Assembly (NCBI RefSeq): GCF_017939705.1
Contig: NZ_JAGKSQ010000002.1
Span: 62,001 to 126,000, forward strand
DNA: 64,000 nucleotides
Direction: 5' to 3'
Source of the DNA: Halalkalibacter suaedae
Lineage (GTDB): Bacteria; Bacillota; Bacilli; Bacillales; Bacillaceae_D
The notes beneath the pieces are model-generated. The model was not told the DNA's origin. It saw only the letters and a list, made by a program, of their open reading frames with translations, and ran no database searches. This document shows positions 1-64,000 of this stretch, piece by piece; position 1 is the first letter of the stretch, and the number at the start of each line of letters is the position of its first letter. A program made the translations under genes and the position numbers.

Positions 1-297
1 GTCCCAATACTGACAGTTAATGCTTATAGATTGTTATTTGATATCGAAAACTACCTAAGAGAAATAATTACAGAAAGTCGATTCAGTAACAATATAAATT
101 ATGAGAATCTAATGTTATTTCACATGATTACTATTGTTGAGTCGTTGCCATCTACAAGTACAGCCTTTTCTAAGCAAACAATAAATCAGCTATATGGGAT
201 AATGAAAATTAGAAATAAAGTTTGTCACATGAAAGCTATCAGTGAACAGGAGTATCAAGAGCTCTATCAATGCTGGCAAACTTTATTCAGTCATTAA
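1..297 (+). CDS. HEPN-like protein, C-terminal part (5' end outside window)
   Basis: The frame is open from base 1, so the gene begins to the left of the window; a TTG at 31 is only an internal candidate start with no clear ribosome site. About 98 C-terminal residues are visible, largely helical. Near the end is R-N-K-V-C-H, an R-x4-H motif of the kind that forms the RNase active site of HEPN proteins, followed by a short helix. HEPN proteins are common in toxin-antitoxin and abortive-infection modules, usually with a nucleotidyltransferase-like partner, but no partner is visible and the N-terminal part is missing. The final codons overlap the convergent gene at 287-643 by 11 bases. Family assignment rests on the motif only. 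Confidence 0.5.
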   Translation, partial: VPILTVNAYRLLFDIENYLREIITESRFSNNINYENLMLFHMITIVESLPSTSTAFSKQTINQLYGIMKIRNKVCHMKAISEQEYQELYQCWQTLFSH

Positions 298-643
298 TCA
301 TGTAATTATGAATGATGTCTCTGACGGAATTCTTTATTACTTCATTTAAGATACTCAACTCTTGTTCATAACCCCGGCACTTTACTAGATACTTTGTAAA
401 CATTCCGCTACTTTCTTTTCCATTTTCATACACTTTCAATCCAGTTTTATTCATATCTCGTTTTACTTTGTATATCTCCTTACCGATCCGTTCAATACAC
501 CCTTCGATCATCTCTGTGTAAGGCTCACTAAATTTAAATCCAGCTGCATTTACTTTTGTAAGATCCTTCTCCAGTACTTTTCTAGCCATAGGCAAATAGA
601 TAAATAATCTTGCTAGTTTCATTTCATCTGTTTTGATGTGCAT
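287..643 (-). CDS. Hypothetical protein, second gene of SOS-type minus-strand unit
   Basis: 118 residues, mostly charged and helical, no signal peptide or membrane segment, and no family that I recognise. It starts 11 bases after the stop of the 55-aa gene at 655-822, with an AGGGTGAT ribosome site in that gap, so the two are almost certainly one transcript. The transcript begins at the promoter at 845-873, which carries a LexA-type box, so expression is predicted to rise after DNA damage. The two-gene, SOS-regulated, accessory setting resembles small prophage or integrative-element operons, but no function can be read from the sequence. Confidence 0.65.
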   Translation of the reverse strand: MHIKTDEMKLARLFIYLPMARKVLEKDLTKVNAAGFKFSEPYTEMIEGCIERIGKEIYKVKRDMNKTGLKVYENGKESSGMFTKYLVKCRGYEQELSILNEVIKNSVRDIIHNYMIND

Positions 644-654
644 AGGTCATCACC

Positions 655-822
655 CTAGGCTTTTTCGTTTGATTTCATACTTTTGTTTAATACAGTTAGT
701 GCAGCATCTATATTTTCTATTGTGAATTCAAAACGCTCTGTCATCTTTCCGTTCACTATAATAATAAAGTGATCATCTGTGTGAATAAGTCCGGTACTTC
801 CTCTAGTATTTACGGTTAGCAT
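655..822 (-). CDS. Hypothetical 55-aa protein, first gene of SOS-type unit
   Basis: A 55-residue frame starting with ATG at 822 behind AAAGAGGTGG-like sequence and ending TAG at 655. The protein alternates short hydrophobic strand-like stretches (residues 19-24) with a helical C-terminal half. No family is recognised. It is the first gene after the divergent promoter region 845-903 and precedes the 118-aa gene by 11 bases. Because the LexA-type box at 853-866 lies between the -35 and -10 of its promoter, it should be repressed until LexA is cleaved. That is inference from the site, not from any known role of the protein. Confidence 0.6.
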   Translation of the reverse strand: MLTVNTRGSTGLIHTDDHFIIIVNGKMTERFEFTIENIDAALTVLNKSMKSNEKA

Positions 823-844
823 TTTTCCACCTCTTTTTAAGTTG

Positions 845-873
845 ATTATATACGAACTAGCGTTCTATTTCAA
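845..873 (-). promoter_or_regulatory. Minus-strand promoter with LexA (DinR) box in the spacer
   Basis: On the minus strand: -35 TTGAAA (873-868), 17-bp spacer, -10 TATAAT (850-845). Within the spacer, 853-866 reads CGAAC-TAGC-GTTCT, matching the Bacillus LexA/DinR box CGAAC-N4-GTTCG at nine of ten fixed positions. It drives the genes at 822-655 and 643-287. Confidence 0.8.
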
Positions 874-874
874 C

Positions 875-903
875 TTGAATCAGAATGTATGTTCGTATAT
901 AAT
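875..903 (+). promoter_or_regulatory. Plus-strand promoter with second LexA-like box in the spacer
   Basis: -35 TTGAAT (875-880), 17-bp spacer, -10 TATAAT (898-903). The spacer holds 882-895, AGAAT-GTAT-GTTCG, a LexA-like box with an intact right half and a weaker left half. The arrangement is the mirror image of the opposing promoter around base 874. It drives the LexA-like gene at 934. Confidence 0.75.
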
Positions 904-933
904 GTAATAAAAGATGAATAGAGGGTGTTTCTT

Positions 934-1152
934 ATGAAGGAACTTACATTAAAGCAGAAGCAGGTCCTTACATGTATTGTGGCGTTTATAGCTAAACATA
1001 GTTTCGCACCATCTTCTAGAGAACTAGGAGCGTTATTGGAACATAGTTCTCCTTCAACCACACATCGTTATTTAGTGACGTTAAAGGAAAAGGGATATGT
1101 TGATTGGATAGAATCGAAGCCTAGAACATTACGTGTATTGAAAGGAGCTTAA
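934..1152 (+). CDS. Stand-alone LexA-type winged-helix DNA-binding protein
   Basis: 72 residues from ATG 934, which has GAGGGTG six bases upstream; an in-frame GTG at 925 lies inside that site. The whole protein matches the N-terminal DNA-binding domain of LexA: a first helix with LTLKQKQVL, the P-S-x-R-E-L-G turn before helix 2, the S-x-S-T-x-H recognition-helix region, and a C-terminal wing ending KPRTLRVL. The S24 self-cleaving peptidase domain and its Ser/Lys dyad, present in full LexA (about 205 residues), are absent. It is transcribed from a promoter with its own LexA-like box. Inference: an uncleavable competitor or feedback repressor at SOS boxes, or a separate repressor of this island. 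It is not the chromosomal lexA. Confidence 0.75.
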   Translation: MKELTLKQKQVLTCIVAFIAKHSFAPSSRELGALLEHSSPSTTHRYLVTLKEKGYVDWIESKPRTLRVLKGA

Positions 1153-1154
1153 TT

Positions 1155-1367
1155 ATGAGATGCTTGTTTGAAGTGAGTTTAGAAAACCGTCAACCTATAC
1201 AAATAATATATATGGATGGTAACGGTTCAATCTCTCAAAGGTTTGTTACCATTAATTCATAAAACGAGGATCATCTTATCGGCTACTGTCATTTTAGAAA
1301 CCAAAAACGCATGTTTAAAATAGAGAGTATTCTTTCTGCTGGCATCTCAAGAAGAAGTCATGCATAA
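1155..1367 (+). pseudogene. Small WYL-domain protein gene interrupted by an in-frame TAA
   Basis: Starts two bases after the stop of the LexA-like gene. The first 35 codons (1155-1259) and the 34 codons after an ochre codon at 1260-1262 lie in the same frame and together read as one small WYL-type domain: I-I-Y-M-D-G-N-G with a downstream R-F-V-T-I, then L-I-G-Y-C-H-F-R and a closing K-R-M-F-K-I-E-S-I-L-S. WYL domains bind nucleic acid or ligands in bacterial regulators, often in DNA-damage or defence contexts. A single stop divides the domain at the turn between its halves. It could be a point-mutated pseudogene, a readthrough product or a sequencing error; I call it a pseudogene. Confidence 0.55.
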
Positions 1368-1436
1368 TTAGCATCCTCCTCGCATACGCTAATAGCAAAG
1401 CGCAGCAACGCAAGCTGCTTATAGCGTTTTAGACAA

Positions 1437-1476
1437 AATACCGAGTGGGAACGTTCCCTTACTCGGTATTTTTTTG
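1437..1476 (+). terminator. Intrinsic terminator after LexA-like/WYL unit
   Basis: Stem ATACCGAGT / ACTCGGTAT (1438-1446 with 1461-1469), with an additional GGGAACGTTCCC dyad in the loop region, followed by a run of seven T. Confidence 0.8.
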
Positions 1477-1519
1477 TTTTATCCTCCTTCTGGACTTCCT
1501 CTAAGCTTGCTGGCTGAAT

Positions 1520-1699
1520 GTGGAAGGGGAATACGAACGACCTTTTGTATGTAATGCATTATCGATGGTAGTAAACCGCTATGAGACTAAAGATCATAGT
1601 TCACTAACTAAAAGGCACTCAAAGAAATATGGACGACCAATAATTGATGTGTTAAAAGAAATTCAGTCCAGGAATAAACATATACTGTTATCAAGATGA
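1520..1699 (+). CDS. Doubtful short ORF in otherwise empty stretch 1477-1746
   Basis: The 380 bases between the WYL remnant and the minus-strand gene ending at 1747 contain a terminator and this frame. It is open from 1505; a GTG at 1520 would give 59 residues and an ATG at 1565 about 44. No good ribosome site precedes either start. The product is basic, with a K-R-H-S-K-K cluster, and resembles nothing I know. It could be the tail of a decayed gene from the island. Reported so that the stretch is described. Confidence 0.2.
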   Translation: MEGEYERPFVCNALSMVVNRYETKDHSSLTKRHSKKYGRPIIDVLKEIQSRNKHILLSR

Positions 1700-1721
1700 A
1701 GTATTTTGAGAAAATATAAAA

Positions 1722-1748
1722 GAGCTTTTAGCATTAAACCAAAAGCTC
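1722..1748 (-). terminator. Terminator of the 284-aa gene
   Basis: Dyad GAGCTTTT / AAAAGCTC (1722-1729 with 1741-1748) overlapping the stop codon, followed on the minus strand by an A/T-rich run with several T. Confidence 0.55.
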
Positions 1749-2601
1749 AAAACTCATAATCAGAATCCCTCATGGCCTCTACTGGTCTCTTGTTATAAGT
1801 AATTTTATAATACCTCCCTTTTTTTGCTCGTAGTTTATCGTTTAACCATGCTATTATAAGGTTTCTTATATTATAATCTATTTCGTTAAAATCTAATGCT
1901 TCCTTATCATAAGGTACGTGAGATTCCCCATGTCTCGAAAAAATACCAGTTCCCTCCTTTGAATTGGCGAATTGAGAAAAACTTCCTAAGAGAAAGAAAT
2001 CTAAGTATTTTCTTAAATCAGGATCTAGATTATCCCTTATCTTGTTGTAAGCGTTCTTATTTTTAGGGATTTCTAGGTTATATGTAATATTTTCGTAAAT
2101 TTTGTAAACGTTTATAAAAAAATACAATACGTCAAGTGTTGAAAGTGAAAAGAACATAAGCGTCTCAAGTACAATATCTTCTTCTTTGGCTAAACTAATA
2201 AAATCTCCAATGTAGTTTGTCGATAGAGTCGATGATTGTTCGAACATTAAGTTTGAAAAAGGACTGAATAATTGATTATATTCAACTATGGTGAAGTCGT
2301 TTTTTCTTGGAGGAACGGGCCTTATACCATGTTTATCTTCAAAAAGAATGCGACTATTATAATCAATAGCGTAATTATTAGTTAACAATATAATACTGTT
2401 TAAAAGACGGATTAACGCTTTTGCTCTGTAATATGCTAACTCATGATTTTCAAGATCATATTCTTTTAAGTGGGGTGAAGTTAGATAATATAATTCTACT
2501 TCTCCTGTGACATCATAATCACCGACGATACTTATATCATCTGAAAAATTATTAATTGCTAGGCTGTTAAGCATATTAGATTGAATAGGTAAATACCACA
2601 T
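1747..2601 (-). CDS. Orphan 284-aa protein with a C-terminal R-x4-H motif
   Basis: ATG at 2601 with GAGGAG five bases upstream and a TATAAT box at about 2631-2636 on the minus strand. The protein is cytosolic by appearance, helical, rich in aromatic and Asn residues. At about residues 224-229 it has R-H-G-E-S-H followed by a long helix with N-I-R-N-L-I-I-A-W-L; R-x4-H before a terminal helix is the layout seen in HEPN-type proteins, though the motif is short and this could be chance. No family is recognised. It is the last gene of the accessory island before the junction with core-like sequence at about 2680, and its A+T-rich codon use matches the island genes. Confidence 0.6.
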   Translation of the reverse strand: MWYLPIQSNMLNSLAINNFSDDISIVGDYDVTGEVELYYLTSPHLKEYDLENHELAYYRAKALIRLLNSIILLTNNYAIDYNSRILFEDKHGIRPVPPRKNDFTIVEYNQLFSPFSNLMFEQSSTLSTNYIGDFISLAKEEDIVLETLMFFSLSTLDVLYFFINVYKIYENITYNLEIPKNKNAYNKIRDNLDPDLRKYLDFFLLGSFSQFANSKEGTGIFSRHGESHVPYDKEALDFNEIDYNIRNLIIAWLNDKLRAKKGRYYKITYNKRPVEAMRDSDYEF

Positions 2602-2652
2602 ATTTTCTCCTCAAGTAGGTTTTTGTATATATTATAAACCAAAAATTACTTT

Positions 2653-3060
2653 TTATTTATAAATTGTTGTTTTAGGAACCAATGAGACAGCAGGAGTTGG
2701 CCAGAAAAATAAAGAAATGGCATACGTTACAAAGACCAAAACCCAAAATGAAATATGGCCGTTTACCATTACTTTTTGAAAGGGTGTAATCATCCGTTCA
2801 TCTGAACGAATGGCCTTTAACGAGTGAAGGAGGGCGGTCATGATCGCTATGATTAGAAAAATGTTAAACAATTCACCGGCCGCTGTTAAACTAGCTTGGA
2901 ATATTGTCTGTAGACCTAAAAAGAAAGAACCTGTATATAACCATCCAACTAAGAATGTCATTAAGACAGCCGGGACGACAACGTTTTGTCTGAAAAGCAT
3001 TGTCAAAATGATTAAACACGTACCAATAAGGTAAATCCAATGCGGAATTGTAAGTACCAT
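2653..3060 (-). pseudogene. Truncated multi-pass membrane transporter-like gene
   Basis: ATG at 3060 is preferred because AAAGGAG lies nine bases upstream; an earlier in-frame ATG at 3069 touches that site. About 127 residues with four hydrophobic segments remain (three in the first 75 residues, a fourth from about 100). The reading frame then runs into seven unrelated residues and a stop just where accessory-island sequence begins. The last membrane segment, ending P-T-P-A-V-S-L-V, looks like the first third of a larger carrier of some 450 residues, from my memory of similar Bacillus proteins. Inference: the 3' part was lost when the island was inserted or a deletion occurred at about 2670-2690. 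Confidence 0.5.
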
Positions 3061-3150
3061 CACATCCATCTCCTTTCATCGGCTATACCGAGATAGGATA
3101 AGATATGCGAAGGACTAGGCGTTGGTGTATTAACTGAAATGTATACAAAC

Positions 3151-3184
3151 AAAAAACAGTATGGTTAATAACCATACTGTTTTT
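3151..3184. terminator. Bidirectional terminator hairpin
   Basis: AAACAGTATGG / CCATACTGTTT stem with a TTAATAA loop, A-run on the left and T-run on the right. It sits upstream of the truncated transporter and downstream of the SASP gene, so it serves the minus-strand SASP transcript. Confidence 0.75.
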
Positions 3185-3214
3185 CTGACTGTGGGCTAGG
3201 GTGTTTGTTTATAA

Positions 3215-3421
3215 TTAATATTGTCCTTGCATTTGTTGTTGGGCTGTTTGTACAAGACGCTTAGTAATTTCTCCACCAACAGAACCGTTGGCACGAGAAG
3301 TTGTATCAGCACCAAGATTCACACCGAATTCAGATGCAATCTCATATTTCATTTGATCAAGAGCTTGCTCCACACCAGGTACAAGTAATTGATTTGAATT
3401 TGAGTTTGAATTAGCCATCAT
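3215..3421 (-). CDS. Small acid-soluble spore protein, alpha/beta type
   Basis: 68 residues from ATG 3421 (GGGGGG five bases upstream; ATG 3418 is equally possible). It contains both signatures of alpha/beta SASPs: the K-Y-E-I-A-x-E-F-G-V segment with the GPR-protease cleavage region, and the C-terminal [12 protein letters not shown]. These proteins coat forespore DNA, shift it towards an A-like form and give UV resistance, then are degraded at germination. A sigma-G-type promoter lies upstream at 3449-3478 and a terminator follows. A close paralogue is at 36415. Confidence 0.95.
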
Positions 3422-3448
3422 GTATTCCCCCCTTCGACGTTGTACGTT

Positions 3449-3478
3449 TATTATGCGAGGGGTATAAGAAAAATATAC
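3449..3478 (-). promoter_or_regulatory. Sigma-G-type promoter of SASP gene
   Basis: On the minus strand GTATA (3478-3474), 18-bp spacer, CATAATA (3455-3449), an exact match to the forespore sigma-G pattern GHATR-N18-CATWHTA. Confidence 0.75.
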
Positions 3479-3499
3479 ATACCATTTCAATTTAAGACT

Positions 3500-3661
3500 T
3501 TACTGTTTACGAAAGGCTCTTCTTTCGGCATATTCTAGACACTTACTACAAACGTGGATTGGCTCATCTTTTTCTGTAATATACCTACGCATAGGTGGAG
3601 TCGTTGACTTACAAAAGTAACACTTCCGTCTGAATGTTGACAGTAGCTTTTTTAACATCAT
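3500..3661 (-). CDS. Small zinc-ribbon protein
   Basis: 53 residues from ATG 3661 (or 3658) with GAGGAG upstream. Two C-x2-C pairs (C14/C17 and C38/C41) separated by about 20 residues make a zinc-ribbon fold likely; the rest is strongly basic (MMLKKLL start, R-R-K clusters). Such miniproteins occur widely in Bacillaceae without assigned roles; RNA or ribosome binding would fit the charge, but this is inference. It lies alone, divergent from the MATE transporter gene. Confidence 0.65.
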   Translation of the reverse strand: MMLKKLLSTFRRKCYFCKSTTPPMRRYITEKDEPIHVCSKCLEYAERRAFRKQ

Positions 3662-3832
3662 CAATCTCCTCTCTATTGTTCCACTATAATTGTATCAGTT
3701 CAAATGGCAGATGACGATTCATTTGTTTGATGACAGCCAATATCGAAAGTTATTGCGGAAAAATAATGATCGGTGTATGATCTGATATGTAACTATTTAG
3801 TGAAGCGAAACAAATGAGAGAAGTGAAGATAA

Positions 3833-5230
3833 ATGAAACAACAAAGCAATAGTGATCGACTTGGAACAGAACCTATACCTAAATTATTAAGAAGCCTATC
3901 GATCCCGGCGATGATCGGGATGTTCGTCATGGCCTTTTACAATGTAGTTGATACCATTTTCATTTCCTATGGAGTCGGAATTGACGCTGTGGCAGGTGTG
4001 ACATTAGCATTTCCGATCATGATGATCATGATGGCTGTTTCTGCAGCACTTGGAATTGGTGGTGCATCTGTCATATCAAGAAGGTTAGGCGAACGTAAAG
4101 AAGAGGATGCGGATCGAGTGTTTGGTACGATTCTGGCTGTTACAGGGATTATCAGCATCATTGGAATGGTCGCTGCCTTTACAATACTTGAACCGGTTTT
4201 ACGTCTATTTGGTGCAACTCCGACCATTTTAGAACATGCTATCGATTACACGTTTCCGATGATGCTAGGCATTTTCTTTTTTACATTTACCTTTGCTACA
4301 AATAGCATTATTCGTTCTGAGGGAAATGCAAAGTTTGCAATGATGACCATGATTATTCCTTCTGTTCTTAATATCATTTTGGATCCAATTTTTATTTTTG
4401 GACTAGATATGGGAGTGAAAGGAGCGGCAATCGCAACAGTTCTCTCACAGGCCTCAGTCTCGATCGTCATTCTTTATTATTTTCTTTCCGGAAAAAGCTC
4501 ACTCAATCTTTTTAAGCATCATATTAAGATTGATCTACCCATCCTAAAAGAAGTGATTGCGGTAGGACTGCCAGCATTTGCTCAGCAAGCTGCAGGAAGC
4601 CTTATGATGATTGCAATTAACTCAATGCTAATTACATTTGGAAATGACTTTCATGTTGGTGTATTTGGAATCATACAACGAATCATTATGTTCACGTTGA
4701 TGCCAATGATGGGAGTTATGCAAGGGATGCAACCAATTGTCGGGTATAATTTTGGGGCGAAGAATATGACGCGTCTGCGTGACACTGTCGCTATAGGATT
4801 AAAAGTAACAATAGCGATGACAGTCATTGTCTTTTTGCTAATTATGGCCGTTCCACATTGGTTTATGATGATTTTTAGCTCTGATCAAGTCGTGATCAAT
4901 GAAGGTTCAACCTTTTTACGGATTATGTTTAGTGCAGTCTTTCTTATTGGTGTACAAGTGGTGAGTGGGGGATTGTATCAAGCACTAGGTAAACCAAAGC
5001 AAGCATTAATTCTTTCATTATCACGCCAATTGTTATTCTTGATTCCGCTTGTGCTGATTTTACCACATTATTTTGGTGTATATGGCGTCTGGATGGCATT
5101 CCCGATAGCCGATTTCTTATCATTTCTCCTTGCTGTGACTCTTCTTTACCGAGACCGTGAGATCTTTTTTCATAAAAAGAATGGAAATCATCATAATGAT
5201 GATAACGAGGAATCCTTCGTTGCAATATAA
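3833..5230 (+). CDS. MATE-family multidrug/sodium antiporter
   Basis: 465 residues, typical MATE length, with twelve hydrophobic segments and the N-terminal signature in which a P-K-L-L motif precedes S-I-P-A-M-I-G-M and the long F-Y-N-V-V-D-T-I-F segment. It most resembles the MepA/NorM-type branch that exports cationic drugs in exchange for H+ or Na+. The C-terminus carries an unusual His/Asn/Asp-rich tail. The start ATG 3833 has GAAGTGAAG upstream. No regulator gene is adjacent; the next feature is the purine riboswitch of the amidohydrolase gene. Substrate unknown. Confidence 0.9.
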   Translation: MKQQSNSDRLGTEPIPKLLRSLSIPAMIGMFVMAFYNVVDTIFISYGVGIDAVAGVTLAFPIMMIMMAVSAALGIGGASVISRRLGERKEEDADRVFGTILAVTGIISIIGMVAAFTILEPVLRLFGATPTILEHAIDYTFPMMLGIFFFTFTFATNSIIRSEGNAKFAMMTMIIPSVLNIILDPIFIFGLDMGVKGAAIATVLSQASVSIVILYYFLSGKSSLNLFKHHIKIDLPILKEVIAVGLPAFAQQAAGSLMMIAINSMLITFGNDFHVGVFGIIQRIIMFTLMPMMGVMQGMQPIVGYNFGAKNMTRLRDTVAIGLKVTIAMTVIVFLLIMAVPHWFMMIFSSDQVVINEGSTFLRIMFSAVFLIGVQVVSGGLYQALGKPKQALILSLSRQLLFLIPLVLILPHYFGVYGVWMAFPIADFLSFLLAVTLLYRDREIFFHKKNGNHHNDDNEESFVAI

Positions 5231-5317
5231 TAGGAAAAAGAATTGGTAGAAAATCTTTCAATCTAGTTGTTAGTTAGCAATTATTTCGCTATGGTTAAGA
5301 AAGTAAATGAATATGAA

Positions 5318-5383
5318 TTCGTATAACCTCACGCGATACGGGCTGAGGGTTTCTACTTGGAACCGTAAATTCCTGACTACGAA
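5318..5383 (+). promoter_or_regulatory. Purine riboswitch aptamer, guanine class
   Basis: P1 is TTCGTA (5318-5323) paired with TACGAA (5378-5383). After P1 comes TATAA, then a P2 arm with loop GATACGG (one bulged C), the invariant TTTCTAC joining region, and a P3 arm with loop CCGTAAA. The base that pairs with the ligand is C5377 in the joining sequence GACTACG; C indicates guanine or hypoxanthine, U would indicate adenine. P3 is weak (a U-U mismatch near its base). It lies 70 bases before the amidohydrolase gene. Confidence 0.92.
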
Positions 5384-5417
5384 AATAGTGCCTTGGCACT
5401 TTTTTCGTAGTCTTTTT
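5375..5417 (+). terminator. Riboswitch expression platform: terminator sharing the P1 3' strand
   Basis: GACTACGAAAA (5375-5385) pairs with TTTTCGTAGTC (5402-5412), with an inner AGTGCC/GGCACT stem, then five T. The left arm contains the whole 3' strand of aptamer helix P1 and the ligand-pairing C5377. Ligand-stabilised P1 would therefore prevent the terminator, as in the adenine pbuE switch, which turns genes ON. Confidence 0.8.
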
Positions 5418-5453
5418 CTTGTTTTTAGACGATAAATTCATGAGGTGATAGTG

Positions 5454-6785
5454 GTGAAGACGTTAATCAAACAGGCGGAAATTGTAACAATGAATGGAAA
5501 AGAAGAGATTTTTGTTGGGGATATTTATATTGAGGATGATCGAATTACAGCCATTGGTCGAGAACTCAATCCGAAAGAAGTTGATAAGATGGTCGATGGA
5601 AGAGGGAAAACAGTTATTCCGGGTTTTGTTCAAACCCATATCCATCTATGTCAGACCGTTTTTCGGGGCAAGGGTGATGATCTAGAATTAATGGATTGGC
5701 TCAAAAAAAGAATCTGGCCGCTTGAAGCTGCACATGACGAGGAATCCTTGTATTATTCTGCTTTACTAGGAATAGGAGAATTGATTCAAAGTGGAACAAC
5801 ATCGATTGTTGATATGGAGACAGTTCATCATACCGATTTTGCTTTCCAAGCAATTGCCTCTAGTGGGATCAGGGCACTTTCTGGGAAAGTAATGATGGAT
5901 AAGGGCGATGAAGTGCCAAAGCGTCTCCAGGAAAAAACAGCTCAATCGATTCAAGAAAGTGTTGATTTGCTTGAGAAATGGCATAATTTTGATAATGGTC
6001 GGATTAAATATGCGTTTTCTCCTCGTTTTGTTGTTTCTTGTACAGAAACATTATTAAAGGAAGTCGCAAATTTATCAAAGCAATATAATGTTAATGTACA
6101 TACTCACGCATCCGAAAATCTCGGAGAAATTGAAATTGTAGAACAGGATACTGGTATGCGGAATATCGTCTATCTTGATCATCTCGGTCTTGCTAATGAT
6201 CGATTAATTTTGGCACATTGTATTTGGTTAAACGATGAAGAAAAACGAATTATTAAGCAAAAAGGAATCCATGTTAGTCATTGTCCTGGTTCTAACTTAA
6301 AGCTAGCCTCTGGAATTGCTGAAATACCAAGTTTGCTTGAACAAGATATTTCGGTAAGTCTTGGAGCCGACGGTGCACCGTGTAACAATAACTTAGACAT
6401 GTTTAATGAAATGCGTTTAGCTGCTCTCATCCAGAAGCCAGAGCACGGTCCAACTGCGATGAATGCACGCACTGTCTTTCGAATGGCAACGATAGGTGGG
6501 GCGAAAGCGATTGGTCTAAGTGAGGAAATTGGTAGTTTGGAGGTTGGTAAAAAAGCTGACCTTGCGATACTAGACTTAAATGATTTTCATATGTACCCAT
6601 CTGCGGGTGTTGATCCAATCTCTAGAATTGTGTATTCGGCAACAAGGGCAGATGTCGTTTCAACAATGGTTAACGGAAAGTTTGTCATGGAAAATCGTAT
6701 CATGAAAACAATGGATAAGGCGATTGTCTTGCAAGAAGCTAATGCTTCCATTCAACGTTTAACTAATAGAATAGGTGCTTTGTAA
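5454..6785 (+). CDS. Amidohydrolase, probable guanine/purine deaminase
   Basis: 443 residues from GTG 5454 (GAGGTGAT upstream; GTG 5451 also possible). It belongs to the metal-dependent amidohydrolase superfamily, TrzA/AtzB/SsnA/GuaD-like branch: H-I-H-L at the first strand, V-H-T-H-A-S-E for the third metal histidine and catalytic glutamate, A-H-C at the next strand, and G-A-D-G-A-P for the final Asp. Database labels for this branch vary (5'-deoxyadenosine or S-adenosylhomocysteine deaminase, guanine deaminase, chlorohydrolase). The upstream guanine-class aptamer with an ON-type platform argues that the substrate is guanine or a close purine, so that the cell makes the catabolic enzyme when guanine is in excess. 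That specificity is inference. A strong terminator follows, so it is monocistronic. Confidence 0.8.
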   Translation: MKTLIKQAEIVTMNGKEEIFVGDIYIEDDRITAIGRELNPKEVDKMVDGRGKTVIPGFVQTHIHLCQTVFRGKGDDLELMDWLKKRIWPLEAAHDEESLYYSALLGIGELIQSGTTSIVDMETVHHTDFAFQAIASSGIRALSGKVMMDKGDEVPKRLQEKTAQSIQESVDLLEKWHNFDNGRIKYAFSPRFVVSCTETLLKEVANLSKQYNVNVHTHASENLGEIEIVEQDTGMRNIVYLDHLGLANDRLILAHCIWLNDEEKRIIKQKGIHVSHCPGSNLKLASGIAEIPSLLEQDISVSLGADGAPCNNNLDMFNEMRLAALIQKPEHGPTAMNARTVFRMATIGGAKAIGLSEEIGSLEVGKKADLAILDLNDFHMYPSAGVDPISRIVYSATRADVVSTMVNGKFVMENRIMKTMDKAIVLQEANASIQRLTNRIGAL

Positions 6786-6790
6786 TAAGT

Positions 6791-6836
6791 AAAAAAGGCA
6801 TTGTTGTTATCTCATTGATAATGACAATGCCTTTTT
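6791..6836 (+). terminator. Terminator after the amidohydrolase gene
   Basis: AAAGGCATTGT / ACAATGCCTTT stem with an inner GTTATC/GATAAT pairing, ending in a T-run. Confidence 0.85.
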
Positions 6837-6911
6837 CTATTGTAATAATACATAATTGATGAAAAAAATGGACAAAGATAAGGGAAGTAGTCAAATGAGG
6901 AGGGTTTATAA

Positions 6912-8411
6912 ATGTCTAGGAGAAAACGTGGTATTCGCATAAAGAAATACTTCCCAGAACAGCCGCAGGACACGAATCTTGCTAACCCTGACATTAAAAA
7001 ACCGATCACAATAGAAGACATTAAAGCAAGCTTAAAAGATATAGATGATATTGTATTAAAAGAAGTGAAAATTAAGGAAACACAGGTAACGATTATCTTT
7101 TTAAGTTCCTTAATTGATGATGTTATCCTGCAGCAAATGGTCTTTAACCCGATTGATTGGTCGAACTCGGATAAGCCTGAAGAGATATTTAAGCATTACG
7201 AGGTGCTTGAACAGGATGAATTACCTAAGTTAATACACGATGTGATGAGTGGCTACACGATCTTAATGTTTGAAAATGAAATAATAAAACTAAGTACTTT
7301 TAGTGCACCAAGTCGAAGTGTTTCCCCACCAGAGAACGAAACGACAGTAATGGGACCACAAGATTCTTTTGTGGAAAGTTTAAAAATAAACTTGTCATTA
7401 ATAAAACGGAGAATTCGTTCCCCACAACTAAAAACAAAAACAATCCTGCTTGGCACGGAAACCAAAAATACAGTTGCGGTTATCTATATGGAGAATATCG
7501 CGAATGAACAACATATTGATAAAGTGATAAAGCGTATTGAAAATGTTGAGTTTCATGGCTTTATGGGTTTAGCGATGCTGAAACAGATGCTTGAGGATCG
7601 ACCATTTTCACCTTTTCCTCAATATGGTCTAACGGTTAGAACAGATAATGCAACCCAGGATCTATTAAATGGTAAGGTACTCGTAATGATGGATGGAAGT
7701 CCTGAGGCCGCGAATATGCCATCGACATTCATGGAAATGTTTCTCTCCCCTGAGGATTATTATAATCGTTGGACAACTGCTTCGTTGTTGCGGGCATTAC
7801 GACTTAGTGGTTTCTTTCTATCCATTCTACTTACGTCTACATACGTGTCTGTTTTGACATTTCACCCGGAAATGCTTCCACCACAATTATTACGATTACT
7901 TGCTGAATCAAGATCGCAGGTTCCTTTCCCGCCTGTGATTGAGGTACTGATTATTGAGCTAGTTATCGAGGTACTAAGGGAAGCCGGAGCTCGAATGCCT
8001 ACGAAAATTGGTCAAACGATTGGTATCGTTGGCGGTATAGTTATCGGTACAGCTGCTGTTGAGGCAGGTCTTGCTAGTAATATTTTAATTGTACTTGTTG
8101 CAACAACTGCATTGCTTTCATTTATCCCTCCAAGTTATTTAATGAGTAATGCGATTCGGTTTATTCGCTACGGCTATATCATTAGTGCGGGGATGTTAGG
8201 AATGTTTGGTCAAATGATTGTGTTTGCTTGGATGATCAATCATCTATCCAATTTAACGTCACTCGGGGTGCCTTATATCAGCCCAGTTATACCAAGGAAG
8301 TGGACAGATTTGCTTAACTCAGTTATTCGTTTTCCAACAAGAATGGTGATTCAAAGACCTGGAATTAGTAGAGCGAAAAAGGATCTGGTCAGACCACTTG
8401 ATGAGGAGTAA
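6912..8411 (+). CDS. gerA-type A subunit: Spore germinant receptor subunit A (operon 1)
   Basis: 499 residues with GAGGAGG before ATG 6912. The soluble N-terminal half (to about residue 290) is basic at its start; the C-terminal half has four to five membrane segments, containing the conserved R-x-P-x-x-I-G-Q-T-I-G-I-V-G-G stretch. This is the A subunit of GerA/GerB/GerK-type receptors, which sit in the spore inner membrane and respond to amino acids or sugars. First of three genes with the order A, B, C; spacing to the B gene is two bases. The germinant cannot be predicted. Operon 2 (48539-52258) is diverged from it. Confidence 0.93.
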   Translation: MSRRKRGIRIKKYFPEQPQDTNLANPDIKKPITIEDIKASLKDIDDIVLKEVKIKETQVTIIFLSSLIDDVILQQMVFNPIDWSNSDKPEEIFKHYEVLEQDELPKLIHDVMSGYTILMFENEIIKLSTFSAPSRSVSPPENETTVMGPQDSFVESLKINLSLIKRRIRSPQLKTKTILLGTETKNTVAVIYMENIANEQHIDKVIKRIENVEFHGFMGLAMLKQMLEDRPFSPFPQYGLTVRTDNATQDLLNGKVLVMMDGSPEAANMPSTFMEMFLSPEDYYNRWTTASLLRALRLSGFFLSILLTSTYVSVLTFHPEMLPPQLLRLLAESRSQVPFPPVIEVLIIELVIEVLREAGARMPTKIGQTIGIVGGIVIGTAAVEAGLASNILIVLVATTALLSFIPPSYLMSNAIRFIRYGYIISAGMLGMFGQMIVFAWMINHLSNLTSLGVPYISPVIPRKWTDLLNSVIRFPTRMVIQRPGISRAKKDLVRPLDEE

Positions 8412-8413
8412 TT

Positions 8414-9505
8414 ATGGATAAAGGAAAGTTTGAAAAGTTAAATAAATTTCATGTTATTTTTCTAGCTCAGAACATTATCATTGGTATTGGTCTTTTTTCG
8501 CTTCCTAGTGATCTGAGTGAAGCGGGTAACAATATGTGGCTTGTTCCTTCGATTCTGGGTATTTTAGCTAATTTAATTCTGATTCCACTTATTTTACTAT
8601 GTAAACGATATCCAGAGGACTCGATATTTCAAATGACTGAAAAAATTGTAGGAAAGGGTTTCGGTAAGATAATCAATTTTTTTCTTTTACTTTACGGGAT
8701 TGTTCAAGTTGCCGTTGTCTTGCAGGGATATGTACGTTTAGTACAAAGCATCACGCTTCCGAATCATACGATTGTGCCTACAACAATAGCTATTATGCTT
8801 GTTTTAATATGTATCGTATACGGCGGGATTAAATCAATTGCCCGCTTTTGTATGTTTGCTTTTTTTATTACAATTTGGATGGTTTATTTCACAAAATGGG
8901 CTTTCCAAACAGGGGATTGGTTTCACGTTGTTCCTACATTTGAAATCGATACCTCTGCATGGGCATTGTCATTACATAACGGCGCACAATCAATGTTTGG
9001 GTTTGGCATCATAGTCTTGTATTATCCTTATATTATCAACAAAAAGAAGGCTTTTTTACATACCTCAATAGGTATTTGGATTAGTGTAGTCGTCTACACC
9101 TTAATCACTCTTGCAAGTGTGGTATATTTTTCGGCATGGCAACAAAATCATGTACTCTACCCAATATTAAATCTATATCAAGCGGTTCAACTGAACTTTG
9201 TTGAAAGAATTGAAAATTTCGGCGTTAGCTTGTGGGTCTTTCTTGTTTTATCAACAACGGCTGCTTATTTATGGCTAGCAAAAAAAGGGATGGATGCCTT
9301 GTTTAGTCAGCACAAAAACAAAGATTGGCATTTGTATGTTGTCAGTTTTTTATCTGCCTTTCTATTTTTAGGACCGATCCCAAATAAAATTCAGAATATT
9401 GTTTTTGAAGAAATGAGTGTGTATTACGGTTACTTATTTTTTCTTTTGCCAATATTCTTGCTATTAATTGATTTAATGAAACGTCGGAGGGGATCACACA
9501 AATGA
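8414..9505 (+). CDS. gerA-type B subunit: Spore germinant receptor subunit B (operon 1)
   Basis: 363 residues, about ten membrane segments, belonging to the endospore-germination permease branch of the APC superfamily. The first membrane segment contains I-I-I-G-I-G-L-F-S-L-P, the unwound-helix region where amino acids bind in APC carriers. In GerA-type receptors this subunit is thought to bind the germinant. It starts two bases after the A gene and overlaps the C gene by four bases (ATGA), so the three are translationally coupled. Confidence 0.93.
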   Translation: MDKGKFEKLNKFHVIFLAQNIIIGIGLFSLPSDLSEAGNNMWLVPSILGILANLILIPLILLCKRYPEDSIFQMTEKIVGKGFGKIINFFLLLYGIVQVAVVLQGYVRLVQSITLPNHTIVPTTIAIMLVLICIVYGGIKSIARFCMFAFFITIWMVYFTKWAFQTGDWFHVVPTFEIDTSAWALSLHNGAQSMFGFGIIVLYYPYIINKKKAFLHTSIGIWISVVVYTLITLASVVYFSAWQQNHVLYPILNLYQAVQLNFVERIENFGVSLWVFLVLSTTAAYLWLAKKGMDALFSQHKNKDWHLYVVSFLSAFLFLGPIPNKIQNIVFEEMSVYYGYLFFLLPIFLLLIDLMKRRRGSHK

Positions 9506-10611
9506 AACGGATCTATCCTTTTTTTTTCATTCTTCTCATACTCACTGGATGTACTAATCCCAATCTGAAAGACCCGGTTATTGAAGATTTGGGGATGGTC
9601 GGAATTATGGGTTTTGACTATGTTGATGATGAGCAAACGAAAGTGACGGTGACATTACCACAGCCACAGCAGGATGCTGAGGAACAGTTTCAAATTTTTT
9701 CTACGAACGTTAGATTACCTCATCAAGCAATTATGGATGTTTCGACCCTAACCGAGAAGGTCCTAACAACATCCCAACTTCGAGTTATTCTGTTTAGTGA
9801 GGAGTATGCTAGAAAAAAAGGGATATGGAACATTGCCGAAAATTTATATCGCGATCCCCATGTTGGTGCAAATGTTTATTTTGCTGTTGTAAAAGGGACG
9901 GTTGAAGAAATGTTAAATGCTGATTATAAGGATAAGCCTGAAGTGAATATTTATTTTACAGAATTACTTCGTCCGAGGACAATGACATCCTTTAGTCCAT
10001 TTACAACGATTCGAGACTTTATTTACCGACATACAGATGAAATTTCAGACCCTACAATGCCTTATCTAGAGGTTGTTAAACCAAATTCAGCGAAAATATC
10101 GAAAGTAGCATTATTTAAAAATGGTAAGATGATTGACACGATTGAACCTGAAGAAGCTAAATTAATAGAAGGTATGAAACAAAAGAAGAATTTACCTGAT
10201 TTAACAATTGAAATTCCTGGTGAGGATGGGTCGCAAGAAGAAATGGTCATAATGAAATTTGTAACGACACATTTTGAGTTAACGGTGAATGGAAATCTAA
10301 AAGAACCTAAGATTCATGTGAATCTTTATATTCGTGGCTCGATTGTTGACTATGATGGAAATTATCAGCTTGATGATAATGAAAGCAGAACAAAGTTACA
10401 AGAGAAAATTAACAAGAAACTCGAAAGAAATGTAGTAACAGTACTTAAAACTTTTCAAGAACTACAAGTTGACCCGACCGGTTTTGGAGAAGCTTTTCGA
10501 ATTAGGAATCCGGAAAACTGGTCAAAAGAAAAATGGAATGAAGCTTATGCAAATGCAGAAATAACTTCCAATGTAGAAACTCGAATTATATCTACAGGAA
10601 CGATTCGGTAA
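9502..10611 (+). CDS. gerA-type C subunit: Spore germinant receptor lipoprotein subunit C (operon 1)
   Basis: 369 residues. A short hydrophobic signal ends with the lipobox L-T-G-C (C16), so the mature protein is diacylglyceryl-anchored in the spore inner membrane. The remainder fits the Ger(x)C family, with a conserved G-I-M-G-F-D-Y region near the N-terminus and a long beta-rich body. Overlaps the B gene by four bases. The promoter of the c-di-GMP-controlled gene begins about 15 bases after its stop, with no terminator between, so some readthrough into that leader is possible. Confidence 0.93.
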   Translation: MKRIYPFFFILLILTGCTNPNLKDPVIEDLGMVGIMGFDYVDDEQTKVTVTLPQPQQDAEEQFQIFSTNVRLPHQAIMDVSTLTEKVLTTSQLRVILFSEEYARKKGIWNIAENLYRDPHVGANVYFAVVKGTVEEMLNADYKDKPEVNIYFTELLRPRTMTSFSPFTTIRDFIYRHTDEISDPTMPYLEVVKPNSAKISKVALFKNGKMIDTIEPEEAKLIEGMKQKKNLPDLTIEIPGEDGSQEEMVIMKFVTTHFELTVNGNLKEPKIHVNLYIRGSIVDYDGNYQLDDNESRTKLQEKINKKLERNVVTVLKTFQELQVDPTGFGEAFRIRNPENWSKEKWNEAYANAEITSNVETRIISTGTIR

Positions 10612-10626
10612 AGTGAGAAAAATGTA

Positions 10627-10654
10627 TAGACTTTTTCAATTATTCTCCTATAAT
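10627..10654 (+). promoter_or_regulatory. Promoter of the c-di-GMP riboswitch transcript
   Basis: TAGACT (10627-10632), 16-bp spacer, TATAAT (10649-10654), eleven bases before the aptamer. Confidence 0.5.
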
Positions 10655-10664
10655 AAAATTAATA

Positions 10665-10755
10665 AGAAAATTGAAAAGGCATACTTATTGAAAGATAAGG
10701 ACGCAAAGCTATGGGCCTTCGCGATACTCGCATGGTTGCCAGGTTGCCAATTTCT
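10665..10755 (+). promoter_or_regulatory. Cyclic-di-GMP-I (GEMM-I) riboswitch
   Basis: P1 is formed by AGAAAATTG (10665-10673) and CAATTTCT (10748-10755). Inside are the AAGGCATACTTAT arm closed by a GAAA-type tetraloop, the highly conserved GGACGCAAAGC joining segment, the GGGCC tetraloop-receptor side, and the closing ATGGTTGCCAGGTTGCC. These match the GEMM-I consensus throughout. No clear intrinsic terminator lies between the aptamer and the AGGAGG at 10783, so control may be by ribosome-site access, or a terminator I cannot see. Confidence 0.9.
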
Positions 10756-10795
10756 CCGATATGGGGTTTTTGGGCTTCATTTAGGAGGAAATGAC

Positions 10796-11677
10796 ATGAA
10801 AAAGGTTATTACAATGATGGCTGCTTTTTGTATTTTAGCAACGCTATTCCCGGTTCAGCTAAGCAATGCTAGTGATTCTCAGGTAAAGGCTACATGGCTT
10901 TGGAACCCTTATGAATTAGTTTCTCAATCTTCTGAAGTGTTGACATTTTTACAATCCAACCAGGTCACAGATGTCTTTCTACAAATTGATCGAGACCTAC
11001 CTCATACTATATATCAATCGTTTATTGAACGTGCTTCCGAGCAGAATATAAATATACATGCTCTTGATGGAGCACCTACCTGGGCAACGCAAAAGGGATC
11101 TGCTGAGTATCAACCTCTGATAAACTGGTTGCGTAGCTATCAATCATTGTCTACAGAGAACCAACGCTTTTCTGGAATCCATACTGATGTTGAGCCATAT
11201 CTTCTATCAGAATGGAATACCAGCCGCCAGAAAACGATTCTCTACTATCAGAACTCGGTGAAAGCCTTTCAAAATCTCGCACAGGAATTAAATATTGCAT
11301 TTGCGGCGGATATTCCTTTTTGGTTTGATGAAATATCTTTTCAAAATAAATCATATGGCAATGGTTTGTTATCTAATTGGGTACAAGCTAACACGGATAT
11401 CGTGACAATTATGGCATATCGTAATTTCGCCGATGGACCAAATGGGATCATTCAATTATCAAATAACGAAATAATTACTGGATCAAAACTAGGGAAAAAA
11501 GTGGTTATTGGAGTAGAGACAGGTTACTCTGAAGAAGGATCTCATTTGAGCTTTTATAATAATGGAAGAGCTACTATGGAAACCGAATTAACAAAGGTAA
11601 ATGATGCATTCAATGAGTCTACTAGTTATCACGGAATTGCGATTCATCATTATGCAAGCTGGAAGGAATTAAAGTAG
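10796..11677 (+). CDS. Secreted TIM-barrel-like protein under c-di-GMP riboswitch
   Basis: 293 residues from ATG 10796 with AGGAGG nine bases upstream. The frame is open 183 bases further up, but that extension is the riboswitch and is not coding. Residues 1-25 form a signal peptide (K-K, hydrophobic core, S-N-A-S cleavage region). The mature part starts with a strand/helix alternation, has G-I-H-T-D-V-E-P-Y at about residue 130 and A-A-D-I-P-F-W near 170, and T-I-M-A-Y-R near 210, which is the strand-end acidic layout of glycoside-hydrolase-type barrels. No named family can be assigned. Its control by c-di-GMP points to a role in surface attachment, matrix or cell-wall polysaccharide handling during the motile-to-sessile switch (inference). 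Confidence 0.75.
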   Translation: MKKVITMMAAFCILATLFPVQLSNASDSQVKATWLWNPYELVSQSSEVLTFLQSNQVTDVFLQIDRDLPHTIYQSFIERASEQNINIHALDGAPTWATQKGSAEYQPLINWLRSYQSLSTENQRFSGIHTDVEPYLLSEWNTSRQKTILYYQNSVKAFQNLAQELNIAFAADIPFWFDEISFQNKSYGNGLLSNWVQANTDIVTIMAYRNFADGPNGIIQLSNNEIITGSKLGKKVVIGVETGYSEEGSHLSFYNNGRATMETELTKVNDAFNESTSYHGIAIHHYASWKELK

Positions 11678-11688
11678 GTAAATAAAAT

Positions 11689-11914
11689 GAGACTGGGAAA
11701 TAAGTGATTTAACGAATAGAAAAGACGAACAATGTTAATTGGCGGACGTAAACCGCTCCTGAAATATACTACGCTTTCCGCGGGAAGCCGGTGAGCCTCC
11801 TCGAGCCCCTGGCTCTGCGGGGTCTCACCCCTGGCTTTTACATCCCGCAGGAGTCTTCGTATATTTCATCCGCTACGTGATTTTTTTGTTCGGTATTTCA
11901 GTTAGACCTTTGTT
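11689..11914 (+). repeat. Intergenic repeat family A, copy 1
   Basis: Fills most of the 315-base gap between 11677 and 11993. Outer part begins GAGACTGGG; inner inverted repeat TGAAATATAC / GTATATTTCA flanks a GC-rich core with CGCTTTCCGCGGGAAGCC and CCCGCAGGAGTC. The core is nearly identical to copy 3 (54560-54794) and partly to copy 2 (20556-20724). No coding frame. Confidence 0.85.
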
Positions 11915-11927
11915 TACCTCGAATAGT

Positions 11928-11964
11928 ACCAAAAGCCTTCTGAAATAACAGAAAGGCTTTTGGT
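11928..11964. terminator. Hairpin between convergent genes
   Basis: ACCAAAAGCCTTCTG / CAGAAAGGCTTTTGGT stem just before the end of the DUF1906 gene; no good T-run on either side, so weak as an intrinsic terminator. Confidence 0.45.
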
Positions 11965-11992
11965 GTATGGTCGTGAACATATTTACCGTTTT

Positions 11993-12928
11993 TTACCACA
12001 AATACTCAACAATATCCGAACGAAATAAATTTGTATCTATATTACATACATCTGCTTCAAGTCCATACTGCCAAGCCCAGTCTCGTGAGCTTTCTGGGGC
12101 GTTTACTTGATACTCGGGTGCATTTTCCTCTGTAGTGATGCCAATTTGGGGTTGATTACTCCAAATAATTGTTTGTTCTAATACTTGTGCATTATTTTCA
12201 GCAGCAGCATTAAATGCGGCTGTTAAGTCACTATCATCGGAGAAGACTCCATAAATTCCGGATTCATACTTAGACGCCATAATTGTTTCATGCCAACCAA
12301 TAATGAAATCACTAGTAACAGGATAACTCGGTTCAATATCGGCAAATAAAGCTACCCCTTCTGGTATTCCGTATTGACTCGCATAGTCTATTGCCTGTTC
12401 AGCCTGAGCAACGCCATTTTCGTATCCAGTTGCGTCTTCAAAATGATTATAGATTGGTAGAATGTAGATACCTTCATCCTTGAACAATTCAATTTCCTGT
12501 TCGGTTAATCCATTTGATACGTTTTCTTTGTCCATTAAATAGCGGGCCCAAACAGTTGGTTGCCCAAAATTTGTTGTCACACAATCATAAAATTCCTCTG
12601 TTGTAATTGATACAGAATCAACACCCCATAAAAGATTATCCTCATTTTGATTCTCACTAGTGTCCATAGTATTATCTTGCTCGTCGCTAGATTGGTCATC
12701 ATTACCTTCTTGATCGTTATTTTGTTCATTGCTATCAGACTGATCATTATCTTCTCGATCATTACTTTGCTCATAAGCATCTGAGTACTGTTTTTCAATT
12801 TGCTCCAATTGGTCGAGTCTTTTTGCGTCAACAAGCTGATAATTTTGAACAACAAAAATGTAAAAAGCTAGACCTGCGATAAAAAAAGTCACGAGGATTA
12901 TCCAAAATTGCTTAGTTAGTCCAAACAT
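11993..12928 (-). CDS. Membrane-anchored DUF1906 (glycoside-hydrolase-like) protein
   Basis: 311 residues from ATG 12928 with AAAGGAGG upstream. One N-terminal membrane segment (residues 8-29), a short coiled-coil-like stretch, then a low-complexity Asp/Asn/Glu/Gln linker (about 50-97) and a globular domain from G-V-D-S (about 103) onwards. That domain matches the DUF1906/Rv2525c-like group, related to GH25 lysozyme-type barrels, with L-F-A-D-I-E-P providing acidic residues. Likely displayed outside the membrane, tethered to reach the wall. Enzyme activity is not proven for the family. The acidic linker is longer than needed for crossing the membrane. Confidence 0.8.
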   Translation of the reverse strand: MFGLTKQFWIILVTFFIAGLAFYIFVVQNYQLVDAKRLDQLEQIEKQYSDAYEQSNDREDNDQSDSNEQNNDQEGNDDQSSDEQDNTMDTSENQNEDNLLWGVDSVSITTEEFYDCVTTNFGQPTVWARYLMDKENVSNGLTEQEIELFKDEGIYILPIYNHFEDATGYENGVAQAEQAIDYASQYGIPEGVALFADIEPSYPVTSDFIIGWHETIMASKYESGIYGVFSDDSDLTAAFNAAAENNAQVLEQTIIWSNQPQIGITTEENAPEYQVNAPESSRDWAWQYGLEADVCNIDTNLFRSDIVEYLW

Positions 12929-13014
12929 AAAAGACCTCCTTTAGTCATCCTTAATTAGGATATTAAAGAAGGTCTCTATTTGTATGGGCTCATGATCTAT
13001 GGAAAAGGAATAAC

Positions 13015-13734
13015 TTAAGGGTTTGTTGACCACATGCCTGCAGATTTGATGAAGATACGTGGGTGGAGTTTTAATTGTGCGATAATAAATTCTGCCAGAT
13101 CTTCTGGTTGCATGACTTTATCTGGATTACCATCAGTTAAATTTTCTTTAAAGGCTAGTTCAGTTGCCACAGTACTTGGTGTTAATGCAGTTACTCTGAT
13201 ATTATGTTTGCGAACTTCAAGTGCTAACGATTCGGTTAAGCCTAAGAGACCAAACTTCGATGCACTGTAAGCACTTGTAACAGGAGCACCTTTTTGACCT
13301 GCTGTTGAAGAAATATTTATGATGTCACCACCATTTTTTTCAATCAACTGAGGCAGGACAGCCCTCGTAACATAATAGGCACCCATTAAATTAACATCAA
13401 TGATCTTCTTCCATTCATCTGGATCTAATTCTAAAAATGAACCGAATTTGCCAATACCTGCGTTATTAATAAGAATATCAGCTGGCCCCAGTTTGGATGT
13501 AAGTGTTTCAATCGCTTGATTGACTTCCTCAAGGGAAGAAACATCAACAGTTGCGTATGCGCAATTTACTCCAATTGCTTCAATTTCCTTTGCGACGTTT
13601 TGTAAATCACTTTCCGTACGTGCAAGTAGGCCGACATGAACACCTTCATTGGCTAGAGCGATAGCGGTTGCACGACCAATTCCCTTTCCTGCACCAGTAA
13701 CATAAGCAATTTTACCCTTAATTGTTTGTCCCAT
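13015..13734 (-). CDS. yoxD: Short-chain dehydrogenase/3-oxoacyl-ACP-reductase-like YoxD
   Basis: 239 residues. Rossmann motif T-G-A-G-K-G-I-G at 13-20, N-N-A-G at 90-93, and the catalytic S143-Y156-K160 set are all present, so this is an active classical SDR using NAD(P)H. Sequence and length agree closely with B. subtilis YoxD, a FabG-like protein of unknown substrate; the C-terminal W-S-T-N-P is also characteristic. Monocistronic, transcribed towards the DUF1906 gene with 86 bases between. Confidence 0.88.
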
Positions 13735-13945
13735 CTTTAAGCTCCCTTCAATATGTAAAGTAGAATATGATCTTACAAAAATAGGGGACTGAAGTCAAAA
13801 GATTAGCTCGCATTGTATGTTTGATTATTCTGTAAAATAGGACTTTTTAACATTGAATGAAAATATGATACTATTGTTATGAAGAATATTTTGCGAGTAT
13901 TTACTACTACATAGGCAAAGACATAATGAATAAGGGGTTTTGACA

Positions 13946-14380
13946 TTGTTAAAAACTAAGCAAGATTTGAACAAGCAATTAGATGTAAGAGGAATTACGT
14001 ACCACGAAATTTTAGAAAGTGTAAACATTCGCTCAAAGAAGAAGCGAATTCGTCAAAAAGCTGTAAAGAAGGTTTTAACAAATGGCAGCTTCTTGACTAA
14101 GAATCAAGCTGAGACGTTTAGCCAAAAGACGATACGAAAAGAAGAAGCTACTAATTCGCCATCTGGAATAGAGAAGCTGCCTGTTACTCTATTACTAAAG
14201 CTTGGAAAATCATATTTCAGTGATGAGCCTATTATTAAATATTATTATCACTCAACAAAGCCAGACTACTATAAGAACAAAGAGATTTTAATTGCTGTAA
14301 CGAAAGATCAATACGCAAAAAACTCCGATCAACAATTAAAGACTGATATTGATAATGAATTACAAAAAAGAGCAAAGTAA
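13946..14380 (+). CDS. Hypothetical basic protein
   Basis: 144 residues from TTG 13946 (AAGGGG upstream; TTG 13940 two codons earlier is possible). Lysine-rich, with no signal peptide or membrane segment. The first 65 residues include L-D-V-R-G-I-T-Y-H-E-I-L-E-S and a stretch of basic residues (K-K-K-R-I-R-Q-K) that could contact nucleic acid; the second half has alternating strands. No family recognised. It stands alone with a terminator behind it, divergent from yoxD. Confidence 0.6.
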   Translation: MLKTKQDLNKQLDVRGITYHEILESVNIRSKKKRIRQKAVKKVLTNGSFLTKNQAETFSQKTIRKEEATNSPSGIEKLPVTLLLKLGKSYFSDEPIIKYYYHSTKPDYYKNKEILIAVTKDQYAKNSDQQLKTDIDNELQKRAK

Positions 14381-14384
14381 TCTT

Positions 14385-14424
14385 TGAGAGAGAGGGTGTA
14401 TAAATACGCTCTCTTTCTTTGTTT
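14385..14424 (+). terminator. Terminator of the 144-aa gene
   Basis: AGAGAG...GTGTA / TACGCTCTCT imperfect stem followed by TTTCTTTGTTTTT. Confidence 0.6.
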
Positions 14425-14519
14425 TTAGAAATGGCAAGTTATCTTGAAGTAATGCTTGAATTGTTAGGAGTTACTTTTTACAATATGAACAAGTCCCTCT
14501 CTTGAAAGGAGAAGATAAG

Positions 14520-15587
14520 ATGTCAGCTCTTCGTATTGAACAGGTAACAACAAAAAAAGTAATTCCAAAGACCGAGGATTTAGTATTTGGAAAGCACTAT
14601 ACGGATCATATGTTTGTTATGGACTATCAAGAAGGGAAAGGATGGTACGATCCAAGGATTGTTCCATATGAATCAATTACTCTTGACCCTGCAGCAATGG
14701 TTTTTCATTATGGACAAACTGTATTTGAAGGATTGAAAGCATATCGTACAGAAGATAACCAAATTAAACTCTTTAGACCTGATGAAAATTTTAAGAGATT
14801 AAATCGTTCGAGTGAACGACTAAGCATGCCACAAATTAATGAAAAAGATGTACTTAACTACCTAAAAGAATTGATAAAAATCGACCAGGATTGGGTGCCA
14901 GCTGAGGATGGATATTCATTATACATACGGCCATTTGTTATTGCGACAGAACCAAATCTAAGTCTAGCCCCTTCACGTAGTTATCGTTTAATGATTATCT
15001 TATCACCGGTTGGCTCTTACTACAAAGAAGGTATTCACCCCGTCGGTATTCATGTCGAAGAGGCATTTACAAGAGCAGTAAAAGGTGGAACAGGGACTGC
15101 GAAGACCGCAGGAAATTATTCTGCGGCATACAAAGCCCAAGAGAAGGCGACAAAAGAAGGCTATTCTCAAGTACTTTGGTTAGATGGAATTGAGAAGAAA
15201 TATATTGAGGAAGTTGGAAGTATGAATGTCTTTTTCAAGATTAATGGTGAAGTTGTTACACCAGAACTAAATGGAAGTATATTAGAAGGAATTACGAGAA
15301 TGTCTATCATTGAGCTTCTCAAGACGTGGGGAGTACCGTTAAGTGAAAGAAGAATTTCACTCGACGAGCTTTTCCGAGCATATGAACAAGGTTTAGTGGA
15401 GGAGGCGTTCGGTACAGGAACGGCAGCAGTTATTTCTCCAATTGGTGAACTGAATTGGAATGGCAAGAAGATGATTATTAACAACAAAGAAACAGGTGAA
15501 GTAGCAAAACAACTCTACGAAACACTCACAGGGATCCAAACAGGAAAAGTTGCTGATCCATTTCACTGGACAGTTAATGTGCGATAA
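14520..15587 (+). CDS. ilvE/ilvK: Branched-chain amino acid aminotransferase
   Basis: 355 residues from ATG 14520, which has AAAGGAG eight bases upstream. Class-IV PLP aminotransferase that interconverts Leu, Ile and Val with their 2-oxo acids using glutamate/2-oxoglutarate. Visible landmarks: F-H-Y-G-Q-T-V-F-E-G-L-K near residue 62, the PLP lysine K195 in G-T-A-K-T-A-G-N-Y, and the G-T-G-T-A-A phosphate-binding loop near 305. Length and motifs fit the Bacillus YbgE/YwaA (IlvE/IlvK) group; which paralogue cannot be told. No T-box or other leader RNA was found in the 139 bases upstream. Confidence 0.93.
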   Translation: MSALRIEQVTTKKVIPKTEDLVFGKHYTDHMFVMDYQEGKGWYDPRIVPYESITLDPAAMVFHYGQTVFEGLKAYRTEDNQIKLFRPDENFKRLNRSSERLSMPQINEKDVLNYLKELIKIDQDWVPAEDGYSLYIRPFVIATEPNLSLAPSRSYRLMIILSPVGSYYKEGIHPVGIHVEEAFTRAVKGGTGTAKTAGNYSAAYKAQEKATKEGYSQVLWLDGIEKKYIEEVGSMNVFFKINGEVVTPELNGSILEGITRMSIIELLKTWGVPLSERRISLDELFRAYEQGLVEEAFGTGTAAVISPIGELNWNGKKMIINNKETGEVAKQLYETLTGIQTGKVADPFHWTVNVR

Positions 15588-15652
15588 TAGCTTGAAAAGA
15601 CAGTGATAAATTTAGCTAAATGAAGCCGAACAATCATAGCAGTTGTAGAAAA

Positions 15653-15675
15653 GGGTGACTCATTAGAGTCACCCT
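15653..15675. repeat. 23-bp perfect dyad, copy 1
   Basis: GGGTGACTC-ATTA-GAGTCACCC plus a trailing base; the same sequence recurs at 16135-16157. No T-run follows on either strand. Confidence 0.8.
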
Positions 15676-15678
15676 CAG

Positions 15679-15723
15679 CCTGTCGACAAAGTCTCGCAAG
15701 CGAGACAAGTCGACAGGTTTTTT
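15679..15723 (+). terminator. Strong terminator hairpin after the aminotransferase gene
   Basis: CCTGTCGAC / GTCGACAGG outer stem (15679-15687 with 15709-15717), inner GTCTCGC/GCGAGAC stem, then six T. Confidence 0.85.
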
Positions 15724-15743
15724 GATTAGTAGTTAGGATGTCG

Positions 15744-15876
15744 CTCTTCGACCTCGCTACCGGGATGGGGGGCACGCTTTCCGCAGGCGGGCGTTGAACT
15801 AACCGGCTCTGCCGGTGGATTTCAACCTGCCCTTTCTTCCTGCAGGAGTCGGCCCTCCCATCCCGTCCGCTTTTTC
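15744..15876 (+). repeat. Intergenic repeat family B, copy 1
   Basis: GC-rich element within the 579-base gap 15587-16166. It has CGCTACCGGGATGGGGGG on the left answered by CCCTCCCATCCCG on the right, and GCGGGCGTTGAA answered by TTCAACCTGCCC, around an ACCGGCTCTGCCGGT hairpin. Copy 2 is at 28721-28852. Shares CTTTCCGC and GCAGGAGTC words with family A. Confidence 0.85.
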
Positions 15877-15943
15877 TAGTGTAAAAAGGAAATTTGATTC
15901 TCCTCAAACAAGGGACAGTTGTCGTTTTTCCATAATATAATTG

Positions 15944-16084
15944 ATGAAAATGGACAAGAGGGATGGAAAAAAATTCAATGCAGGCGATGCGTGTTTTTGT
16001 TGCCATGAACCTAAAAAAAATAGCCAACTGGTACTGGAGAAACACACATCCTCTATTACTATCAACAAAAAGCAGATGAAATAA
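15944..16084 (+). CDS. Possible Cys-rich miniprotein
   Basis: 46 residues from ATG 15944 (second ATG at 15950). It contains C-F-C-C-H within a Lys-rich, hydrophilic sequence, which could hold a metal. A TATAAT-like word lies just upstream, but there is no ribosome site, which weakens the call. A good terminator (16090-16122) follows directly, which favours a transcript. It lies between repeat family B and the second 23-bp dyad. Confidence 0.3.
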   Translation: MKMDKRDGKKFNAGDACFCCHEPKKNSQLVLEKHTSSITINKKQMK

Positions 16085-16089
16085 CGTAA

Positions 16090-16122
16090 CAACGCCTTTG
16101 TTAATCTCTCAGAGGCGTTTTG
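16090..16122 (+). terminator. Terminator hairpin
   Basis: AACGCCTTTG / CAGAGGCGTT stem followed by TTGT; short T-run. Confidence 0.55.
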
Positions 16123-16134
16123 TCTACGGTCTGA

Positions 16135-16157
16135 GGGTGACTCATTAGAGTCACCCT
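16135..16157. repeat. 23-bp perfect dyad, copy 2
   Basis: Same dyad as at 15653-15675, placed eight bases after the end of the membrane-protein gene on the minus strand. Confidence 0.8.
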
Positions 16158-16165
16158 AAAAGCTA

Positions 16166-17167
16166 TTAAGCAAAGCGATAATAAATCAAAACGATGGTTG
16201 CTAAAACGAATATGAAATTTAAGAAAACGAAAATCATTTGATCAATGACTGTCTTATGGATTGTAATTGGTGGTTTATAAAATGAGACCCCTTCAATAAT
16301 AAAGATAATTAATATAACATGGATCATAAAATGACCGGTTACTTCTACCCAACCGAATAACATTGTTGTCATTACAAAAATTCCTGTTAAGACGAATGAA
16401 AGAAGACGATTTAAGACGCCGACGACGAGCAAATACCCAACAACAAATTCAATAAATGCACTTATTGAAACAAAGGTAGCTGCAGAAAAGAAAAATGTAG
16501 GAACCTGGTGGTTTGCTACAATGTCAACAGACATCGCGGGATAGACCCATTTTTCAACAGCAACCCAACAGAGGGATAAGCCTGTTGCTAAGTAGAGAAA
16601 AGGAAAACTCCAATTTTCTAGCTTAGTTTTTGACATGAGCAAAACAAAAATAATAGCTAAGTAAAACCCGTAATCAAGCATATGGAATACACCATAATCA
16701 ACAGTAAGTACACCAAACAGCACAAGTAGAATAATCGCACCAAGTCTTGTCGCAAATTGAATTGGTATAAGTAAGAGGATAATAGATGCCCATGAAAAGT
16801 ATGTTAACATGGCTGATTGATGAGTAATCTCTGGAGCGAAAATTGAACCAGACAGTACTTGAATGATTATCGCGATCGCTGTCCCGTATTTCAATATCGT
16901 CATCGAGTATTTTCTATAGCTCTCTAATTTCAAGTCCATTTTTTTTAATAATGGAAAGTTCATGAATCTCGGTAGGAGTTGGGGCAAGACAGCTAAAATT
17001 CCTGCACAGAGTAATGTCATAATCATAAAAAATGGACTAATAATTGATTCGATTGTTTCTTTTTCAGGTTCTAGCTCTGTGAACCATTTCACATGTGCAT
17101 CTGCTATAAAAGGAGTTAGAATAAGAACGAGCATAATAGCTAAACTAAATAATAATTTTTTCTTCAT
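16166..17167 (-). CDS. Polytopic membrane protein, DoxX-like
   Basis: 333 residues. The N-terminus looks like a cleavable signal (K-K-K, hydrophobic core, A-D-A-H) followed by H-V-K-W-F, a motif I associate with a family of Bacillales membrane proteins of unknown function. Eight further hydrophobic segments follow. The tail region around residues 195-290 has the small-residue pattern of DoxX/thiosulfate-quinone-oxidoreductase-like proteins. It is single, with short flanking gaps. Reaction and substrate unknown. Confidence 0.7.
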   Translation of the reverse strand: MKKKLLFSLAIMLVLILTPFIADAHVKWFTELEPEKETIESIISPFFMIMTLLCAGILAVLPQLLPRFMNFPLLKKMDLKLESYRKYSMTILKYGTAIAIIIQVLSGSIFAPEITHQSAMLTYFSWASIILLLIPIQFATRLGAIILLVLFGVLTVDYGVFHMLDYGFYLAIIFVLLMSKTKLENWSFPFLYLATGLSLCWVAVEKWVYPAMSVDIVANHQVPTFFFSAATFVSISAFIEFVVGYLLVVGVLNRLLSFVLTGIFVMTTMLFGWVEVTGHFMIHVILIIFIIEGVSFYKPPITIHKTVIDQMIFVFLNFIFVLATIVLIYYRFA

Positions 17168-17371
17168 ATCACACCTCGATTTGTAGAATCTTGTAAGTAG
17201 TTAGCGATAGTGTACCATAATAAATGAGTTTGTGAATCATTTAACAAACTTATTTCAATTTATATTTTTAGTATGTCAATAATTGTTCAAACTTATAAAC
17301 AAACTTGTATTGTTTTGCGAATAGAATCACAAACTAACATGAAATGGAAAAAGAGAAGGGAAGTTATATGT

Positions 17372-17623
17372 ATGGATTCAAATTTAGCATTTTTAAGAGA
17401 AGCATTATCTAACCATTTGGAAAATCATAAGGTGTGTCAGGAGATTTATCGAAAACTAGAAGCAAATGAATATAAGAATGAGGAAGAATTTGCTCGTGAT
17501 CTTGAGGTGAATGAAAACAGAATTCTTAATTTGATTTTGCAATATGAACTAGATTATGCAAAACAAGAGAAAGATGATGTGAGACTTCAACAGCTTAATG
17601 GTGTATATGAGCAATTATTTTAA
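17372..17623 (+). CDS. csgA: Sporulation-specific protein, CsgA-like
   Basis: 83 residues from ATG 17372, with AGAAGGGAAG upstream; the frame is open for 99 further bases without a ribosome site. Acidic and helical, with S-N-H-L-E-N near residue 13, a conserved Cys in K-V-C-Q, E-E-E-F-A-R-D-L in the middle and L-N-x-V-Y-E-x-L-F at the end. This agrees in length and pattern with B. subtilis CsgA, a sigma-G-dependent protein once grouped with SASPs. A weak sigma-G-like promoter (GTATT-N18-CAAACTA, two mismatches) lies upstream. Symbol from memory of the family. Confidence 0.65.
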   Translation: MDSNLAFLREALSNHLENHKVCQEIYRKLEANEYKNEEEFARDLEVNENRILNLILQYELDYAKQEKDDVRLQQLNGVYEQLF

Positions 17624-17625
17624 GA

Positions 17626-17672
17626 AAAGAGGATACTAGAAAAGTGAAACTTTACTTTTCGGTATCCTCTTT
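17626..17672 (+). terminator. Terminator of csgA-like gene
   Basis: AAAGAGGATAC / GTATCCTCTTT stem with an inner AAAGTGAAACTTT dyad, then a T-run. Confidence 0.85.
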
Positions 17673-17693
17673 TTTATCGTTATTTATCTTATG

Positions 17694-17722
17694 TTGACAA
17701 ACTATGGATAATTGAGGATAAT
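17694..17722 (+). promoter_or_regulatory. Sigma-A promoter of ypvA
   Basis: TTGACA (17694-17699), 17-bp spacer, GATAAT (17717-17722). Confidence 0.7.
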
Positions 17723-17761
17723 TAAAAGTTAGTTTATATATAGATGCGGAGGAGCTTTTTT

Positions 17762-19693
17762 TTGAATAAACAACAATTACCGTTTGCTTATCAAGCAAGT
17801 CGTCCTTTTTTTGAGCAATTTAATGAGTGGATTGGTGATGTGTTTTATGATTTACTGCCTGAAGCCGGAATGGAGCTTCGAGATGAGCAGATTTTCATGG
17901 CATTCCAACTTGAAAAGGCGTTTATTGATAAGGAAATTATGTTTGCCGAAGCTGGTGTAGGAACTGGAAAGACAATTGTTTATTTATTGTATGCGATTTG
18001 CTATGCAAGGTATATGCGAAAACCAGCAATTATAGCCTGTGCAGATGAATCATTAATCGAACAGCTTGTGAAGAAGGGAGGAGATATTGAGAAGTTATCT
18101 CAAATCCTTGATTTTGAAATGGATGTTCGTTTAGCTAAATCGAAGGAACAATACTTATGCTTACAAAAATTAGATCATGCTAGAGCCCATGAGGATGATG
18201 AGGAGTTTGATCAAATCCATGATGAGCTTCCGTCGTTTGTTCATTCAAATGAAACGTTGCAATCATACTATCATTACGGGGATCGCAAGGAATACGCTCA
18301 TTTAACAAATGAGCAATGGGAGAAAATAGGCTGGGATTCTTTTCAGGACTGCTTTGTTTGTGATAAGCGTCATCGTTGTGGACAAACACTATCAAGAGAC
18401 CACTACAGAAAATCAACCGATTTAATTGTATGTTCGCATGATTTCTACATGGATCATATTTGGACATATGATGCAAGAAAACGCGAAGGACAATTACCTC
18501 TATTACCCGAAGCTAGTACGATTGTATTTGATGAAGGTCACTTACTAGAGATTGCCGCTCAAAAGGCCCTTACTTATAAATATCGACATGATGTGTTAGA
18601 GGAACTACTAACTAGGTTACTTGAAAATGATGTAAGGGAAGAATTTGCTGTTTTAATCGAGGATCTTATTTCTCAAAGTCTTCATGTAAGTCAATTGCTA
18701 CAAACAAAATCGCACGTTGTTGAGGGCTCGGATCGAAAAGAAATTACCGTTGATTCTGGTATTCTCAAAGAAATAACGATACTTGTGACCCTAATTGCGA
18801 AGCTTGAAGATGAGATGGTCTTTGAAAGTGAAATGTATACGATTGATGAATACCAATTAAAAATTGTTGAAGAACATGTTGATATGATCCATCATGCCCT
18901 AAAAATCTTCATCCAGCAATCGGCAATAACATGGGTAACGGATGATGAACAGGGAGTAACACTTGTCATTATGCCACGTTTAGTTGAGGATGTACTTGAG
19001 GAGAAGGTGTTTCAAAAGAAACTTCCTTTTATTTTCACATCGGCGACGCTTTCAACAAATGGATCATTTGAGTATTTAGCAAATAGCCTTGGTATTAAAA
19101 ATTACTTATCATTTTCGGTTGAATCTCCATTTGATTATGAGGAACAAATGAAAATCGTAGGAAAATCAATCAGCAAGTTTGCTGATAAGTATAACTATGT
19201 TAAGGAATCATTAGCGAATACTGATGGAAAGGGTTTAATCCTTTTTCCTTCATATCAAGAATTACAACGATTCAAACAAGCGGTATTTGAAGATCATTCA
19301 TTTCAATGGCCGATTTATTTTGAGGGAGACCAAGAAATTAGTGGGCTTATTAACAAATTTCAAGTTGAAACGAACTCAGTTCTATGTGCAGTAAGCTTGT
19401 GGGAAGGGTTAGATATACCTGGTGAATCATTATCCAATGTCACAATTTGGGCATTGCCTTTCCCGCCTAATGATCCTGTTTTTGCTGCGAAGCGTAATAG
19501 TGCAAATGATCCATTCTGGGATGTCGACGTACCTTACATGCTTTTAAGGTTAAGGCAAGGAATTGGTAGACTTATTAGGACACATCATGACAAAGGTATT
19601 GTTTCAATACTAGACCATTCACTAGAAACCGATGCAAGGTTATTTTCAGCAATAACTAATGTGCTACCAGTGAAACTAGAAAAAGAATTATAG
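17762..19693 (+). CDS. ypvA: DinG/XPD-type ATP-dependent helicase YpvA
   Basis: 643 residues from TTG 17762, which has GGAGGAG upstream; an ATG at 17744 would overlap that site. Superfamily 2 DinG/XPD helicase: Walker A in E-A-G-V-G-T-G-K-T (about residue 55), a four-cysteine iron-sulfur region (C in Y-L-C-L, then D-C-F-V-C and H-R-C-G), the V-F-D-E-G-H Walker B box, and the C-terminal Q-G-I-G-R-L-I-R motif VI. It unwinds DNA 5' to 3' and in related proteins resolves R-loops and damaged forks. Sequence, length and the S-F-Q-D-C signature agree with B. subtilis YpvA, which has no N-terminal exonuclease unlike the DinG paralogue. Good sigma-A promoter at 17694; no LexA box seen. Confidence 0.9.
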   Translation: MNKQQLPFAYQASRPFFEQFNEWIGDVFYDLLPEAGMELRDEQIFMAFQLEKAFIDKEIMFAEAGVGTGKTIVYLLYAICYARYMRKPAIIACADESLIEQLVKKGGDIEKLSQILDFEMDVRLAKSKEQYLCLQKLDHARAHEDDEEFDQIHDELPSFVHSNETLQSYYHYGDRKEYAHLTNEQWEKIGWDSFQDCFVCDKRHRCGQTLSRDHYRKSTDLIVCSHDFYMDHIWTYDARKREGQLPLLPEASTIVFDEGHLLEIAAQKALTYKYRHDVLEELLTRLLENDVREEFAVLIEDLISQSLHVSQLLQTKSHVVEGSDRKEITVDSGILKEITILVTLIAKLEDEMVFESEMYTIDEYQLKIVEEHVDMIHHALKIFIQQSAITWVTDDEQGVTLVIMPRLVEDVLEEKVFQKKLPFIFTSATLSTNGSFEYLANSLGIKNYLSFSVESPFDYEEQMKIVGKSISKFADKYNYVKESLANTDGKGLILFPSYQELQRFKQAVFEDHSFQWPIYFEGDQEISGLINKFQVETNSVLCAVSLWEGLDIPGESLSNVTIWALPFPPNDPVFAAKRNSANDPFWDVDVPYMLLRLRQGIGRLIRTHHDKGIVSILDHSLETDARLFSAITNVLPVKLEKEL

Positions 19694-19764
19694 GTTATTT
19701 ACTTCTACTGATTTGAACGTTAATCTAAATATATAACCAAATAGAATAGAGTGGGGGAAACGGT

Positions 19765-20547
19765 ATGGTGAAGGCAATCATTTTTGATCTAGACGATACA
19801 TTGTTATGGGATCAAAGAAGTGTTGAGAAAGCGTTTGAAGCAACCTGTGAATTTGCGGCAGAAAAATATCAACTAGATCCAAAGAAACTAGAAGAGGTAG
19901 TTCGTGAACAAGCACGTGAACTATATGCTTCTTATGAAACATACTCTTTTACTCAAATGATTGGGATTAACCCGTTTGAAGGCTTATGGGGAAATTTTTT
20001 GGATGATGACGATAACTTTAGAAAGATGAAAGAGATTGTACCTACCTACCGGAAAGAAGCATGGACACGTGGATTAAAGTGTGTTGGAATTGACGATCCT
20101 GATTTTGGTGAAGAGCTTGCTGAGAGATTTCCACAGGAACGCAGAAATAATCCCTTCGTTTATGAGGAAACCTACAGGGTATTGGATCAATTAAAAGGAA
20201 ATTACCAACTATTACTGCTGACAAATGGTTCACCAGATCTCCAGCATACGAAACTAACCATTACGCCAGAAATTGCTCCATATTTTGACCATATTGTTAT
20301 TTCTGGAGGCTTTGGAAAAGGAAAACCTGATCCAAGTATATTTGTTCATGCACTTGAGCAATTGAATGTATCTAAGAATGAGGCAATTATGGTTGGTGAT
20401 AATTTAATGACAGATATTTTAGGCGCCAATCGTATTGGAATGACATCTGTTTGGATTAACAGACATGATAAAGTCCGTAATGAAGTGATACCAACATACG
20501 AAATCAAACACCTAGATGAGCTTTTCTCAATTCTTGATACAAAATAA
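19765..20547 (+). CDS. ysaA: HAD-superfamily phosphatase YsaA
   Basis: 260 residues. HAD motif I D-L-D-D-T at 8-12, motif II in L-L-T-N-G-S near 152, motif III lysine in K-G-K-P-D-P near 191, and motif IV G-D-N-L-M-T-D near 213. The helical cap sits between motifs I and II. Overall it matches B. subtilis YsaA, annotated as a phosphoserine-phosphatase-like enzyme. Substrate not shown by sequence. Start ATG 19765 has GTGGGGG upstream. It follows ypvA by 71 bases and is followed by repeat A copy 2. Confidence 0.85.
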
Positions 20548-20555
20548 ATTTACAA

Positions 20556-20724
20556 GAGGCTGGACAAAAGTGATTTAAAAATAGAAAATCCGAGCAATGA
20601 TAGTTGGCGGACGTAAACTGCTATTGAAATATACTTTTGCTTTCCGCGGGAGTCTAAGTACATTTCGTCCGCTATGTTATTGCTTTTTCGGTCTTTCAGT
20701 TAGACACTTTTGATGTCCCAGTCT
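20556..20724 (+). repeat. Intergenic repeat family A, copy 2 (internally deleted)
   Basis: Occupies half of the 349-base gap before mhqE. Ends GAGGCTGGAC and GTCCCAGTC are inverted repeats of each other. Inside, TGAAATATACTT and CTTTCCGCGGGAGTC are retained but the central hairpins found in copies 1 and 3 are missing; the two halves join at the GCGGGA word. Confidence 0.85.
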
Positions 20725-20746
20725 TTTGTTTTTGTTGCCATTTAAT

Positions 20747-20765
20747 TCTATATCGAATTATAAGT
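20747..20765 (+). promoter_or_regulatory. Possible MhqR-type operator upstream of mhqED
   Basis: TATATCGAATT (20749-20759) matches ten of eleven bases of the left and central part of the B. subtilis MhqR box; the right half is poor. A separate perfect palindrome CGAATATTCG lies at 20875-20884, close to the ribosome site. Confidence 0.35.
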
Positions 20766-20896
20766 AATTGAAATACTTTACATTGAATAAAATTAGATAT
20801 ACAATTATTGATGTAGATAAAATAATTTTAAGTGATTGCTTAGATACCGTTAAAAAGATAACAATAGAACTATTCGAATATTCGGGGAGTGATAGA

Positions 20897-21877
20897 ATGA
20901 ATTTTAAACCATTAAAGGGACAGCATCACGTTTCAGCTATTACTGGTAATGCAAAAGATAATTATGATTTTTATACTAAAATCTTAGGTTTACGTCTTGT
21001 CAAAAAGACTGTTAATCAAGATGATACCTCTGTCTATCATTTATTTTACGCTGATGAGAGAGGGAATCCGGGAACTGATTTGACGTTTTTTGAAATTCCT
21101 AATGCTGGACGAACGCACTATGGGAATAATAGTATTTCAACGACAACATTAAGAGTTCCTAATGATGAAGCATTAATCTATTGGAAGGATCGATTTGATC
21201 AATTCCAGATTGAGCGTGATGATATTTCAACAGTAAGTGGTCGAGCAGCTTTGGCTTTTCGTGATTTCGAGGGCCAACGCCTTCAGCTAGTATCCGATGA
21301 GAATAATCAGGGAGTTGCAGGTGGTAAGCCGTGGGATCAAAGTCCTGTCCCTGTTGAAAATGGAGTAATTGGCTTAGGTCCAGTCACATTAACAGTGCCG
21401 GATGCTGAACTAACAGCGAACGTGTTGACGAATGTGATGGGTTTTAGAGAAACAAGAACTTATTCTTCTCCTTCTCTTGAGCAACCACCAATTCGTGTTT
21501 TTGAGACTGGTGAGGGAGGCACTGGGGCAGAAGTTCATTTGGAGGAACGAGTAGATCTTCCTAGAGAGCGCCCAGGAAGGGGAAGTGTCCATCACGTTGC
21601 CTTTCGAGTGGAAAGTGAAGAGGAGTTAAGGAAATGGGTAGAGTATTTAAAAGAATTGAGGATGCCTAATTCGGGATTTGTTGAACGTTACTATTTCCGC
21701 TCTCTTTATTTTAGGGAGCCAAACGGTATCTTATTTGAGCTAGCGACAGATGGTCCAGGATTTGAAGGTGACGAATCATTCGAGCATTTAGGTGAGACTC
21801 TGGCACTGCCACCTTATCTGGAATATCAAAGAGAGCAAATTGAAGCTAAAATTAAACCACTTGATACAAAACGATAG
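20897..21877 (+). CDS. mhqE: Ring-cleaving dioxygenase, MhqE/MhqO type
   Basis: 326 residues from ATG 20897, with GGGGAGTG upstream; the frame is open further up but without a start signal. Two vicinal-oxygen-chelate domains: the first from G-Q-H-H-V-S (H10-H11), the second containing G-S-V-H-H-V-A-F near 235 and closing with L-F-E-L-A, which supply the two His and one Glu that bind Fe2+. These enzymes open hydroquinone/catechol-type rings extradiol. In B. subtilis MhqE is encoded with MhqD in a quinone-stress operon controlled by MhqR; the same order here supports mhqE over mhqO. Confidence 0.85.
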   Translation: MNFKPLKGQHHVSAITGNAKDNYDFYTKILGLRLVKKTVNQDDTSVYHLFYADERGNPGTDLTFFEIPNAGRTHYGNNSISTTTLRVPNDEALIYWKDRFDQFQIERDDISTVSGRAALAFRDFEGQRLQLVSDENNQGVAGGKPWDQSPVPVENGVIGLGPVTLTVPDAELTANVLTNVMGFRETRTYSSPSLEQPPIRVFETGEGGTGAEVHLEERVDLPRERPGRGSVHHVAFRVESEEELRKWVEYLKELRMPNSGFVERYYFRSLYFREPNGILFELATDGPGFEGDESFEHLGETLALPPYLEYQREQIEAKIKPLDTKR

Positions 21878-21889
21878 GGGAGAGTACTA

Positions 21890-22498
21890 ATGAAGCATTT
21901 ATTTATTCAAGGAAAAGAAAAAAATGGCTTAACACTACTATTACTGCATGGTACTGGTGGAACAGAGCAGGATTTATTGCCAATTGCTGAAATGGTTGCT
22001 CCAGAGGCGAATGTCCTAAGTGTGCGGGGGAATGTTTCAGAGAATGGCATGCCACGTTTCTTTCGTCGGCTTGCTGAAGGTGTCTTTGATGAAGAGGACT
22101 TGATCTTTCGGACAAATGAATTAAATGAATTTGTTAATGAGCAAGCAAATGTTTATGGATTTGATCGCTCTAATGTGATTGCGATTGGGTATTCAAATGG
22201 TGCTAATATTGCAGCTAGTATGTTGTTCCATCACAAAGATTCACTAAAAGGAGCAATACTTTATCATGCTATGGTTCCACGAAGAGGGATTTCACTTCCA
22301 GAACTTAAAGATGTCTCAGTATTTATTGGTGCTGGTGAACAAGATCCTATGATACCAGCAGAACAAACAAAAGAATTAGCTGAGTTACTTCGTCAAGCAG
22401 GAGCGAATGTTGAGGAGTTCTGGCAAACTGGCGGACATCAACTGACGAGAGATGAGGTTGTAGAGAGCAAGAAATGGTTAGAGACATATCTTACTTAA
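21890..22498 (+). CDS. mhqD: Phospholipase/carboxylesterase-family hydrolase MhqD
   Basis: 202 residues, alpha/beta hydrolase. Oxyanion region L-L-L-H-G-T-G-G near residue 16, nucleophile elbow G-Y-S-N-G near 101, acid in G-E-Q-D-P near 156 and the catalytic His in G-G-H-Q-L near 183. It starts twelve bases after mhqE with a GGGGAGAG ribosome site, so the two form an operon. In B. subtilis MhqD is strongly induced by quinones and catechol and is thought to act on products of ring opening. Confidence 0.85.
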   Translation: MKHLFIQGKEKNGLTLLLLHGTGGTEQDLLPIAEMVAPEANVLSVRGNVSENGMPRFFRRLAEGVFDEEDLIFRTNELNEFVNEQANVYGFDRSNVIAIGYSNGANIAASMLFHHKDSLKGAILYHAMVPRRGISLPELKDVSVFIGAGEQDPMIPAEQTKELAELLRQAGANVEEFWQTGGHQLTRDEVVESKKWLETYLT

Positions 22499-22535
22499 TT
22501 AAGAACAATTCCTAAAACAAGCGTTATTACACGAT

Positions 22536-22578
22536 AAGCCATTGAAAGTGAGATAGCCTCCCTTCCAATGGCTTTTTT
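22536..22578. terminator. Terminator of mhqED
   Basis: AAGCCATTG / CAATGGCTT stem then TTTTT. Confidence 0.8.
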
Positions 22579-22591
22579 CATTGGAGTCTGA

Positions 22592-22843
22592 TTATTGATC
22601 TAGAAGTTCTTGGACATCTTCAAGTTTTTGTTGGGCGTCTAGTAGTTCCTGTGTTCGCTGTTCAGGAGGAAAATTTTCAACCAACTTATCAATTTCAACC
22701 TTCAAATCATTAAGTTGATTTTGTGCAAATGAATATTCAGTTACGTCATTTTCACGAATCATACTAGCTTCTTGATATTCTGTTAATGCTTGATCAATTG
22801 TTTCACGAACTCTTGCCAATATAGTTTCAAATTCAGTAGGCAT
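22592..22843 (-). CDS. Small helical protein, DUF2524/YtzC-like
   Basis: 83 residues from ATG 22843, which has AAAGGAG eight bases upstream; a GTG at 22852 sits on that site. All-helical and acidic, with a heptad pattern suggesting a two-helix coiled coil and the D-V-T-E-Y-S-F-A-Q-N-Q-L stretch that recalls Bacillus YtzC (DUF2524). Function unknown in the family. Single gene, divergent from helD. Confidence 0.6.
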   Translation of the reverse strand: MPTEFETILARVRETIDQALTEYQEASMIRENDVTEYSFAQNQLNDLKVEIDKLVENFPPEQRTQELLDAQQKLEDVQELLDQ

Positions 22844-23030
22844 ATCTTTCACTCCTTTTATTGTAGTACTATTCCTCTAATTAATTGTCGTTATTCTTTT
22901 CAATTGTGAAAAGGACTGATACACTACAATATGGAAAAAGGTATATTAAAGGATAAAAAGAAGTAGGATAATTTAAGTATCTGTTTATGTCGAGTATCTA
23001 AAGAAGTCTTCGCTATAGGGGAGTTGTCTT

Positions 23031-25358
23031 ATGAACGAAAATGAAAAAGCAAAGGAACTCAATGAGGAGCAGCATCGAGTTGATGAAGTAATTGAATATA
23101 TTGGTCATCAAATCGAGGAATTAGAAACTAAAGTAGGCAAGCGAAAAACCGATGCCTTTCAAATAAGAAAGAATTTCTGGGAAGATGTTACGGTTAATTT
23201 AGATAATGCTGAGGAGGCATCTGAAACATTTGCAAGTATTAAGCAGCAAGCTGAGCTATTGTCAGAAAGAGAACGCTCTCAGCAGCATGATCTGAAACTG
23301 TTAAGAAAGTTTGATCGGCTAAAACAATCACCTTATTTTGGACGAGTTGACTTTCAAGAAGAGGGAGAGCAACAGTCAGAGCAGGTCTACGTAGGAATAG
23401 GCTCTGTCTCAGATAAAGAGGGATTTGATTTCTATGTATATGATTGGAGAGCACCTATTTCGAGTTTGTATTACGATTATGGTCCAGGTCCAGCCTCTTA
23501 TGATACCCCTGAAGGTCTAATTGAGGGTGAGGTCCTTCTAAAGAAACAGCTTCTCATCAAGCGGGGCAAAGTCGAGCATGTCTTTGATACAGGTGTTACG
23601 ATTGGTGACGAAGTATTACAAGAAGTACTTGGTTCTCAGGCTGACGCACAAATGAAAAGTATTGTCTCGACAATTCAAAAAGAGCAAAATCAGATTATTA
23701 GGAATGAGCGTGGAAAGCTACTAATTGTCCAAGGGGTTGCTGGAAGTGGAAAAACCTCTGTTGCCTTGCAAAGAATTGCCTATCTCCTCTACCGGAATCG
23801 TGAAACACTTCAAGCAGATCAAGTGTTGTTGTTTTCACCTAATCCGCTCTTTAATAAATACGTTGCAAGTGTCTTACCTGAATTGGGTGAAGAAAATATG
23901 CAACAAACAACGTTCCAGGCGTACATACAATATCGTTTGTCTAGTCAGTTTGTATTAGAAGACCCTTTTGATCAGTTGGAGTATGTAATAACCCAAAAAG
24001 AAGATCCAGGTTATTATCAGCGTATTGAATCGATTAGAATGAAGTCAACTCTCTCCTTCATGAAGGAAATTGATCGCTATCTTCTTAAATTAGAAAATGG
24101 AGGAATGATTTTTAAAGATATTTTCTTTCGCGGAGAAGTAATTTTCACTTCTTCATGGATCAAAGAAACGTTTTATCAATTGGATTCTTCTCTTTCAATA
24201 CCGAATCGACTTGAAATGGTTAGTGAGACATTGATGAGGCATGTGAAAATCATTGAAAAGGAAGAACGATTGAAAGAATGGGTTGAAGATGAAGTGGAGT
24301 TACTCGATCATGAGGTACTGCAAAAAGTCTATACTAAGCTCGAAAATGAATCAAATGACGAAAATGGTTATTACGACACAGAGCGCGAACAACATTTATT
24401 ACGTTCATTGGTAGTGAAGAAGAAGATAGCAGCGGTTAAACATATCATAAAACAATTACGCTTTCTAAATATTTCTGAGATTTATTGTGAATGTTTAAAA
24501 CAAATAAAAAGCGAAGAATATACTTCGATTATTTATTTCACTGAAATTATTGATAAAACAGTAAGGCAGATCGAGGAAGCAAACCTTTATTATGAAGACA
24601 TTACGCCATTTTTGTATCTAAAGGGAATGCTAGAAGGGTTTGAAGTTAATACCTTAATTAAGCATGTATTTATTGATGAGGCACAGGACTATTCCCCCTT
24701 TCAATTTGCCTATATTAAAAAGATGTTCCCGGTAGCCAAGCTGACTGTATTAGGGGATATCCATCAATCTATTCATGCACATACAAATAAAGAAGATGCT
24801 TTTTTGCTTCTAGAGACGTTATTTCAGGAGCAAGAAGTTGAGAAGTACACCCTGACAAAGAGTTATCGATCGACAAGGGAAATAGTCGAGTTTACGAAAG
24901 GAATCATTGCTAAGGATATAAATCCATTTAATCGCTCAGGTTCATTGCCTATGCTAGTGAAAGTCCAGTCTGAAGAAGAACGATTTTCGCAAATAGTTGA
25001 CCGTTTAACGAGAACTGAACAAAAGGAAGGAACAGTCGCGATTATTTGTAAATCGGAAAATGAAGCTTTTTTAGTGTATGAATACTTAAGAAGTCGAGTA
25101 CAAGTATCGCTCATTAAAAAGAATACAACAGAATTTGACTCGAACATCATTGTTATTCCTTCTTATTTAGCAAAAGGGATGGAATTTGATAGGGTGCTTA
25201 TTTTCGATGCTTCTAAAGAGAGTTACAAGGATGAGGAAGAACGAAAACTTTTTTATACAATATGTACAAGAGCAATGCATAGTCTTTGCTTATTTTATAA
25301 AAAGGAAAAAACGCCTTTCTTAGCGAATATATCAGTAGGTTTGTATGAAACGAATTGA
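23031..25358 (+). CDS. helD: UvrD-like motor ATPase HelD (RNA polymerase recycling)
   Basis: 775 residues. N-terminal antiparallel coiled coil (about 1-95) that in HelD inserts into RNA polymerase, then a superfamily-1 core: Walker A G-V-A-G-S-G-K-T-S near residue 236, Walker B F-I-D-E-A-Q-D near 548, and the motif that includes K-S-Y-R-S-T-R-E near 610. HelD removes RNA polymerase from stalled or terminated complexes using ATP. Length and domain order match B. subtilis HelD (YvgS). Single gene with its own terminator. Confidence 0.92.
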   Translation: MNENEKAKELNEEQHRVDEVIEYIGHQIEELETKVGKRKTDAFQIRKNFWEDVTVNLDNAEEASETFASIKQQAELLSERERSQQHDLKLLRKFDRLKQSPYFGRVDFQEEGEQQSEQVYVGIGSVSDKEGFDFYVYDWRAPISSLYYDYGPGPASYDTPEGLIEGEVLLKKQLLIKRGKVEHVFDTGVTIGDEVLQEVLGSQADAQMKSIVSTIQKEQNQIIRNERGKLLIVQGVAGSGKTSVALQRIAYLLYRNRETLQADQVLLFSPNPLFNKYVASVLPELGEENMQQTTFQAYIQYRLSSQFVLEDPFDQLEYVITQKEDPGYYQRIESIRMKSTLSFMKEIDRYLLKLENGGMIFKDIFFRGEVIFTSSWIKETFYQLDSSLSIPNRLEMVSETLMRHVKIIEKEERLKEWVEDEVELLDHEVLQKVYTKLENESNDENGYYDTEREQHLLRSLVVKKKIAAVKHIIKQLRFLNISEIYCECLKQIKSEEYTSIIYFTEIIDKTVRQIEEANLYYEDITPFLYLKGMLEGFEVNTLIKHVFIDEAQDYSPFQFAYIKKMFPVAKLTVLGDIHQSIHAHTNKEDAFLLLETLFQEQEVEKYTLTKSYRSTREIVEFTKGIIAKDINPFNRSGSLPMLVKVQSEEERFSQIVDRLTRTEQKEGTVAIICKSENEAFLVYEYLRSRVQVSLIKKNTTEFDSNIIVIPSYLAKGMEFDRVLIFDASKESYKDEEERKLFYTICTRAMHSLCLFYKKEKTPFLANISVGLYETN

Positions 25359-25374
25359 ATACGACCTACTCAAC

Positions 25375-25411
25375 TCAAGCCTGTCTAATCATCAGGCTTG
25401 AATATTTTTTT
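25375..25411 (+). terminator. Terminator of helD
   Basis: TCAAGCCTG / CAGGCTTGA stem followed by ATATTTTTTT. Confidence 0.85.
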
Positions 25412-25583
25412 GTTAGCTCAAGTGCATATTAGTTTCAATTCTCTTTAAATTAGTAGAGAATAGAGAATAGCAATTAACTAGTACATATAAGTTAGCCAGC
25501 ATATTGTTTATCATTTGATCTTGTAAGCGTTTGCTGATGAAAAGAAAATTAAATCTGAATGATATTGAAAGGGTTGAATTAGT

Positions 25584-26567
25584 ATGAATTATCGTCAATT
25601 AGGTACAACAGATCTTAAGTTAAGTGAACTTAGTTTTGGGACATGGGCAATTGGGGGGTCTTGGGGAAAATCGGATGATCAAGAATCACTTAGAGGGCTA
25701 GAGCGGGCAATGGAGCTAGGGGTTAATTTCTTCGATACTGCTGATGTGTACGGAGATGGTCATAGTGAAGAATTACTCGCAAAAGCAACAAAGGGTAAAG
25801 AAGATCAAATTCATATTGCGACTAAGTTTTGTCGTGCTGGAGATATTTATGATCCAAAAACTTATTCTGAGGAGCAGGTAAGAGCCTACTGTGAGGCAAG
25901 TCTTAAGCGATTAGAACGAGAGCAAATTGATCTATTTCAAATACATTGTCCACCTTTTGAGATATTGAAGGATGGTCGAGTTTTCGAAGTACTAGACAAA
26001 TTGCAACAGGAAGGGAAAATCCGTTATTATGGCGTTAGTGTCGAGACTGTAGAAGAAGGTTTGTTTTGTCTTGGAAATCCGAATGTGAGAGCATTGCAAG
26101 TGATCTTTAATGTTTTGCGTCAAAAACCACTTGAGCAGCTTTTCCCAAAGGCTTCAGAAAAGGGTGTTGGAATTTTAGCGAGAGTACCCCTTGCAAGTGG
26201 ATTATTAACTGGTAAATTTACATCAAATACAAGTTTTGAACAAGACGATCATCGTTATTTTAATAGTAATGGAGAAGCGTTTAATGTTGGTGAAACCTTT
26301 TCTGGACTTCCTTTTGATAAGGGAGTCGAGTTAAGTAGTAAATTGAATTGGATTAAAGATCAACGTGGAACGATGACACAGGCCGCACTACGCTGGATTT
26401 TGGACCAGAAAGAAGTCACGTGTGCGATTCCAGGCTTTAAAACAGTGAAACAAGTAGAAGATAATCTAGAAGCGATTAACGTTCCATCATTTAATTCAGA
26501 TGAATTGGAGAAAATCGAGCAGTTTTATAAGCAAGAGGTTCATGAACACATTCGAGGTGGATATTAA
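25584..26567 (+). CDS. Aldo/keto reductase
   Basis: 327 residues. AKR catalytic tetrad D51, Y56, K81 and H121 is intact, in the F-F-D-T-A-D-V-Y-G-D-G-H-S-E, A-T-K-F and I-H-C-P-P contexts, so an NADPH-dependent carbonyl reductase is expected. The C-terminal A-I-P-G-F-K-T-V-K-Q-V-E-D-N is the cofactor-phosphate site. It belongs to the AKR branch that includes Bacillus YhdN/IolS-like proteins. Substrate unknown. ATG 25584 has AAAGGG upstream. Confidence 0.9.
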   Translation: MNYRQLGTTDLKLSELSFGTWAIGGSWGKSDDQESLRGLERAMELGVNFFDTADVYGDGHSEELLAKATKGKEDQIHIATKFCRAGDIYDPKTYSEEQVRAYCEASLKRLEREQIDLFQIHCPPFEILKDGRVFEVLDKLQQEGKIRYYGVSVETVEEGLFCLGNPNVRALQVIFNVLRQKPLEQLFPKASEKGVGILARVPLASGLLTGKFTSNTSFEQDDHRYFNSNGEAFNVGETFSGLPFDKGVELSSKLNWIKDQRGTMTQAALRWILDQKEVTCAIPGFKTVKQVEDNLEAINVPSFNSDELEKIEQFYKQEVHEHIRGGY

Positions 26568-26577
26568 TTAAAAGCAA

Positions 26578-26618
26578 AAAAGAGTACCGAGGGCTAATAT
26601 CCTTGGTACTCTCTTTTG
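26578..26618 (+). terminator. Terminator of aldo/keto reductase gene
   Basis: AAGAGTACCGAGG / CCTTGGTACTCTCTT stem then TTGC. Confidence 0.75.
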
Positions 26619-26706
26619 CTATTTGCAAATGATTTAAAAATAGTATGTATGCTTTTATAAAACGTTGAAACAATATAAAGGAATGACACTAAACGGAGGT
26701 AAGAAA

Positions 26707-27339
26707 ATGAAACGTATGCACATCGTTATGATTGTCGTTGTCCTTATGTCGTTATTTGCGGTTCAACCGTCAGCAGATGCTCAAATCAAGACATTTAAGG
26801 AGCCACCTTTCTCTCATTACAAGGTGTCTAAAGGTGATTCCTTCTGGTATATTGCACAGCGTTACGGCTTGAATTACCAAGAGCTAGTTCGTTTGAATCC
26901 TGATGTGGTTCCAACAAATATGCAAGTAGGTGAAGTTATTCGACTAAAAGCGGAAGCTTCTCACCATAGCACGTTTGAGGATCAAGTCGTTGCACTTGTG
27001 AATCAAGAAAGAGCTAAGCAAGGACTAAAGCCTCTTCAACATCGTGCGGATGTAAAAAATGTTGCTCATAAAAAAGCTCAGGATTTAATTGATTCAAATT
27101 ATTTCGCTCATGATAGTCCTAATTACGGCTCCCCATTTGATATGCTTAGAACATTTGGTATTAGCTATCGTTCAGCCGGTGAAAATATTGCAAAAGGGCA
27201 AACAACTCCTGAGCAAGTAATGAAAGATTGGATGAATTCTCCTGGACATCGTCAGAATATTTTAAAGCCAGAGTACGATACAATCGGTGTTGGCTTCTAT
27301 CATGGTGCATGGGTACAAATGTTTATCCAAGCAAGATAA
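26707..27339 (+). CDS. Secreted LysM-CAP (SCP/PR1) protein, YkwD-like
   Basis: 210 residues from ATG 26707 with GGAGG eight bases upstream. Signal peptide (residues 1-25, A-D-A cleavage region), one LysM peptidoglycan-binding domain (about 39-82, Y-K-V-S-K-G-D-S-F-W-Y-I-A), then a CAP domain with V-N-Q-E-R near 97, the H-D-S-P / F-A-H-D region, G-E-N-I-A-K-G and S-P-G-H-R-Q-N-I-L. CAP domains of this bacterial type are widespread in Bacillus (YkwD) and some are linked to spores or lipid/peptidoglycan binding; the biochemical activity is not settled. Confidence 0.88.
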   Translation: MKRMHIVMIVVVLMSLFAVQPSADAQIKTFKEPPFSHYKVSKGDSFWYIAQRYGLNYQELVRLNPDVVPTNMQVGEVIRLKAEASHHSTFEDQVVALVNQERAKQGLKPLQHRADVKNVAHKKAQDLIDSNYFAHDSPNYGSPFDMLRTFGISYRSAGENIAKGQTTPEQVMKDWMNSPGHRQNILKPEYDTIGVGFYHGAWVQMFIQAR

Positions 27340-27343
27340 GGAA

Positions 27344-27388
27344 CAAAAAAGAATCGATAAAGGCTCAGAGCTTTTGCGATTCTTTTTT
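27344..27388 (+). terminator. Terminator of LysM-CAP gene
   Basis: AAAAAAGAATCG / CGATTCTTTTTT stem with an AAGGCTCAGAGCTTT inner dyad. Confidence 0.85.
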
Positions 27389-27470
27389 GTTTATTTAAAT
27401 AACGAATATTTGATTGCTCAAGCCTAATAATAAGGGAAAGAACATACTAATTCTGAGATGAGGGAATGGA

Positions 27471-28604
27471 ATGAAAGCAGTAACGTATCAAGGAAAGCAT
27501 GAAATAGCTGTAACGAAAGTAGACTATCCTAAAATTCAAGATTCTGAAGATATTATCGTCAAAATTACATCTACAGCTATATGTGGTTCAGATCTACATT
27601 TGTATCAAGGTAATTTTCCATTGCCGATTGGATATGTCATTGGTCATGAACCAATGGGAATTGTTGAAGAAGTCGGACCAGCTGTCACTCGTTTAAAAAA
27701 AGGGGACCGTGTTGTAATCCCGTTCACCGTTGCATGTGGTCATTGCCCTTATTGTGATCATGGATTACAAAGTCAATGTGATAATTCCAATCCTCACTAT
27801 GATTCAGGTGGGTTATTTGGATACTCGGAGAAATTTGGAGATTATCCTGGCGGTCAAGCCGAATATTTAAGGGTTCCTTATGGCAATTATACTCCTTTTC
27901 TAGTGCCGGCAGATTGTGAACTTGATGATGAAAAGCTATTATTCCTTTCAGATGTTCTTCCAACAGCATATTGGAGCGTCTTAAATTCAGGGGTGAAAAA
28001 GGGAGATACAGTCATTGTTTTAGGCTGTGGACCGGTAGGCTTATTCGCTCAAAAATTTGCTTGGTTAAAAGGTGCAGAACGAGTAATTGCCGTTGATTAT
28101 ATTCCATATCGACTGGAGTTAGCGAGAAAGATTAACAAAGTGGAAGTATTTGATTTCACAAAGCACGAGGATATGGGAGAAGTCTTGAAGGAAACGACAA
28201 AAGGTGGAGCAGATGTCGTAATTGATTGTGTTGGGATGGATGGGAAAAAATCGCCACTGGAGTTTGTCGAACAGAAACTAAAGCTACAGGGTGGTACGCT
28301 AGGCCCAATTCAAATCGCGACAAAAGCAGTGAAGAAATGTGGGACGCTTCAGATTACGGGTGTCTATGGTGGCTTGTACAATATGTTTCCACTAGGACCC
28401 TTTTTCTCGAGAAACATAAATATTAAAATGGGACAAGCACCTGCACGTCAATATATGGGTGAATTATATGACATGATTTCATCGGGTGACATTGATCCGA
28501 CTTCGATTATTACTCATACCCTTCCGTTAGAAAAAGCTGCTGAAGGCTATAAGAAATTCAACGCAAGAACAGATGATTGCGTAAAAGTTATATTGAAGCC
28601 GTAG
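27471..28604 (+). CDS. Zinc-dependent medium-chain alcohol dehydrogenase
   Basis: 377 residues. Catalytic zinc ligands C38 (in I-C-G-S-D) and H60-E61 region (G-H-E-P-M-G), the structural zinc cluster C-G-H-C-P-Y-C plus a fourth Cys in S-Q-C-D-N, and the NAD-binding G-C-G-P-V-G. The insertion after the zinc cluster and the A-R-T-D-D-C-V-K end place it in the formaldehyde-dehydrogenase-like branch of zinc alcohol dehydrogenases, often plasmid- or stress-associated in Bacillus. Substrate uncertain. ATG 27471 follows a GAGGGAATGGA site. Repeat B copy 2 lies downstream. Confidence 0.9.
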   Translation: MKAVTYQGKHEIAVTKVDYPKIQDSEDIIVKITSTAICGSDLHLYQGNFPLPIGYVIGHEPMGIVEEVGPAVTRLKKGDRVVIPFTVACGHCPYCDHGLQSQCDNSNPHYDSGGLFGYSEKFGDYPGGQAEYLRVPYGNYTPFLVPADCELDDEKLLFLSDVLPTAYWSVLNSGVKKGDTVIVLGCGPVGLFAQKFAWLKGAERVIAVDYIPYRLELARKINKVEVFDFTKHEDMGEVLKETTKGGADVVIDCVGMDGKKSPLEFVEQKLKLQGGTLGPIQIATKAVKKCGTLQITGVYGGLYNMFPLGPFFSRNINIKMGQAPARQYMGELYDMISSGDIDPTSIITHTLPLEKAAEGYKKFNARTDDCVKVILKP

Positions 28605-28679
28605 TGAAAATATATTGTCTATCCACTTCGCTAAGATTCAGTGTTTGTAGGTGTAACGACGTAGATACTAAATTAATAA

Positions 28680-28852
28680 CCTGCTGACTAAGTCTAGTGA
28701 AAGCGAGTGTCCTGAAAAAGTTGCTTCGAACACGCTACCGGGATGGGGGGCCCAAACCCGCCGGCGGGCGTTGTACTAACCGGCTGTGCCGGTGGATTTC
28801 AACCTGCCCTTCCCTCCTGCAGGAGTCGGCCCGCCCATCCAGTCCGCTTTGA
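28680..28852 (+). repeat. Intergenic repeat family B, copy 2
   Basis: In the 348-base gap after the dehydrogenase. CGCTACCGGGATGGGGGG, the ACCGGCTGTGCCGGT hairpin, TTTCAACCTGCCC and CTGCAGGAGTCGGCC match copy 1 (15744-15876). The left flank CCTGCTGACTAAGTCT also resembles the terminator region 15679-15700 of copy 1, so the repeat unit probably includes it. Nothing else recognisable in the gap. Confidence 0.85.
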
Positions 28853-28952
28853 TGAAAGGGTAGATGGAATTTCTCTTCTCAACAGTGAATATCAAGAGAT
28901 ATATAACAAACGATGTGGATAATACTCTAACCTTATTATCAGGGAGTTATTC

Positions 28953-29063
28953 ATGAAGGTTGTTTATAAAGATTTCAAAATGAGTATTTCAGCAAGATTC
29001 ATCTTAGCGGTTACGGGTGCGATCAGTACAATTATCAGCACAATTGTACTAATTTGGTTTTAA
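28953..29063 (+). CDS. Single-pass membrane miniprotein
   Basis: 36 residues from ATG 28953 with AGGGAG six bases upstream, stop TAA. A basic N-terminus (M-K-V-V-Y-K-D-F-K) is followed by a hydrophobic segment from about residue 15 to the end, so a small membrane peptide is likely. No family recognised; similar peptides can be toxins, sporulation regulators or bacteriocin-immunity-like. Context is a run of unassigned small genes. Confidence 0.4.
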   Translation: MKVVYKDFKMSISARFILAVTGAISTIISTIVLIWF

Positions 29064-29159
29064 AACATACATACTCATTCTGAACATTTATCCACGATAG
29101 AAGAATTATGTATAAAAAAGTTCTTATTTTAAAACACTTAAATTAAGAGGTGATACATT

Positions 29160-29645
29160 ATGTTGAATTTGTTAATGTCGGTAGTTTTAAGCTTTTCACT
29201 AATACATGAACAAGAAATCGAAATAGATCCTAATAAGCCATTAGGTGATGTAGTACCAATTGAAGAAGCTATATCAAATTTTGAAGAGTTGTACGATAGT
29301 AAAGTATTATCACCTAAATATTTACCTTTTGAGCCAACTGTAAGTGGTGGTTATGTTGATAAAACAGAAAAAAAAATAAGAATTGATTATTTGAATGAGA
29401 AAGATAATAAAACACTTTCGGTAAATGCACATGTAGATGATATTACCTTTGATCAAGATGGTGAAGATTTAAAATTAAAAAATGGACAAAGAGCAAAGAT
29501 ACTAAATGACAAGAGTATAGGATTTATATTTGTTTATTTTAAATCAAATGGTTTGACTTATCTTGTAGGTATTAATAGGAGCAAATATCCTAATGACGAG
29601 GTATGTATAGAAGAACTGACTAAAGTAGTAAATTCTATGAATTAA
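29160..29645 (+). CDS. Hypothetical exported protein, DUF4367-like
   Basis: 161 residues. The first 16 residues form a short hydrophobic signal-like segment. The body has the layout P-K-Y-L-P-F-E-P, several beta strands, and a closing E-E-L-T-K-V-V-N-S-M, similar to the DUF4367 group found in many Bacillales as secreted or anti-sigma-associated domains; the match is by pattern only. ATG 29160 has AGAGGTGAT upstream. Monocistronic, with a strong shared terminator downstream. Confidence 0.55.
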   Translation: MLNLLMSVVLSFSLIHEQEIEIDPNKPLGDVVPIEEAISNFEELYDSKVLSPKYLPFEPTVSGGYVDKTEKKIRIDYLNEKDNKTLSVNAHVDDITFDQDGEDLKLKNGQRAKILNDKSIGFIFVYFKSNGLTYLVGINRSKYPNDEVCIEELTKVVNSMN

Positions 29646-29647
29646 AA

Positions 29648-29689
29648 AAAAAACACACATGTTGTATTCAAACAACATGTGTGTTTTTT
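29648..29689. terminator. Bidirectional terminator between convergent genes
   Basis: AAACACACATGTTG / CAACATGTGTGTTT stem, A-run left and T-run right; it overlaps the last codon of the minus-strand gene. Confidence 0.9.
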
Positions 29690-30083
29690 ACCAGTTTGTA
29701 TCTATAATACCAAATCCTTGACAGCCAGTTTGTCCATTCCCACCACATGCAGCTCGTAAGAAATAAGATCCATTACTTGGAGCATCGAAGTATCCATAGG
29801 ATTCCCCTGAACCCGCTGGTGCTGTTTTTACTATTGAAACTAATTGATGTTGACCGTAGGCCCCGACACGGTAGACACCAAAACCTACAGCATGTCTACT
29901 TTTTTGAGTAGTTACTTGATAATAAATTCTATCACCTTTGATAGCGTAATGATTGTTCGATACATTGTTATGAAGAGATGAATTTAATCTGAAAGTTTCT
30001 GAAGAAGCGGATGCTGAAGCTGTTGAAATAAAGAAAATTGCTAAAACCATAACAAATGCTGAAAAGATTCTTTTCTTATTCAA
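29688..30083 (-). CDS. Small secreted protein of unknown function
   Basis: 131 residues from ATG 30083 with AGGAGGG upstream. A typical signal peptide (N-K-K-R, hydrophobic core, S-A-S-A-S) is removed at about residue 27, leaving a beta-rich domain of about 100 residues. The only two Cys of the mature part are near the end (A-A-C-G-G-N-G-Q-T-G-C) and could form a disulfide. The Tyr/Gly-rich strands resemble small extracellular beta-sandwich domains such as those in pre-peptidase C-terminal regions, but I cannot name a family. Confidence 0.6.
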   Translation of the reverse strand: MNKKRIFSAFVMVLAIFFISTASASASSETFRLNSSLHNNVSNNHYAIKGDRIYYQVTTQKSRHAVGFGVYRVGAYGQHQLVSIVKTAPAGSGESYGYFDAPSNGSYFLRAACGGNGQTGCQGFGIIDTNW

Positions 30084-30251
30084 TTTTATTACCCTCCTAA
30101 AAGTTTATAATTATCAATTCAACAAAAACCATAAAATACCTTTTTTGTAAAAAATTAAATCTACTAATTAGTTTTAAATATCTTCTCCTTATCGGGCCTA
30201 GTTTTACACCAAAAAAATCATTTCGTCGCAAATTGACGCCTTTATGTGTCT

Positions 30252-30596
30252 CTAATGACGATTTAAAATGATTTCTCTTAGAAAACCTGCAAGTGTAGCA
30301 TCGTCCTTTTCGATCTCCAAAGCATCCCAGATTTCATCTGGTAGCGTGATAGATACTTTTTTTGTTGTTCCCAAAGAGGGACGACCCGCACCTTTTCTTT
30401 TTCCCCCTCTTACCTTGTATTCAACTGTCTCTTCATTTTTATGAACAAAATTCGCTTGTGCAAATTCGAGATAACCTCGAATCGTCTGGAGATCCTCTAC
30501 AATCGTTTTATTTGGCTCTAGGTTGCGTTCCTCCATAACCTTCAGACAGGTACGAAGCTGAAACAAACCTACAGCTTCTGGCTTTTCAACTGTCAA
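30252..30596 (-). CDS. Small DNA-binding-like protein with GRP motif and RHH-type tail
   Basis: 114 residues if TTG 30596 is used; no good ribosome site is visible, and ATG 30536 is an alternative. The middle has G-G-K-R-K-G-A-G-R-P-S, a basic AT-hook-like motif that often precedes ribbon-helix-helix domains in plasmid and phage regulators; the remainder (V-S-I-T-L-P-D-E-I-W-D-A-L, then a helix ending L-R-E-I-I-L) fits such a domain. It may be a copy-control or antitoxin-type DNA binder. No toxin partner is adjacent. Confidence 0.55.
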   Translation of the reverse strand: MTVEKPEAVGLFQLRTCLKVMEERNLEPNKTIVEDLQTIRGYLEFAQANFVHKNEETVEYKVRGGKRKGAGRPSLGTTKKVSITLPDEIWDALEIEKDDATLAGFLREIILNRH

Positions 30597-30736
30597 AGAA
30601 AAGTTAAATCAAGTGAAAAAAGCCATCAAAAATTCTCTAGTTTGGGTCTCTTCGGCATGCAAGTTCACTGTGCTATTACAATTTTTCGTAGTTAAATTCA
30701 AATGAATTATGAACATGAAATAGGAAGAAATAAATA

Positions 30737-30786
30737 AGGAGACAGGTCGATTATCCATAATATGGGTCATCTTTTCCTGTACTCCT
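30737..30786. terminator. Hairpin between accessory genes
   Basis: AGGAGACAGG pairs with CCTGTACTCCT, with ATTTTTA on the right; probably terminates transcription around the 89-aa gene. Confidence 0.5.
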
Positions 30787-30793
30787 ATTTTTA

Positions 30794-31063
30794 CTACATA
30801 AAAAAGATCCGCATAATACTGGCCATAACAGCAAGCACGCTAATTCCTGTTCCGGCTGACCATTTAACTATTTGTAATTGCTGGCGATTCAGAAGGTTTT
30901 CAACATCTCTTTTCGTCATAACGCTTTTTACATTTAGATGATTATCGACGATTGTGTGGACATCATTTTCGCTCGTATTCAACTTTTCCAAATATTCGAT
31001 TCGGGTTTCTAAGCTTTGAACCTTTACTTCTAATTCCTTAAGCTTAATTTCGGTTTCAGACAT
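30794..31063 (-). CDS. Coiled-coil protein with C-terminal membrane anchor (XhlA-like layout)
   Basis: 89 residues from ATG 31063. Residues 5-32 form a strong coiled coil (E-I-K-L-K-E-L-E-V-K...), followed by a hydrophilic middle and one C-terminal membrane segment (about 70-88). This layout is that of XhlA/BhlA-type holin-associated proteins from Bacillus prophages, but no endolysin or other phage gene is close and the similarity is architectural only. Confidence 0.5.
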   Translation of the reverse strand: MSETEIKLKELEVKVQSLETRIEYLEKLNTSENDVHTIVDNHLNVKSVMTKRDVENLLNRQQLQIVKWSAGTGISVLAVMASIMRIFFM

Positions 31064-31112
31064 AATTTCACCTCATACAACAGTTAATCTAAATAATTTT
31101 AAAGGGTTTTTC

Positions 31113-31139
31113 ACAAAAAAGTGATCAATGCATAGATTA
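31113..31139 (+). promoter_or_regulatory. Sigma-K-type promoter of yjcZ gene 1
   Basis: AC (31113-31114), 16-bp spacer, CATAGATTA (31131-31139): exact fit to the mother-cell sigma-K pattern AC-N16-CATANNNTA. Confidence 0.75.
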
Positions 31140-31185
31140 AACAGTGTGAAGCGATGGTGCTTCAAAATTGAAAGGAGTGTTTTAA

Positions 31186-31332
31186 ATGAGTGCAGGATAT
31201 ACTGGAGGTTTCTCTTTAATCGTTGTTTTATTTATTTTATTGGTAATTGTAGGTGCTAGCTGGTTAGGTACTGGGGCTGGTGCTGGCTACGGTGCAGCAA
31301 CACCAGGCTATGGTTACGGATACGGTTACTAA
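31186..31332 (+). CDS. YjcZ-family sporulation miniprotein 1
   Basis: 48 residues from ATG 31186 with AAAGGAG upstream. Short Gly/Ala start, a hydrophobic segment F-S-L-I-V-V-L-F-I-L-L-V-I-V-G-A-S-W (about 8-26), and a Gly/Tyr-rich tail ending G-Y-G-Y-G-Y. This is the YjcZ family of small hydrophobic proteins in Bacillus, tied to sporulation and the spore surface. The sigma-K promoter supports late mother-cell expression. A second member is at 46089. Confidence 0.85.
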   Translation: MSAGYTGGFSLIVVLFILLVIVGASWLGTGAGAGYGAATPGYGYGYGY

Positions 31333-31336
31333 AATC

Positions 31337-31374
31337 AAAACTAGGCTGTTTTAATACAGCCTAGTTTTTTTTTG
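31337..31374 (+). terminator. Terminator of yjcZ gene 1
   Basis: AAACTAGGCTG / CAGCCTAGTTT stem followed by a T-run. Confidence 0.85.
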
Positions 31375-31445
31375 AATACTTTGAGAAGAACCAAAAAGGT
31401 TTGTGTCTCTTTTTGGTCCATAAGTTGATTAGATTTTTAACTTTC

Positions 31446-31703
31446 TTACCAGAAAAACAATCCAGCTAATGCTAAGCCTGCAATTGCCCCAAGTGCAATT
31501 GGGTAGCCAACGCCTGGTCTATATCCATAACCACCATAATATCCGTAACTAATACCACCAAACCTTTGTGAATATCCCTCTGGTTCAATGAATACATGCG
31601 TTTGGGTCACTTGTGTAATTTTCCCAATATGACAGTGACCATGTTTATCAGTAATATTAACCATTTTTCCTTGATATCTACAACAAAGATCGTAATAATG
31701 CAT
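31446..31703 (-). CDS. Gly/Tyr-rich small protein, possible spore-coat component
   Basis: 85 residues from ATG 31703 (AAAGGAG seven bases upstream; ATG 31709 touches it). N-terminal part has C-C-R-Y and a small barrel-like stretch (K-M-V-N-I-T-D-K-H-G-H-C-H-I-G-K-I), then a G-Y-Y-G-G-Y-G-Y-R-P region and a C-terminal hydrophobic segment of about 17 residues ending F-F-W. The composition and its place next to a YjcZ gene suggest a coat or spore-surface role. No family recognised. Confidence 0.55.
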   Translation of the reverse strand: MHYYDLCCRYQGKMVNITDKHGHCHIGKITQVTQTHVFIEPEGYSQRFGGISYGYYGGYGYRPGVGYPIALGAIAGLALAGLFFW

Positions 31704-31846
31704 AGTCATTCTCCTTTCGTGAATATCTATTTTCTGTATATCATATTTGCAACTAATTGTTCTGCTTGTTAAGTTGCCTAGATTTATAGTTAAATGTACG
31801 AATGCCTTTGAGCAGGCATATGATAATTGGGGAAAGGAGAGGTTCT

Positions 31847-32563
31847 ATGAATTCAATTTCTTATATCGATTGTATTGCTCAATTAGGCGTGGGTAGCTCC
31901 CATCCAGGAGGCCTTCATAGTTCTAAAGAGATATTGCTTAGCGAGCCAATTGATAATAAAATGAAGATCCTCGATCTTGGCTGCGGAACAGGTGTGACGT
32001 CAGAACTATTAGCAAAGACTTTTCAATGTGAAATGTATGCGATTGATCAACATCCAATTATGCTTGAGAAAGCACAGCAACGATTTCAAACAGTAGAAGA
32101 GAAAATTAATCTATTTGATGCATCAATAGAACAATTACCATTCGAAGATGAAAGCTTTGATTATGTTATTTCAGAGTCAGTACTCTCATTTGTTCAATTA
32201 GAGCAAGTGTTAGAAGAATGCTATCGAGTGTTGAAAAATGATGGTGTTTTGATTGTCCATGAAATGACCTTGTTGGCTCCGTTAGAAATGAAAGATATTG
32301 AAACACTAAAGAATTTTTATCAAGTACATCAAATTTTGCTGCCAGATGAATGGGATTTAATCTTTGCAGAAAAAAAATTTTCCGATGTGAAAAGATTAGA
32401 TTTTCATTCTTGGAAATCAAATAAAACACCAGCTAATGAAATTATTTTATCTGAGTCTATTGATCCTCGTATATATGATGTGCTAGAACAGCATGAAAAG
32501 GTAATGGAACAGTACTCAACCAAAATAGGTAGTGGAATTTTCAGATGTGTTAAAAAAGTCTAA
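31847..32563 (+). CDS. Class I SAM-dependent methyltransferase
   Basis: 238 residues from ATG 31847 with GAAAGGAG upstream; the frame is open 45 bases further up without a start signal. SAM-binding motif I L-D-L-G-C-G-T-G near residue 44, motif II with A-I-D-Q-H-P, motif IV F-D-Y-V-I-S-E near 105 and a post-IV L-K-N-D-G-V-L. Closest to the UbiE/COQ5-like group, but the substrate is not shown and those enzymes cover many roles. Single gene. Confidence 0.8.
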   Translation: MNSISYIDCIAQLGVGSSHPGGLHSSKEILLSEPIDNKMKILDLGCGTGVTSELLAKTFQCEMYAIDQHPIMLEKAQQRFQTVEEKINLFDASIEQLPFEDESFDYVISESVLSFVQLEQVLEECYRVLKNDGVLIVHEMTLLAPLEMKDIETLKNFYQVHQILLPDEWDLIFAEKKFSDVKRLDFHSWKSNKTPANEIILSESIDPRIYDVLEQHEKVMEQYSTKIGSGIFRCVKKV

Positions 32564-32930
32564 TAAAAAAATGAAAGATCATTTGTGGTCTGTTGTGTAA
32601 CAGGAATATAAATTGATCTTTCTAAAAATTATGATTAATCAATAAAGATTAGTTGACTTGTAGGCTCGTAAAGTATATTATTTTTTGAATAATGATAATA
32701 TTTAATGCATAATAAGAGTAATCATCTTATTTAAAATAAAAATGATTAAAAGGGAGGAGATGAAAGCAGGTAATCGTATACCTTTGAATCTAAAGGTTCT
32801 GGTGATTTAACATGATAATATTAAGGAATCTAGGGGAAAATGATAAGACTGGAAAGTTGATTTTTCCTACCAATATGCGATACATTTTTATATACAGAAT
32901 AAATAGACCTAAAAAAAGAGAGGCAATCTA
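32564..32930 (+). other. 368-base leader region of zwf with two tiny ORFs
   Basis: The gap holds a weak hairpin (GAAAGATCA / TGATCTTTC, about 32573-32629), an A+T-rich stretch, a 16-codon frame (ATG 32760, AGGGAGG just before) and a 39-codon frame (ATG 32812) whose stop TAA overlaps the zwf ATG (TAATG). Neither resembles a known leader peptide and the second has no ribosome site. No riboswitch motif was recognised. Confidence 0.3.
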
Positions 32931-34412
32931 ATGGAATCAAATAACCCTAAAACATCGTTGGTCATTTTTGGAGCAACTGGAGATTTGGCAAAAAGAAAAC
33001 TATTCCCATCAATCTTTAAGTTATATAAAGCCGGAAAGCTAGCTGAAGAATTCGCTGTCGTTGGTGTAGCGAGAAGAGATTGGTCAAATGAAACGTTACA
33101 TGAAGTTGTAAGTAGCTCTTTAGGAGATGAGGATCCGAAACTTGTAAAACAATTCTGCTCACATTTCTATTACCTTGCGTTCGATGTAACAAATAAGGAT
33201 TCGTATCAAGAATTAGATCGTATGCTTACTTCCTTAGAAACAAAGTATGAAATACCTGGAAATCGTATCTTCTATATGGCGATGTCACCAGAATATTTCG
33301 GAACCATTGCTTTAAACTTGAAGAAAGAAGGCGTAACAGATACAAATGGTTGGACAAGATTAATGATTGAAAAGCCATTTGGTCATGATTTAGAATCAGC
33401 TAAGAAGTTAAACAATGAAATACGAGAGGCTTTTTCGGAAAGCGATATTTATCGGATTGATCATTATCTTGGTAAGGATATGGTCCAGAATATTGAGGTT
33501 ATTCGTTTTGCTAACGCGATTTTCGAACCACTTTGGAACAATCAATACATAGCAAATGTTCAAGTAACATCAAGTGAAACACTAGGCGTTGAAGATCGTG
33601 GTGGCTACTATGAGCGTTCAGGAGCTCTTCGTGATATGGTTCAAAATCATATGATGCAAATGGTGTCATTACTGGCAATGGAACCACCTATTAGATTAAC
33701 TACAAATGAAATTAGAAGTGAAAAAATCAAAGTGTTCCGAGCTCTACGTCAATTATCAAAGGATCAATTACAGGATTATGTTGTTCGAGGTCAATACGGG
33801 CCAGGCAATGTACAAGGAAAAGAAGTTACAGGCTACCGTAGTGAAAAGAATGTTGATGAAGAATCATATACTGAGACATTTGTTGCAGCGAAGCTACTAA
33901 TTGATAATCATCGCTGGGCGGGGGTTCCGTTTTACATTCGTACAGGGAAACGAATGAAAGCTAAATCCACTAAAATTGTCATTGAATTTAAGAATCGTCC
34001 AATGAAACTTTATTATAGTGAGAATGATGCCAAGTACACGAATTTATTAGAAATTAATATTCAGCCAGATGAAGGAATTACTTTACACCTAAACGGAAAA
34101 AAAGTTGGAAGCTCTGGAAAATCAACACCTGTTGAATTAACTTATAGCAATAATAGTATTGATACAGCGAATACACCAGAAGCCTATGAACGTCTAATTC
34201 ACGATTGTATTCTTGGTGATGCAACGAACTTTGCACATTGGGATGAGGTTGATCTGACGTGGACTTATGTTGATGTGATTTCACAGGTATGGGAAACAAA
34301 GAAGAGTGATTTAGCGATTTACGAATCAGGAACAATGGGTCCACAAGCATCAGATGATTTGCTTGCAAAGGATGGCTTTCATTGGTGGCCGATCGTTAAT
34401 GAAGAGAATTAA
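32931..34412 (+). CDS. zwf: Glucose-6-phosphate 1-dehydrogenase
   Basis: 493 residues, normal length. Nucleotide-binding F-G-A-T-G-D-L-A near residue 14, the substrate-binding and catalytic R-I-D-H-Y-L-G-K near 173, and E-K-P-F-G-H before it. Catalyses the NADP+-linked first step of the oxidative pentose-phosphate pathway, supplying NADPH and pentoses. The start overlaps a small upstream frame; AGAGAGG precedes it. In many Bacillus species zwf neighbours gnd, which is absent here. Good terminator behind. Confidence 0.95.
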   Translation: MESNNPKTSLVIFGATGDLAKRKLFPSIFKLYKAGKLAEEFAVVGVARRDWSNETLHEVVSSSLGDEDPKLVKQFCSHFYYLAFDVTNKDSYQELDRMLTSLETKYEIPGNRIFYMAMSPEYFGTIALNLKKEGVTDTNGWTRLMIEKPFGHDLESAKKLNNEIREAFSESDIYRIDHYLGKDMVQNIEVIRFANAIFEPLWNNQYIANVQVTSSETLGVEDRGGYYERSGALRDMVQNHMMQMVSLLAMEPPIRLTTNEIRSEKIKVFRALRQLSKDQLQDYVVRGQYGPGNVQGKEVTGYRSEKNVDEESYTETFVAAKLLIDNHRWAGVPFYIRTGKRMKAKSTKIVIEFKNRPMKLYYSENDAKYTNLLEINIQPDEGITLHLNGKKVGSSGKSTPVELTYSNNSIDTANTPEAYERLIHDCILGDATNFAHWDEVDLTWTYVDVISQVWETKKSDLAIYESGTMGPQASDDLLAKDGFHWWPIVNEEN

Positions 34413-34422
34413 TATACTACTT

Positions 34423-34459
34423 GAGTGTCTAGGCTATAAAGGCCTAGGCACTCTTTTTT
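34423..34459 (+). terminator. Terminator of zwf
   Basis: GAGTGTCTAGGC / GCCTAGGCACTC stem followed by six T. Confidence 0.9.
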
Positions 34460-34530
34460 CCATTTCTGGGATAAAACCTTGGCTTCTTACATGTGATATA
34501 ATAGTTTGTGAGAAAAAGGAGAGATGCTAA

Positions 34531-35421
34531 ATGGAGAAGAAAAAAGTAATGTTAGTTGATGGCATGGCGTTATTGTTTCGTGCATTTTATGCTACGGCAA
34601 TGAGTGGCTATTTTATGATAAATAGTAAAGGGGTTCCAACAAATGCAATCCATGGTTTTACAAAACATCTCTTTACGGCAATAAATGAATTCAAACCAAC
34701 ACATGTTATTTGTTGCTGGGATATGGGGAGTCAGACTTTTCGTACAGAGCTCTATTCAGAATACAAGGCTAATAGAGGGGAAGCACCAGTGGAGTTAATT
34801 CCACAATTTGACCTTGTAAAAGAAGTCGTACAAGAATTAAATATACCTAATATCGGTCTTGCTGGTTATGAAGCAGATGATTGCATCGGGACTTTAACGA
34901 ATCAATTAAAAGGCGAAGCAGAGGTGCTTATTTTAACAGGAGATCAAGATATTCTGCAATTATTAGATGAGGATATTTCCGTTATTCTATTGAAAAAAGG
35001 GTATGGGAATTATCAGGTGTTCCAAGAGCAAAATTTCATAGATGAAAAAGGGATTACATCAAAACAAATGATTGATTTGAAGGCACTGATGGGAGATAGT
35101 AGTGATAATTACCCTGGTGTAAAGGGAATAGGTGAAAAGACAGCATTAACCCTATTGCAAAAGCATCAAACAATTGAAGGTATCCTAGAAAATCTTGAAA
35201 GTCTTACAAAGGCACAAAGGAACAAGATTGAGACGGATTTAGAGATGTTACATCTATGTCGTACGTTAGCTGCGATTCATTGTGAAGTCGATGTATGTTG
35301 TTCTTTAGAGGACTCATTGCTGTCAATTAATCGTAACAAAATGCTAGCTAAGTTTAATGAACTTGAATTAAAGAATTTAGATACAATTTTATTAGATGAA
35401 CAAGAATCGCTCTTTGTATAA
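34531..35421 (+). CDS. ypcP: 5'-3' exonuclease/flap nuclease YpcP
   Basis: 296 residues. It corresponds to the N-terminal nuclease domain of DNA polymerase I as a separate protein: D-G-M-A-L-L-F-R near residue 10, Y-E-A-D-D near 113, T-G-D-Q-D near 138, and the helix-hairpin-helix G-V-K-G-I-G-E-K-T near 190, which together hold the two metal ions. Matches Bacillus YpcP, implicated in RNA-primer removal alongside Pol I. GAGAAAAAGGAGAG precedes the ATG. Confidence 0.92.
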   Translation: MEKKKVMLVDGMALLFRAFYATAMSGYFMINSKGVPTNAIHGFTKHLFTAINEFKPTHVICCWDMGSQTFRTELYSEYKANRGEAPVELIPQFDLVKEVVQELNIPNIGLAGYEADDCIGTLTNQLKGEAEVLILTGDQDILQLLDEDISVILLKKGYGNYQVFQEQNFIDEKGITSKQMIDLKALMGDSSDNYPGVKGIGEKTALTLLQKHQTIEGILENLESLTKAQRNKIETDLEMLHLCRTLAAIHCEVDVCCSLEDSLLSINRNKMLAKFNELELKNLDTILLDEQESLFV

Positions 35422-35426
35422 AGGGC

Positions 35427-35577
35427 CCACTGAAAAAGCCCCCTTGAGCAGATTCAGGGAAGCACAATTGCTTCACGCGTTATGCACGCCTGCTATGAAA
35501 AAAATATTCATAGCAGGCTAAAAGAATACAACGGTTCCGCTCATTGCTTAAAGGCCACTAAAAAAAGAAAACGTTAC
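35427..35577. repeat. Intergenic sequence with hairpin and repeated end word, possible element
   Basis: Bounded by GGCCCACTGAAAAAG (left) and GGCCACTAAAAAAAG (right) in the same orientation, and containing a perfect 12-bp stem GCCTGCTATGAA / TTCATAGCAGGC (35488-35518). No T-run follows the stem, so it is not an obvious terminator. It may be a further intergenic repeat, but only one copy is in the window. Confidence 0.3.
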
Positions 35578-35629
35578 CTTTTTGTGGAATTTTTATTTAA
35601 CCTAAATGTAAAAGCAATTAATTAATTAC

Positions 35630-35658
35630 TTGCAAAATGCAATTAAAAATGATATAAC
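35630..35658 (+). promoter_or_regulatory. Promoter and likely autoregulatory operator of MarR-type gene
   Basis: TTGCA-AAA-TGCAA inverted repeat (35630-35642) overlaps the -35 TTGCAA (35630-35635); 17 bp further is -10 TATAAC (35653-35658). Confidence 0.6.
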
Positions 35659-35676
35659 ATAAATAGAGGTGAGAAA

Positions 35677-36120
35677 ATGGAAAATATTAGAGAGGTGTTT
35701 CAGGTATTTGGAAGAAGGTTTGGGATTTTAAATAAAAACTGTTGTGGGGTTGGGGAAGCAGTAACGCCTGTTCAGAGTCATATCATTTATGAGATAGCGA
35801 AATTAAAAGAAGGAAGTATGCAAGAGGTTGCTGAAGTTCTGAATAGTGATATCACGACATTTAGTAGGCAAATCCAAACGCTTGTTAAAATGGGATTGGT
35901 TAGTAAACATGCCTCTGTTAAGGATAAACGAATGTATTTATTATCCTTAACTAAAAAAGGGATGGAAGTTCATACAGGTATAGGGGAAGAAATGGAACGC
36001 AATTTAGAAAATTTATTTAAAAATATGACTCTTTTTGAACAGGAAACAGTTATACGTTCATTACAGTTACTTAACAAACATATGGGTGAATCGACCTCTT
36101 GCTGTAAAACGATTATATAG
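35677..36120 (+). CDS. MarR-family regulator with paired cysteines
   Basis: 147 residues. MarR winged-helix: E-V-A-E-V-L-N-S-D-I-T-T-F-S-R-Q-I-Q-T-L recognition region near 50-70 and wing with V-K-D-K-R-M-Y-L near 81-88. Unusual: vicinal Cys22-Cys23 (N-C-C-G-V) near the N-terminus and Cys142-Cys143 near the C-terminus. In Firmicutes, MarR proteins with N-C-C-G- near the start are, to my memory, often found in arsenic gene clusters, so sensing of As(III), another thiophilic metalloid or thiol stress is a reasonable inference. Autoregulation is suggested by the dyad over its promoter. It is followed 31 bases later by a 60-aa protein that also ends with Cys-Cys. Confidence 0.75.
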   Translation: MENIREVFQVFGRRFGILNKNCCGVGEAVTPVQSHIIYEIAKLKEGSMQEVAEVLNSDITTFSRQIQTLVKMGLVSKHASVKDKRMYLLSLTKKGMEVHTGIGEEMERNLENLFKNMTLFEQETVIRSLQLLNKHMGESTSCCKTII

Positions 36121-36151
36121 TTGTAAAATACAAATAAAGGTGGGTATAAGA

Positions 36152-36334
36152 ATGAATAACTATGACGTCTTAAAGGTGCATTACCAAATGAAACAAGAGG
36201 AAATTGAGAAACTTAGAATAGAACATACATTTACAACTAAGAGAAGGTCATTTAGTTTTCGCATGGTACTTAATCGTTTTAAAAAAGACCGAAAAATCAG
36301 TCAACGACAGCAAGGTTGTTGTCCCGCCATATAA
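36152..36334 (+). CDS. Basic miniprotein ending in Cys-Cys
   Basis: 60 residues from ATG 36152 with AAAGGTGGG upstream; an upstream in-frame extension runs back inside the MarR gene and is not used. Strongly basic, one long helix (residues 7-25), and a C-terminus Q-Q-G-C-C-P-A-I. It follows the MarR gene in the same direction without a terminator, so it is likely co-transcribed. The repeated Cys-Cys feature suggests a linked metal or thiol function, but no family is recognised. Confidence 0.55.
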   Translation: MNNYDVLKVHYQMKQEEIEKLRIEHTFTTKRRSFSFRMVLNRFKKDRKISQRQQGCCPAI

Positions 36335-36350
36335 TATGAAAAGATTGCCA

Positions 36351-36379
36351 GCATATTCTATCCACTTCTTCACACAATA
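36351..36379 (+). promoter_or_regulatory. Sigma-G-like promoter of SASP 2
   Basis: GCATA (36351-36355), 17-bp spacer, CACAATA (36373-36379); one mismatch to the sigma-G pattern in the -10. Confidence 0.5.
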
Positions 36380-36414
36380 GGTTTGAAGACAAAATAAAAA
36401 AGAGGTGAAGAAGA

Positions 36415-36612
36415 ATGGCAAACAGCAGCAATAAGCTTATCGTACCAGGTGTTGAGCAAGCACTTGAGCAGATGAAATATGAAATTGCCCAAGAGTTTGG
36501 TGTTCGACTTGGCTCAGATGAAACAGCTCGTTCAAATGGCTCTGTAGGCGGAGAAATCACTAAGCGCCTCGTACAACAAGCTGAACAACAATTTAACGGT
36601 ACACAACAATAA
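36415..36612 (+). CDS. Small acid-soluble spore protein, alpha/beta type (second)
   Basis: 65 residues with both SASP signatures: [12 protein letters not shown] and [12 protein letters not shown]. Very similar to the SASP at 3215-3421, differing mainly at the ends. Binds and protects forespore DNA. AAAGAGGTG precedes the ATG. Bidirectional terminator behind, shared with the convergent MFS gene. Confidence 0.95.
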
Positions 36613-36626
36613 AATAGGTTATGGAT

Positions 36627-36659
36627 GAGGTGCCCAACTAAGTTGGGCACCTCTTTTTA
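36627..36659. terminator. Bidirectional terminator, SASP 2 / MFS gene
   Basis: GAGGTGCCCAAC / GTTGGGCACCTC stem with T-run; overlaps the stop of the minus-strand gene. Confidence 0.9.
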
Positions 36660-37901
36660 ATTTGGAATATTTTTATTGATCCATTGGTCTGAAGGAAGAA
36701 AAAATGTCAAAACACCAATAACGGGTAAACCAGCGATGATAAGCATTGTATTCGTCATACCGATGAAGTCGGCAAGCACTCCTAAACCAACAGAACCTAA
36801 GGCTCCCATCCCGAAAGCTAGACCAACAATTAAGCCAGAGACGGTTCCAACCTTTCCTGGAACTAATTCTTGAGCATAAACAACAGCAACTGAGAAGCTA
36901 GATAAGATAACGAATCCGATTAATGCAATAAGCGGGTATGCTAATATTGATCCTACATGTGGAAGCACTAAGCTTAATGGTGCTGAGCCCAGCATTGATA
37001 AAAGTAGGATATTCTTTTTACCAAAACGATCGGAAAGTGGCCCTCCTGCAAACGTTCCGGCTGCTCCCGCTGCTAAAAAGATAAATAAATAAATTTGTGC
37101 CTCTCCAATTGACAGGTTATACAGCTCTATTGCATAGAAAGCGTAGAAATTAGTGATTCCAGCATGAAACCATGAACGAGCAAAGACTAAGAAAATTAAC
37201 AAGCAGATAGCCATTAGAACAATTTTCTGTTTGGTGAGCTGCTCAGGAGTTTTGCTGATTTTTGTTTTCTTTTTTTCCTTGACCTTGAAATGATTTATCT
37301 GACCTGTATACCAGTAAGCTGTATAGATAAGTAACAGGATTGCTAATCCAGCAACAAGAGTAAACCAGATTGATCCAAACTGCCCTAATGGAACAAGGAT
37401 AAACGCAGTTATTAATGGTGCAAGTGCTTGCCCACTATTACCTCCAACTTGGTAGATCGATTGTGCGAGCCCACGCTTTCCTCCAGAAGCCATATAAGCG
37501 ACACGGGACCCTTCAGGATGAAAGGTGGCTGAACCAATACCAATCAATGTCACTGATAGGACGACAAACCAAAAAGAGGGTGCAAAGGCTATGCCAAGTA
37601 CACCGACAAATGTGAAGCACATGCCAATAGGCAAAGCAAAGGGTGACGGTTTTCTGTCTGTGTACAAGCCGACAGCAGGCTGAATTAGAGAGGCTGTTAA
37701 GTTGAGTGCAAAAGCAATCAAACCTAGCTCTGTGAAGGTTAATCCCATTGATTGCTGTAAAATAGGAAACATTGCTGGAACAAGTGCTTGGATCGCGTCA
37801 TTTAACAAATGGACAAAGCCAATCAGTAGTAAAATTCGATAGGCTGTTTTAGTTTTAGCCTCTGGGTTAGATACATGTTTGGCTTGCTCTACAGCTTGCA
37901 T
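36657..37901 (-). CDS. MFS transporter, Fsr (fosmidomycin-resistance) type
   Basis: 414 residues from ATG 37901 (GAAGGG five bases upstream); an upstream in-frame ATG lies before that site. Twelve membrane segments, the MFS loop motif G-L-Y-T-D-R-K-P between TM2 and TM3, and the T-F-H-P-E-G-S signature characteristic of the Fsr family. Likely an exporter of small hydrophobic or phosphonate compounds; substrate in this host unknown. Confidence 0.85.
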   Translation of the reverse strand: MQAVEQAKHVSNPEAKTKTAYRILLLIGFVHLLNDAIQALVPAMFPILQQSMGLTFTELGLIAFALNLTASLIQPAVGLYTDRKPSPFALPIGMCFTFVGVLGIAFAPSFWFVVLSVTLIGIGSATFHPEGSRVAYMASGGKRGLAQSIYQVGGNSGQALAPLITAFILVPLGQFGSIWFTLVAGLAILLLIYTAYWYTGQINHFKVKEKKKTKISKTPEQLTKQKIVLMAICLLIFLVFARSWFHAGITNFYAFYAIELYNLSIGEAQIYLFIFLAAGAAGTFAGGPLSDRFGKKNILLLSMLGSAPLSLVLPHVGSILAYPLIALIGFVILSSFSVAVVYAQELVPGKVGTVSGLIVGLAFGMGALGSVGLGVLADFIGMTNTMLIIAGLPVIGVLTFFLPSDQWINKNIPN

Positions 37902-38006
37902 AAAAACCCTTCTTTCTTTAATAAAAGTGTCCATTTATTATAACGTATTTTGCGATTGAAATCTTGGTTTAATATATTAATAGATGGAAAAAAATGAAAA
38001 AAGAAA

Positions 38007-38036
38007 GAATGCTTTTAATTAAGCTAGGGGATAATA
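38007..38036 (+). promoter_or_regulatory. Sigma-G-like promoter of Asn-rich miniprotein
   Basis: GAATG (38007-38011), 18-bp spacer, GATAATA (38030-38036); a single mismatch (G for C) to GHATR-N18-CATWHTA. Confidence 0.5.
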
Positions 38037-38060
38037 TAGGTGCGAAAGGAGGTGGAAACA

Positions 38061-38201
38061 ATGGCTAAACGTAATAAAAACAATAAAAATAACAACAATG
38101 ATAATAATTTAGAGGTAGCAGCTAATGTTGAATTAGCTGAAGAGAATGACGCACAAGATTTAAATCGCAACAATAATCGCAAAAACCGCAAAAACAAATA
38201 A
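38061..38201 (+). CDS. Asn/Lys-rich miniprotein, probably forespore
   Basis: 46 residues from ATG 38061 with AAAGGAGG upstream. Starts MAKRNKN, has long runs of Asn and Lys/Arg at both ends and a short acidic Ala/Glu helix in the middle. The composition recalls minor and gamma-type spore proteins, and a sigma-G-like promoter precedes it. A terminator follows. No named family. Confidence 0.6.
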   Translation: MAKRNKNNKNNNNDNNLEVAANVELAEENDAQDLNRNNNRKNRKNK

Positions 38202-38240
38202 AAACTAACATAAAACATACTGTTTTTTAGATTGCACATA

Positions 38241-38275
38241 AAGAGGGTGTCCAACTATTGGACACCCTTTTAATT
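38241..38275. terminator. Bidirectional terminator
   Basis: AAAGAGGGTGTCC / GGACACCCTTTT stem between the Asn-rich gene and convergent yhcV. Confidence 0.85.
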
Positions 38276-38286
38276 TACCCTAAGAA

Positions 38287-38715
38287 TTACGAATGATGGT
38301 GATGTTCAGAGATTTCAGACAGTGCGACACCAGCTTCATCAATAAGGTCGGTATGAATGGCAAGGTCACCAATGGCGACAATCCCAACTAGCTCTCCATT
38401 ATCAACGATTGGCAAACGACGAATTTGGTGCTCTGCCATAATGGCAGCAGCCTCATTAATATCTGTTTTCGGATTTGCGACTGTTAAGTTTGTAGACATA
38501 CATTGTGCAATAGGGATATGTGTATCTTTCCCTTCGGCAGTAGATCGTAACGTAATGTCACGGTCAGTAATGATACCTACAAGCTTCTTATTTTCAATTA
38601 CAGGAATTGAACCAATATCATGTTGCTTCATCAAGATTGCTGCTTCTTGAATCGATTGGTCTGGAGTAACAGTGATAACATCTGTTGCCATTAATTCAGT
38701 TAAATTATTTGTCAA
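38287..38715 (-). CDS. yhcV: Paired CBS-domain protein YhcV
   Basis: 142 residues from TTG 38715, which has AAGGGGGTG six bases upstream; an ATG at 38733 precedes that site. Two CBS motifs form one Bateman module (about 8-60 and 75-125), each with the G-x-I-x-D-R-D / G-D-L type end. Bateman modules bind adenosyl ligands. Sequence matches B. subtilis YhcV, a sporulation-expressed protein of unknown role. The His-rich C-terminus (H-H-H-H-S) is unusual and might bind metal. Confidence 0.8.
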   Translation of the reverse strand: MTNNLTELMATDVITVTPDQSIQEAAILMKQHDIGSIPVIENKKLVGIITDRDITLRSTAEGKDTHIPIAQCMSTNLTVANPKTDINEAAAIMAEHQIRRLPIVDNGELVGIVAIGDLAIHTDLIDEAGVALSEISEHHHHS

Positions 38716-38878
38716 ATGAAACACCCCCTTCATAAGCAGTATTTGATTTATGGATTAATTTATACTGCAGCATCAGTTAACAAGAAGTGGAATCATTCAC
38801 TTGGAAATTATGGGAAGGTTAGAAAAGATTAAATAGAAAAATGCTCTTTTCACATACTATAAAAAAAGGAGTGAGAAG

Positions 38879-39187
38879 ATGAACTATACAAATGATGCAC
38901 GATCATATTTTGTGTTGCCTTTTTTCGGTGGCTTGACTGCAGATGAGGGGGAGGATATGAAGAGTGAACACGACACTTATGATGTTTATGTCGAAAATGA
39001 ATTTGTGGGTAAAAAAGTTCTTTTGACCGAGAATGATGATATTAATGATGTGTTGGATTTTGTTTCTAGTCAAGGAATAACTGATGTTAAGGCACATCTC
39101 AATGGTGATCATTATCTTATTGAGGCAAACAATGAAGATATTGAACGTACAAAAAAGGTCATTTCAACGTACCTAGAAAACAGATAA
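38879..39187 (+). CDS. Small acidic protein of unknown function
   Basis: 102 residues from ATG 38879 with AAAGGAG seven bases upstream; ATG 38957 also has a GAGGGGG site and could be a second start. N-terminal 25 residues are loosely hydrophobic, then a mixed strand/helix region rich in Asp/Glu ending E-R-T-K-K-V-I-S-T-Y-L. No family recognised. Single gene with terminator behind. Confidence 0.6.
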   Translation: MNYTNDARSYFVLPFFGGLTADEGEDMKSEHDTYDVYVENEFVGKKVLLTENDDINDVLDFVSSQGITDVKAHLNGDHYLIEANNEDIERTKKVISTYLENR

Positions 39188-39248
39188 TAAAAATAGTAAA
39201 AGAAAACTTGATTTTGCGTAATCCCCTAATTATAAAAGGTTTATGTAT

Positions 39249-39296
39249 TAGAGGGTGGCTCAAATGGAAATGATCCTTTTGAGTCACTCTCTTTTT
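39249..39296 (+). terminator. Terminator of the acidic-protein gene
   Basis: AGAGGGTGGCTCAAA / TTTTGAGTCACTCTCT stem followed by TTTTTG. Confidence 0.8.
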
Positions 39297-39340
39297 GTTT
39301 TGCTATAATGAATGTAGTCTTGCTGTAGGGGGATTTTGGC

Positions 39341-39964
39341 TTGTTGTATAAACATTTATATGAAGGAATTATGATTTTATTTGTGATGATAACTCTATTT
39401 ACATTATGGACAGATCATGGGATGAATCCGATGGTTAATTTTTTTGTTTGGATTGTGTTTTTTATTGATTTTATGGTTCGCTTTATTTTATCAAAAGAAA
39501 AGTGGATTTTTGTTAAAAGGAATCCGTTCTTAGTTATTGCCATTATTCCTTTTGATCAATTTTTTCAAATAGCCCGTATTGTTCGTTTGATTTATTTCTT
39601 TCGATTGAAAACGATCACTAAGTACTATGTTCAACCCTTTGTCGATAAAATGACATTTCGGACAAAATTGCTGATGCTTTTTACTCTGTTGTGGTTCTTA
39701 GCTGGAGAAGCGTACCTCCTATATATCATTGAAGAACATATTGAATCTTATTTTCATTCTATTCGAATTGTCACTCAGCAATTATTGTTTTTTGGTCAAC
39801 GGGCGACGGAAGTTCAATCTAATCTGTCGGTCTGGTTATTTGTTGTTACAACCATTATCGGGGTACTCTTGCACGGAATCGCCCTACAATGGGTATTTGT
39901 CCAAGGAGAAAGATGGTGGCAACAAAGAAAGCAAAATCAAAAGACTGATTTCAAAGGTTTTTGA
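39341..39964 (+). CDS. Voltage-sensor/channel-like membrane protein without selectivity filter
   Basis: 207 residues from TTG 39341 with TAGGGGGA upstream. Five or six hydrophobic segments; the first four with F-I-D-F-M-V-R-F, an arginine-spaced R-I-V-R-L-I-Y-F-F-R-L and a P-F-L-V-I-A-I-I-P-F-D segment match the S1-S4 unit of bacterial voltage-gated potassium-channel proteins. Where the pore loop and T-V-G-Y-G should stand, the sequence reads S-I-R-I-V-T-Q-Q-L-L-F-F-G-Q, so a potassium pore is not expected. It could be a sensor or regulatory relic. The ECF promoter of the next gene begins at its stop codon. Confidence 0.65.
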   Translation: MLYKHLYEGIMILFVMITLFTLWTDHGMNPMVNFFVWIVFFIDFMVRFILSKEKWIFVKRNPFLVIAIIPFDQFFQIARIVRLIYFFRLKTITKYYVQPFVDKMTFRTKLLMLFTLLWFLAGEAYLLYIIEEHIESYFHSIRIVTQQLLFFGQRATEVQSNLSVWLFVVTTIIGVLLHGIALQWVFVQGERWWQQRKQNQKTDFKGF

Positions 39965-39988
39965 AACGTTTTAAAACTTGCGATCGTT
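39962..39988 (+). promoter_or_regulatory. ECF-type (sigma-W/X-like) promoter of the sigma factor operon
   Basis: TGAAAC (39962-39967), 17-bp spacer, CGTT (39985-39988). Fits TGAAAC-N16/17-CGTA with one mismatch, as expected for autoregulation by an ECF sigma factor. Confidence 0.6.
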
Positions 39989-40032
39989 ACATGATTAGAT
40001 GAATGGAAAATAAGGATACGGAGGGTATAAAT

Positions 40033-40563
40033 ATGGAAGAAGAGCTGCTGGTCCGGGCCAAAAAGGGGGATGATGATGCGTTTGGACAATTAGTTGAGAT
40101 GCATCTAAAAACGGTAGAAAAGTTTGCTTTTCAAATTGGTGTTTCACCGATTCATATAGAAGACGTCACGCAAGAGGTATTTTTGAAAGTCTATCGCTTT
40201 TTAAATAAGCATACTCGAGGTAAATTTACGACATGGCTCTATACGATCACAATGAATGTTATTCGTGATTTCTACCGGAAAGAGCAACAAATGAAACGAA
40301 AAACAGTTGAACTGCAGCGCTACTCGCTTCACCAGACATATGTAGATGACCATCTTGATGAGGACTCGAAGGAACTGCATTTAATGATTCAAAAGCTTGA
40401 TGAAAAGTATCGGATTCCGATTATATTACATTATTTTCATGGTCAAAACTATCAAGAAATTGCGAATGTTTTAAGTGTGAGTGAAGGAGCAATCAAGACT
40501 CGAATCTTACGTGCAAAGCAGAAGCTAAAGGCAGAATATGAAAAGGTAGGTGAACAGCTATGA
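40033..40563 (+). CDS. ECF RNA polymerase sigma factor
   Basis: 176 residues from ATG 40033 with GGAGGG upstream; the frame is open 30 bases further. Region 2 with D-V-T-Q-E-V-F-L-K-V-Y-R-F near 40-55 and F-T-T-W-L-Y-T-I-T-M-N near 67, region 4 with Y-Q-E-I-A-N-V-L-S-V-S-E-G-A-I-K-T-R near 142-160. Group IV (ECF) sigma, SigX/SigV/YlaC-like, controlling an envelope-type response. It overlaps the anti-sigma gene by four bases (ATGA) and has its own ECF-type promoter. Confidence 0.9.
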   Translation: MEEELLVRAKKGDDDAFGQLVEMHLKTVEKFAFQIGVSPIHIEDVTQEVFLKVYRFLNKHTRGKFTTWLYTITMNVIRDFYRKEQQMKRKTVELQRYSLHQTYVDDHLDEDSKELHLMIQKLDEKYRIPIILHYFHGQNYQEIANVLSVSEGAIKTRILRAKQKLKAEYEKVGEQL

Positions 40564-41489
40564 CTGACAAATTCGAACAAAAAATGGAACAACTAAACAT
40601 CCAGTACGAACAAATCCCAACCCATTCATCGAGTTCTTCGATAATGAATCATATTAAGAAACAAGAAAGAAAACGGAAATGGCTGAAGCCTGTTGTACCT
40701 AAACAATTGCAAGTAGCTGCCTTAATTATCTTAACGATTGGGATAGGTTATATTCTTGGCATAAGCGGTTCGATGAATGAATTATCGCAAAATAGTGCAT
40801 CTGAAGAACAAGCTACTACAGAAACTGGTGACTCGAATTTATACCAGTCAGGTTCGGAGGAAATGCATTCAAATAGGATCGCTGAGGAAGATGATGAATC
40901 AACCTCAATAATGGAAGGAGCACCAACAGAAGAGGGCGATGAGTCTGCTTCAATAATGGAAGCAGTACCAACAGAAGAAGCTATAGAAGCCTCTTCTAAG
41001 ACAATTATTACTCGAAATTCTGAGGGGGAGAGCGTTGAGAAAGAAGTCACTAGTCTTGAAACAAAATTTAACTTCAGAACGTATTATGACTCAAGCTTCA
41101 CTTCAGAACATTATGCAAATGATGAAATGGAAAGCTACAAAATCTTTCCTATATTTAATGAGCAGCAAATGGCTGAGGTTGTATTTGAGATTACCAAACT
41201 AAATATTGCGGATGCGAATCAGCAAATAGATAGATACCAAGAGATATTAAGGGAAGAAGGTTTCACTATTATTGATCAATCAGTGGAAAAAGGTTATTTC
41301 TTTGGTACAGAATCTGAAGTCATTACAGAATTCATGGCAGAAAAAGGAGAGATTAATACACATATTTCTCAAATCGCTCGCGGTGAGGATATTTACTTTA
41401 TTCGAACAGATAGGCTTGCTGATTCTGAAACAATTGAGCGTTTAGATTATGAATTTAATTTTATTATAGAAAACAATGAGTGGTTCTAA
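40560..41489 (+). CDS. Membrane anti-sigma factor with acidic linker
   Basis: 309 residues. A short cytoplasmic N-terminal part (to about 45) that would hold the sigma factor, one membrane segment (about 51-69) and an extracellular region. The linker contains a tandem repeat of about 15 residues (E-S-T-S-I-M-E-G-A-P-T-E-E and E-S-A-S-I-M-E-A-V-P-T-E-E), and the outer domain has DUF4367-like alternating strands. Translationally coupled to the ECF sigma gene. No zinc-binding H-x3-C-x2-C motif is visible, so it is of the non-ZAS type. Confidence 0.75.
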   Translation: MTDKFEQKMEQLNIQYEQIPTHSSSSSIMNHIKKQERKRKWLKPVVPKQLQVAALIILTIGIGYILGISGSMNELSQNSASEEQATTETGDSNLYQSGSEEMHSNRIAEEDDESTSIMEGAPTEEGDESASIMEAVPTEEAIEASSKTIITRNSEGESVEKEVTSLETKFNFRTYYDSSFTSEHYANDEMESYKIFPIFNEQQMAEVVFEITKLNIADANQQIDRYQEILREEGFTIIDQSVEKGYFFGTESEVITEFMAEKGEINTHISQIARGEDIYFIRTDRLADSETIERLDYEFNFIIENNEWF

Positions 41490-41506
41490 TGCTGGTAGAG
41501 TTGGCT

Positions 41507-41550
41507 TAGTGTGTCTTAGGGGCGAGAGTTCCAAAGACACACTTTTTTTT
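41507..41550 (+). terminator. Terminator of sigma/anti-sigma operon
   Basis: AGTGTGTCTT / AAGACACACT stem followed by a T-run of eight. Confidence 0.85.
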
Positions 41551-41631
41551 AAAGCTGATCATTGTTCATAATCTATTGTTGTATAGTAATATATAACAAT
41601 AGGTACATTAATTAAAAAAGGAGTTGTTTGA

Positions 41632-43425
41632 ATGCAATATCAATCTAGAAAAGACGTACCAATTGCTGAGACATGGGATTTAACGGATATTTTCAAAACT
41701 GATGCAGTTTGGGAACAAGCATGTAAAGAGGTAGAAGAGAGTGTTGGGAAATTAAAGGCATTTGATGGTGCAATTACAGATGCTACTTCTTTGTATAACT
41801 ATCTATTTACTAGTGAGGAAGTCGGCACAACCTTTAAAAAAGTCTATGTTTATGCGATGTTACATTTAGATCTAGATACAAGAGATAGCAAGGCACAAGT
41901 CCTTTTAGACAGGGCCAAACAAATTGGAGTGAAGCTTAGTGCAGCTACCTCGTTTTTTATGCCTTTTTTACTAAGTTTAGATGAAAACACGTTAAAAAAA
42001 TACATAGCAGAAAAAAAAGAACTTTCTTATTTTGAAGAAGATTTATTGGAGTCGTTTAGATACAAGGCCCATGTTCTTTCTAAAGAAAAAGAAGAAGTGT
42101 TATCTGAATTAGGTGAAGCACTGTCTGTACCAAGCACGACATTCGGGATGATTAATAACGCTGATATCCAGTTTGGAGAAGTGACAAATGAACAAGGGGA
42201 AAAGGTTCAATTAACGAGAGGAATGTATTCTAAATTAATAGAGAGTCCTGATCGTAATGTACGTAAAGAAGCGTATAAGGCGTATTACAAACCATATCTC
42301 GAAAGTAAAAATACAATTGCGAGCACGCTCGCTGCAGCAATTAAGAATAATGTAACGCTATCTAGAATGCGACAATACCCATCTGCACTACAAAAGGCTC
42401 TCTTTCCTGATAAAGTACCTCAAGATGTCTATGACAATCTAATTGAGACAACAAGAGAGCACTTATCATCGATGAACCATTATCAACGACTACGTAAAGA
42501 AACACTTGGACTAGATGAATTACGTGCATATGATCTAAATGCACCACTAGTTAAAGATGTGAAAAACGAAATTTCTTACGATGAAGCGTTTGATACAATG
42601 TTAAAAAGCTTGGAGCCACTAGGTGAAGATTACATCTCGACATTAAAACAATTTAAAGAAAAGCGTTATTTTGATGTGAGAGAGACACCGGGTAAACGAT
42701 CAGGTGCTTATAATCTTGGTTTGTATGGTGTACATCCATTTATTTTGTTAAATCATCAAGATGATCTCGATAGTTTGTTTACTCTAGTTCATGAATGTGG
42801 TCATGCAATGCATTCTCATTATTCATCAACCCATCAACCACAAATTACAGCTGGCTACTCAATCTTTGTTGCGGAGGTTGCTTCAACAGTAAATGAAATT
42901 CTACTCATTCGTTACTTATTAAATGTGACGACCGATGAACAAATGAAAAAGCATTTGATTAATCACTTTATTGATAGCTTTAAGGGGACATTATTTACCC
43001 AAGTTATGTTTGCTGAATTTGAAAAAACCGTTCATGCGAAAGCTGAAAATGGTGAACCATTAAACGCAGACGCGTTTAATGAAGTGTATGAAAAGATATT
43101 TAGGGATTTTAATGGTGAGGATCTTGTCTTTGATGATGAAGTGAAATTTGGATGGTCACGAATTCCGCATTTTTATCGTCCGTTCTATGTATATAAGTAT
43201 GCAACGGGCTACGCAGCTGCGATTCAAATAGCGGATAAACTATTGGCTGGGGACGCGGAAACAAAAAGTGCTTATTTACAATTCCTTCAAAGTGGTAGCT
43301 CTGATTACCCACTTGAGTTATTGAAAAAAGCTGGAGTAGATCTAACCACACCGGAGCCGATCAAACATGCACTTCGTATATTTGATGATCTAGTTACCGA
43401 ATTCGAGGTATTGCTAAAAAAATAG
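41632..43425 (+). CDS. pepF: Oligoendopeptidase F
   Basis: 597 residues, normal M3 peptidase length. The zinc site H-E-C-G-H is at 387-391 (third ligand Glu about 28 residues on, in V-A-E-V-A-S). Cytosolic enzyme that cuts peptides of about 7-17 residues; in Bacillus PepF overproduction blocks sporulation by degrading the PhrA signal peptide. AAAGGAG precedes the ATG at 41632. Single gene. Confidence 0.93.
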   Translation: MQYQSRKDVPIAETWDLTDIFKTDAVWEQACKEVEESVGKLKAFDGAITDATSLYNYLFTSEEVGTTFKKVYVYAMLHLDLDTRDSKAQVLLDRAKQIGVKLSAATSFFMPFLLSLDENTLKKYIAEKKELSYFEEDLLESFRYKAHVLSKEKEEVLSELGEALSVPSTTFGMINNADIQFGEVTNEQGEKVQLTRGMYSKLIESPDRNVRKEAYKAYYKPYLESKNTIASTLAAAIKNNVTLSRMRQYPSALQKALFPDKVPQDVYDNLIETTREHLSSMNHYQRLRKETLGLDELRAYDLNAPLVKDVKNEISYDEAFDTMLKSLEPLGEDYISTLKQFKEKRYFDVRETPGKRSGAYNLGLYGVHPFILLNHQDDLDSLFTLVHECGHAMHSHYSSTHQPQITAGYSIFVAEVASTVNEILLIRYLLNVTTDEQMKKHLINHFIDSFKGTLFTQVMFAEFEKTVHAKAENGEPLNADAFNEVYEKIFRDFNGEDLVFDDEVKFGWSRIPHFYRPFYVYKYATGYAAAIQIADKLLAGDAETKSAYLQFLQSGSSDYPLELLKKAGVDLTTPEPIKHALRIFDDLVTEFEVLLKK

Positions 43426-43466
43426 CTGGCGATTTAGGAGAGGAGTCGCAGCGTCTTATCAAACAG

Positions 43467-43502
43467 AGTGGAAACCCAATTATTTGGGTCTCCACTTTTT
43501 TT
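43467..43502 (+). terminator. Terminator of pepF
   Basis: GTGGAAACCCAA / TTGGGTCTCCAC stem with a T-run. Confidence 0.85.
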
Positions 43503-43585
43503 GTTTTGGGTATTTTTAATTGATTTAGTTGCATCTTAAGAAGAGGTGAAAAACGATCATTTCATAAAGGAGTGTGAGATAACTA

Positions 43586-44842
43586 TTGGCAACTAAAGGA
43601 AATGGCTTGGTTGTTTTAGCAATAGGTTCAATACCTTTAATTATGACACTTGGCAACTCTATGCTAATCCCCATTCTGCCGAAAATGGAATCAGAACTAG
43701 GGATTACCGCATTTCAGGCAAGTTTGACGATTACAATTTTCTCGATAACAGCTGCCATATCCATTCCTATTTTAGGTTATTTATCAGATCGAATTTCTAG
43801 AAAAGCAATTATTATTCCCGCTTTGGCTATTTACGGTATTGGTGGTCTTCTTGCCGGTATAGCTGCTGCATGGTTTTCTGGAGCCTATTTATGGATTATG
43901 ATTGGACGTGCTTTACAAGGGATTGGTGCTGCTGGAACTGCTCCAATTGCCATGGCTTTAACAGGGGATTTATTCAAAGGTGGAGCACAGAGTAAAGTCC
44001 TTGGTGTTGTAGAGGCTTCAAATGGATTCGGGAAAGTGTTATCACCAATTGTGGGCTCGTTGTTAGCATTAATCGTCTGGTATGGCCCGTTTTGGGGATT
44101 TCCAATCTTTTGTATCATCTCAATTTTATTAACTGGTATTTTTGTTAAAGAAAAACCAAAAAAGAAACAAGCTCCTCCTGTAGGTAAATACATCAAAGGG
44201 TTATTAGGTGTTTTCAAAGAGGAAGGTCGTTGGTTATTTACAGCTTATTTAGCAGGAGCGACCTGTTTGTTTACTTTATTTGGTATTTTGTTCTACCTTT
44301 CCGATACATTAGAAACTCAGTACAATATTGACGGAGTGTTAAAGGGAGCGATTCTTGCGATACCTTTGTTGTTTTTGATGGTAACGTCGTTCACAACAGG
44401 AAGTAAAATTGGGAAAGATATGAAGAGGATGAAAAAGTGTATATTAATTGGCTTTTTATTAATGACAATTTCTTTTGCTTCTCTTGTATTCTTCACTAGT
44501 CTTGTTCCATTTATTGCTGTACTAGCCATTAGTAGTGTAGGGACAGGGCTTGTACTACCTTGTTTGAACAGTCTTATAACAGGGTCTGTTGGACAACAAA
44601 TGCGTGGGTTTGTAACGTCCATTTATGGGTCGGTTCGCTTTTTAGGTGTTGCTGCTGGACCGCCAATTTTTGAATTTTTGATGAATTGGTCTAGAACAGG
44701 AATGTTTTTAAGTACTGCAGCATTAACACTCATCGTAGGTATACTTAGTTTATTATTAATCCATGTTAAAAACCAAGATCATAAAGGTGACGAGCCTGAG
44801 GTAAAGACATTATTTAAACGACTACAGCTTGCGTCGGAATAA
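43586..44842 (+). CDS. MFS drug-efflux-type transporter
   Basis: 418 residues from TTG 43586; AAAGGAG is 13 bases upstream, longer than usual. Twelve membrane segments, the MFS motif in [10 protein letters not shown], and motif C-like G-P-P-I-F-E in TM11 region; [11 protein letters not shown] in TM4 marks the DHA1 drug:H+ antiporter family. The B. subtilis counterpart is uncertain. It is followed 14 bases later by a 97-aa gene in the same direction, and the two probably form one transcript. Confidence 0.88.
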
Positions 44843-44856
44843 TAAAGGAGGATATT

Positions 44857-45150
44857 ATGCAGATATACTTTTCGCCAGAATTTATGAATGAAAATGCTCA
44901 AGTTCTAAACATTGTGACAGATGATAATAAACCAGTAGGCTATATGGCATTTTTAATGGAGGAAACAAAGAAAAAAATGTATGTATATGGACAATTAGAA
45001 GAAGAGGGTGTTTATGAGGATTTCAAGGATTTGGTAAAGCCTTACCTACAAGGGTTGACGAAATTAAAACCGGGGCTAGAGGTGTTTTCATACTTAACGG
45101 TCGGTGGAAAAAAAATTGAACTTGAAGCCAAGAAAAAAGAAGAAGAGTAA
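44857..45150 (+). CDS. Small hypothetical protein coupled to the MFS gene
   Basis: 97 residues from ATG 44857 with AAAGGAGG upstream. Soluble, with a beta-rich first half and a Lys/Glu-rich C-terminus. No family recognised. Its position suggests co-expression with the exporter but no role can be inferred. Strong terminator behind. Confidence 0.65.
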   Translation: MQIYFSPEFMNENAQVLNIVTDDNKPVGYMAFLMEETKKKMYVYGQLEEEGVYEDFKDLVKPYLQGLTKLKPGLEVFSYLTVGGKKIELEAKKKEEE

Positions 45151-45159
45151 TAATTGACT

Positions 45160-45207
45160 AAACACCATCATTTAGCATCTTCGTAAGAGGCTAAATGATG
45201 GTGTTTA
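45160..45207. terminator. Bidirectional terminator hairpin
   Basis: AACACCATCATTTAGC / GCTAAATGATGGTGTT stem between the 97-aa gene and the convergent YitT-family gene. Confidence 0.85.
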
Positions 45208-45218
45208 TGTATATAAAC

Positions 45219-45836
45219 TTATTTTTTTCTAATTCCGATAAGTCCAGCACCTAGTTCTTTTATCGAATAGGTGAAAATGAAGTCTACAACACGTGTCGAT
45301 AACCACTGCGAAAAGACGGCTTGGACGATAATCCTCCAGTCAATGATAAAGCCAGTAATGATAAAAATACATCCATTTAACCAGAAGAGTGGTTTACCTG
45401 GTCTGATTTGACGGTATTTAGCGAAAATCAAAGCAAGTACGCCCATTCCCCCATTTGATACACCTTGTTTCAAGAGTATTCCAACTCCCAATCCTAGAAT
45501 CACTGAACCCAGTATTAAATCTAGAAGTGGGTGAAGTATTGGCTTAATCAGGTATAGATTTGCAAGATAAATACTTGCCGAGGTAATGGTGATTGCATAC
45601 ATAGTTCCAATGGCACTTGAGTTTCCTAGCCAGTAAATTGCTACAACTAATAAAGAGAAGTTGACGATCCAAAGAGCGAAACCTAAAGGAATGTCAAACC
45701 AATAATTTAACAAAACAGCTAAGCCACCAGCACCACCAGATGGAATTGAATGCGGAAACAAAAAAAGTGCCATTGCCATACCTTGAATGACTCCACCACT
45801 GGTGATCCAAGCATATGTTTTCAAATTATTTATCAT
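45219..45836 (-). CDS. YitT/YczE-type membrane protein
   Basis: 205 residues, five or six membrane segments with the P-S-G-G-A-G-G-L-A near residue 33 and G-V-S-N-G-G-M near 127 that mark DUF161-type membrane proteins. It lacks the C-terminal DUF2179 domain found in longer YitT proteins (about 280 residues), and compares in length with B. subtilis YyaS. Function unknown. Confidence 0.8.
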   Translation of the reverse strand: MINNLKTYAWITSGGVIQGMAMALFLFPHSIPSGGAGGLAVLLNYWFDIPLGFALWIVNFSLLVVAIYWLGNSSAIGTMYAITITSASIYLANLYLIKPILHPLLDLILGSVILGLGVGILLKQGVSNGGMGVLALIFAKYRQIRPGKPLFWLNGCIFIITGFIIDWRIIVQAVFSQWLSTRVVDFIFTYSIKELGAGLIGIRKK

Positions 45837-46012
45837 GGCATGTCATTCCTTTGCAGGGTTCATTTAGATTACTCCTTTTTTTATAAAAGAACATACATAA
45901 GGGGCTAATCCTTAACCATTATTGTGTTGAGATTTGCTACGTGAGGACTTGTCTCTTTTTGATGTTTATTATTAATCGAAAAAGTTTATGTTTTTTCTTT
46001 TCAAAAACCCAA

Positions 46013-46039
46013 ACATTTTTTGACGGTATACATAGGATA
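46013..46039 (+). promoter_or_regulatory. Sigma-K-type promoter of yjcZ gene 2
   Basis: AC (46013-46014), 16-bp spacer, CATAGGATA (46031-46039); exact fit to AC-N16-CATANNNTA and same spacing as before yjcZ gene 1. Confidence 0.75.
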
Positions 46040-46088
46040 AAGTGTGTGAGGGATACTTCACAGAAAAACATGAAGGAGATGATCAAGT

Positions 46089-46205
46089 ATGTCAGGTGTA
46101 GCAGGTGCAGGATACGGCGGAGGATTTGCTTTATTAGTAGTTCTATTCATTTTATTAATCATCATTGGTGCAAGTTGGATGGGAACTGGATACGGAGCTT
46201 ACTAA
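46089..46205 (+). CDS. YjcZ-family sporulation miniprotein 2
   Basis: 38 residues from ATG 46089 with AAGGAG upstream. Gly-rich start (G-A-G-Y-G-G-G), hydrophobic segment [18 protein letters not shown], and a short tail G-T-G-Y-G-A-Y. Close paralogue of the one at 31186 but without the long Gly/Tyr tail. Late mother-cell expression predicted from the promoter. Confidence 0.88.
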
Positions 46206-46217
46206 TAAATAATTAAG

Positions 46218-46251
46218 AGAAAGGACTCTCGCATGGCGAGAGTCCTTTTTT
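46218..46251 (+). terminator. Terminator of yjcZ gene 2
   Basis: AAGGACTCTCGC / GCGAGAGTCCTT stem followed by a T-run. Confidence 0.9.
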
Positions 46252-46264
46252 GTATAAGTAAATT

Positions 46265-46342
46265 CCTGTCGTAAATCTAATACATGCTGAATAGACTTTG
46301 TACAGGCGGTAGGGATGTCCTACTTAGTAATTTACAGGAGGG
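46265..46342 (+). promoter_or_regulatory. Possible structured leader of the LysE-type gene
   Basis: CCTGTCGTAAAT (left) can pair with ATTTACAGG (right), the right arm running into the AGGAGGGG ribosome site, and enclosing a GTAGG-GATGT-CCTAC hairpin. This would hide the ribosome site. No known riboswitch consensus matched by eye. Confidence 0.25.
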
Positions 46343-46351
46343 GTTAGTGAG

Positions 46352-46981
46352 ATGAGTGTGTTTTTTGGTTATATTTTATTAGGACTTTCTTTAGCAGCAC
46401 CTATTGGTCCTGTTAATGCTGCTCAAATAGACCGAGGAATCAAAAGTGGTTTTTTTCATGCATGGTTAGTTGGTTTAGGTGCGACAATTGCAGATTTCTT
46501 ATATATGCTACTCGTGTTTATGGGCATTGTCCAATTCATTGAAATACCCTCTGTGCAAATGTTCCTCTGGGTTTTTGGTTTCATTGTTTTAATTTATATT
46601 GGTGTAGAAAGCGTAACTAGTGCAGGTCAATTAGAATTGACAAGAAATAGCAGGCAAAAAGAGTCAAAGCTTCGTTCTTTTTTCTCGGGCTTTTTTATGG
46701 CACTATTTAATCCATTAACGATTCTGTTTTGGTTAGGGATATTTGGTTCAATTTTAGCTAAGACCTTAACTACATATGGTTTAAATGAAGTGATTATGTA
46801 TAGTGCAGCCATCTTTATAGGAATTACAGTTTGGGACATTACGATGGCTGCCTTGGCAAGTTCGATGAGAAAATTTTTGACAAATAAGCTTCTTACTGTT
46901 GTTTCAATTTTGTCTGGATTTTCTCTTATCGGATTTGGCATCTATTTTGGAATCCAAGCCTTACTTATTTTACTTTCGTAA
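46352..46981 (+). CDS. LysE/RhtB-family amino acid exporter
   Basis: 209 residues. Five to six membrane segments with the N-terminal A-A-P-I-G-P-V-N motif near 15-22 and F-N-P-L-T-I-L-F near 127, both diagnostic of LysE/RhtB exporters. Substrate not predictable, typically basic or hydroxylated amino acids. It overlaps the convergent APC permease gene by 17 bases at the 3' ends. Confidence 0.85.
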   Translation: MSVFFGYILLGLSLAAPIGPVNAAQIDRGIKSGFFHAWLVGLGATIADFLYMLLVFMGIVQFIEIPSVQMFLWVFGFIVLIYIGVESVTSAGQLELTRNSRQKESKLRSFFSGFFMALFNPLTILFWLGIFGSILAKTLTTYGLNEVIMYSAAIFIGITVWDITMAALASSMRKFLTNKLLTVVSILSGFSLIGFGIYFGIQALLILLS

Positions 46982-48320
46982 ATAATGAACCACCATTGTC
47001 TGGGGGCGGTCCTTGTTTCTTCCAAAAATGCTTCATAATTAATGTAATCAGGGCTATTACAACAACAAAAACAAGGCTGACGTAAAAGCCGGGGCGACTT
47101 GTGTGGTGAAATAAGGTTCCGAAGACACCTAATAAAATTAGAATATAGCCTAGTATCCTTTTTGCTTTCTCGGATTTGCTGAGGTCGATCAGTTTTCCAA
47201 ATGACCCTAGAATGAACATCCAATTGTAAAGCAGCATCAATCCAGCGGCGGTTGTAATGTATTCGTATATTTTCCCTGGCATGACGAGTGCAAGCACGAT
47301 CGAAACAATAATACCAGCGGTTGTTAAACCCATCGCAGGTAGCTCAAACTTATTTTTAATTTTTTTAGAAAATATTTTTGGGGCATCTTGATCCTCAGCT
47401 AGGGTGACTAAAATTCTAATAACGGCAAATAATGAAGCAACCATCGTCGAAAAACCAGCAATAATAAATACTCCATTAAAGATGTCCTGTACATATCGAA
47501 TATTGTAGTTCCCTAATGCCTTAACAAATGGGCTCTCATCTGCAATGAATTGATCCCATGATACAATAGTAAGGGCTAAACCTATTGAAGCAATATAAAT
47601 GACAGCAAGTGTAAATAACATAACCTTACCTGATTTAGGTGCTTCGTTCATGTTTTTTAGGCGAACGGCCAGCAGGCTCATAATTTCTATTCCCGCAAAG
47701 CCATAAAACCCAAAAATAAGTGAGGGTAATAATCCTGTTATGCCATTAGGAAAAATAGTTCCGTAAGTTCTTGGAATTTGATTTTGTTCGGCACCTTGTC
47801 CGAAAATTCCAATTAAAGCTAGAATGGCTAATATGATAAACATTAGAATGGCGGCGATCTTTAAAACGGCTAAAAGGTTTTCGACACGATCAAAGCCTTT
47901 TGGTCCCGCTAAAATAACGAGTAAACCTAAGACGGCATAGATACACGAAAAAAGCCAAAGAGGAATAGCTGGAAACCAAAATTGTGAAAAGATCGAAATA
48001 GCCGTCATCTGACTGCCGATGATTAACATTTCTGAAACCCAGTAAACCCAACCACTACTAAAGCCGGCCCAGCGTCCAAAGGCTTTTTTTGCATAGGAAC
48101 GAAAGGACCCTTTCTGCGGATCGGCTATCATTAATTTCGCTAGTGCCTCGTATACACAATATGTACCAACGGCAGCTATAGCGTAAGATAATAACACGGA
48201 CGGTCCAGCCATATTGATGGCAATGCTTGATCCAAGAAAAAAACCTGTACCAATTGTACAAGCAACCCCTAGTAAAGAAAGTTGCCACCAAGATAATGGT
48301 TTCTCTGCTTTTGATGACAT
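46965..48320 (-). CDS. APC-superfamily amino acid permease
   Basis: 451 residues from ATG 48320 (AAGGAG nine bases upstream; TTG 48326 closer). Twelve membrane segments; the TM1 unwound region reads G-V-A-C-T-I-G-T-G-F-F-L-G, typical of APC carriers, and TM6 has F-G-F-Y-G-F-A-G-I-E. A proton-coupled importer for amino acids, substrate unknown. Its 3' end overlaps the end of the convergent LysE-type exporter gene. Confidence 0.88.
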   Translation of the reverse strand: MSSKAEKPLSWWQLSLLGVACTIGTGFFLGSSIAINMAGPSVLLSYAIAAVGTYCVYEALAKLMIADPQKGSFRSYAKKAFGRWAGFSSGWVYWVSEMLIIGSQMTAISIFSQFWFPAIPLWLFSCIYAVLGLLVILAGPKGFDRVENLLAVLKIAAILMFIILAILALIGIFGQGAEQNQIPRTYGTIFPNGITGLLPSLIFGFYGFAGIEIMSLLAVRLKNMNEAPKSGKVMLFTLAVIYIASIGLALTIVSWDQFIADESPFVKALGNYNIRYVQDIFNGVFIIAGFSTMVASLFAVIRILVTLAEDQDAPKIFSKKIKNKFELPAMGLTTAGIIVSIVLALVMPGKIYEYITTAAGLMLLYNWMFILGSFGKLIDLSKSEKAKRILGYILILLGVFGTLFHHTSRPGFYVSLVFVVVIALITLIMKHFWKKQGPPPDNGGSLFTKVK

Positions 48321-48421
48321 GTCCAATCACTCCTTAATCTCTTAGATATTGTTTGTCTTTAGGAACGCATTATGTAAAGAAAAACTGAAAATATTATGTA
48401 TAAAAAAAGACCTTATTTAGA

Positions 48422-48464
48422 AAAAGGGACGGACTAAAGGGATAAGCCCTGAAGTCCGTCCCTT
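48422..48464. terminator. Strong hairpin between divergent promoters
   Basis: AAGGGACGGACT / AGTCCGTCCCTT stem with an inner AGGG-CCCT pair. It lies upstream of both the APC permease gene and gerA operon 2, so it does not end either; it may insulate them or end a small RNA. Confidence 0.4.
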
Positions 48465-48475
48465 ATATTTGATTG

Positions 48476-48504
48476 GAATAGATTCTCATCAGTTCCTCAT
48501 AATA
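48476..48504 (+). promoter_or_regulatory. Sigma-G-type promoter of gerA operon 2
   Basis: GAATA (48476-48480), 17-bp spacer, CATAATA (48498-48504), 35 bases before the A-subunit start. Confidence 0.7.
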
Positions 48505-48538
48505 GAAGTAAGACAGGAATGCGTTTGGAGGAATCCCT

Positions 48539-50065
48539 ATGTTTCGTAGACTCAAGAATCAAGCAAAAGTACAGTCACGTTCGTATGCTAACAACCACTA
48601 TGTTGAAGAAGTAATTAAGAAAGACTATGGCTCTGTACAGTTACCTACAGCACCAGAAAAGTTAGATAATATGCTAAACAACGTATTTAAGGACTGCGAT
48701 GATTTTAAATGTAGAAAGCTAACACTTCCTTCAAAGCAACGAGCTCATTTATATTTTTTTATTGGTTTAACAGATGATCGACAGGTGGAACAATCGATTG
48801 TAGCTCCTTTAATTGAAAGAACAAATGCAGGGAATGTCGTTAAAGTAAAATCGGTTGATTCGATATTAGCTTCATATCAATATAGTGAATTAAAAGATTG
48901 GCCGACAATGATTCGAGAGTGTCTTCAAGGAAATATCATTCTCCACATAACGGGTATGAAGCCGTATATTATAAAAGTCAATGAACCATTATTGCGTGCG
49001 ATTAGTGAGCCAACCTCTGAACCTGAAATATATGGCTCAAAAATTGGATTTATTGAGCATAGTCGCTCTAATATCGGATTAATGAGAAGATATGTTGCAG
49101 ATATGCGTCTGAAAGTAAAAGACTTCTATATTGGATCACTTACCCATACCCACGTTGCGATGGTCTATATCAACGGGCAAGCGGATGATCATGTTGTTCA
49201 GGAGATTACCAAAAAGTTAAATAAAATTGATGTGCCACAGGTCCCAAATACAAATTTAATTATTAAGGAGCTTGTTGAACAACCTAATTCTATTTTTCCA
49301 CAAGTAAGGCGAACTGAGCGTTTTGATCAGGCGGGTCAATCGTTACTTCAAGGTAGAATCGTTATCCTTGTTGATAATTCTCCGTTTGCGATCATCCTCC
49401 CAATTAATTTGCTTAATTTTTATGAACCAACTGATGACAATATGGCAGCATCACCATGGAATATGCTTTTTGTACGAACATTGCGTCTTACGTGTTTGTT
49501 CATTTCAACGATCTTGCCATCCATTTATGTGGCTCTTGTGGCTTTTCATCCAGAGCTCATACCGACAACACTCGCGATGACCATGGCCGCTTCTAGAAAT
49601 AATATTCCATTACCTGCACCAATGGAGGCGTTTCTAATGATGTTTGCTCTTGATGTGTTAGTTGAAGCAAGTATTCGGCTGCCTAACTATATTAGTCAAA
49701 CGATAGGGATAGTTGGGGGGCTTGTAATTGGACAAGCAGCTGTTGATGCGGGAATTGTTAGTAGCACAATGGTGATTGTTGTTGCTCTAACAGCGATTGC
49801 TGCTTTTACTGTTCCATCATGGGAATTAGCTGGATCTTGGCGAATTATTCGATATTTGCTATTACTGATCTCTAGCTTATTTGGACTTTACGGCTTAACA
49901 ATTGGACTTATGATTACGCTCATTCATTTATGTTCAATTGAATCATATTCGAAACCTTACTTAGCACCATTATCAAGATTAAATGTGAGACGATTAAAAG
50001 ATTCGTTTATACGTTTAAAAACGAATATTAGGTCAGGAGGTGAAAAAAGTGGAAACAACTTCTAA
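48539..50065 (+). CDS. gerA-type A subunit: Spore germinant receptor subunit A (operon 2)
   Basis: 508 residues. Soluble N-terminal half to about 310, then four to five membrane segments with the P-x-x-I-S-Q-T-I-G-I-V-G-G stretch. Diverged from operon 1 (the soluble domain is clearly different), so the operons probably answer different germinants. GGAG eight bases before the ATG. Overlaps the B gene by 17 bases. Confidence 0.93.
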   Translation: MFRRLKNQAKVQSRSYANNHYVEEVIKKDYGSVQLPTAPEKLDNMLNNVFKDCDDFKCRKLTLPSKQRAHLYFFIGLTDDRQVEQSIVAPLIERTNAGNVVKVKSVDSILASYQYSELKDWPTMIRECLQGNIILHITGMKPYIIKVNEPLLRAISEPTSEPEIYGSKIGFIEHSRSNIGLMRRYVADMRLKVKDFYIGSLTHTHVAMVYINGQADDHVVQEITKKLNKIDVPQVPNTNLIIKELVEQPNSIFPQVRRTERFDQAGQSLLQGRIVILVDNSPFAIILPINLLNFYEPTDDNMAASPWNMLFVRTLRLTCLFISTILPSIYVALVAFHPELIPTTLAMTMAASRNNIPLPAPMEAFLMMFALDVLVEASIRLPNYISQTIGIVGGLVIGQAAVDAGIVSSTMVIVVALTAIAAFTVPSWELAGSWRIIRYLLLLISSLFGLYGLTIGLMITLIHLCSIESYSKPYLAPLSRLNVRRLKDSFIRLKTNIRSGGEKSGNNF

Positions 50066-51128
50066 TAAATTTACCAGTTTTGAAGTATTTTCATTTACTG
50101 TCTGTTCTACTATTGGAATTGGTTTAGGATTTTTGCCATATGCCGGAGAAGTTGAGATAAGAAGTGATTGGCTACAGTTGATTGTTGCCTCTGCACCTTA
50201 TTTCTTTCTTCTATATTTAATCGGGCATTATTATAAAAAGCATCCAAATACACATTTTTTTAAGCATCTTAAAGCGAGGATCCCGGCGTTGCTTTTTTGG
50301 ATCATCGTCCTATATATTATTGCAAGTATATTATACGCAGGTATTGTTTCACTCCATTCGCTCAATCAAACGGTTGAAGTATTTATGCTGCCTAATACAA
50401 GAAGATGGATTGTGAGTCTCGTCTTTCTTTTGCCAACGACCTTAGCTCTATATTACGGAATTAGGACCATTACTCGATTTATTGTCATTTTAATTACATT
50501 AGAATTTGTAACGTTTGCAATCATTTTCTCTTTAGGTTTTTCTGATTATTTCCGATGGATTTATATTCCACCAATTCATGCGGTAGATCCAAGTATTTAT
50601 CTCCATTCCTCTGTTGCAGATTTAGCAAGGTATGGTGGTTTAGTTAGTCTACTTGGTTTCTTACCGTTTGTAGGAAAGGGAGTTGCGAGATCCAAGTCAA
50701 TGCATTTTGGCTTACTATTTGTTGTTGCACAGTATGTCGTTTTAAGCATTGTTGTGTTAGGTACATTCGGGTATGAAGAATCATTAACGTTAATTTCACC
50801 GCTCATCTCAATTACACAGTTATTTTTAGCGGGCAATGCATTATTCGAACGATTAGATTTGCTATTTTTAATGATTTGGATCTTAGTTATGTTCAAAATG
50901 TTCGTCATTCAACTCTGGTTTATCGGATACTTAGCTAACATTCTTCTACCTAAAGTGAAAAAAATGACTATTTACTTTTTTTATATCTTTATTCTCTTCT
51001 TTGGTATGATAAGTACTGCTGGTCACACCTATAATGGCTGGGGATACCATAACTATAATGCGTTTATTTACTCATGTCTTATTCCGAGTATTTTTCTTCT
51101 CTATTTACTAAAGAGGAGGTCAACTTGA
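50049..51128 (+). CDS. gerA-type B subunit: Spore germinant receptor subunit B (operon 2)
   Basis: 359 residues from GTG 50049, which has AGGAGGTG upstream; an in-frame GTG at 50040 lies in that site. Ten membrane segments with S-T-I-G-I-G-L-G-F-L-P in TM1, the ligand-site region of the endospore-germination permease family. Its last base is the first base of the C gene's ATG (TGATG). Confidence 0.92.
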   Translation: METTSNKFTSFEVFSFTVCSTIGIGLGFLPYAGEVEIRSDWLQLIVASAPYFFLLYLIGHYYKKHPNTHFFKHLKARIPALLFWIIVLYIIASILYAGIVSLHSLNQTVEVFMLPNTRRWIVSLVFLLPTTLALYYGIRTITRFIVILITLEFVTFAIIFSLGFSDYFRWIYIPPIHAVDPSIYLHSSVADLARYGGLVSLLGFLPFVGKGVARSKSMHFGLLFVVAQYVVLSIVVLGTFGYEESLTLISPLISITQLFLAGNALFERLDLLFLMIWILVMFKMFVIQLWFIGYLANILLPKVKKMTIYFFYIFILFFGMISTAGHTYNGWGYHNYNAFIYSCLIPSIFLLYLLKRRST

Positions 51129-52258
51129 TGAGGAAATTGCTGTTACTGCTATGTTTCATCATTTTATTTGGATGTGCTCCAGATTCAAAAGAACTAGATC
51201 AACGTTCGACTATCTTAGGATTAGCGATCGATAAAGGAGAAGAAAAGCTTTTTTCGATTTCTATTCAATTACCTATCTTAACTGAAAGCGGGGGAGAAGG
51301 AAGTTCGAGTCCACAAGGAGGAAATTTTGAAACTTTTACAACAGAGGCAGATAGTGTGTGGGAAGGGTTAAGTAAGCTAGAAGCAATGACCCCATCTGTT
51401 TTGTTTTTCGGGCATTTGAAAGCAATATTAATTTCTGAATCAGTTGCCAAAACGCATTTAAAAAAAATATTTGATAGTTTGGAAAGAGAAGCGGCGATTG
51501 GGAATCAAATTTTTCTATTAATTGTTGAAGATCAAGCAGGTGAGTTCATGAAAAAGGAATCTCCTCTAGTGAGTTTGCCTTCACTTTATCTTGATCGTTT
51601 TTTTCAGGCTGACCAAAAGCTTTCACGTACCTCTGACGTTAAATTATTTGAATATCGTAGAGATAGTAACATGATTTCAGAAACAGCTTCGCTTCCAATC
51701 GCCAAACTAAGTAACGAACAAATATTAATAGAAGGTATGGCAATCATTAAGGATGACAAACTAGTCTCTAAATTAGATCCAAGAGAAGTCGGTTTTTCTG
51801 AACTATTAAAGAAAAATAAGCTTGATTTCATGAATTACGATGTTGTACTTGAAAATGATGTCAAAGTAACCTACTCACGAATTAGACTGAAACAAGTTGT
51901 CGATTATAAGCAAACGAATCCAGTTCAAATTTCATTGGAAATTAGTGGGACTGGTGAGATTGTTGAAGTAAATGATGTTGATCAAAGGGTTGATGCCTCA
52001 TTTGTAAAAGAAGCTGATGAAGCGGTTGGTAAGAAAATGGAGGAGAATCTTCAAGATATCATTGTGAAAATGCAGGAAATAAATGCTGAGCCATGGCTTT
52101 TTGGTCACCGAATTTGGGCATTGTCACCTAAATATTATGAGACGCTCGACTGGGAGAGCGGTGGCTGGAGTAATGCGAAGGTTGATATTTCAGTTGATTT
52201 TAGAACAAGTAATACAGGTGAAAAGGGAGCAATGAATAAAACGAAAATAGGGCGTTAA
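51128..52258 (+). CDS. gerA-type C subunit: Spore germinant receptor lipoprotein subunit C (operon 2)
   Basis: 376 residues from ATG 51128 with AGGAGG upstream. Signal with lipobox L-F-G-C (C16), then the Ger(x)C family body beginning L-D-Q-R-S-T-I-L-G-L-A-I-D. Has a Ser/Gly-rich insertion (G-G-E-G-S-S-S-P-Q-G-G) not present in the operon 1 protein. Confidence 0.92.
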   Translation: MRKLLLLLCFIILFGCAPDSKELDQRSTILGLAIDKGEEKLFSISIQLPILTESGGEGSSSPQGGNFETFTTEADSVWEGLSKLEAMTPSVLFFGHLKAILISESVAKTHLKKIFDSLEREAAIGNQIFLLIVEDQAGEFMKKESPLVSLPSLYLDRFFQADQKLSRTSDVKLFEYRRDSNMISETASLPIAKLSNEQILIEGMAIIKDDKLVSKLDPREVGFSELLKKNKLDFMNYDVVLENDVKVTYSRIRLKQVVDYKQTNPVQISLEISGTGEIVEVNDVDQRVDASFVKEADEAVGKKMEENLQDIIVKMQEINAEPWLFGHRIWALSPKYYETLDWESGGWSNAKVDISVDFRTSNTGEKGAMNKTKIGR

Positions 52259-52328
52259 ATCCTCAAAAAAAATATTTTTGAGAGATTAGCCTGTTGATAA
52301 AGTTCCTATACCTAGAAAATCCGAACCT

Positions 52329-52364
52329 GAAAACGCCTTTGAGTCAATCTCAAGGCGTTTTTTG
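52329..52364. terminator. Bidirectional terminator, gerA operon 2 / ykgA
   Basis: AAAACGCCTTTGAG / CTCAAGGCGTTTT stem with T-run; a weaker CTCAAAAA / TTTTTGAG dyad precedes it at 52262-52283. Confidence 0.85.
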
Positions 52365-52371
52365 GTTTTGA

Positions 52372-53217
52372 TTATTGGGCAGATCTTTTAACTGGAAGGG
52401 TGCAGCAGCGGAAAGACCCTCCAGATTTAATAATTTCTGTAATATCAACTTCAATAACTGTATAGCCACGTTTAGTCAGCTCTTTATTCACATTATTATT
52501 GACCGGTAAGCTAAATATTTTTTTATCGCCAATCGACAGTACATTTGTACCAAGAGTAAACTGTTCTTCTTCACTTACTTCGATTAAATCATAATGAGTG
52601 CGTAAAACGTCGAGCTCTTTTTTGGTAAATGCACCTGGAAAATACAATGCTTCTGTTGGTGAAATGATATTGAAGACACAGTCTAAATGTAAGTATTTTT
52701 CTGTGAATGGAATTGTAATGACTTCTTTTTCAGGCATGATCCTTTTTAGGTGGTCGATCGCATTTTGATTGGTACGGTTACTTAAACCAACGAATATTTT
52801 GTCACCGTCTATAACAACGTCTCCACCTTCAATCATGTCACCAATCAAATTGTAATAAGATAACTTTTCGTTTTTCAGCCAAGATTTTAATAAATCTTCC
52901 TCACCTTGACGGATCTTATGTGCCATTTCTGCAACAAAGATCGTATGACCAATCGTAAAACCAATATCTCTCGTAAATACCTGTTCTGGGAAAAGCTTCA
53001 CTGGTGATAGTAGAACAACATCAACACCGTGTTTCTTTAACTGTTTAACAAATTCTTTATGCTGCCTCATTGCTAATTCAATATGAATGCCTTCATCCTT
53101 GAATTTCTTTTGTGTTTCATTAATAACATCACGTATCGTCATAAACTTAGGTTCACATAGGACTACTTGTTCAAGTGTTGCATATTCAGTTTGACTAAAT
53201 GGTTTGAAACTAGACAT
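52372..53217 (-). CDS. ykgA: Amidinotransferase-fold hydrolase, YkgA/DDAH-like
   Basis: 281 residues from ATG 53217 (AGGTGGGG upstream); an ATG at 53244 is alternative. Guanidine-modifying superfamily: F-T-R-D-I near 84, E-G-G-D near 131, H-L-D-C near 176 and the nucleophilic Cys in G-G-S-F-R-C near 268. Such enzymes hydrolyse arginine, methylated arginines or related guanidines to citrulline or ornithine-type products. Similar to B. subtilis YkgA, whose substrate is not established. Divergent from the aap operon, suggesting a shared link to arginine or other amino acid use, but this is weak inference. Confidence 0.8.
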   Translation of the reverse strand: MSSFKPFSQTEYATLEQVVLCEPKFMTIRDVINETQKKFKDEGIHIELAMRQHKEFVKQLKKHGVDVVLLSPVKLFPEQVFTRDIGFTIGHTIFVAEMAHKIRQGEEDLLKSWLKNEKLSYYNLIGDMIEGGDVVIDGDKIFVGLSNRTNQNAIDHLKRIMPEKEVITIPFTEKYLHLDCVFNIISPTEALYFPGAFTKKELDVLRTHYDLIEVSEEEQFTLGTNVLSIGDKKIFSLPVNNNVNKELTKRGYTVIEVDITEIIKSGGSFRCCTLPVKRSAQ

Positions 53218-53441
53218 TTGGATTATCCCCACCTTTTCATTCATCTTTTAAAGTATACCCATTATCAGAAATCAATAACAAAATGTTAGTAAATGTGTAC
53301 AAAGAAAAAAAAGGATCCAAGAGAATTTCTCACAAATATTCAGAAAATTCGGTATAAAACCTTACAATATCCATATAAAACCATTTCGGAATGAGGTATA
53401 ACTAATTTAGAGCAACAAACAAGATAAAAGGGGGAAAAGAA

Positions 53442-54542
53442 ATGCGAAGAAAATGGATGTTGATGTTAGGACTTATTACGATTTGTACGTTTGGTTTTGT
53501 AGGGTGCTCTAATGAAGATGCTGGCACAACTGAAACAGATGGAACAGAGGTAGCGGAAGGGACCGGTGAAGAAGCCCCGCCAGCTTCAGCGGGAGCTAAG
53601 TTAGCTGAAGTCCTTGAAAGAGGCCATCTCGTTCTCGGAACAAATAATCAGTTACCTGGATTTGGTTATATGAATTCTGATGGTGAATATGAAGGATTTG
53701 ATGTTGAGTTCGGTCAAGTTGTAGCTGCAGCAATCTTTGGTGATAAGGATGCAATTGAGTATCGTCCGTTATCTGCACAGGAACGCTTCACCGCTGTTCA
53801 AACCGGTGAAGTCGATATTCTCGTTCGTAACACAACTTGGACATTGACTCGTGATGTTGAAGTAGGGTTAGCATTTGGTCCGACAACCTTTTATGATGGC
53901 CAAGGGATGATGGTTCCGAAAGAAAGCGGAATTACTGATTTAGAAGGTCTTGCTGGTGCACGTATTGGTGTTGAACAAGGAACTACTACAGAATTGAATC
54001 TAGAAGATCAAATGAGAAAACGTGGAATTGAATTTGAACCAGTTCTCTATCCTGACCAAGATAGTCTTGTTGCCGCATACGAGTCTGGAACGATTGATGC
54101 ATGGACAACTGATCAATCTGCACTTGCTTCAAGATTAACATTGATGCAAGATCCTTCTGCCCATATGGTTCTATCAGAAACAATGTCAAAGGAGCCTCTA
54201 GGACCAGCAGTACTTGATGGTGATTCTAATTTCTTTGATATTATGCAGTGGGCAACGTTTGCGACAATGCAAGCAGAAGAATATGGAATGACTTCCGCAA
54301 ATGTGGATGAATTTCTAGATAGTGAGGATCCAGATATTATGAGATTCCTGGGTGTTGATGGTGGTTTAGGCTCACAACTAGGTATTCCAGATGACTTTGC
54401 TTATCAAATTATTAAACAAGTTGGTAACTATTCTGAGATCTTTGAAAGAAATTTAGGTAAAGATAGTGCATTTGGATTAGACCGTGGAATTAATGCTCTT
54501 TATACAGACGGAGGAATCATCTATTCACCGCCATTTAGATAA
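53442..54542 (+). CDS. aapJ: Amino acid ABC transporter substrate-binding lipoprotein, AapJ-like
   Basis: 366 residues. Lipobox F-V-G-C (C22), an acidic Thr/Glu/Gly linker to about residue 50, then a periplasmic-binding domain starting R-G-H-L-V-L-G-T-N with the F-D-V-E-F-G near 90 and A-W-T-T-D-Q near 222. It matches the AapJ/BztA type that binds general L-amino acids and is longer than the usual 250-residue SBP. Ribosome site GGGGG. The repeat A copy 3 separates it from the permease genes. Confidence 0.85.
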   Translation: MRRKWMLMLGLITICTFGFVGCSNEDAGTTETDGTEVAEGTGEEAPPASAGAKLAEVLERGHLVLGTNNQLPGFGYMNSDGEYEGFDVEFGQVVAAAIFGDKDAIEYRPLSAQERFTAVQTGEVDILVRNTTWTLTRDVEVGLAFGPTTFYDGQGMMVPKESGITDLEGLAGARIGVEQGTTTELNLEDQMRKRGIEFEPVLYPDQDSLVAAYESGTIDAWTTDQSALASRLTLMQDPSAHMVLSETMSKEPLGPAVLDGDSNFFDIMQWATFATMQAEEYGMTSANVDEFLDSEDPDIMRFLGVDGGLGSQLGIPDDFAYQIIKQVGNYSEIFERNLGKDSAFGLDRGINALYTDGGIIYSPPFR

Positions 54543-54559
54543 TGGTAGAGAATTTCATA

Positions 54560-54794
54560 GAGGCTGGGACAAAAGTGTTTGAACTAACTAAAAACCGAAC
54601 GAAGGGGTATGGCTTAAGACGCCGCTCCTGAAATATACTTCGCTTTCCGCGGGAAGCCGGTGAGCCTCCTCGGCTTCGCCTGCGGGGTCTCATCTTTGGC
54701 TTATAAATCCCGCAGGAGTCTACGTATATTTCATCCGCTAAAGGATTAATTTGTTCGAATTTTTAGTCAGGCACTTTAGTTATGTCCTAGTCTC
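54560..54794 (+). repeat. Intergenic repeat family A, copy 3, inside the aap operon
   Basis: Begins GAGGCTGGGACAAAAG and ends GTCCTAGTCTC, imperfect inverted repeats. The inner TGAAATATACTTCG and GTATATTTCA arms and the GC-rich core match copy 1 at 11689-11914. It fills the 280-base gap between aapJ and aapQ. Confidence 0.9.
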
Positions 54795-54822
54795 TTTATT
54801 TTTAAAAAATGGGGTGATCACA

Positions 54823-55998
54823 ATGGAAAAAAATCTGTCGGTGCCAAAAGTGCCATTCTGGAGAAATATTAAATTCATTCATTTGTTTCTACAAGTTACT
54901 TTTCTACTATGTATTATTGGTGTCTTCTATTATATGATTCAAAATGCAATTGCCGGACTTGAACGGGCTGGAATTAAATTTGGATTTGATTTTTTAACTA
55001 ATAAAGCATCGTTCTCAATTGGAGAGAAGTTTCTAGCGTATTCCTCAACAGATAGCTATGGTCGAGCGATCATCATCGGAATTGCTAATACTTTAAAAGT
55101 AACCGTAATCGGTATTTTCTTTGCAACGATTATTGGTGTCATTATGGGCGTTCTAAGACTTTCTAAAAACTGGCTGGCACGTTCTGTTTCTGGTCTCTAT
55201 GTTGAAATTTTTAGGAATACGCCTGTGCTTGTACAAATTTTCATTTGGTATTTTGCAGTTCTTTTACCGTTGCCGCGTATTCAAGAGGCTGTTCAATTCT
55301 TCGGGACTGTCATTAGTAATCGTGGCATTGTCTTTCCGTGGTTTGACCTAACAGCATCCTCATTCATTTGGTTTGGTGTCATGCTCGTTGCTTTTATTGT
55401 CTCATTTGCAGTAAGGAAGCTATTACTCAAAAAACAGCTGGAGACAGGGAAAAGAAAGTATCCTCTTGCAGTTGGACTACTACTTTTTGGTGGAATCGGA
55501 ATCGTCTCTTTTTTGGTTCTAACCGAAATGCCTTTGTTAGTAAGCTTCCCTATAGTTGATGGGACTCAGGTAGTAGGAGGTTATCGTTTTACTCCTGAAT
55601 TTTCGGCAATATTATTTGGCTTAGTGTTCTATACGGCTTCATATATTACTGAGATTGTTCGAGGTGGGATCCTAGCTGTGTCAAAAGGACAAATCGAGGC
55701 AGCACATGCATTAGGATTGAACGGTGGTAAAACATTACGTTTCGTTACATTCCCACAGGCGATTCGTTCGATTGTTCCACCAATTACTAGTCAGTATTTA
55801 AACTTAGCAAAGAATTCTAGTTTGGCGATTGCTGCTGGTTATCCTGACCTATGGAGCATTGGTAATACAATCATGAATCAAGCCGGCCGAGCAATTGAGA
55901 TGATTTTGGTCATGTTATTGATCTATTTATGCATCAGTTTACTAACAGCACTATTTATGAATATCTATAATAATGCCACGAAATTAGTAGAGAGGTGA
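54823..55998 (+). CDS. aapQ: Amino acid ABC transporter permease, AapQ-like
   Basis: 391 residues from ATG 54823 with GGGGTGATC upstream; the frame extends into the repeat. Eight membrane segments and the EAA loop E-A-A-H-A-L-G-L-N-G near 300, which contacts the ATPase. Larger than common amino-acid permeases (about 220) as expected for AapQ/BztB, with a central insertion between the two halves of the core. Confidence 0.9.
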   Translation: MEKNLSVPKVPFWRNIKFIHLFLQVTFLLCIIGVFYYMIQNAIAGLERAGIKFGFDFLTNKASFSIGEKFLAYSSTDSYGRAIIIGIANTLKVTVIGIFFATIIGVIMGVLRLSKNWLARSVSGLYVEIFRNTPVLVQIFIWYFAVLLPLPRIQEAVQFFGTVISNRGIVFPWFDLTASSFIWFGVMLVAFIVSFAVRKLLLKKQLETGKRKYPLAVGLLLFGGIGIVSFLVLTEMPLLVSFPIVDGTQVVGGYRFTPEFSAILFGLVFYTASYITEIVRGGILAVSKGQIEAAHALGLNGGKTLRFVTFPQAIRSIVPPITSQYLNLAKNSSLAIAAGYPDLWSIGNTIMNQAGRAIEMILVMLLIYLCISLLTALFMNIYNNATKLVER

Positions 55999-56005
55999 TG
56001 AGAAG

Positions 56006-57208
56006 ATGTCAAATACGAATAGTCACTTAGAGAATATTAAGTTAAAACCCACACCGATTATTCAATCATCGCCTTTAGTGTGGCTTCATAAGAATTTATT
56101 TAGTAGTTGGTTTAACACATTATTTACGATAGTGATTTCAATTGTACTCGTACTGGTAATTACATCGAGCTTGAGATGGGTTTTTGTTTCCGCAAATTGG
56201 TCTGTTGTTAGTGAAAATTATAAATTGTTTATTGTCGGACAATACCCAATAGAAGAATTATGGCGTGCTTGGTCTAGTCTAACTTTGGTCAGTATTCTTG
56301 TCGGATTATCAGCAGGATTATATAAAGGGTTAGCACGGGTAATGATGTTTGGCTTTCTCCTTTTGTATGGAGTCTCTCTTGTTCTCCCATTTATTGCGAT
56401 GGATAGTCGCTTCTGGCTTTCTGCTAATATCACGATAATCATTGCCTTATACTTCCTAGTTATTAAGATGCCCTTCCTAAAAAAGTTCACATGGGTACTA
56501 TGGATTCTTGCATTTCCAATAGCTGTCTTTCTATTGCATGGTTTTAATGTATTGCCAACAGTTAAAACAAATATTTGGGGAGGATTTTTACTCACAATTA
56601 TTATTGCTTTATTTGCAATCGTTGTTTCCTTTCCGATAGGGGTTTTGTTAGCACTTGGAAGAACAAGTAAATTACCGATCATTAAATGGTTAAGTGTAAT
56701 CTACATTGAGGTTATTCGTGGGGTACCGTTAATAACGGTTTTGTTCATGGCACAGATTATGATTCCGTTATTTCTACCTTCTGGAATCTCAGTCGATAAT
56801 CTCATTCGAGTTATGATTGGGTTAACATTATTCAATGCAGCATATGTCGCTGAGAACATTCGTGGTGGGTTGCAATCTATTCCAAATAGTCAATATGAAG
56901 CATCTAAAGCACTTGGTCTGAGTACAGTTAAGATGACTTTTTTTATTATCCTACCACAGGCACTTAGAGTAACGGTTCCCTCGATGGTTGGGCAATCAAT
57001 TTCTATTTTAAAAGACACGACATTAATTGCAATTGTTGGTCTTGTTGAACTGCTCGGAATTGCTCGTTCAATTATTGCGAATCCACAATTTCTAGGAACT
57101 CAAATGGAAGTGTTTCTATTTATCGCTTTTGTTTTTTGGGTGATCTGCTACTTTATGTCGTATATGAGTAGACAGATAGAAAAGCAGATTAGCATTGGTA
57201 GTAACTAA
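56006..57208 (+). CDS. aapM: Amino acid ABC transporter permease, AapM-like
   Basis: 400 residues, seven or eight membrane segments, EAA loop E-A-S-K-A-L-G-L-S near 296. Second permease of the aap-type system, starting eight bases after aapQ with GAGAGGTGATGAG upstream. The two permeases form the heterodimeric channel. Confidence 0.9.
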   Translation: MSNTNSHLENIKLKPTPIIQSSPLVWLHKNLFSSWFNTLFTIVISIVLVLVITSSLRWVFVSANWSVVSENYKLFIVGQYPIEELWRAWSSLTLVSILVGLSAGLYKGLARVMMFGFLLLYGVSLVLPFIAMDSRFWLSANITIIIALYFLVIKMPFLKKFTWVLWILAFPIAVFLLHGFNVLPTVKTNIWGGFLLTIIIALFAIVVSFPIGVLLALGRTSKLPIIKWLSVIYIEVIRGVPLITVLFMAQIMIPLFLPSGISVDNLIRVMIGLTLFNAAYVAENIRGGLQSIPNSQYEASKALGLSTVKMTFFIILPQALRVTVPSMVGQSISILKDTTLIAIVGLVELLGIARSIIANPQFLGTQMEVFLFIAFVFWVICYFMSYMSRQIEKQISIGSN

Positions 57209-57226
57209 AATAGGGAGGTCGTTCAA

Positions 57227-58000
57227 ATGGATCAAGCTTTTAATGCAGAAGTACCGCTAGAGGATCGAGAAATTCTGATTAAGTGTAGGGGAATTAATAA
57301 ATGGTATAACAAAGACCTTCATGTCTTGAAGAATGTTGATATCGATATTAAACAAGGCGAAATTGTTGTTATTTTAGGACCATCTGGTTCCGGGAAATCG
57401 ACGTTTATTCGGACAATTAATGCACTTGAAGACATTCAAGAAGGTGAGATTATTGTCGACGGTATCCCTATTTCCAACGATATTAAAAATATTGAGAGAA
57501 TTCGAATGGAAACAGGGATGGTGTTTCAATCGTTTAATTTGTTTCCGCATCTATCAATTTTGAAAAATATTACCCTATCACCAATATGGGTAAGAAAATG
57601 GCCGAAGAAAAAAGCTGAGCAAATTGCAATGGAGTTGCTTGAACGGGTGGGTATTCCAGAACAAGCGGATAAATTTCCTGGACAGTTATCAGGAGGGCAG
57701 CAGCAGCGTGTAGCTATTGCAAGGGCACTTGCAATGCAACCTAAGATCATGCTCTTTGATGAACCGACTTCAGCCCTTGATCCAGAAATGGTTAAGGAAG
57801 TATTAGATGTCATGAAGGAGCTATGTCATACAGGTATGACGATGCTTGTTGTGACACATGAAATGAATTTTGCTAGAGAAGTTGCTGATCGGATTATTTT
57901 ATTTGATCAAGGTGAAATTATTGAAATGGGAACACCAGAGCAGTTGTTTGATCATCCTAAACATGAACGTACAAAAATGTTTTTATCGAAGATTATTTAA
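57227..58000 (+). CDS. aapP: Amino acid ABC transporter ATPase, AapP-like
   Basis: 257 residues. Walker [10 protein letters not shown] near 50, Q-loop F-Q-S-F-N-L near 101, signature L-S-G-G-Q-Q-Q-R near 155, Walker B L-F-D-E-P-T near 175 and H-loop V-V-T-H-E. Polar amino acid transport ATPase closing the aapJQMP operon; starts 18 bases after aapM with GGGAGG upstream. A terminator follows. Confidence 0.93.
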
Positions 58001-58057
58001 ACGAAAAGGGTGATGGAAAAGCAATAAATATGAAATACCCTTGTGAAATAACTAGAG

Positions 58058-58106
58058 AAAAGAGGTGTCTCTTAAGTCAAACTGACTTGAGGACACTTTT
58101 TCTTTT
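58058..58106 (+). terminator. Terminator of the aap operon
   Basis: AAAGAGGTGTC / GACACTTTTTCTTT arms with an inner AAGTCA-AAC-TGACTT hairpin, then T-rich tail. Confidence 0.7.
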
Positions 58107-58177
58107 ACATTCGTATGTTTAAAGAATAGATAGACGACAATAATAAAATTTACTATCTATATATTTTAGGAGGAATT

Positions 58178-58522
58178 GTGAACGAATTTTATACTATTCT
58201 CGGTGAACAACAGTGGATCGCTTTAATTGGCTTAGTTTTTGCTGGTTTTCTAATTATATCTGTTTTGAAAACAACAGTGAAAGTTGTGTTTATTAGTTTT
58301 GTCATCCTGATCGCGGCAAATCTCTTTTTTGATTTATCGATTACTGAGCTTATCGATTCCAGTGCAGAATCGATAAGTGAGGGTCAAGAGCTTCTGGAAC
58401 ATCCTCTTGTAAAAAAAGTGGGAGAAATAGACTTTCTAGAATGGTTTCAAAATAGACTTTCTGAATTGGATTTAGATGATTTTGAAAACGGCCCAAAGGT
58501 TGATGAGAAAATAATTGAGTGA
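58178..58522 (+). CDS. Hypothetical membrane protein
   Basis: 114 residues from GTG 58178 with AGGAGG upstream. Two membrane segments (about 14-28 and 34-51) then an acidic soluble tail with L-I-D-S-S and a stretch of Glu/Asp. No family recognised. Alone, with no terminator before sleL. Confidence 0.6.
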   Translation: MNEFYTILGEQQWIALIGLVFAGFLIISVLKTTVKVVFISFVILIAANLFFDLSITELIDSSAESISEGQELLEHPLVKKVGEIDFLEWFQNRLSELDLDDFENGPKVDEKIIE

Positions 58523-58600
58523 ACGTAAGGATTATACATGAGTCAGCCCCACCTCACATATATATGAATATCATATTAATTGTGAAAAAGGAGTGGCATT

Positions 58601-59884
58601 ATGCAAATCCATGTTATACAGGCTGGAGAGTCGCTTTGGGGAATTGCTCAAGCCTATAGCACGTCGGTTGAGGATATCGTTGAAGCAAATCAAATACCCG
58701 AACCCTCGCGTTTAGTCGTTGGGCAAGCAGTCGTAATCCCGATTATCGGTCGTTTTTATTGGGTCCAACCTGGTGATAGTTTGTGGTCTATTGCAGAACG
58801 CTTTGGACTAAATTATTTAACCCTTGCAGAGATAAATCAGATTAATCCAAATCAACCACTAAGAATAGGGTTACGGGTGTATATACCTGAGCAACCAGAA
58901 CGGCCTGCAGAAATCAATGCGTATATTGAACCAAGAGGAACTGTTAATCCTGCACTACTAACTGAAGCTAGAAATGTCGGAAGATTTTTAACGTACTTAG
59001 CTCCATTTAGCTATGAGGCTAGAAGAGATGGGACATTAGATCCTCAACCATTAGACGGTATCCCTGAGGTAGCTAACACAACTGGAGCCTCTTTGATGAT
59101 GGTTGTGACTAATCTTGAGGAAGGGCAATTTAGTGGGGAACTTGGTAAGGATATTTTACAGAGCACTGCTGTTCAAGATCTACTTCTCGACAATATCCTT
59201 GCAGAAGCTGCAAGGGTTGGTTATACCGATATCCACTTTGATTTTGAATTTCTGCCTGCGGATCAAAAAGAGCCTTATAATCAATTTTTGAGAAAAGCGG
59301 CAGAACGCATTCGTGGCGAAGGATTATTGATTTCAAGTGCCCTTGCCCCTAAAACAAGAGCAGATCAACCAGGGCAATGGTATGCAGCCCATGATTATAG
59401 AGCACATGGAGAGATCGTTGATTTTGTTGTATTAATGACATATGAATGGGGTTATTCTGGTGGCCCGGCAATGGCTGTATCACCAATTGGTCCGGTCGAG
59501 GATGTTATTCAATATGCACTAACAGAAATGCCAGCATCTAAAATTATGATGGGGCAGAACTTATATGGATATGATTGGACATTGCCTTATGTAGCAGGTG
59601 GACAATATGCTGAAGCCCTTAGTCCGCAAGCGGCAATAGAGCGTGCAAAGCAATACAATGTTCCAATACAATATGATACAGAAGTGCAGGCCCCTCATTT
59701 TGACTATGTCGATGAAGAGGGAGCTAGACATAAAGTCTGGTTTGAGGATGCTCGTTCAATTCAAGCCAAGTTTGATCTAATAAAACAACTTAACTTACGT
59801 GGAATTAGCTATTGGAAGCTAGGGCTACCATTCCCACAAAATTGGTTGTTAATAAATGAAAATTTTGATGTTGTAAAACGTTAA
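58601..59884 (+). CDS. sleL: Spore cortex-lysis N-acetylglucosaminidase, SleL/YaaH type
   Basis: 427 residues. Two LysM domains (about 3-48 and 51-97) and a GH18-type catalytic barrel with the D-I-H-F-D-F-E motif near 210, whose last acidic residue is the proton donor. It lacks a signal peptide, as do SleL/YaaH enzymes, which are deposited in the spore through LysM. Acts on muramic-lactam cortex fragments during germination. AAAAGGAG precedes the ATG. Confidence 0.9.
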   Translation: MQIHVIQAGESLWGIAQAYSTSVEDIVEANQIPEPSRLVVGQAVVIPIIGRFYWVQPGDSLWSIAERFGLNYLTLAEINQINPNQPLRIGLRVYIPEQPERPAEINAYIEPRGTVNPALLTEARNVGRFLTYLAPFSYEARRDGTLDPQPLDGIPEVANTTGASLMMVVTNLEEGQFSGELGKDILQSTAVQDLLLDNILAEAARVGYTDIHFDFEFLPADQKEPYNQFLRKAAERIRGEGLLISSALAPKTRADQPGQWYAAHDYRAHGEIVDFVVLMTYEWGYSGGPAMAVSPIGPVEDVIQYALTEMPASKIMMGQNLYGYDWTLPYVAGGQYAEALSPQAAIERAKQYNVPIQYDTEVQAPHFDYVDEEGARHKVWFEDARSIQAKFDLIKQLNLRGISYWKLGLPFPQNWLLINENFDVVKR

Positions 59885-59887
59885 GCC

Positions 59888-59930
59888 AAAGACATCTCCG
59901 ATTGAATGACAATCGGAGGTGTCTTTTTTA
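59888..59930 (+). terminator. Terminator of sleL
   Basis: AAAGACATCTCCGATTG / CAATCGGAGGTGTCTTT stem and T-run. Confidence 0.9.
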
Positions 59931-59979
59931 AAAGTATGATAAAATTTTAGAATCTCTTGTTTGGAAAGGTGAATTAATA

Positions 59980-60735
59980 ATGAAATATGTTTCTTGGAAT
60001 GTAAATGGTTTAAGGGCTTGCTTGAAAAAAGGTTTTCTTTCGTTTTTTGAGAGAATGGATGCTGATGTTTTTTGTGTGCAGGAAACAAAATTACAACCTG
60101 GACAACTTGATTTAACATTGGAGGGCTATTATGACTTTTGGAACTTTTCAAAAATAAAAAAAGGATATTCTGGTACGGCTATCTTTACAAAGCAGAAGCC
60201 AATTTCGGTAAGCTATGGTTTGGACGAGACAGATGAAGACTTAGAAGGCCGACTCATTACACTAGAATTCGATTCCTATTATTTTGTCTGTGCATATGTT
60301 CCTAATTCTCAGAGAGACCTAGCACGTCTTACATATAGATTAGAATGGGAAGATCGTCTTAGAGACTATTTAGCTCGTTTGAAGATGGAAAAAGAAGTTA
60401 TTTACTGTGGTGATTTGAACGTAGCACATGAAGCAATTGATTTAAGAAACCCAAAGAGTAACAAAGGAAATTCAGGCTTTACTGAAGAAGAGCGAGAGAA
60501 AATGTCAATTCTTTTAGGGGAAGGTTTTATCGATAGTTATCGTTTTCTGTATCCAGACAAGGAGTTTGCTTATACATGGTGGTCCTATATGAATACGGTA
60601 AGGGAGCGAAACATCGGCTGGCGTATTGATTATTTCATCGTTTCTAATGGACTTTCTGAAAATATTGCAGATTCCTATATGGAATGCGATGTGTTAGGTA
60701 GTGACCATTGTCCAATTGTCTTAGAGTTAAAATAG
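59980..60735 (+). CDS. exoA: Exodeoxyribonuclease III / AP endonuclease ExoA
   Basis: 251 residues. Metal and catalytic residues: N in S-W-N-V-N-G-L-R-A near 7, E in Q-E-T-K-L near 36, Y in Y-V-P-N-S, D in C-G-D-L-N near 149 and the closing S-D-H-C-P. Cuts DNA at abasic sites and trims 3' blocks in base-excision repair, including repair of spore DNA. Matches B. subtilis ExoA in length. Followed 15 bases later by the MOSC gene, so a two-gene operon is likely. Confidence 0.94.
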   Translation: MKYVSWNVNGLRACLKKGFLSFFERMDADVFCVQETKLQPGQLDLTLEGYYDFWNFSKIKKGYSGTAIFTKQKPISVSYGLDETDEDLEGRLITLEFDSYYFVCAYVPNSQRDLARLTYRLEWEDRLRDYLARLKMEKEVIYCGDLNVAHEAIDLRNPKSNKGNSGFTEEEREKMSILLGEGFIDSYRFLYPDKEFAYTWWSYMNTVRERNIGWRIDYFIVSNGLSENIADSYMECDVLGSDHCPIVLELK

Positions 60736-60750
60736 AGTGGAGGAAAACCG

Positions 60751-61398
60751 ATGTCTAATATTAAGTCTTTAAATATTGGGACTATAAGCAATATTGCTAA
60801 CAATAAAGATAAGGAAATCATGTCTGGCATTTTTAAATCATCTGTACAGATGCCAGTCTTTTTAACGTTTACTAATTTAAAGGGAGATCAGCAGGCAGAT
60901 CTAGTTAATCATGGTGGTGTTGATAAGGCTGTTTGTTTGTACTCGGTCGAACATCTTTTATATTGGGAGCAACGATACAACCAACCGTTTGGCTACGGGG
61001 CATTTGGAGAAAATATTTCGATTCAAGGATTAACAGAGAAGGATGTCTGCATTGGAGATGTATTCAAATGGGGTGAGGCAATAGTACAAGTGAGTCAGCC
61101 TAGAAAACCTTGTTATAAACTAGCAGAAAGACATCAACTTAAACACCTTCCATTACATATAGTAGAAACGGGGTTTTCTGGATACTATGTTCGGGTGTTA
61201 GAAGAAGGACAAGTATCAGTTGAAGATTCTTTTAGTCGACTCGAGCGAGGGAGCGATTATTCGATTGCTGATGTGAATCGATTGACCTTTTCTGACGATG
61301 TTAAGCAAAGCGAGCTTGAGGACTTACTTTTACTGAATAGTCTATCAAGTGCTTGGAAGGAATCTCTCACAAAGAAAATCAGCAAACTTTCGAATTAA
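60751..61398 (+). CDS. MOSC-domain protein, YflK/YiiM-like
   Basis: 215 residues. MOSC signature Cys in R-K-P-C-Y-K-L near 120, preceded by the N-H-G-G-V-D-K-A-V near 53 and the F-G-E-N-I-S near 88. The single conserved Cys would bind the sulfur/molybdenum centre or a thiol. YiiM-type proteins reduce N-hydroxylated bases such as 6-hydroxylaminopurine, so a link to exoA as a protector of DNA precursors is plausible. The exact substrate is not proven. Confidence 0.85.
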   Translation: MSNIKSLNIGTISNIANNKDKEIMSGIFKSSVQMPVFLTFTNLKGDQQADLVNHGGVDKAVCLYSVEHLLYWEQRYNQPFGYGAFGENISIQGLTEKDVCIGDVFKWGEAIVQVSQPRKPCYKLAERHQLKHLPLHIVETGFSGYYVRVLEEGQVSVEDSFSRLERGSDYSIADVNRLTFSDDVKQSELEDLLLLNSLSSAWKESLTKKISKLSN

Positions 61399-61464
61399 AG
61401 AATAAACAACAACCAATTACAAATGCTATAACATACACACGGTGAGAGAAAGGAACGGCTGATT

Positions 61465-62100
61465 ATGAGCGAAATTCTACCGGTCTTGTTACGAACTGTT
61501 ATTGTGTTTGTTATTGTACTTTTCTTTTTCCGAATCACTGGAAAGAAGGAAATTGGTGAATTAAGCGTTCTTGATGTAATCGTATCATTAATGATTGCTG
61601 AGCTAGCGGTTCTAGCTATTGAAGACCCAAAGGTATCTATGATAAGAGGGTTGTCGCCGATTTTCTTATTAATGTTTATTCAGATTGGTTTTTCTTTTGT
61701 TTCATTGAAAAGCCAACGTTTTAGAGATCTTATTGAAGGACGACCTGTTATGATTATTAATAACGGTGTCATCGATCAAAAGAATATGAGAAAGCAAGGA
61801 TATCATCTCGATGATATTCTTCTTCAATTACGAGAAAAAGATATCCCCGATATTCGTGATGTTCGTTATGCGATGTTAGAACGCTCAGGAACGCTTTCGG
61901 TTTTTCCAAAACACGCACCCACAACATTTACCTTGCCATTCATTCAGGATGGTGTGATTCAAGAAGAACACCTGGCATTAATGGAAAAGTCGAGGAATTG
62001 GTTAGAAGAAGAATTAAAAAAACGTGGATATAATGAAATAGCTTCTATTTTTTATTGCAGTTACTGTAATTCAGAGTTTTATATCGTTTTGAAGGACTAA
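61465..62100 (+). CDS. DUF421 membrane protein, YetF/YrbG-type
   Basis: 211 residues. Three N-terminal membrane segments, with R-I-T-G-K-K-E-I-G-E-L near 24, then a soluble C-terminal domain with G-R-P-V-M-I-I-N-N-G and L-R-E-K-D-I-P-D-I-R-D-V near 130. This is the DUF421 family found in many paralogues in Bacillus, several of them sporulation-expressed and involved in spore maturation. The tail has C-S-Y-C-N, an unusual Cys pair. Confidence 0.8.
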   Translation: MSEILPVLLRTVIVFVIVLFFFRITGKKEIGELSVLDVIVSLMIAELAVLAIEDPKVSMIRGLSPIFLLMFIQIGFSFVSLKSQRFRDLIEGRPVMIINNGVIDQKNMRKQGYHLDDILLQLREKDIPDIRDVRYAMLERSGTLSVFPKHAPTTFTLPFIQDGVIQEEHLALMEKSRNWLEEELKKRGYNEIASIFYCSYCNSEFYIVLKD

Positions 62101-62253
62101 AGGTAAGTTTGTGGATTCGATTTATTTTTACAAATGATGCTAATATTTGTACAATTCTGTATAAAAGTGTGATAACATAAAAACAACAAAGCTTGTCTTT
62201 TTAGTGATTTGCATAATCAAGTGAAAAATGCTTCTCTAGGAGGATCTTTTACT

Positions 62254-62427
62254 ATGGAAAATCATTCGAAATCAACATTCTGGGAAATTTCAAACGATGA
62301 TTTGCTAGGGATTTATGAAAAAGCGATTTGTGTAGAAGAGATTAGTCCTCACTTTATTGATTTGCTTGTTGATGAACTAGAAAGAAGAAAGATAGCTATC
62401 CAAGTTAGCAAAAGCTCAATGCCCTGA
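62254..62427 (+). CDS. Sda-like sporulation histidine-kinase inhibitor
   Basis: 57 residues from ATG 62254 with AGGAGG upstream; the frame is open 45 bases further without a start signal. The core I-S-N-D-D-L-L-G-I-Y-E-K-A and F-I-D-L-L-V-D-E-L-E-R-R-K-I matches the helical hairpin of Sda, which binds KinA and stops sporulation when replication is damaged. It is a little longer than Sda (46-52). Promoter-like words TTGTAC (62147) and GATAAC (62171) lie upstream, with a partial DnaA-box-like TGTGGATTC at about 62110. Whether it is the main sda or a paralogue cannot be said. Confidence 0.65.
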   Translation: MENHSKSTFWEISNDDLLGIYEKAICVEEISPHFIDLLVDELERRKIAIQVSKSSMP

Positions 62428-62451
62428 AGTCTAAAGGCATTGAGCTTTTTT
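62410..62451 (+). terminator. Terminator of Sda-like gene
   Basis: AAAGCTCAATGCC / GGCATTGAGCTTTT stem; the left arm lies in the last codons of the gene. Confidence 0.85.
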
Positions 62452-62452
62452 A

Positions 62453-62617
62453 TTAAAAATATGTGGAAACTTTATTGCATTTTATACATTGTTCATAAAG
62501 TTGGTTGTTCTTGAAAACATGATCACACTCCTTTTGTTTCTGTTGAAGATAGGATTGCAAGGAAGCAATACGTGATTTCAAATGCTGTAGTTCTTTTTCA
62601 ATTTCAGCTACTTCCAT
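62453..62617 (-). CDS. Small coiled-coil/zinc-binding protein
   Basis: 54 residues from ATG 62617 with GGAGGAATT upstream, stop TAA at 62453. First 30 residues form a coiled coil (E-I-E-K-E-L-Q-H-L), then C-D-H ... C-I-K-C, a C-x-H/C-x2-C set that could bind zinc. It starts about 20 bases after thiC ends, in the same direction. Unknown function; such miniproteins are common in Bacillus. Confidence 0.6.
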   Translation of the reverse strand: MEVAEIEKELQHLKSRIASLQSYLQQKQKECDHVFKNNQLYEQCIKCNKVSTYF

Positions 62618-62638
62618 ATAAATTCCTCCATTTCTCCT

Positions 62639-64000
<1,362 letters not shown>

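Follow-up and report, generated by a model that had tools for sequence, protein, structure and literature searches.

A predicted guanine-class ON riboswitch before a probable guanine deaminase gene in Halalkalibacter suaedae and its relatives

The window analysed here is a 64,000-nucleotide stretch of the Halalkalibacter suaedae genome (contig NZ_JAGKSQ010000002.1, positions 62,001 to 126,000 of the forward strand). Scanning of the whole window with cmscan revealed a purine riboswitch (RF00167) at 5299-5399 (+), with a score of 64.1 bits (E 7.3e-9) against a gathering score of 37 bits, in the leader of a gene for an amidohydrolase-superfamily deaminase. The features of the locus are collected in the table; the GTG at 5454 is preferred as the start of the deaminase gene over position 5445, as given in the ORF list. 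Elsewhere in the window, a c-di-GMP-I riboswitch (RF01051, 72.1 bits) was found at 10668-10751 (+), within an ORF listed at 10613-11677, the start of which has therefore probably been placed too early.

Table. Features of the deaminase locus, in window coordinates
Feature	Position	Strand	Basis or detail
Purine-class riboswitch aptamer	5314..5387	+	RF00167 64.1 bits; family model R1 82.6 bits
Aptamer P1	5318-5323 with 5378-5383	+	Rfam alignment
Aptamer P2	5327-5334 with 5342-5348	+	Bulged C5332
Aptamer L2	5335-5341	+	Reads GATACGG
Aptamer P3	5357-5362 with 5370-5375	+	
Aptamer L3	5363-5369	+	Reads CCGTAAA
Aptamer positions 73 and 74	A5376 and C5377	+	Rfam alignment
Intrinsic terminator	5375..5417	+	MFE fold; overlap shared by 67/70 homologous loci
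Terminator arms, 11 pairs	left 5375-5385 (GACTACGAAAA), right 5402-5412	+	
Terminator inner stem, 5 pairs	5387-5391/5396-5400	+	
Terminator T-run (T5)	5413-5417	+	
Residual 5-pair hairpin and T-run, possible with P1 formed	5387..5405	+	Pattern scan; fold series at length 5402
Probable Shine-Dalgarno GAGGTGAT	5442..5449	+	Before GTG 5454; predicted by reading of the sequence
Amidohydrolase-superfamily deaminase, probable guanine deaminase	5454..6785	+	NF005557, PF01979, PRF motif

The Rfam alignment places C5377, which lies within GACTAC, at position 74 of the aptamer, in agreement with a previous sequence-only reading of this DNA that had named C as the ligand-pairing base and assigned the aptamer to the guanine class. 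The junctions in the same alignment are guanine-I-like (J1/2 TATAA, J2/3 GTTTCTAC and J3/1 GACTAC), and both loops match the guanine-I letters, such that the window copy combines C74 with canonical letters in all three junctions. These core letters, together with the gene that follows, suggest guanine as the probable ligand. The foot of P3 is irregular, with a U.G pair between 5357 and 5375 and a U.U mismatch between 5358 and 5374. When the aptamer is folded alone, with tertiary contacts uncounted, a competing GGTTTC/GGAACC hairpin is more favourable than the correct aptamer fold (-16.1 vs -14.2 kcal/mol), and this hairpin displaces P3 at all lengths of the fold series described below. A family covariance model (R1), constructed from 39 aptamers located upstream of the deaminase gene, scores the window aptamer at 82.6 bits at 5314-5387, a match that is partly by construction since the window aptamer is itself among the 39.

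The terminator is the minimum-energy fold of 5299-5420, at -39.9 kcal/mol compared with a mean of -22.4 for shuffled sequences (z -5.64, none of 200 shuffles being equally low). As the sequence-only reading had claimed, the whole of the P1 3' strand is contained within the left arm of the terminator. Since P1 and the terminator make use of one strand, a stable P1 excludes the full terminator, which amounts to an ON design in which the two structures are mutually exclusive, as in pbuE-like switches, and which departs from the OFF platform that is usual for guanine-I, albeit customary and not strictly defining. In a series of folds calculated by transcript length, P1 is present in the minimum-energy fold from 5382 to 5402 and the terminator appears from about 5406, indicating that an interval of ~20 bases of transcription is left for ligand binding. 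The terminator state is favoured over that of the aptamer by some 15 kcal/mol (-34.8 vs -19.9, calculated without ligand or tertiary energy), and the switch would therefore need to act kinetically. With the switch ON, the residual hairpin may still permit some termination. An antiterminator located upstream of P1, which would reverse the logic, was searched for by ungapped pairing and none was found above chance, the longest complementary run being 7 pairs compared with a mean maximum of 7.5 in shuffled sequences. A promoter scan returned 2 sites against an expectation of 1.2 and was uninformative. As judged from its predicted folds, the leader is wired as an ON switch, and regulation in the cell presumably runs in the same direction.

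The arrangement is retained well beyond the window. The deaminase gene is present in 18 of 41 family genomes, that of the window included, and these loci, together with 80 named loci kept out of 351 from the genome collection, comprise 98 deaminase loci. An aptamer recognised by a CGTAT...CTACG pattern, which requires CTACG and would miss CTATG forms, is located within 450 bases upstream in 70 of the 98. Removal of 11 repeats leaves 62 of 87 distinct genomes with the aptamer upstream, the window's among them; these two counts, and that of 57 given below for base 73, depend on our own list of 11 loci judged to be duplicate genomes. The notion that the aptamer is unique to its own genome was rejected, as the GA[CT]TA pattern was too narrow and relatives read GCTACG. 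RF00167 scored above 37 bits in each of 12 relatives' aptamers that were scanned, and a renewed search of the 28 aptamer-less loci with the family model yielded two weak matches only (L075, 22.4 bits; L053, 20.3 bits). Eighteen of these 28 have a common five-gene order, the first gene of which is adenine deaminase-like by its sequence.

The ON wiring proposed in the sequence-only reading is evident not just at this locus: P1 lies inside the terminator in 67 of the 70 loci at which an aptamer precedes the deaminase gene, repeats still counted, where overlap was scored from the lowest-energy fold over T-runs and required at least 4 of the 5 CTACG bases to be paired. The exceptions are L023 (3/5, no terminator seen), L065 (3/5) and L104 (no T-run by the rule applied). 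The upstream neighbours of the aptamer loci differ, including a multicopper oxidase in 22 Paenibacillus loci and an aminotransferase in L041, and the persistence of the overlap despite these differences argues against a mere terminator of the upstream gene. The helices are also well supported across 39 aligned aptamers, with pairing in 93.6% of cells, changes on both sides in 12 of 19 pairs, and none of 500 shuffles reaching the observed pairing support; the second P3 pair (columns 45-63), being unpaired in 24 of 38 aligned aptamers, is unsupported. Damaged aptamers that retain a terminator-like hairpin were observed before the deaminase gene at L008/L025, L008 having a shortened J2/3, and at L075, in which P2 is apparently lost. 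A further deaminase copy with QTHIHLCQ, at L234 (G100), is preceded by an aptamer that reads GCTCTCTAGAAGG...CCTAACTACG, unlike the main family.

Overlap between P1 and the terminator was then compared with a control set of 62 switches, comprising L001-L006 from the own genome and L105-L160, the latter being mostly the best-scoring switch per family genome together with every match from five other genomes; L105 and L134 are the same site, entered twice. Six purine switches are encoded in the own genome. The C74 switches L001, L002, L003 and L006, which precede purE, xpt, an NCS2 permease gene and guaA, respectively, have terminators away from P1, and the overlap is present in the U74 switch L004, before an MFS transporter-like gene (targets named from translated starts). 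Across the whole set, 44 of 50 C74/A73 switches are without overlap, the six that have it being the window's own, L153 and L156 (both before 8-oxoguanine-deaminase-like genes), L133, L135 and L145. Overlap was observed in all three U74 (adenine-type) switches and in seven of nine C74/G73 switches; of these seven, five are found before the present deaminase and two before a FAD-oxidoreductase-like gene, and the two without overlap both precede NCS2 permeases. The previous claim that the logic is inverted relative to the usual guanine switches is supported, the window switch differing in this respect from 44 of the controls. However, guanine-sensing ON switches of the guanine-II type have already been predicted, according to the available text of PMC9295807, and the inversion is accordingly less exceptional than first implied.

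Purine aptamers in other settings were also noted. The overlap values cited here for L209-L236 are from a first scoring run, which placed position 74 wrongly in four purE loci and seemingly misclassified L146; those for L001-L006 and L105-L160 are from a corrected rescoring. C74 aptamers precede a conserved FAD-oxidoreductase-like gene, named from its sequence, in Paenibacillaceae (L157, L159, L194, L203, L209, L210, L212-L215, L217, L222, L227, L230, L238, L248 and L252), with ON overlap in seven of the eight loci scored in the first run, outside which fall L213, L217, L227, L230 and five others; the gene of L194 has no NCBIfam match. G73 aptamers (CTTGCTACGA) are located before a DMT/EamA-like transporter gene, likewise named from sequence, at L197, L198 and L202, the gene of L197 having no NCBIfam match. 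These three are apparently ON-wired, as judged by eye, and a purine exporter is a possible target. G73 is also present, mostly as GATCTGGCTACG, in switches before NCS2 purine permeases of Paenibacillaceae (L138, L143, L190, L192, L206, L220, L221, L223, L225, L226, L228, L236, L237, L239-L244, L246 and L247). Nine of ten such entries scored in the first run, in which L138 and L235 are one place, are without ON overlap, indicating that G73 does not go hand in hand with ON wiring. L207, before what we judge by eye to be a Rieske-type oxygenase gene, has a U51G aptamer that we likewise take to be xanthine-II-like, and L199 and L200, before a gene judged in the same way to encode a nucleosidase-like lipoprotein, carry GACTTCG in J3/1.

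The sequence-only reading described the regulated gene as encoding a purine-type amidohydrolase, a description that can be sharpened. The enzyme scores 738.6 bits with the NCBIfam model NF005557 (5'-deoxyadenosine deaminase; cut-off 522), a cut-off passed by all six homologues scanned, and 258 bits with PF01979. It falls under the cut-offs of the guanine deaminase models TIGR02967 (259.0 vs 375.4) and NF006679 (235.5 vs 351), and of the 8-oxoguanine deaminase model NF006055 (306.2 vs 532 bits). The best whole-length PDB match, which speaks against a guanine deaminase, is the MTA/SAH deaminase 4f0r (233.1 bits), with human guanine deaminase 2uz9 at 173.1, and the N-terminal fragment also best matches MTA/SAH-deaminase-type amidohydrolases. 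Over residues 135-230, conversely, the five highest-ranked of nine PDB sequences belong to guanine deaminases or to an entry related to them, and PRF is aligned in four of the five best matches to this region. HIHxxQ at the first metal site is a mark of guanine deaminases. PRF and HIHLCQ occur together in all nine aligned deaminases, that of the window included, and both motifs are absent from two of two 8-oxoguanine deaminases (alignment A2), so that the window enzyme has the motif combination of an amidohydrolase-type guanine deaminase. It is more probably a guanine deaminase than a 5'-deoxyadenosine deaminase, judging from this motif, the gene neighbours and the association with pucD, and the name attached to NF005557 looks doubtful for this Bacillota group, since guanine deaminase better fits PRF and the neighbours.

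Genes for xanthine dehydrogenase and urate breakdown are located near the deaminase gene in some relatives. At L041, genes for OHCU decarboxylase, HIUase, allantoate amidohydrolase and an aminotransferase-like protein precede the riboswitch and deaminase, which are followed by pucC-like, pucD and pucE-like genes (the aminotransferase, pucC and pucE assignments being best matches under cut-offs). In the 41 family genomes the deaminase and a pucD over its cut-off occur together in 14 and are both absent from 19, with four genomes having the deaminase without pucD and four the reverse (Fisher p 1.5e-4, uncorrected for kinship). The pucD of the own genome scores 830.3 bits against a cut-off of 783.65.

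Taken together, the leader is probably a guanine-class (C74) transcriptional ON riboswitch before a probable guanine deaminase gene, through which guanine would induce its own breakdown. The P1 3' strand would be complete once the polymerase reaches 5383, and binding of guanine between this point and ~5406 would stabilise P1 and withhold the strand from the left arm of the terminator, permitting transcription of the deaminase gene. With guanine absent, P1 would be displaced and the 11-pair terminator would stop transcription. The enzyme, for which guanine is the likely substrate, would convert guanine to xanthine, feeding a xanthine/urate pathway.

The identity of base 73 complicates this picture for the wider family. 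Among the 62 genomes with a deaminase-linked aptamer, position 73 is occupied by G in 57 and by A in five, namely the window's and four others, as opposed to A73 in 49 of 53 C74 aptamers that precede other genes (the control set with six deaminase-linked entries set aside; the exceptions are L138, L143, L157 and L159). A tree built from 92 deaminases places the row of the window beside 11 G73 rows, mostly from Halalkalibacter or the same genus, on an unstarred branch. At least four changes of base 73 are required among rows with an aptamer, three being forced by well-supported branches, in what is a quick tree with a midpoint root that does not fix the direction of change. The prevalence of G73 indicates that the pocket of the wider family may be something other than a simple guanine pocket. 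It is conceivable, if somewhat improbable, that the deaminase-linked aptamers form a distinct G73 variant class of ON switches that senses a guanine derivative, e.g. 8-oxoguanine or a guanine nucleoside, the window's A73 copy having drifted back to guanine or being intermediate. Published purine variants, in which junction changes shift specificity (the portion of PMC9295807 available), lend this some credence, but U22, U51 and C74, which the same text gives as the guanine-contacting bases, are unchanged in the deaminase-linked aptamers. The enzyme motif and neighbours likewise indicate guanine, and G73 is found before NCS2 permeases too. Moreover, 8-oxoguanine-deaminase-like genes have a different aptamer of their own in the same Paenibacillus genomes, L153 occurring with L148 in G041 and L156 with L152 in G042 (the L153 and L156 genes being named by likeness to the scanned L201 and L196). 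For this reason an identification of the G73 family with the published 8-oxoguanine class was set aside.

Membership of the published guanine-II class is an unlikely explanation for the window switch. That class keeps U22, U51 and C74, has one base inserted in J2-3 and is predicted to be ON in Paenibacillus, and in many relatives of the window aptamer P3 does carry one additional base at its foot (alignment column 46). Yet the window copy has guanine-I junction lengths and letters, as compared with class features taken from the text of PMC9295807 alone, in the part available, in which members mostly precede phosphoribosyltransferase genes and have junction insertions; with the exception of xpt, no phosphoribosyltransferase gene was noted among the Paenibacillaceae matches inspected, a subset of those listed.

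Still less probable is a scenario in which the hairpin simply terminates the MATE gene lying upstream, the aptamer being a decaying, non-switching remnant. The MATE ORF extends to 5230, leaving about 84 bases before the aptamer, and the imperfect P3 foot, the competing hairpin, the damaged copy L008 and the weak match L075 could all feasibly be signs of decay, but the guanine-I core junction and loop letters are intact in the window copy, and its terminator and P1 overlap in the way seen in relatives whose upstream genes are different. An OFF switch whose antiterminator logic is hidden, in keeping with the 44 controls and with the common OFF behaviour of guanine switches (PMC9295807), is scarcely credible given that the terminator takes the P1 3' strand itself, so that a stable P1 blocks it, and that upstream complementarity does not rise above chance.

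In the literature search, which lay outside most subscription journals, no report of a guanine ON switch before a guanine deaminase gene was found, and the available parts of PMC11477304, PMC2258182, PMC3766115, PMC7373994 and PMC9430930 do not describe the deaminase association. According to the text of PMC9295807 that could be consulted, a guanine-II aptamer has an affinity for guanine of 8.3 nM or better, the class differs from guanine-I by the J2-3 insertion and by changes in J3-1, and a variant that senses 8-oxoguanine is mentioned as well; the structure of guanine-II (Li 2025) is covered in the accessible part of PMC13374515. What appears here is an ON-wired guanine-class switch before a probable guanine deaminase gene, kept in Bacillaceae and Paenibacillaceae, guanine-sensing ON regulation itself being a prior prediction (PMC9295807, available text).

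As a candidate for substrate-inducible control the leader is a good one, judging from its predicted structure and the gene it precedes. If the preferred reading of a guanine-induced deaminase is right, a guanine-class RNA would gain an inducible catabolic role, linking guanine to its own deamination across two bacterial families; the likely substrate behind the name of NF005557 would be corrected for this deaminase group; and a guanine-inducible transcriptional ON element would become available, along with a set of naturally occurring ON switches that vary in a single base next to the ligand pocket. Tentatively, the two families may share an old, unreported C74/G73 class of ON aptamers, with a pocket tuned unlike that of guanine-I, before an unrecognised guanine deaminase. 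The window copy would then be a natural A73 case, through which the influence of a single base on specificity could be traced between switches that otherwise match.

Among known systems, the pbuE adenine switch is one in which ligand-stabilised P1 permits transcription. The pbuE-type adenine ON riboswitch (RF00167, U74) resembles the window switch in having the P1 3' strand in the left arm of the terminator, an overlap also found in L004 of the own genome, but the window switch has C74 instead of U74, which places it outside the adenine class, and precedes a deaminase gene as opposed to an MFS transporter-like gene. The 8-oxoguanine riboswitch has reportedly been described from Paenibacillaceae as an ON switch that is always located before an 8-oxoguanine deaminase gene. 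It shares with the window switch a purine scaffold, an ON platform and an amidohydrolase deaminase gene; presumed examples, however, precede an NF006055 enzyme (L201, 582.7 bits; L196, 584.3 bits; cut-off 532), a model to which the window enzyme does not belong, and those at L153 and L156 read GGGGGCTCTAC with A73 compared with GGGTCTCTAC and G73 in most of the deaminase family. The window copy fits guanine-I (RF00167, C74) in its junction and loop letters, A73 and C74 included, and differs in being ON instead of the usual OFF, and in preceding a probable catabolic gene instead of one for synthesis, salvage or uptake. Guanine-II, as described in the available text of PMC9295807, is likewise a predicted ON switch of Bacillota with U22, U51 and C74 kept, though its members are mostly found before phosphoribosyltransferase genes and have junction insertions that the window copy lacks. 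The same text gives xanthine-II and 2'-dG-III as purine-scaffold, predicted ON switches before purine-catabolic genes, as is the window switch, but xanthine-II is distinguished by U51G and longer junctions, and 2'-dG-III deviates in all three joining regions. Finally, some members of xanthine-I (NMT1) are located before amidohydrolases that resemble guanine and 8-hydroxyguanine deaminases, according to the part of PMC7373994 available, although this RNA has an unrelated fold and, unlike the window switch, senses xanthine and uric acid.
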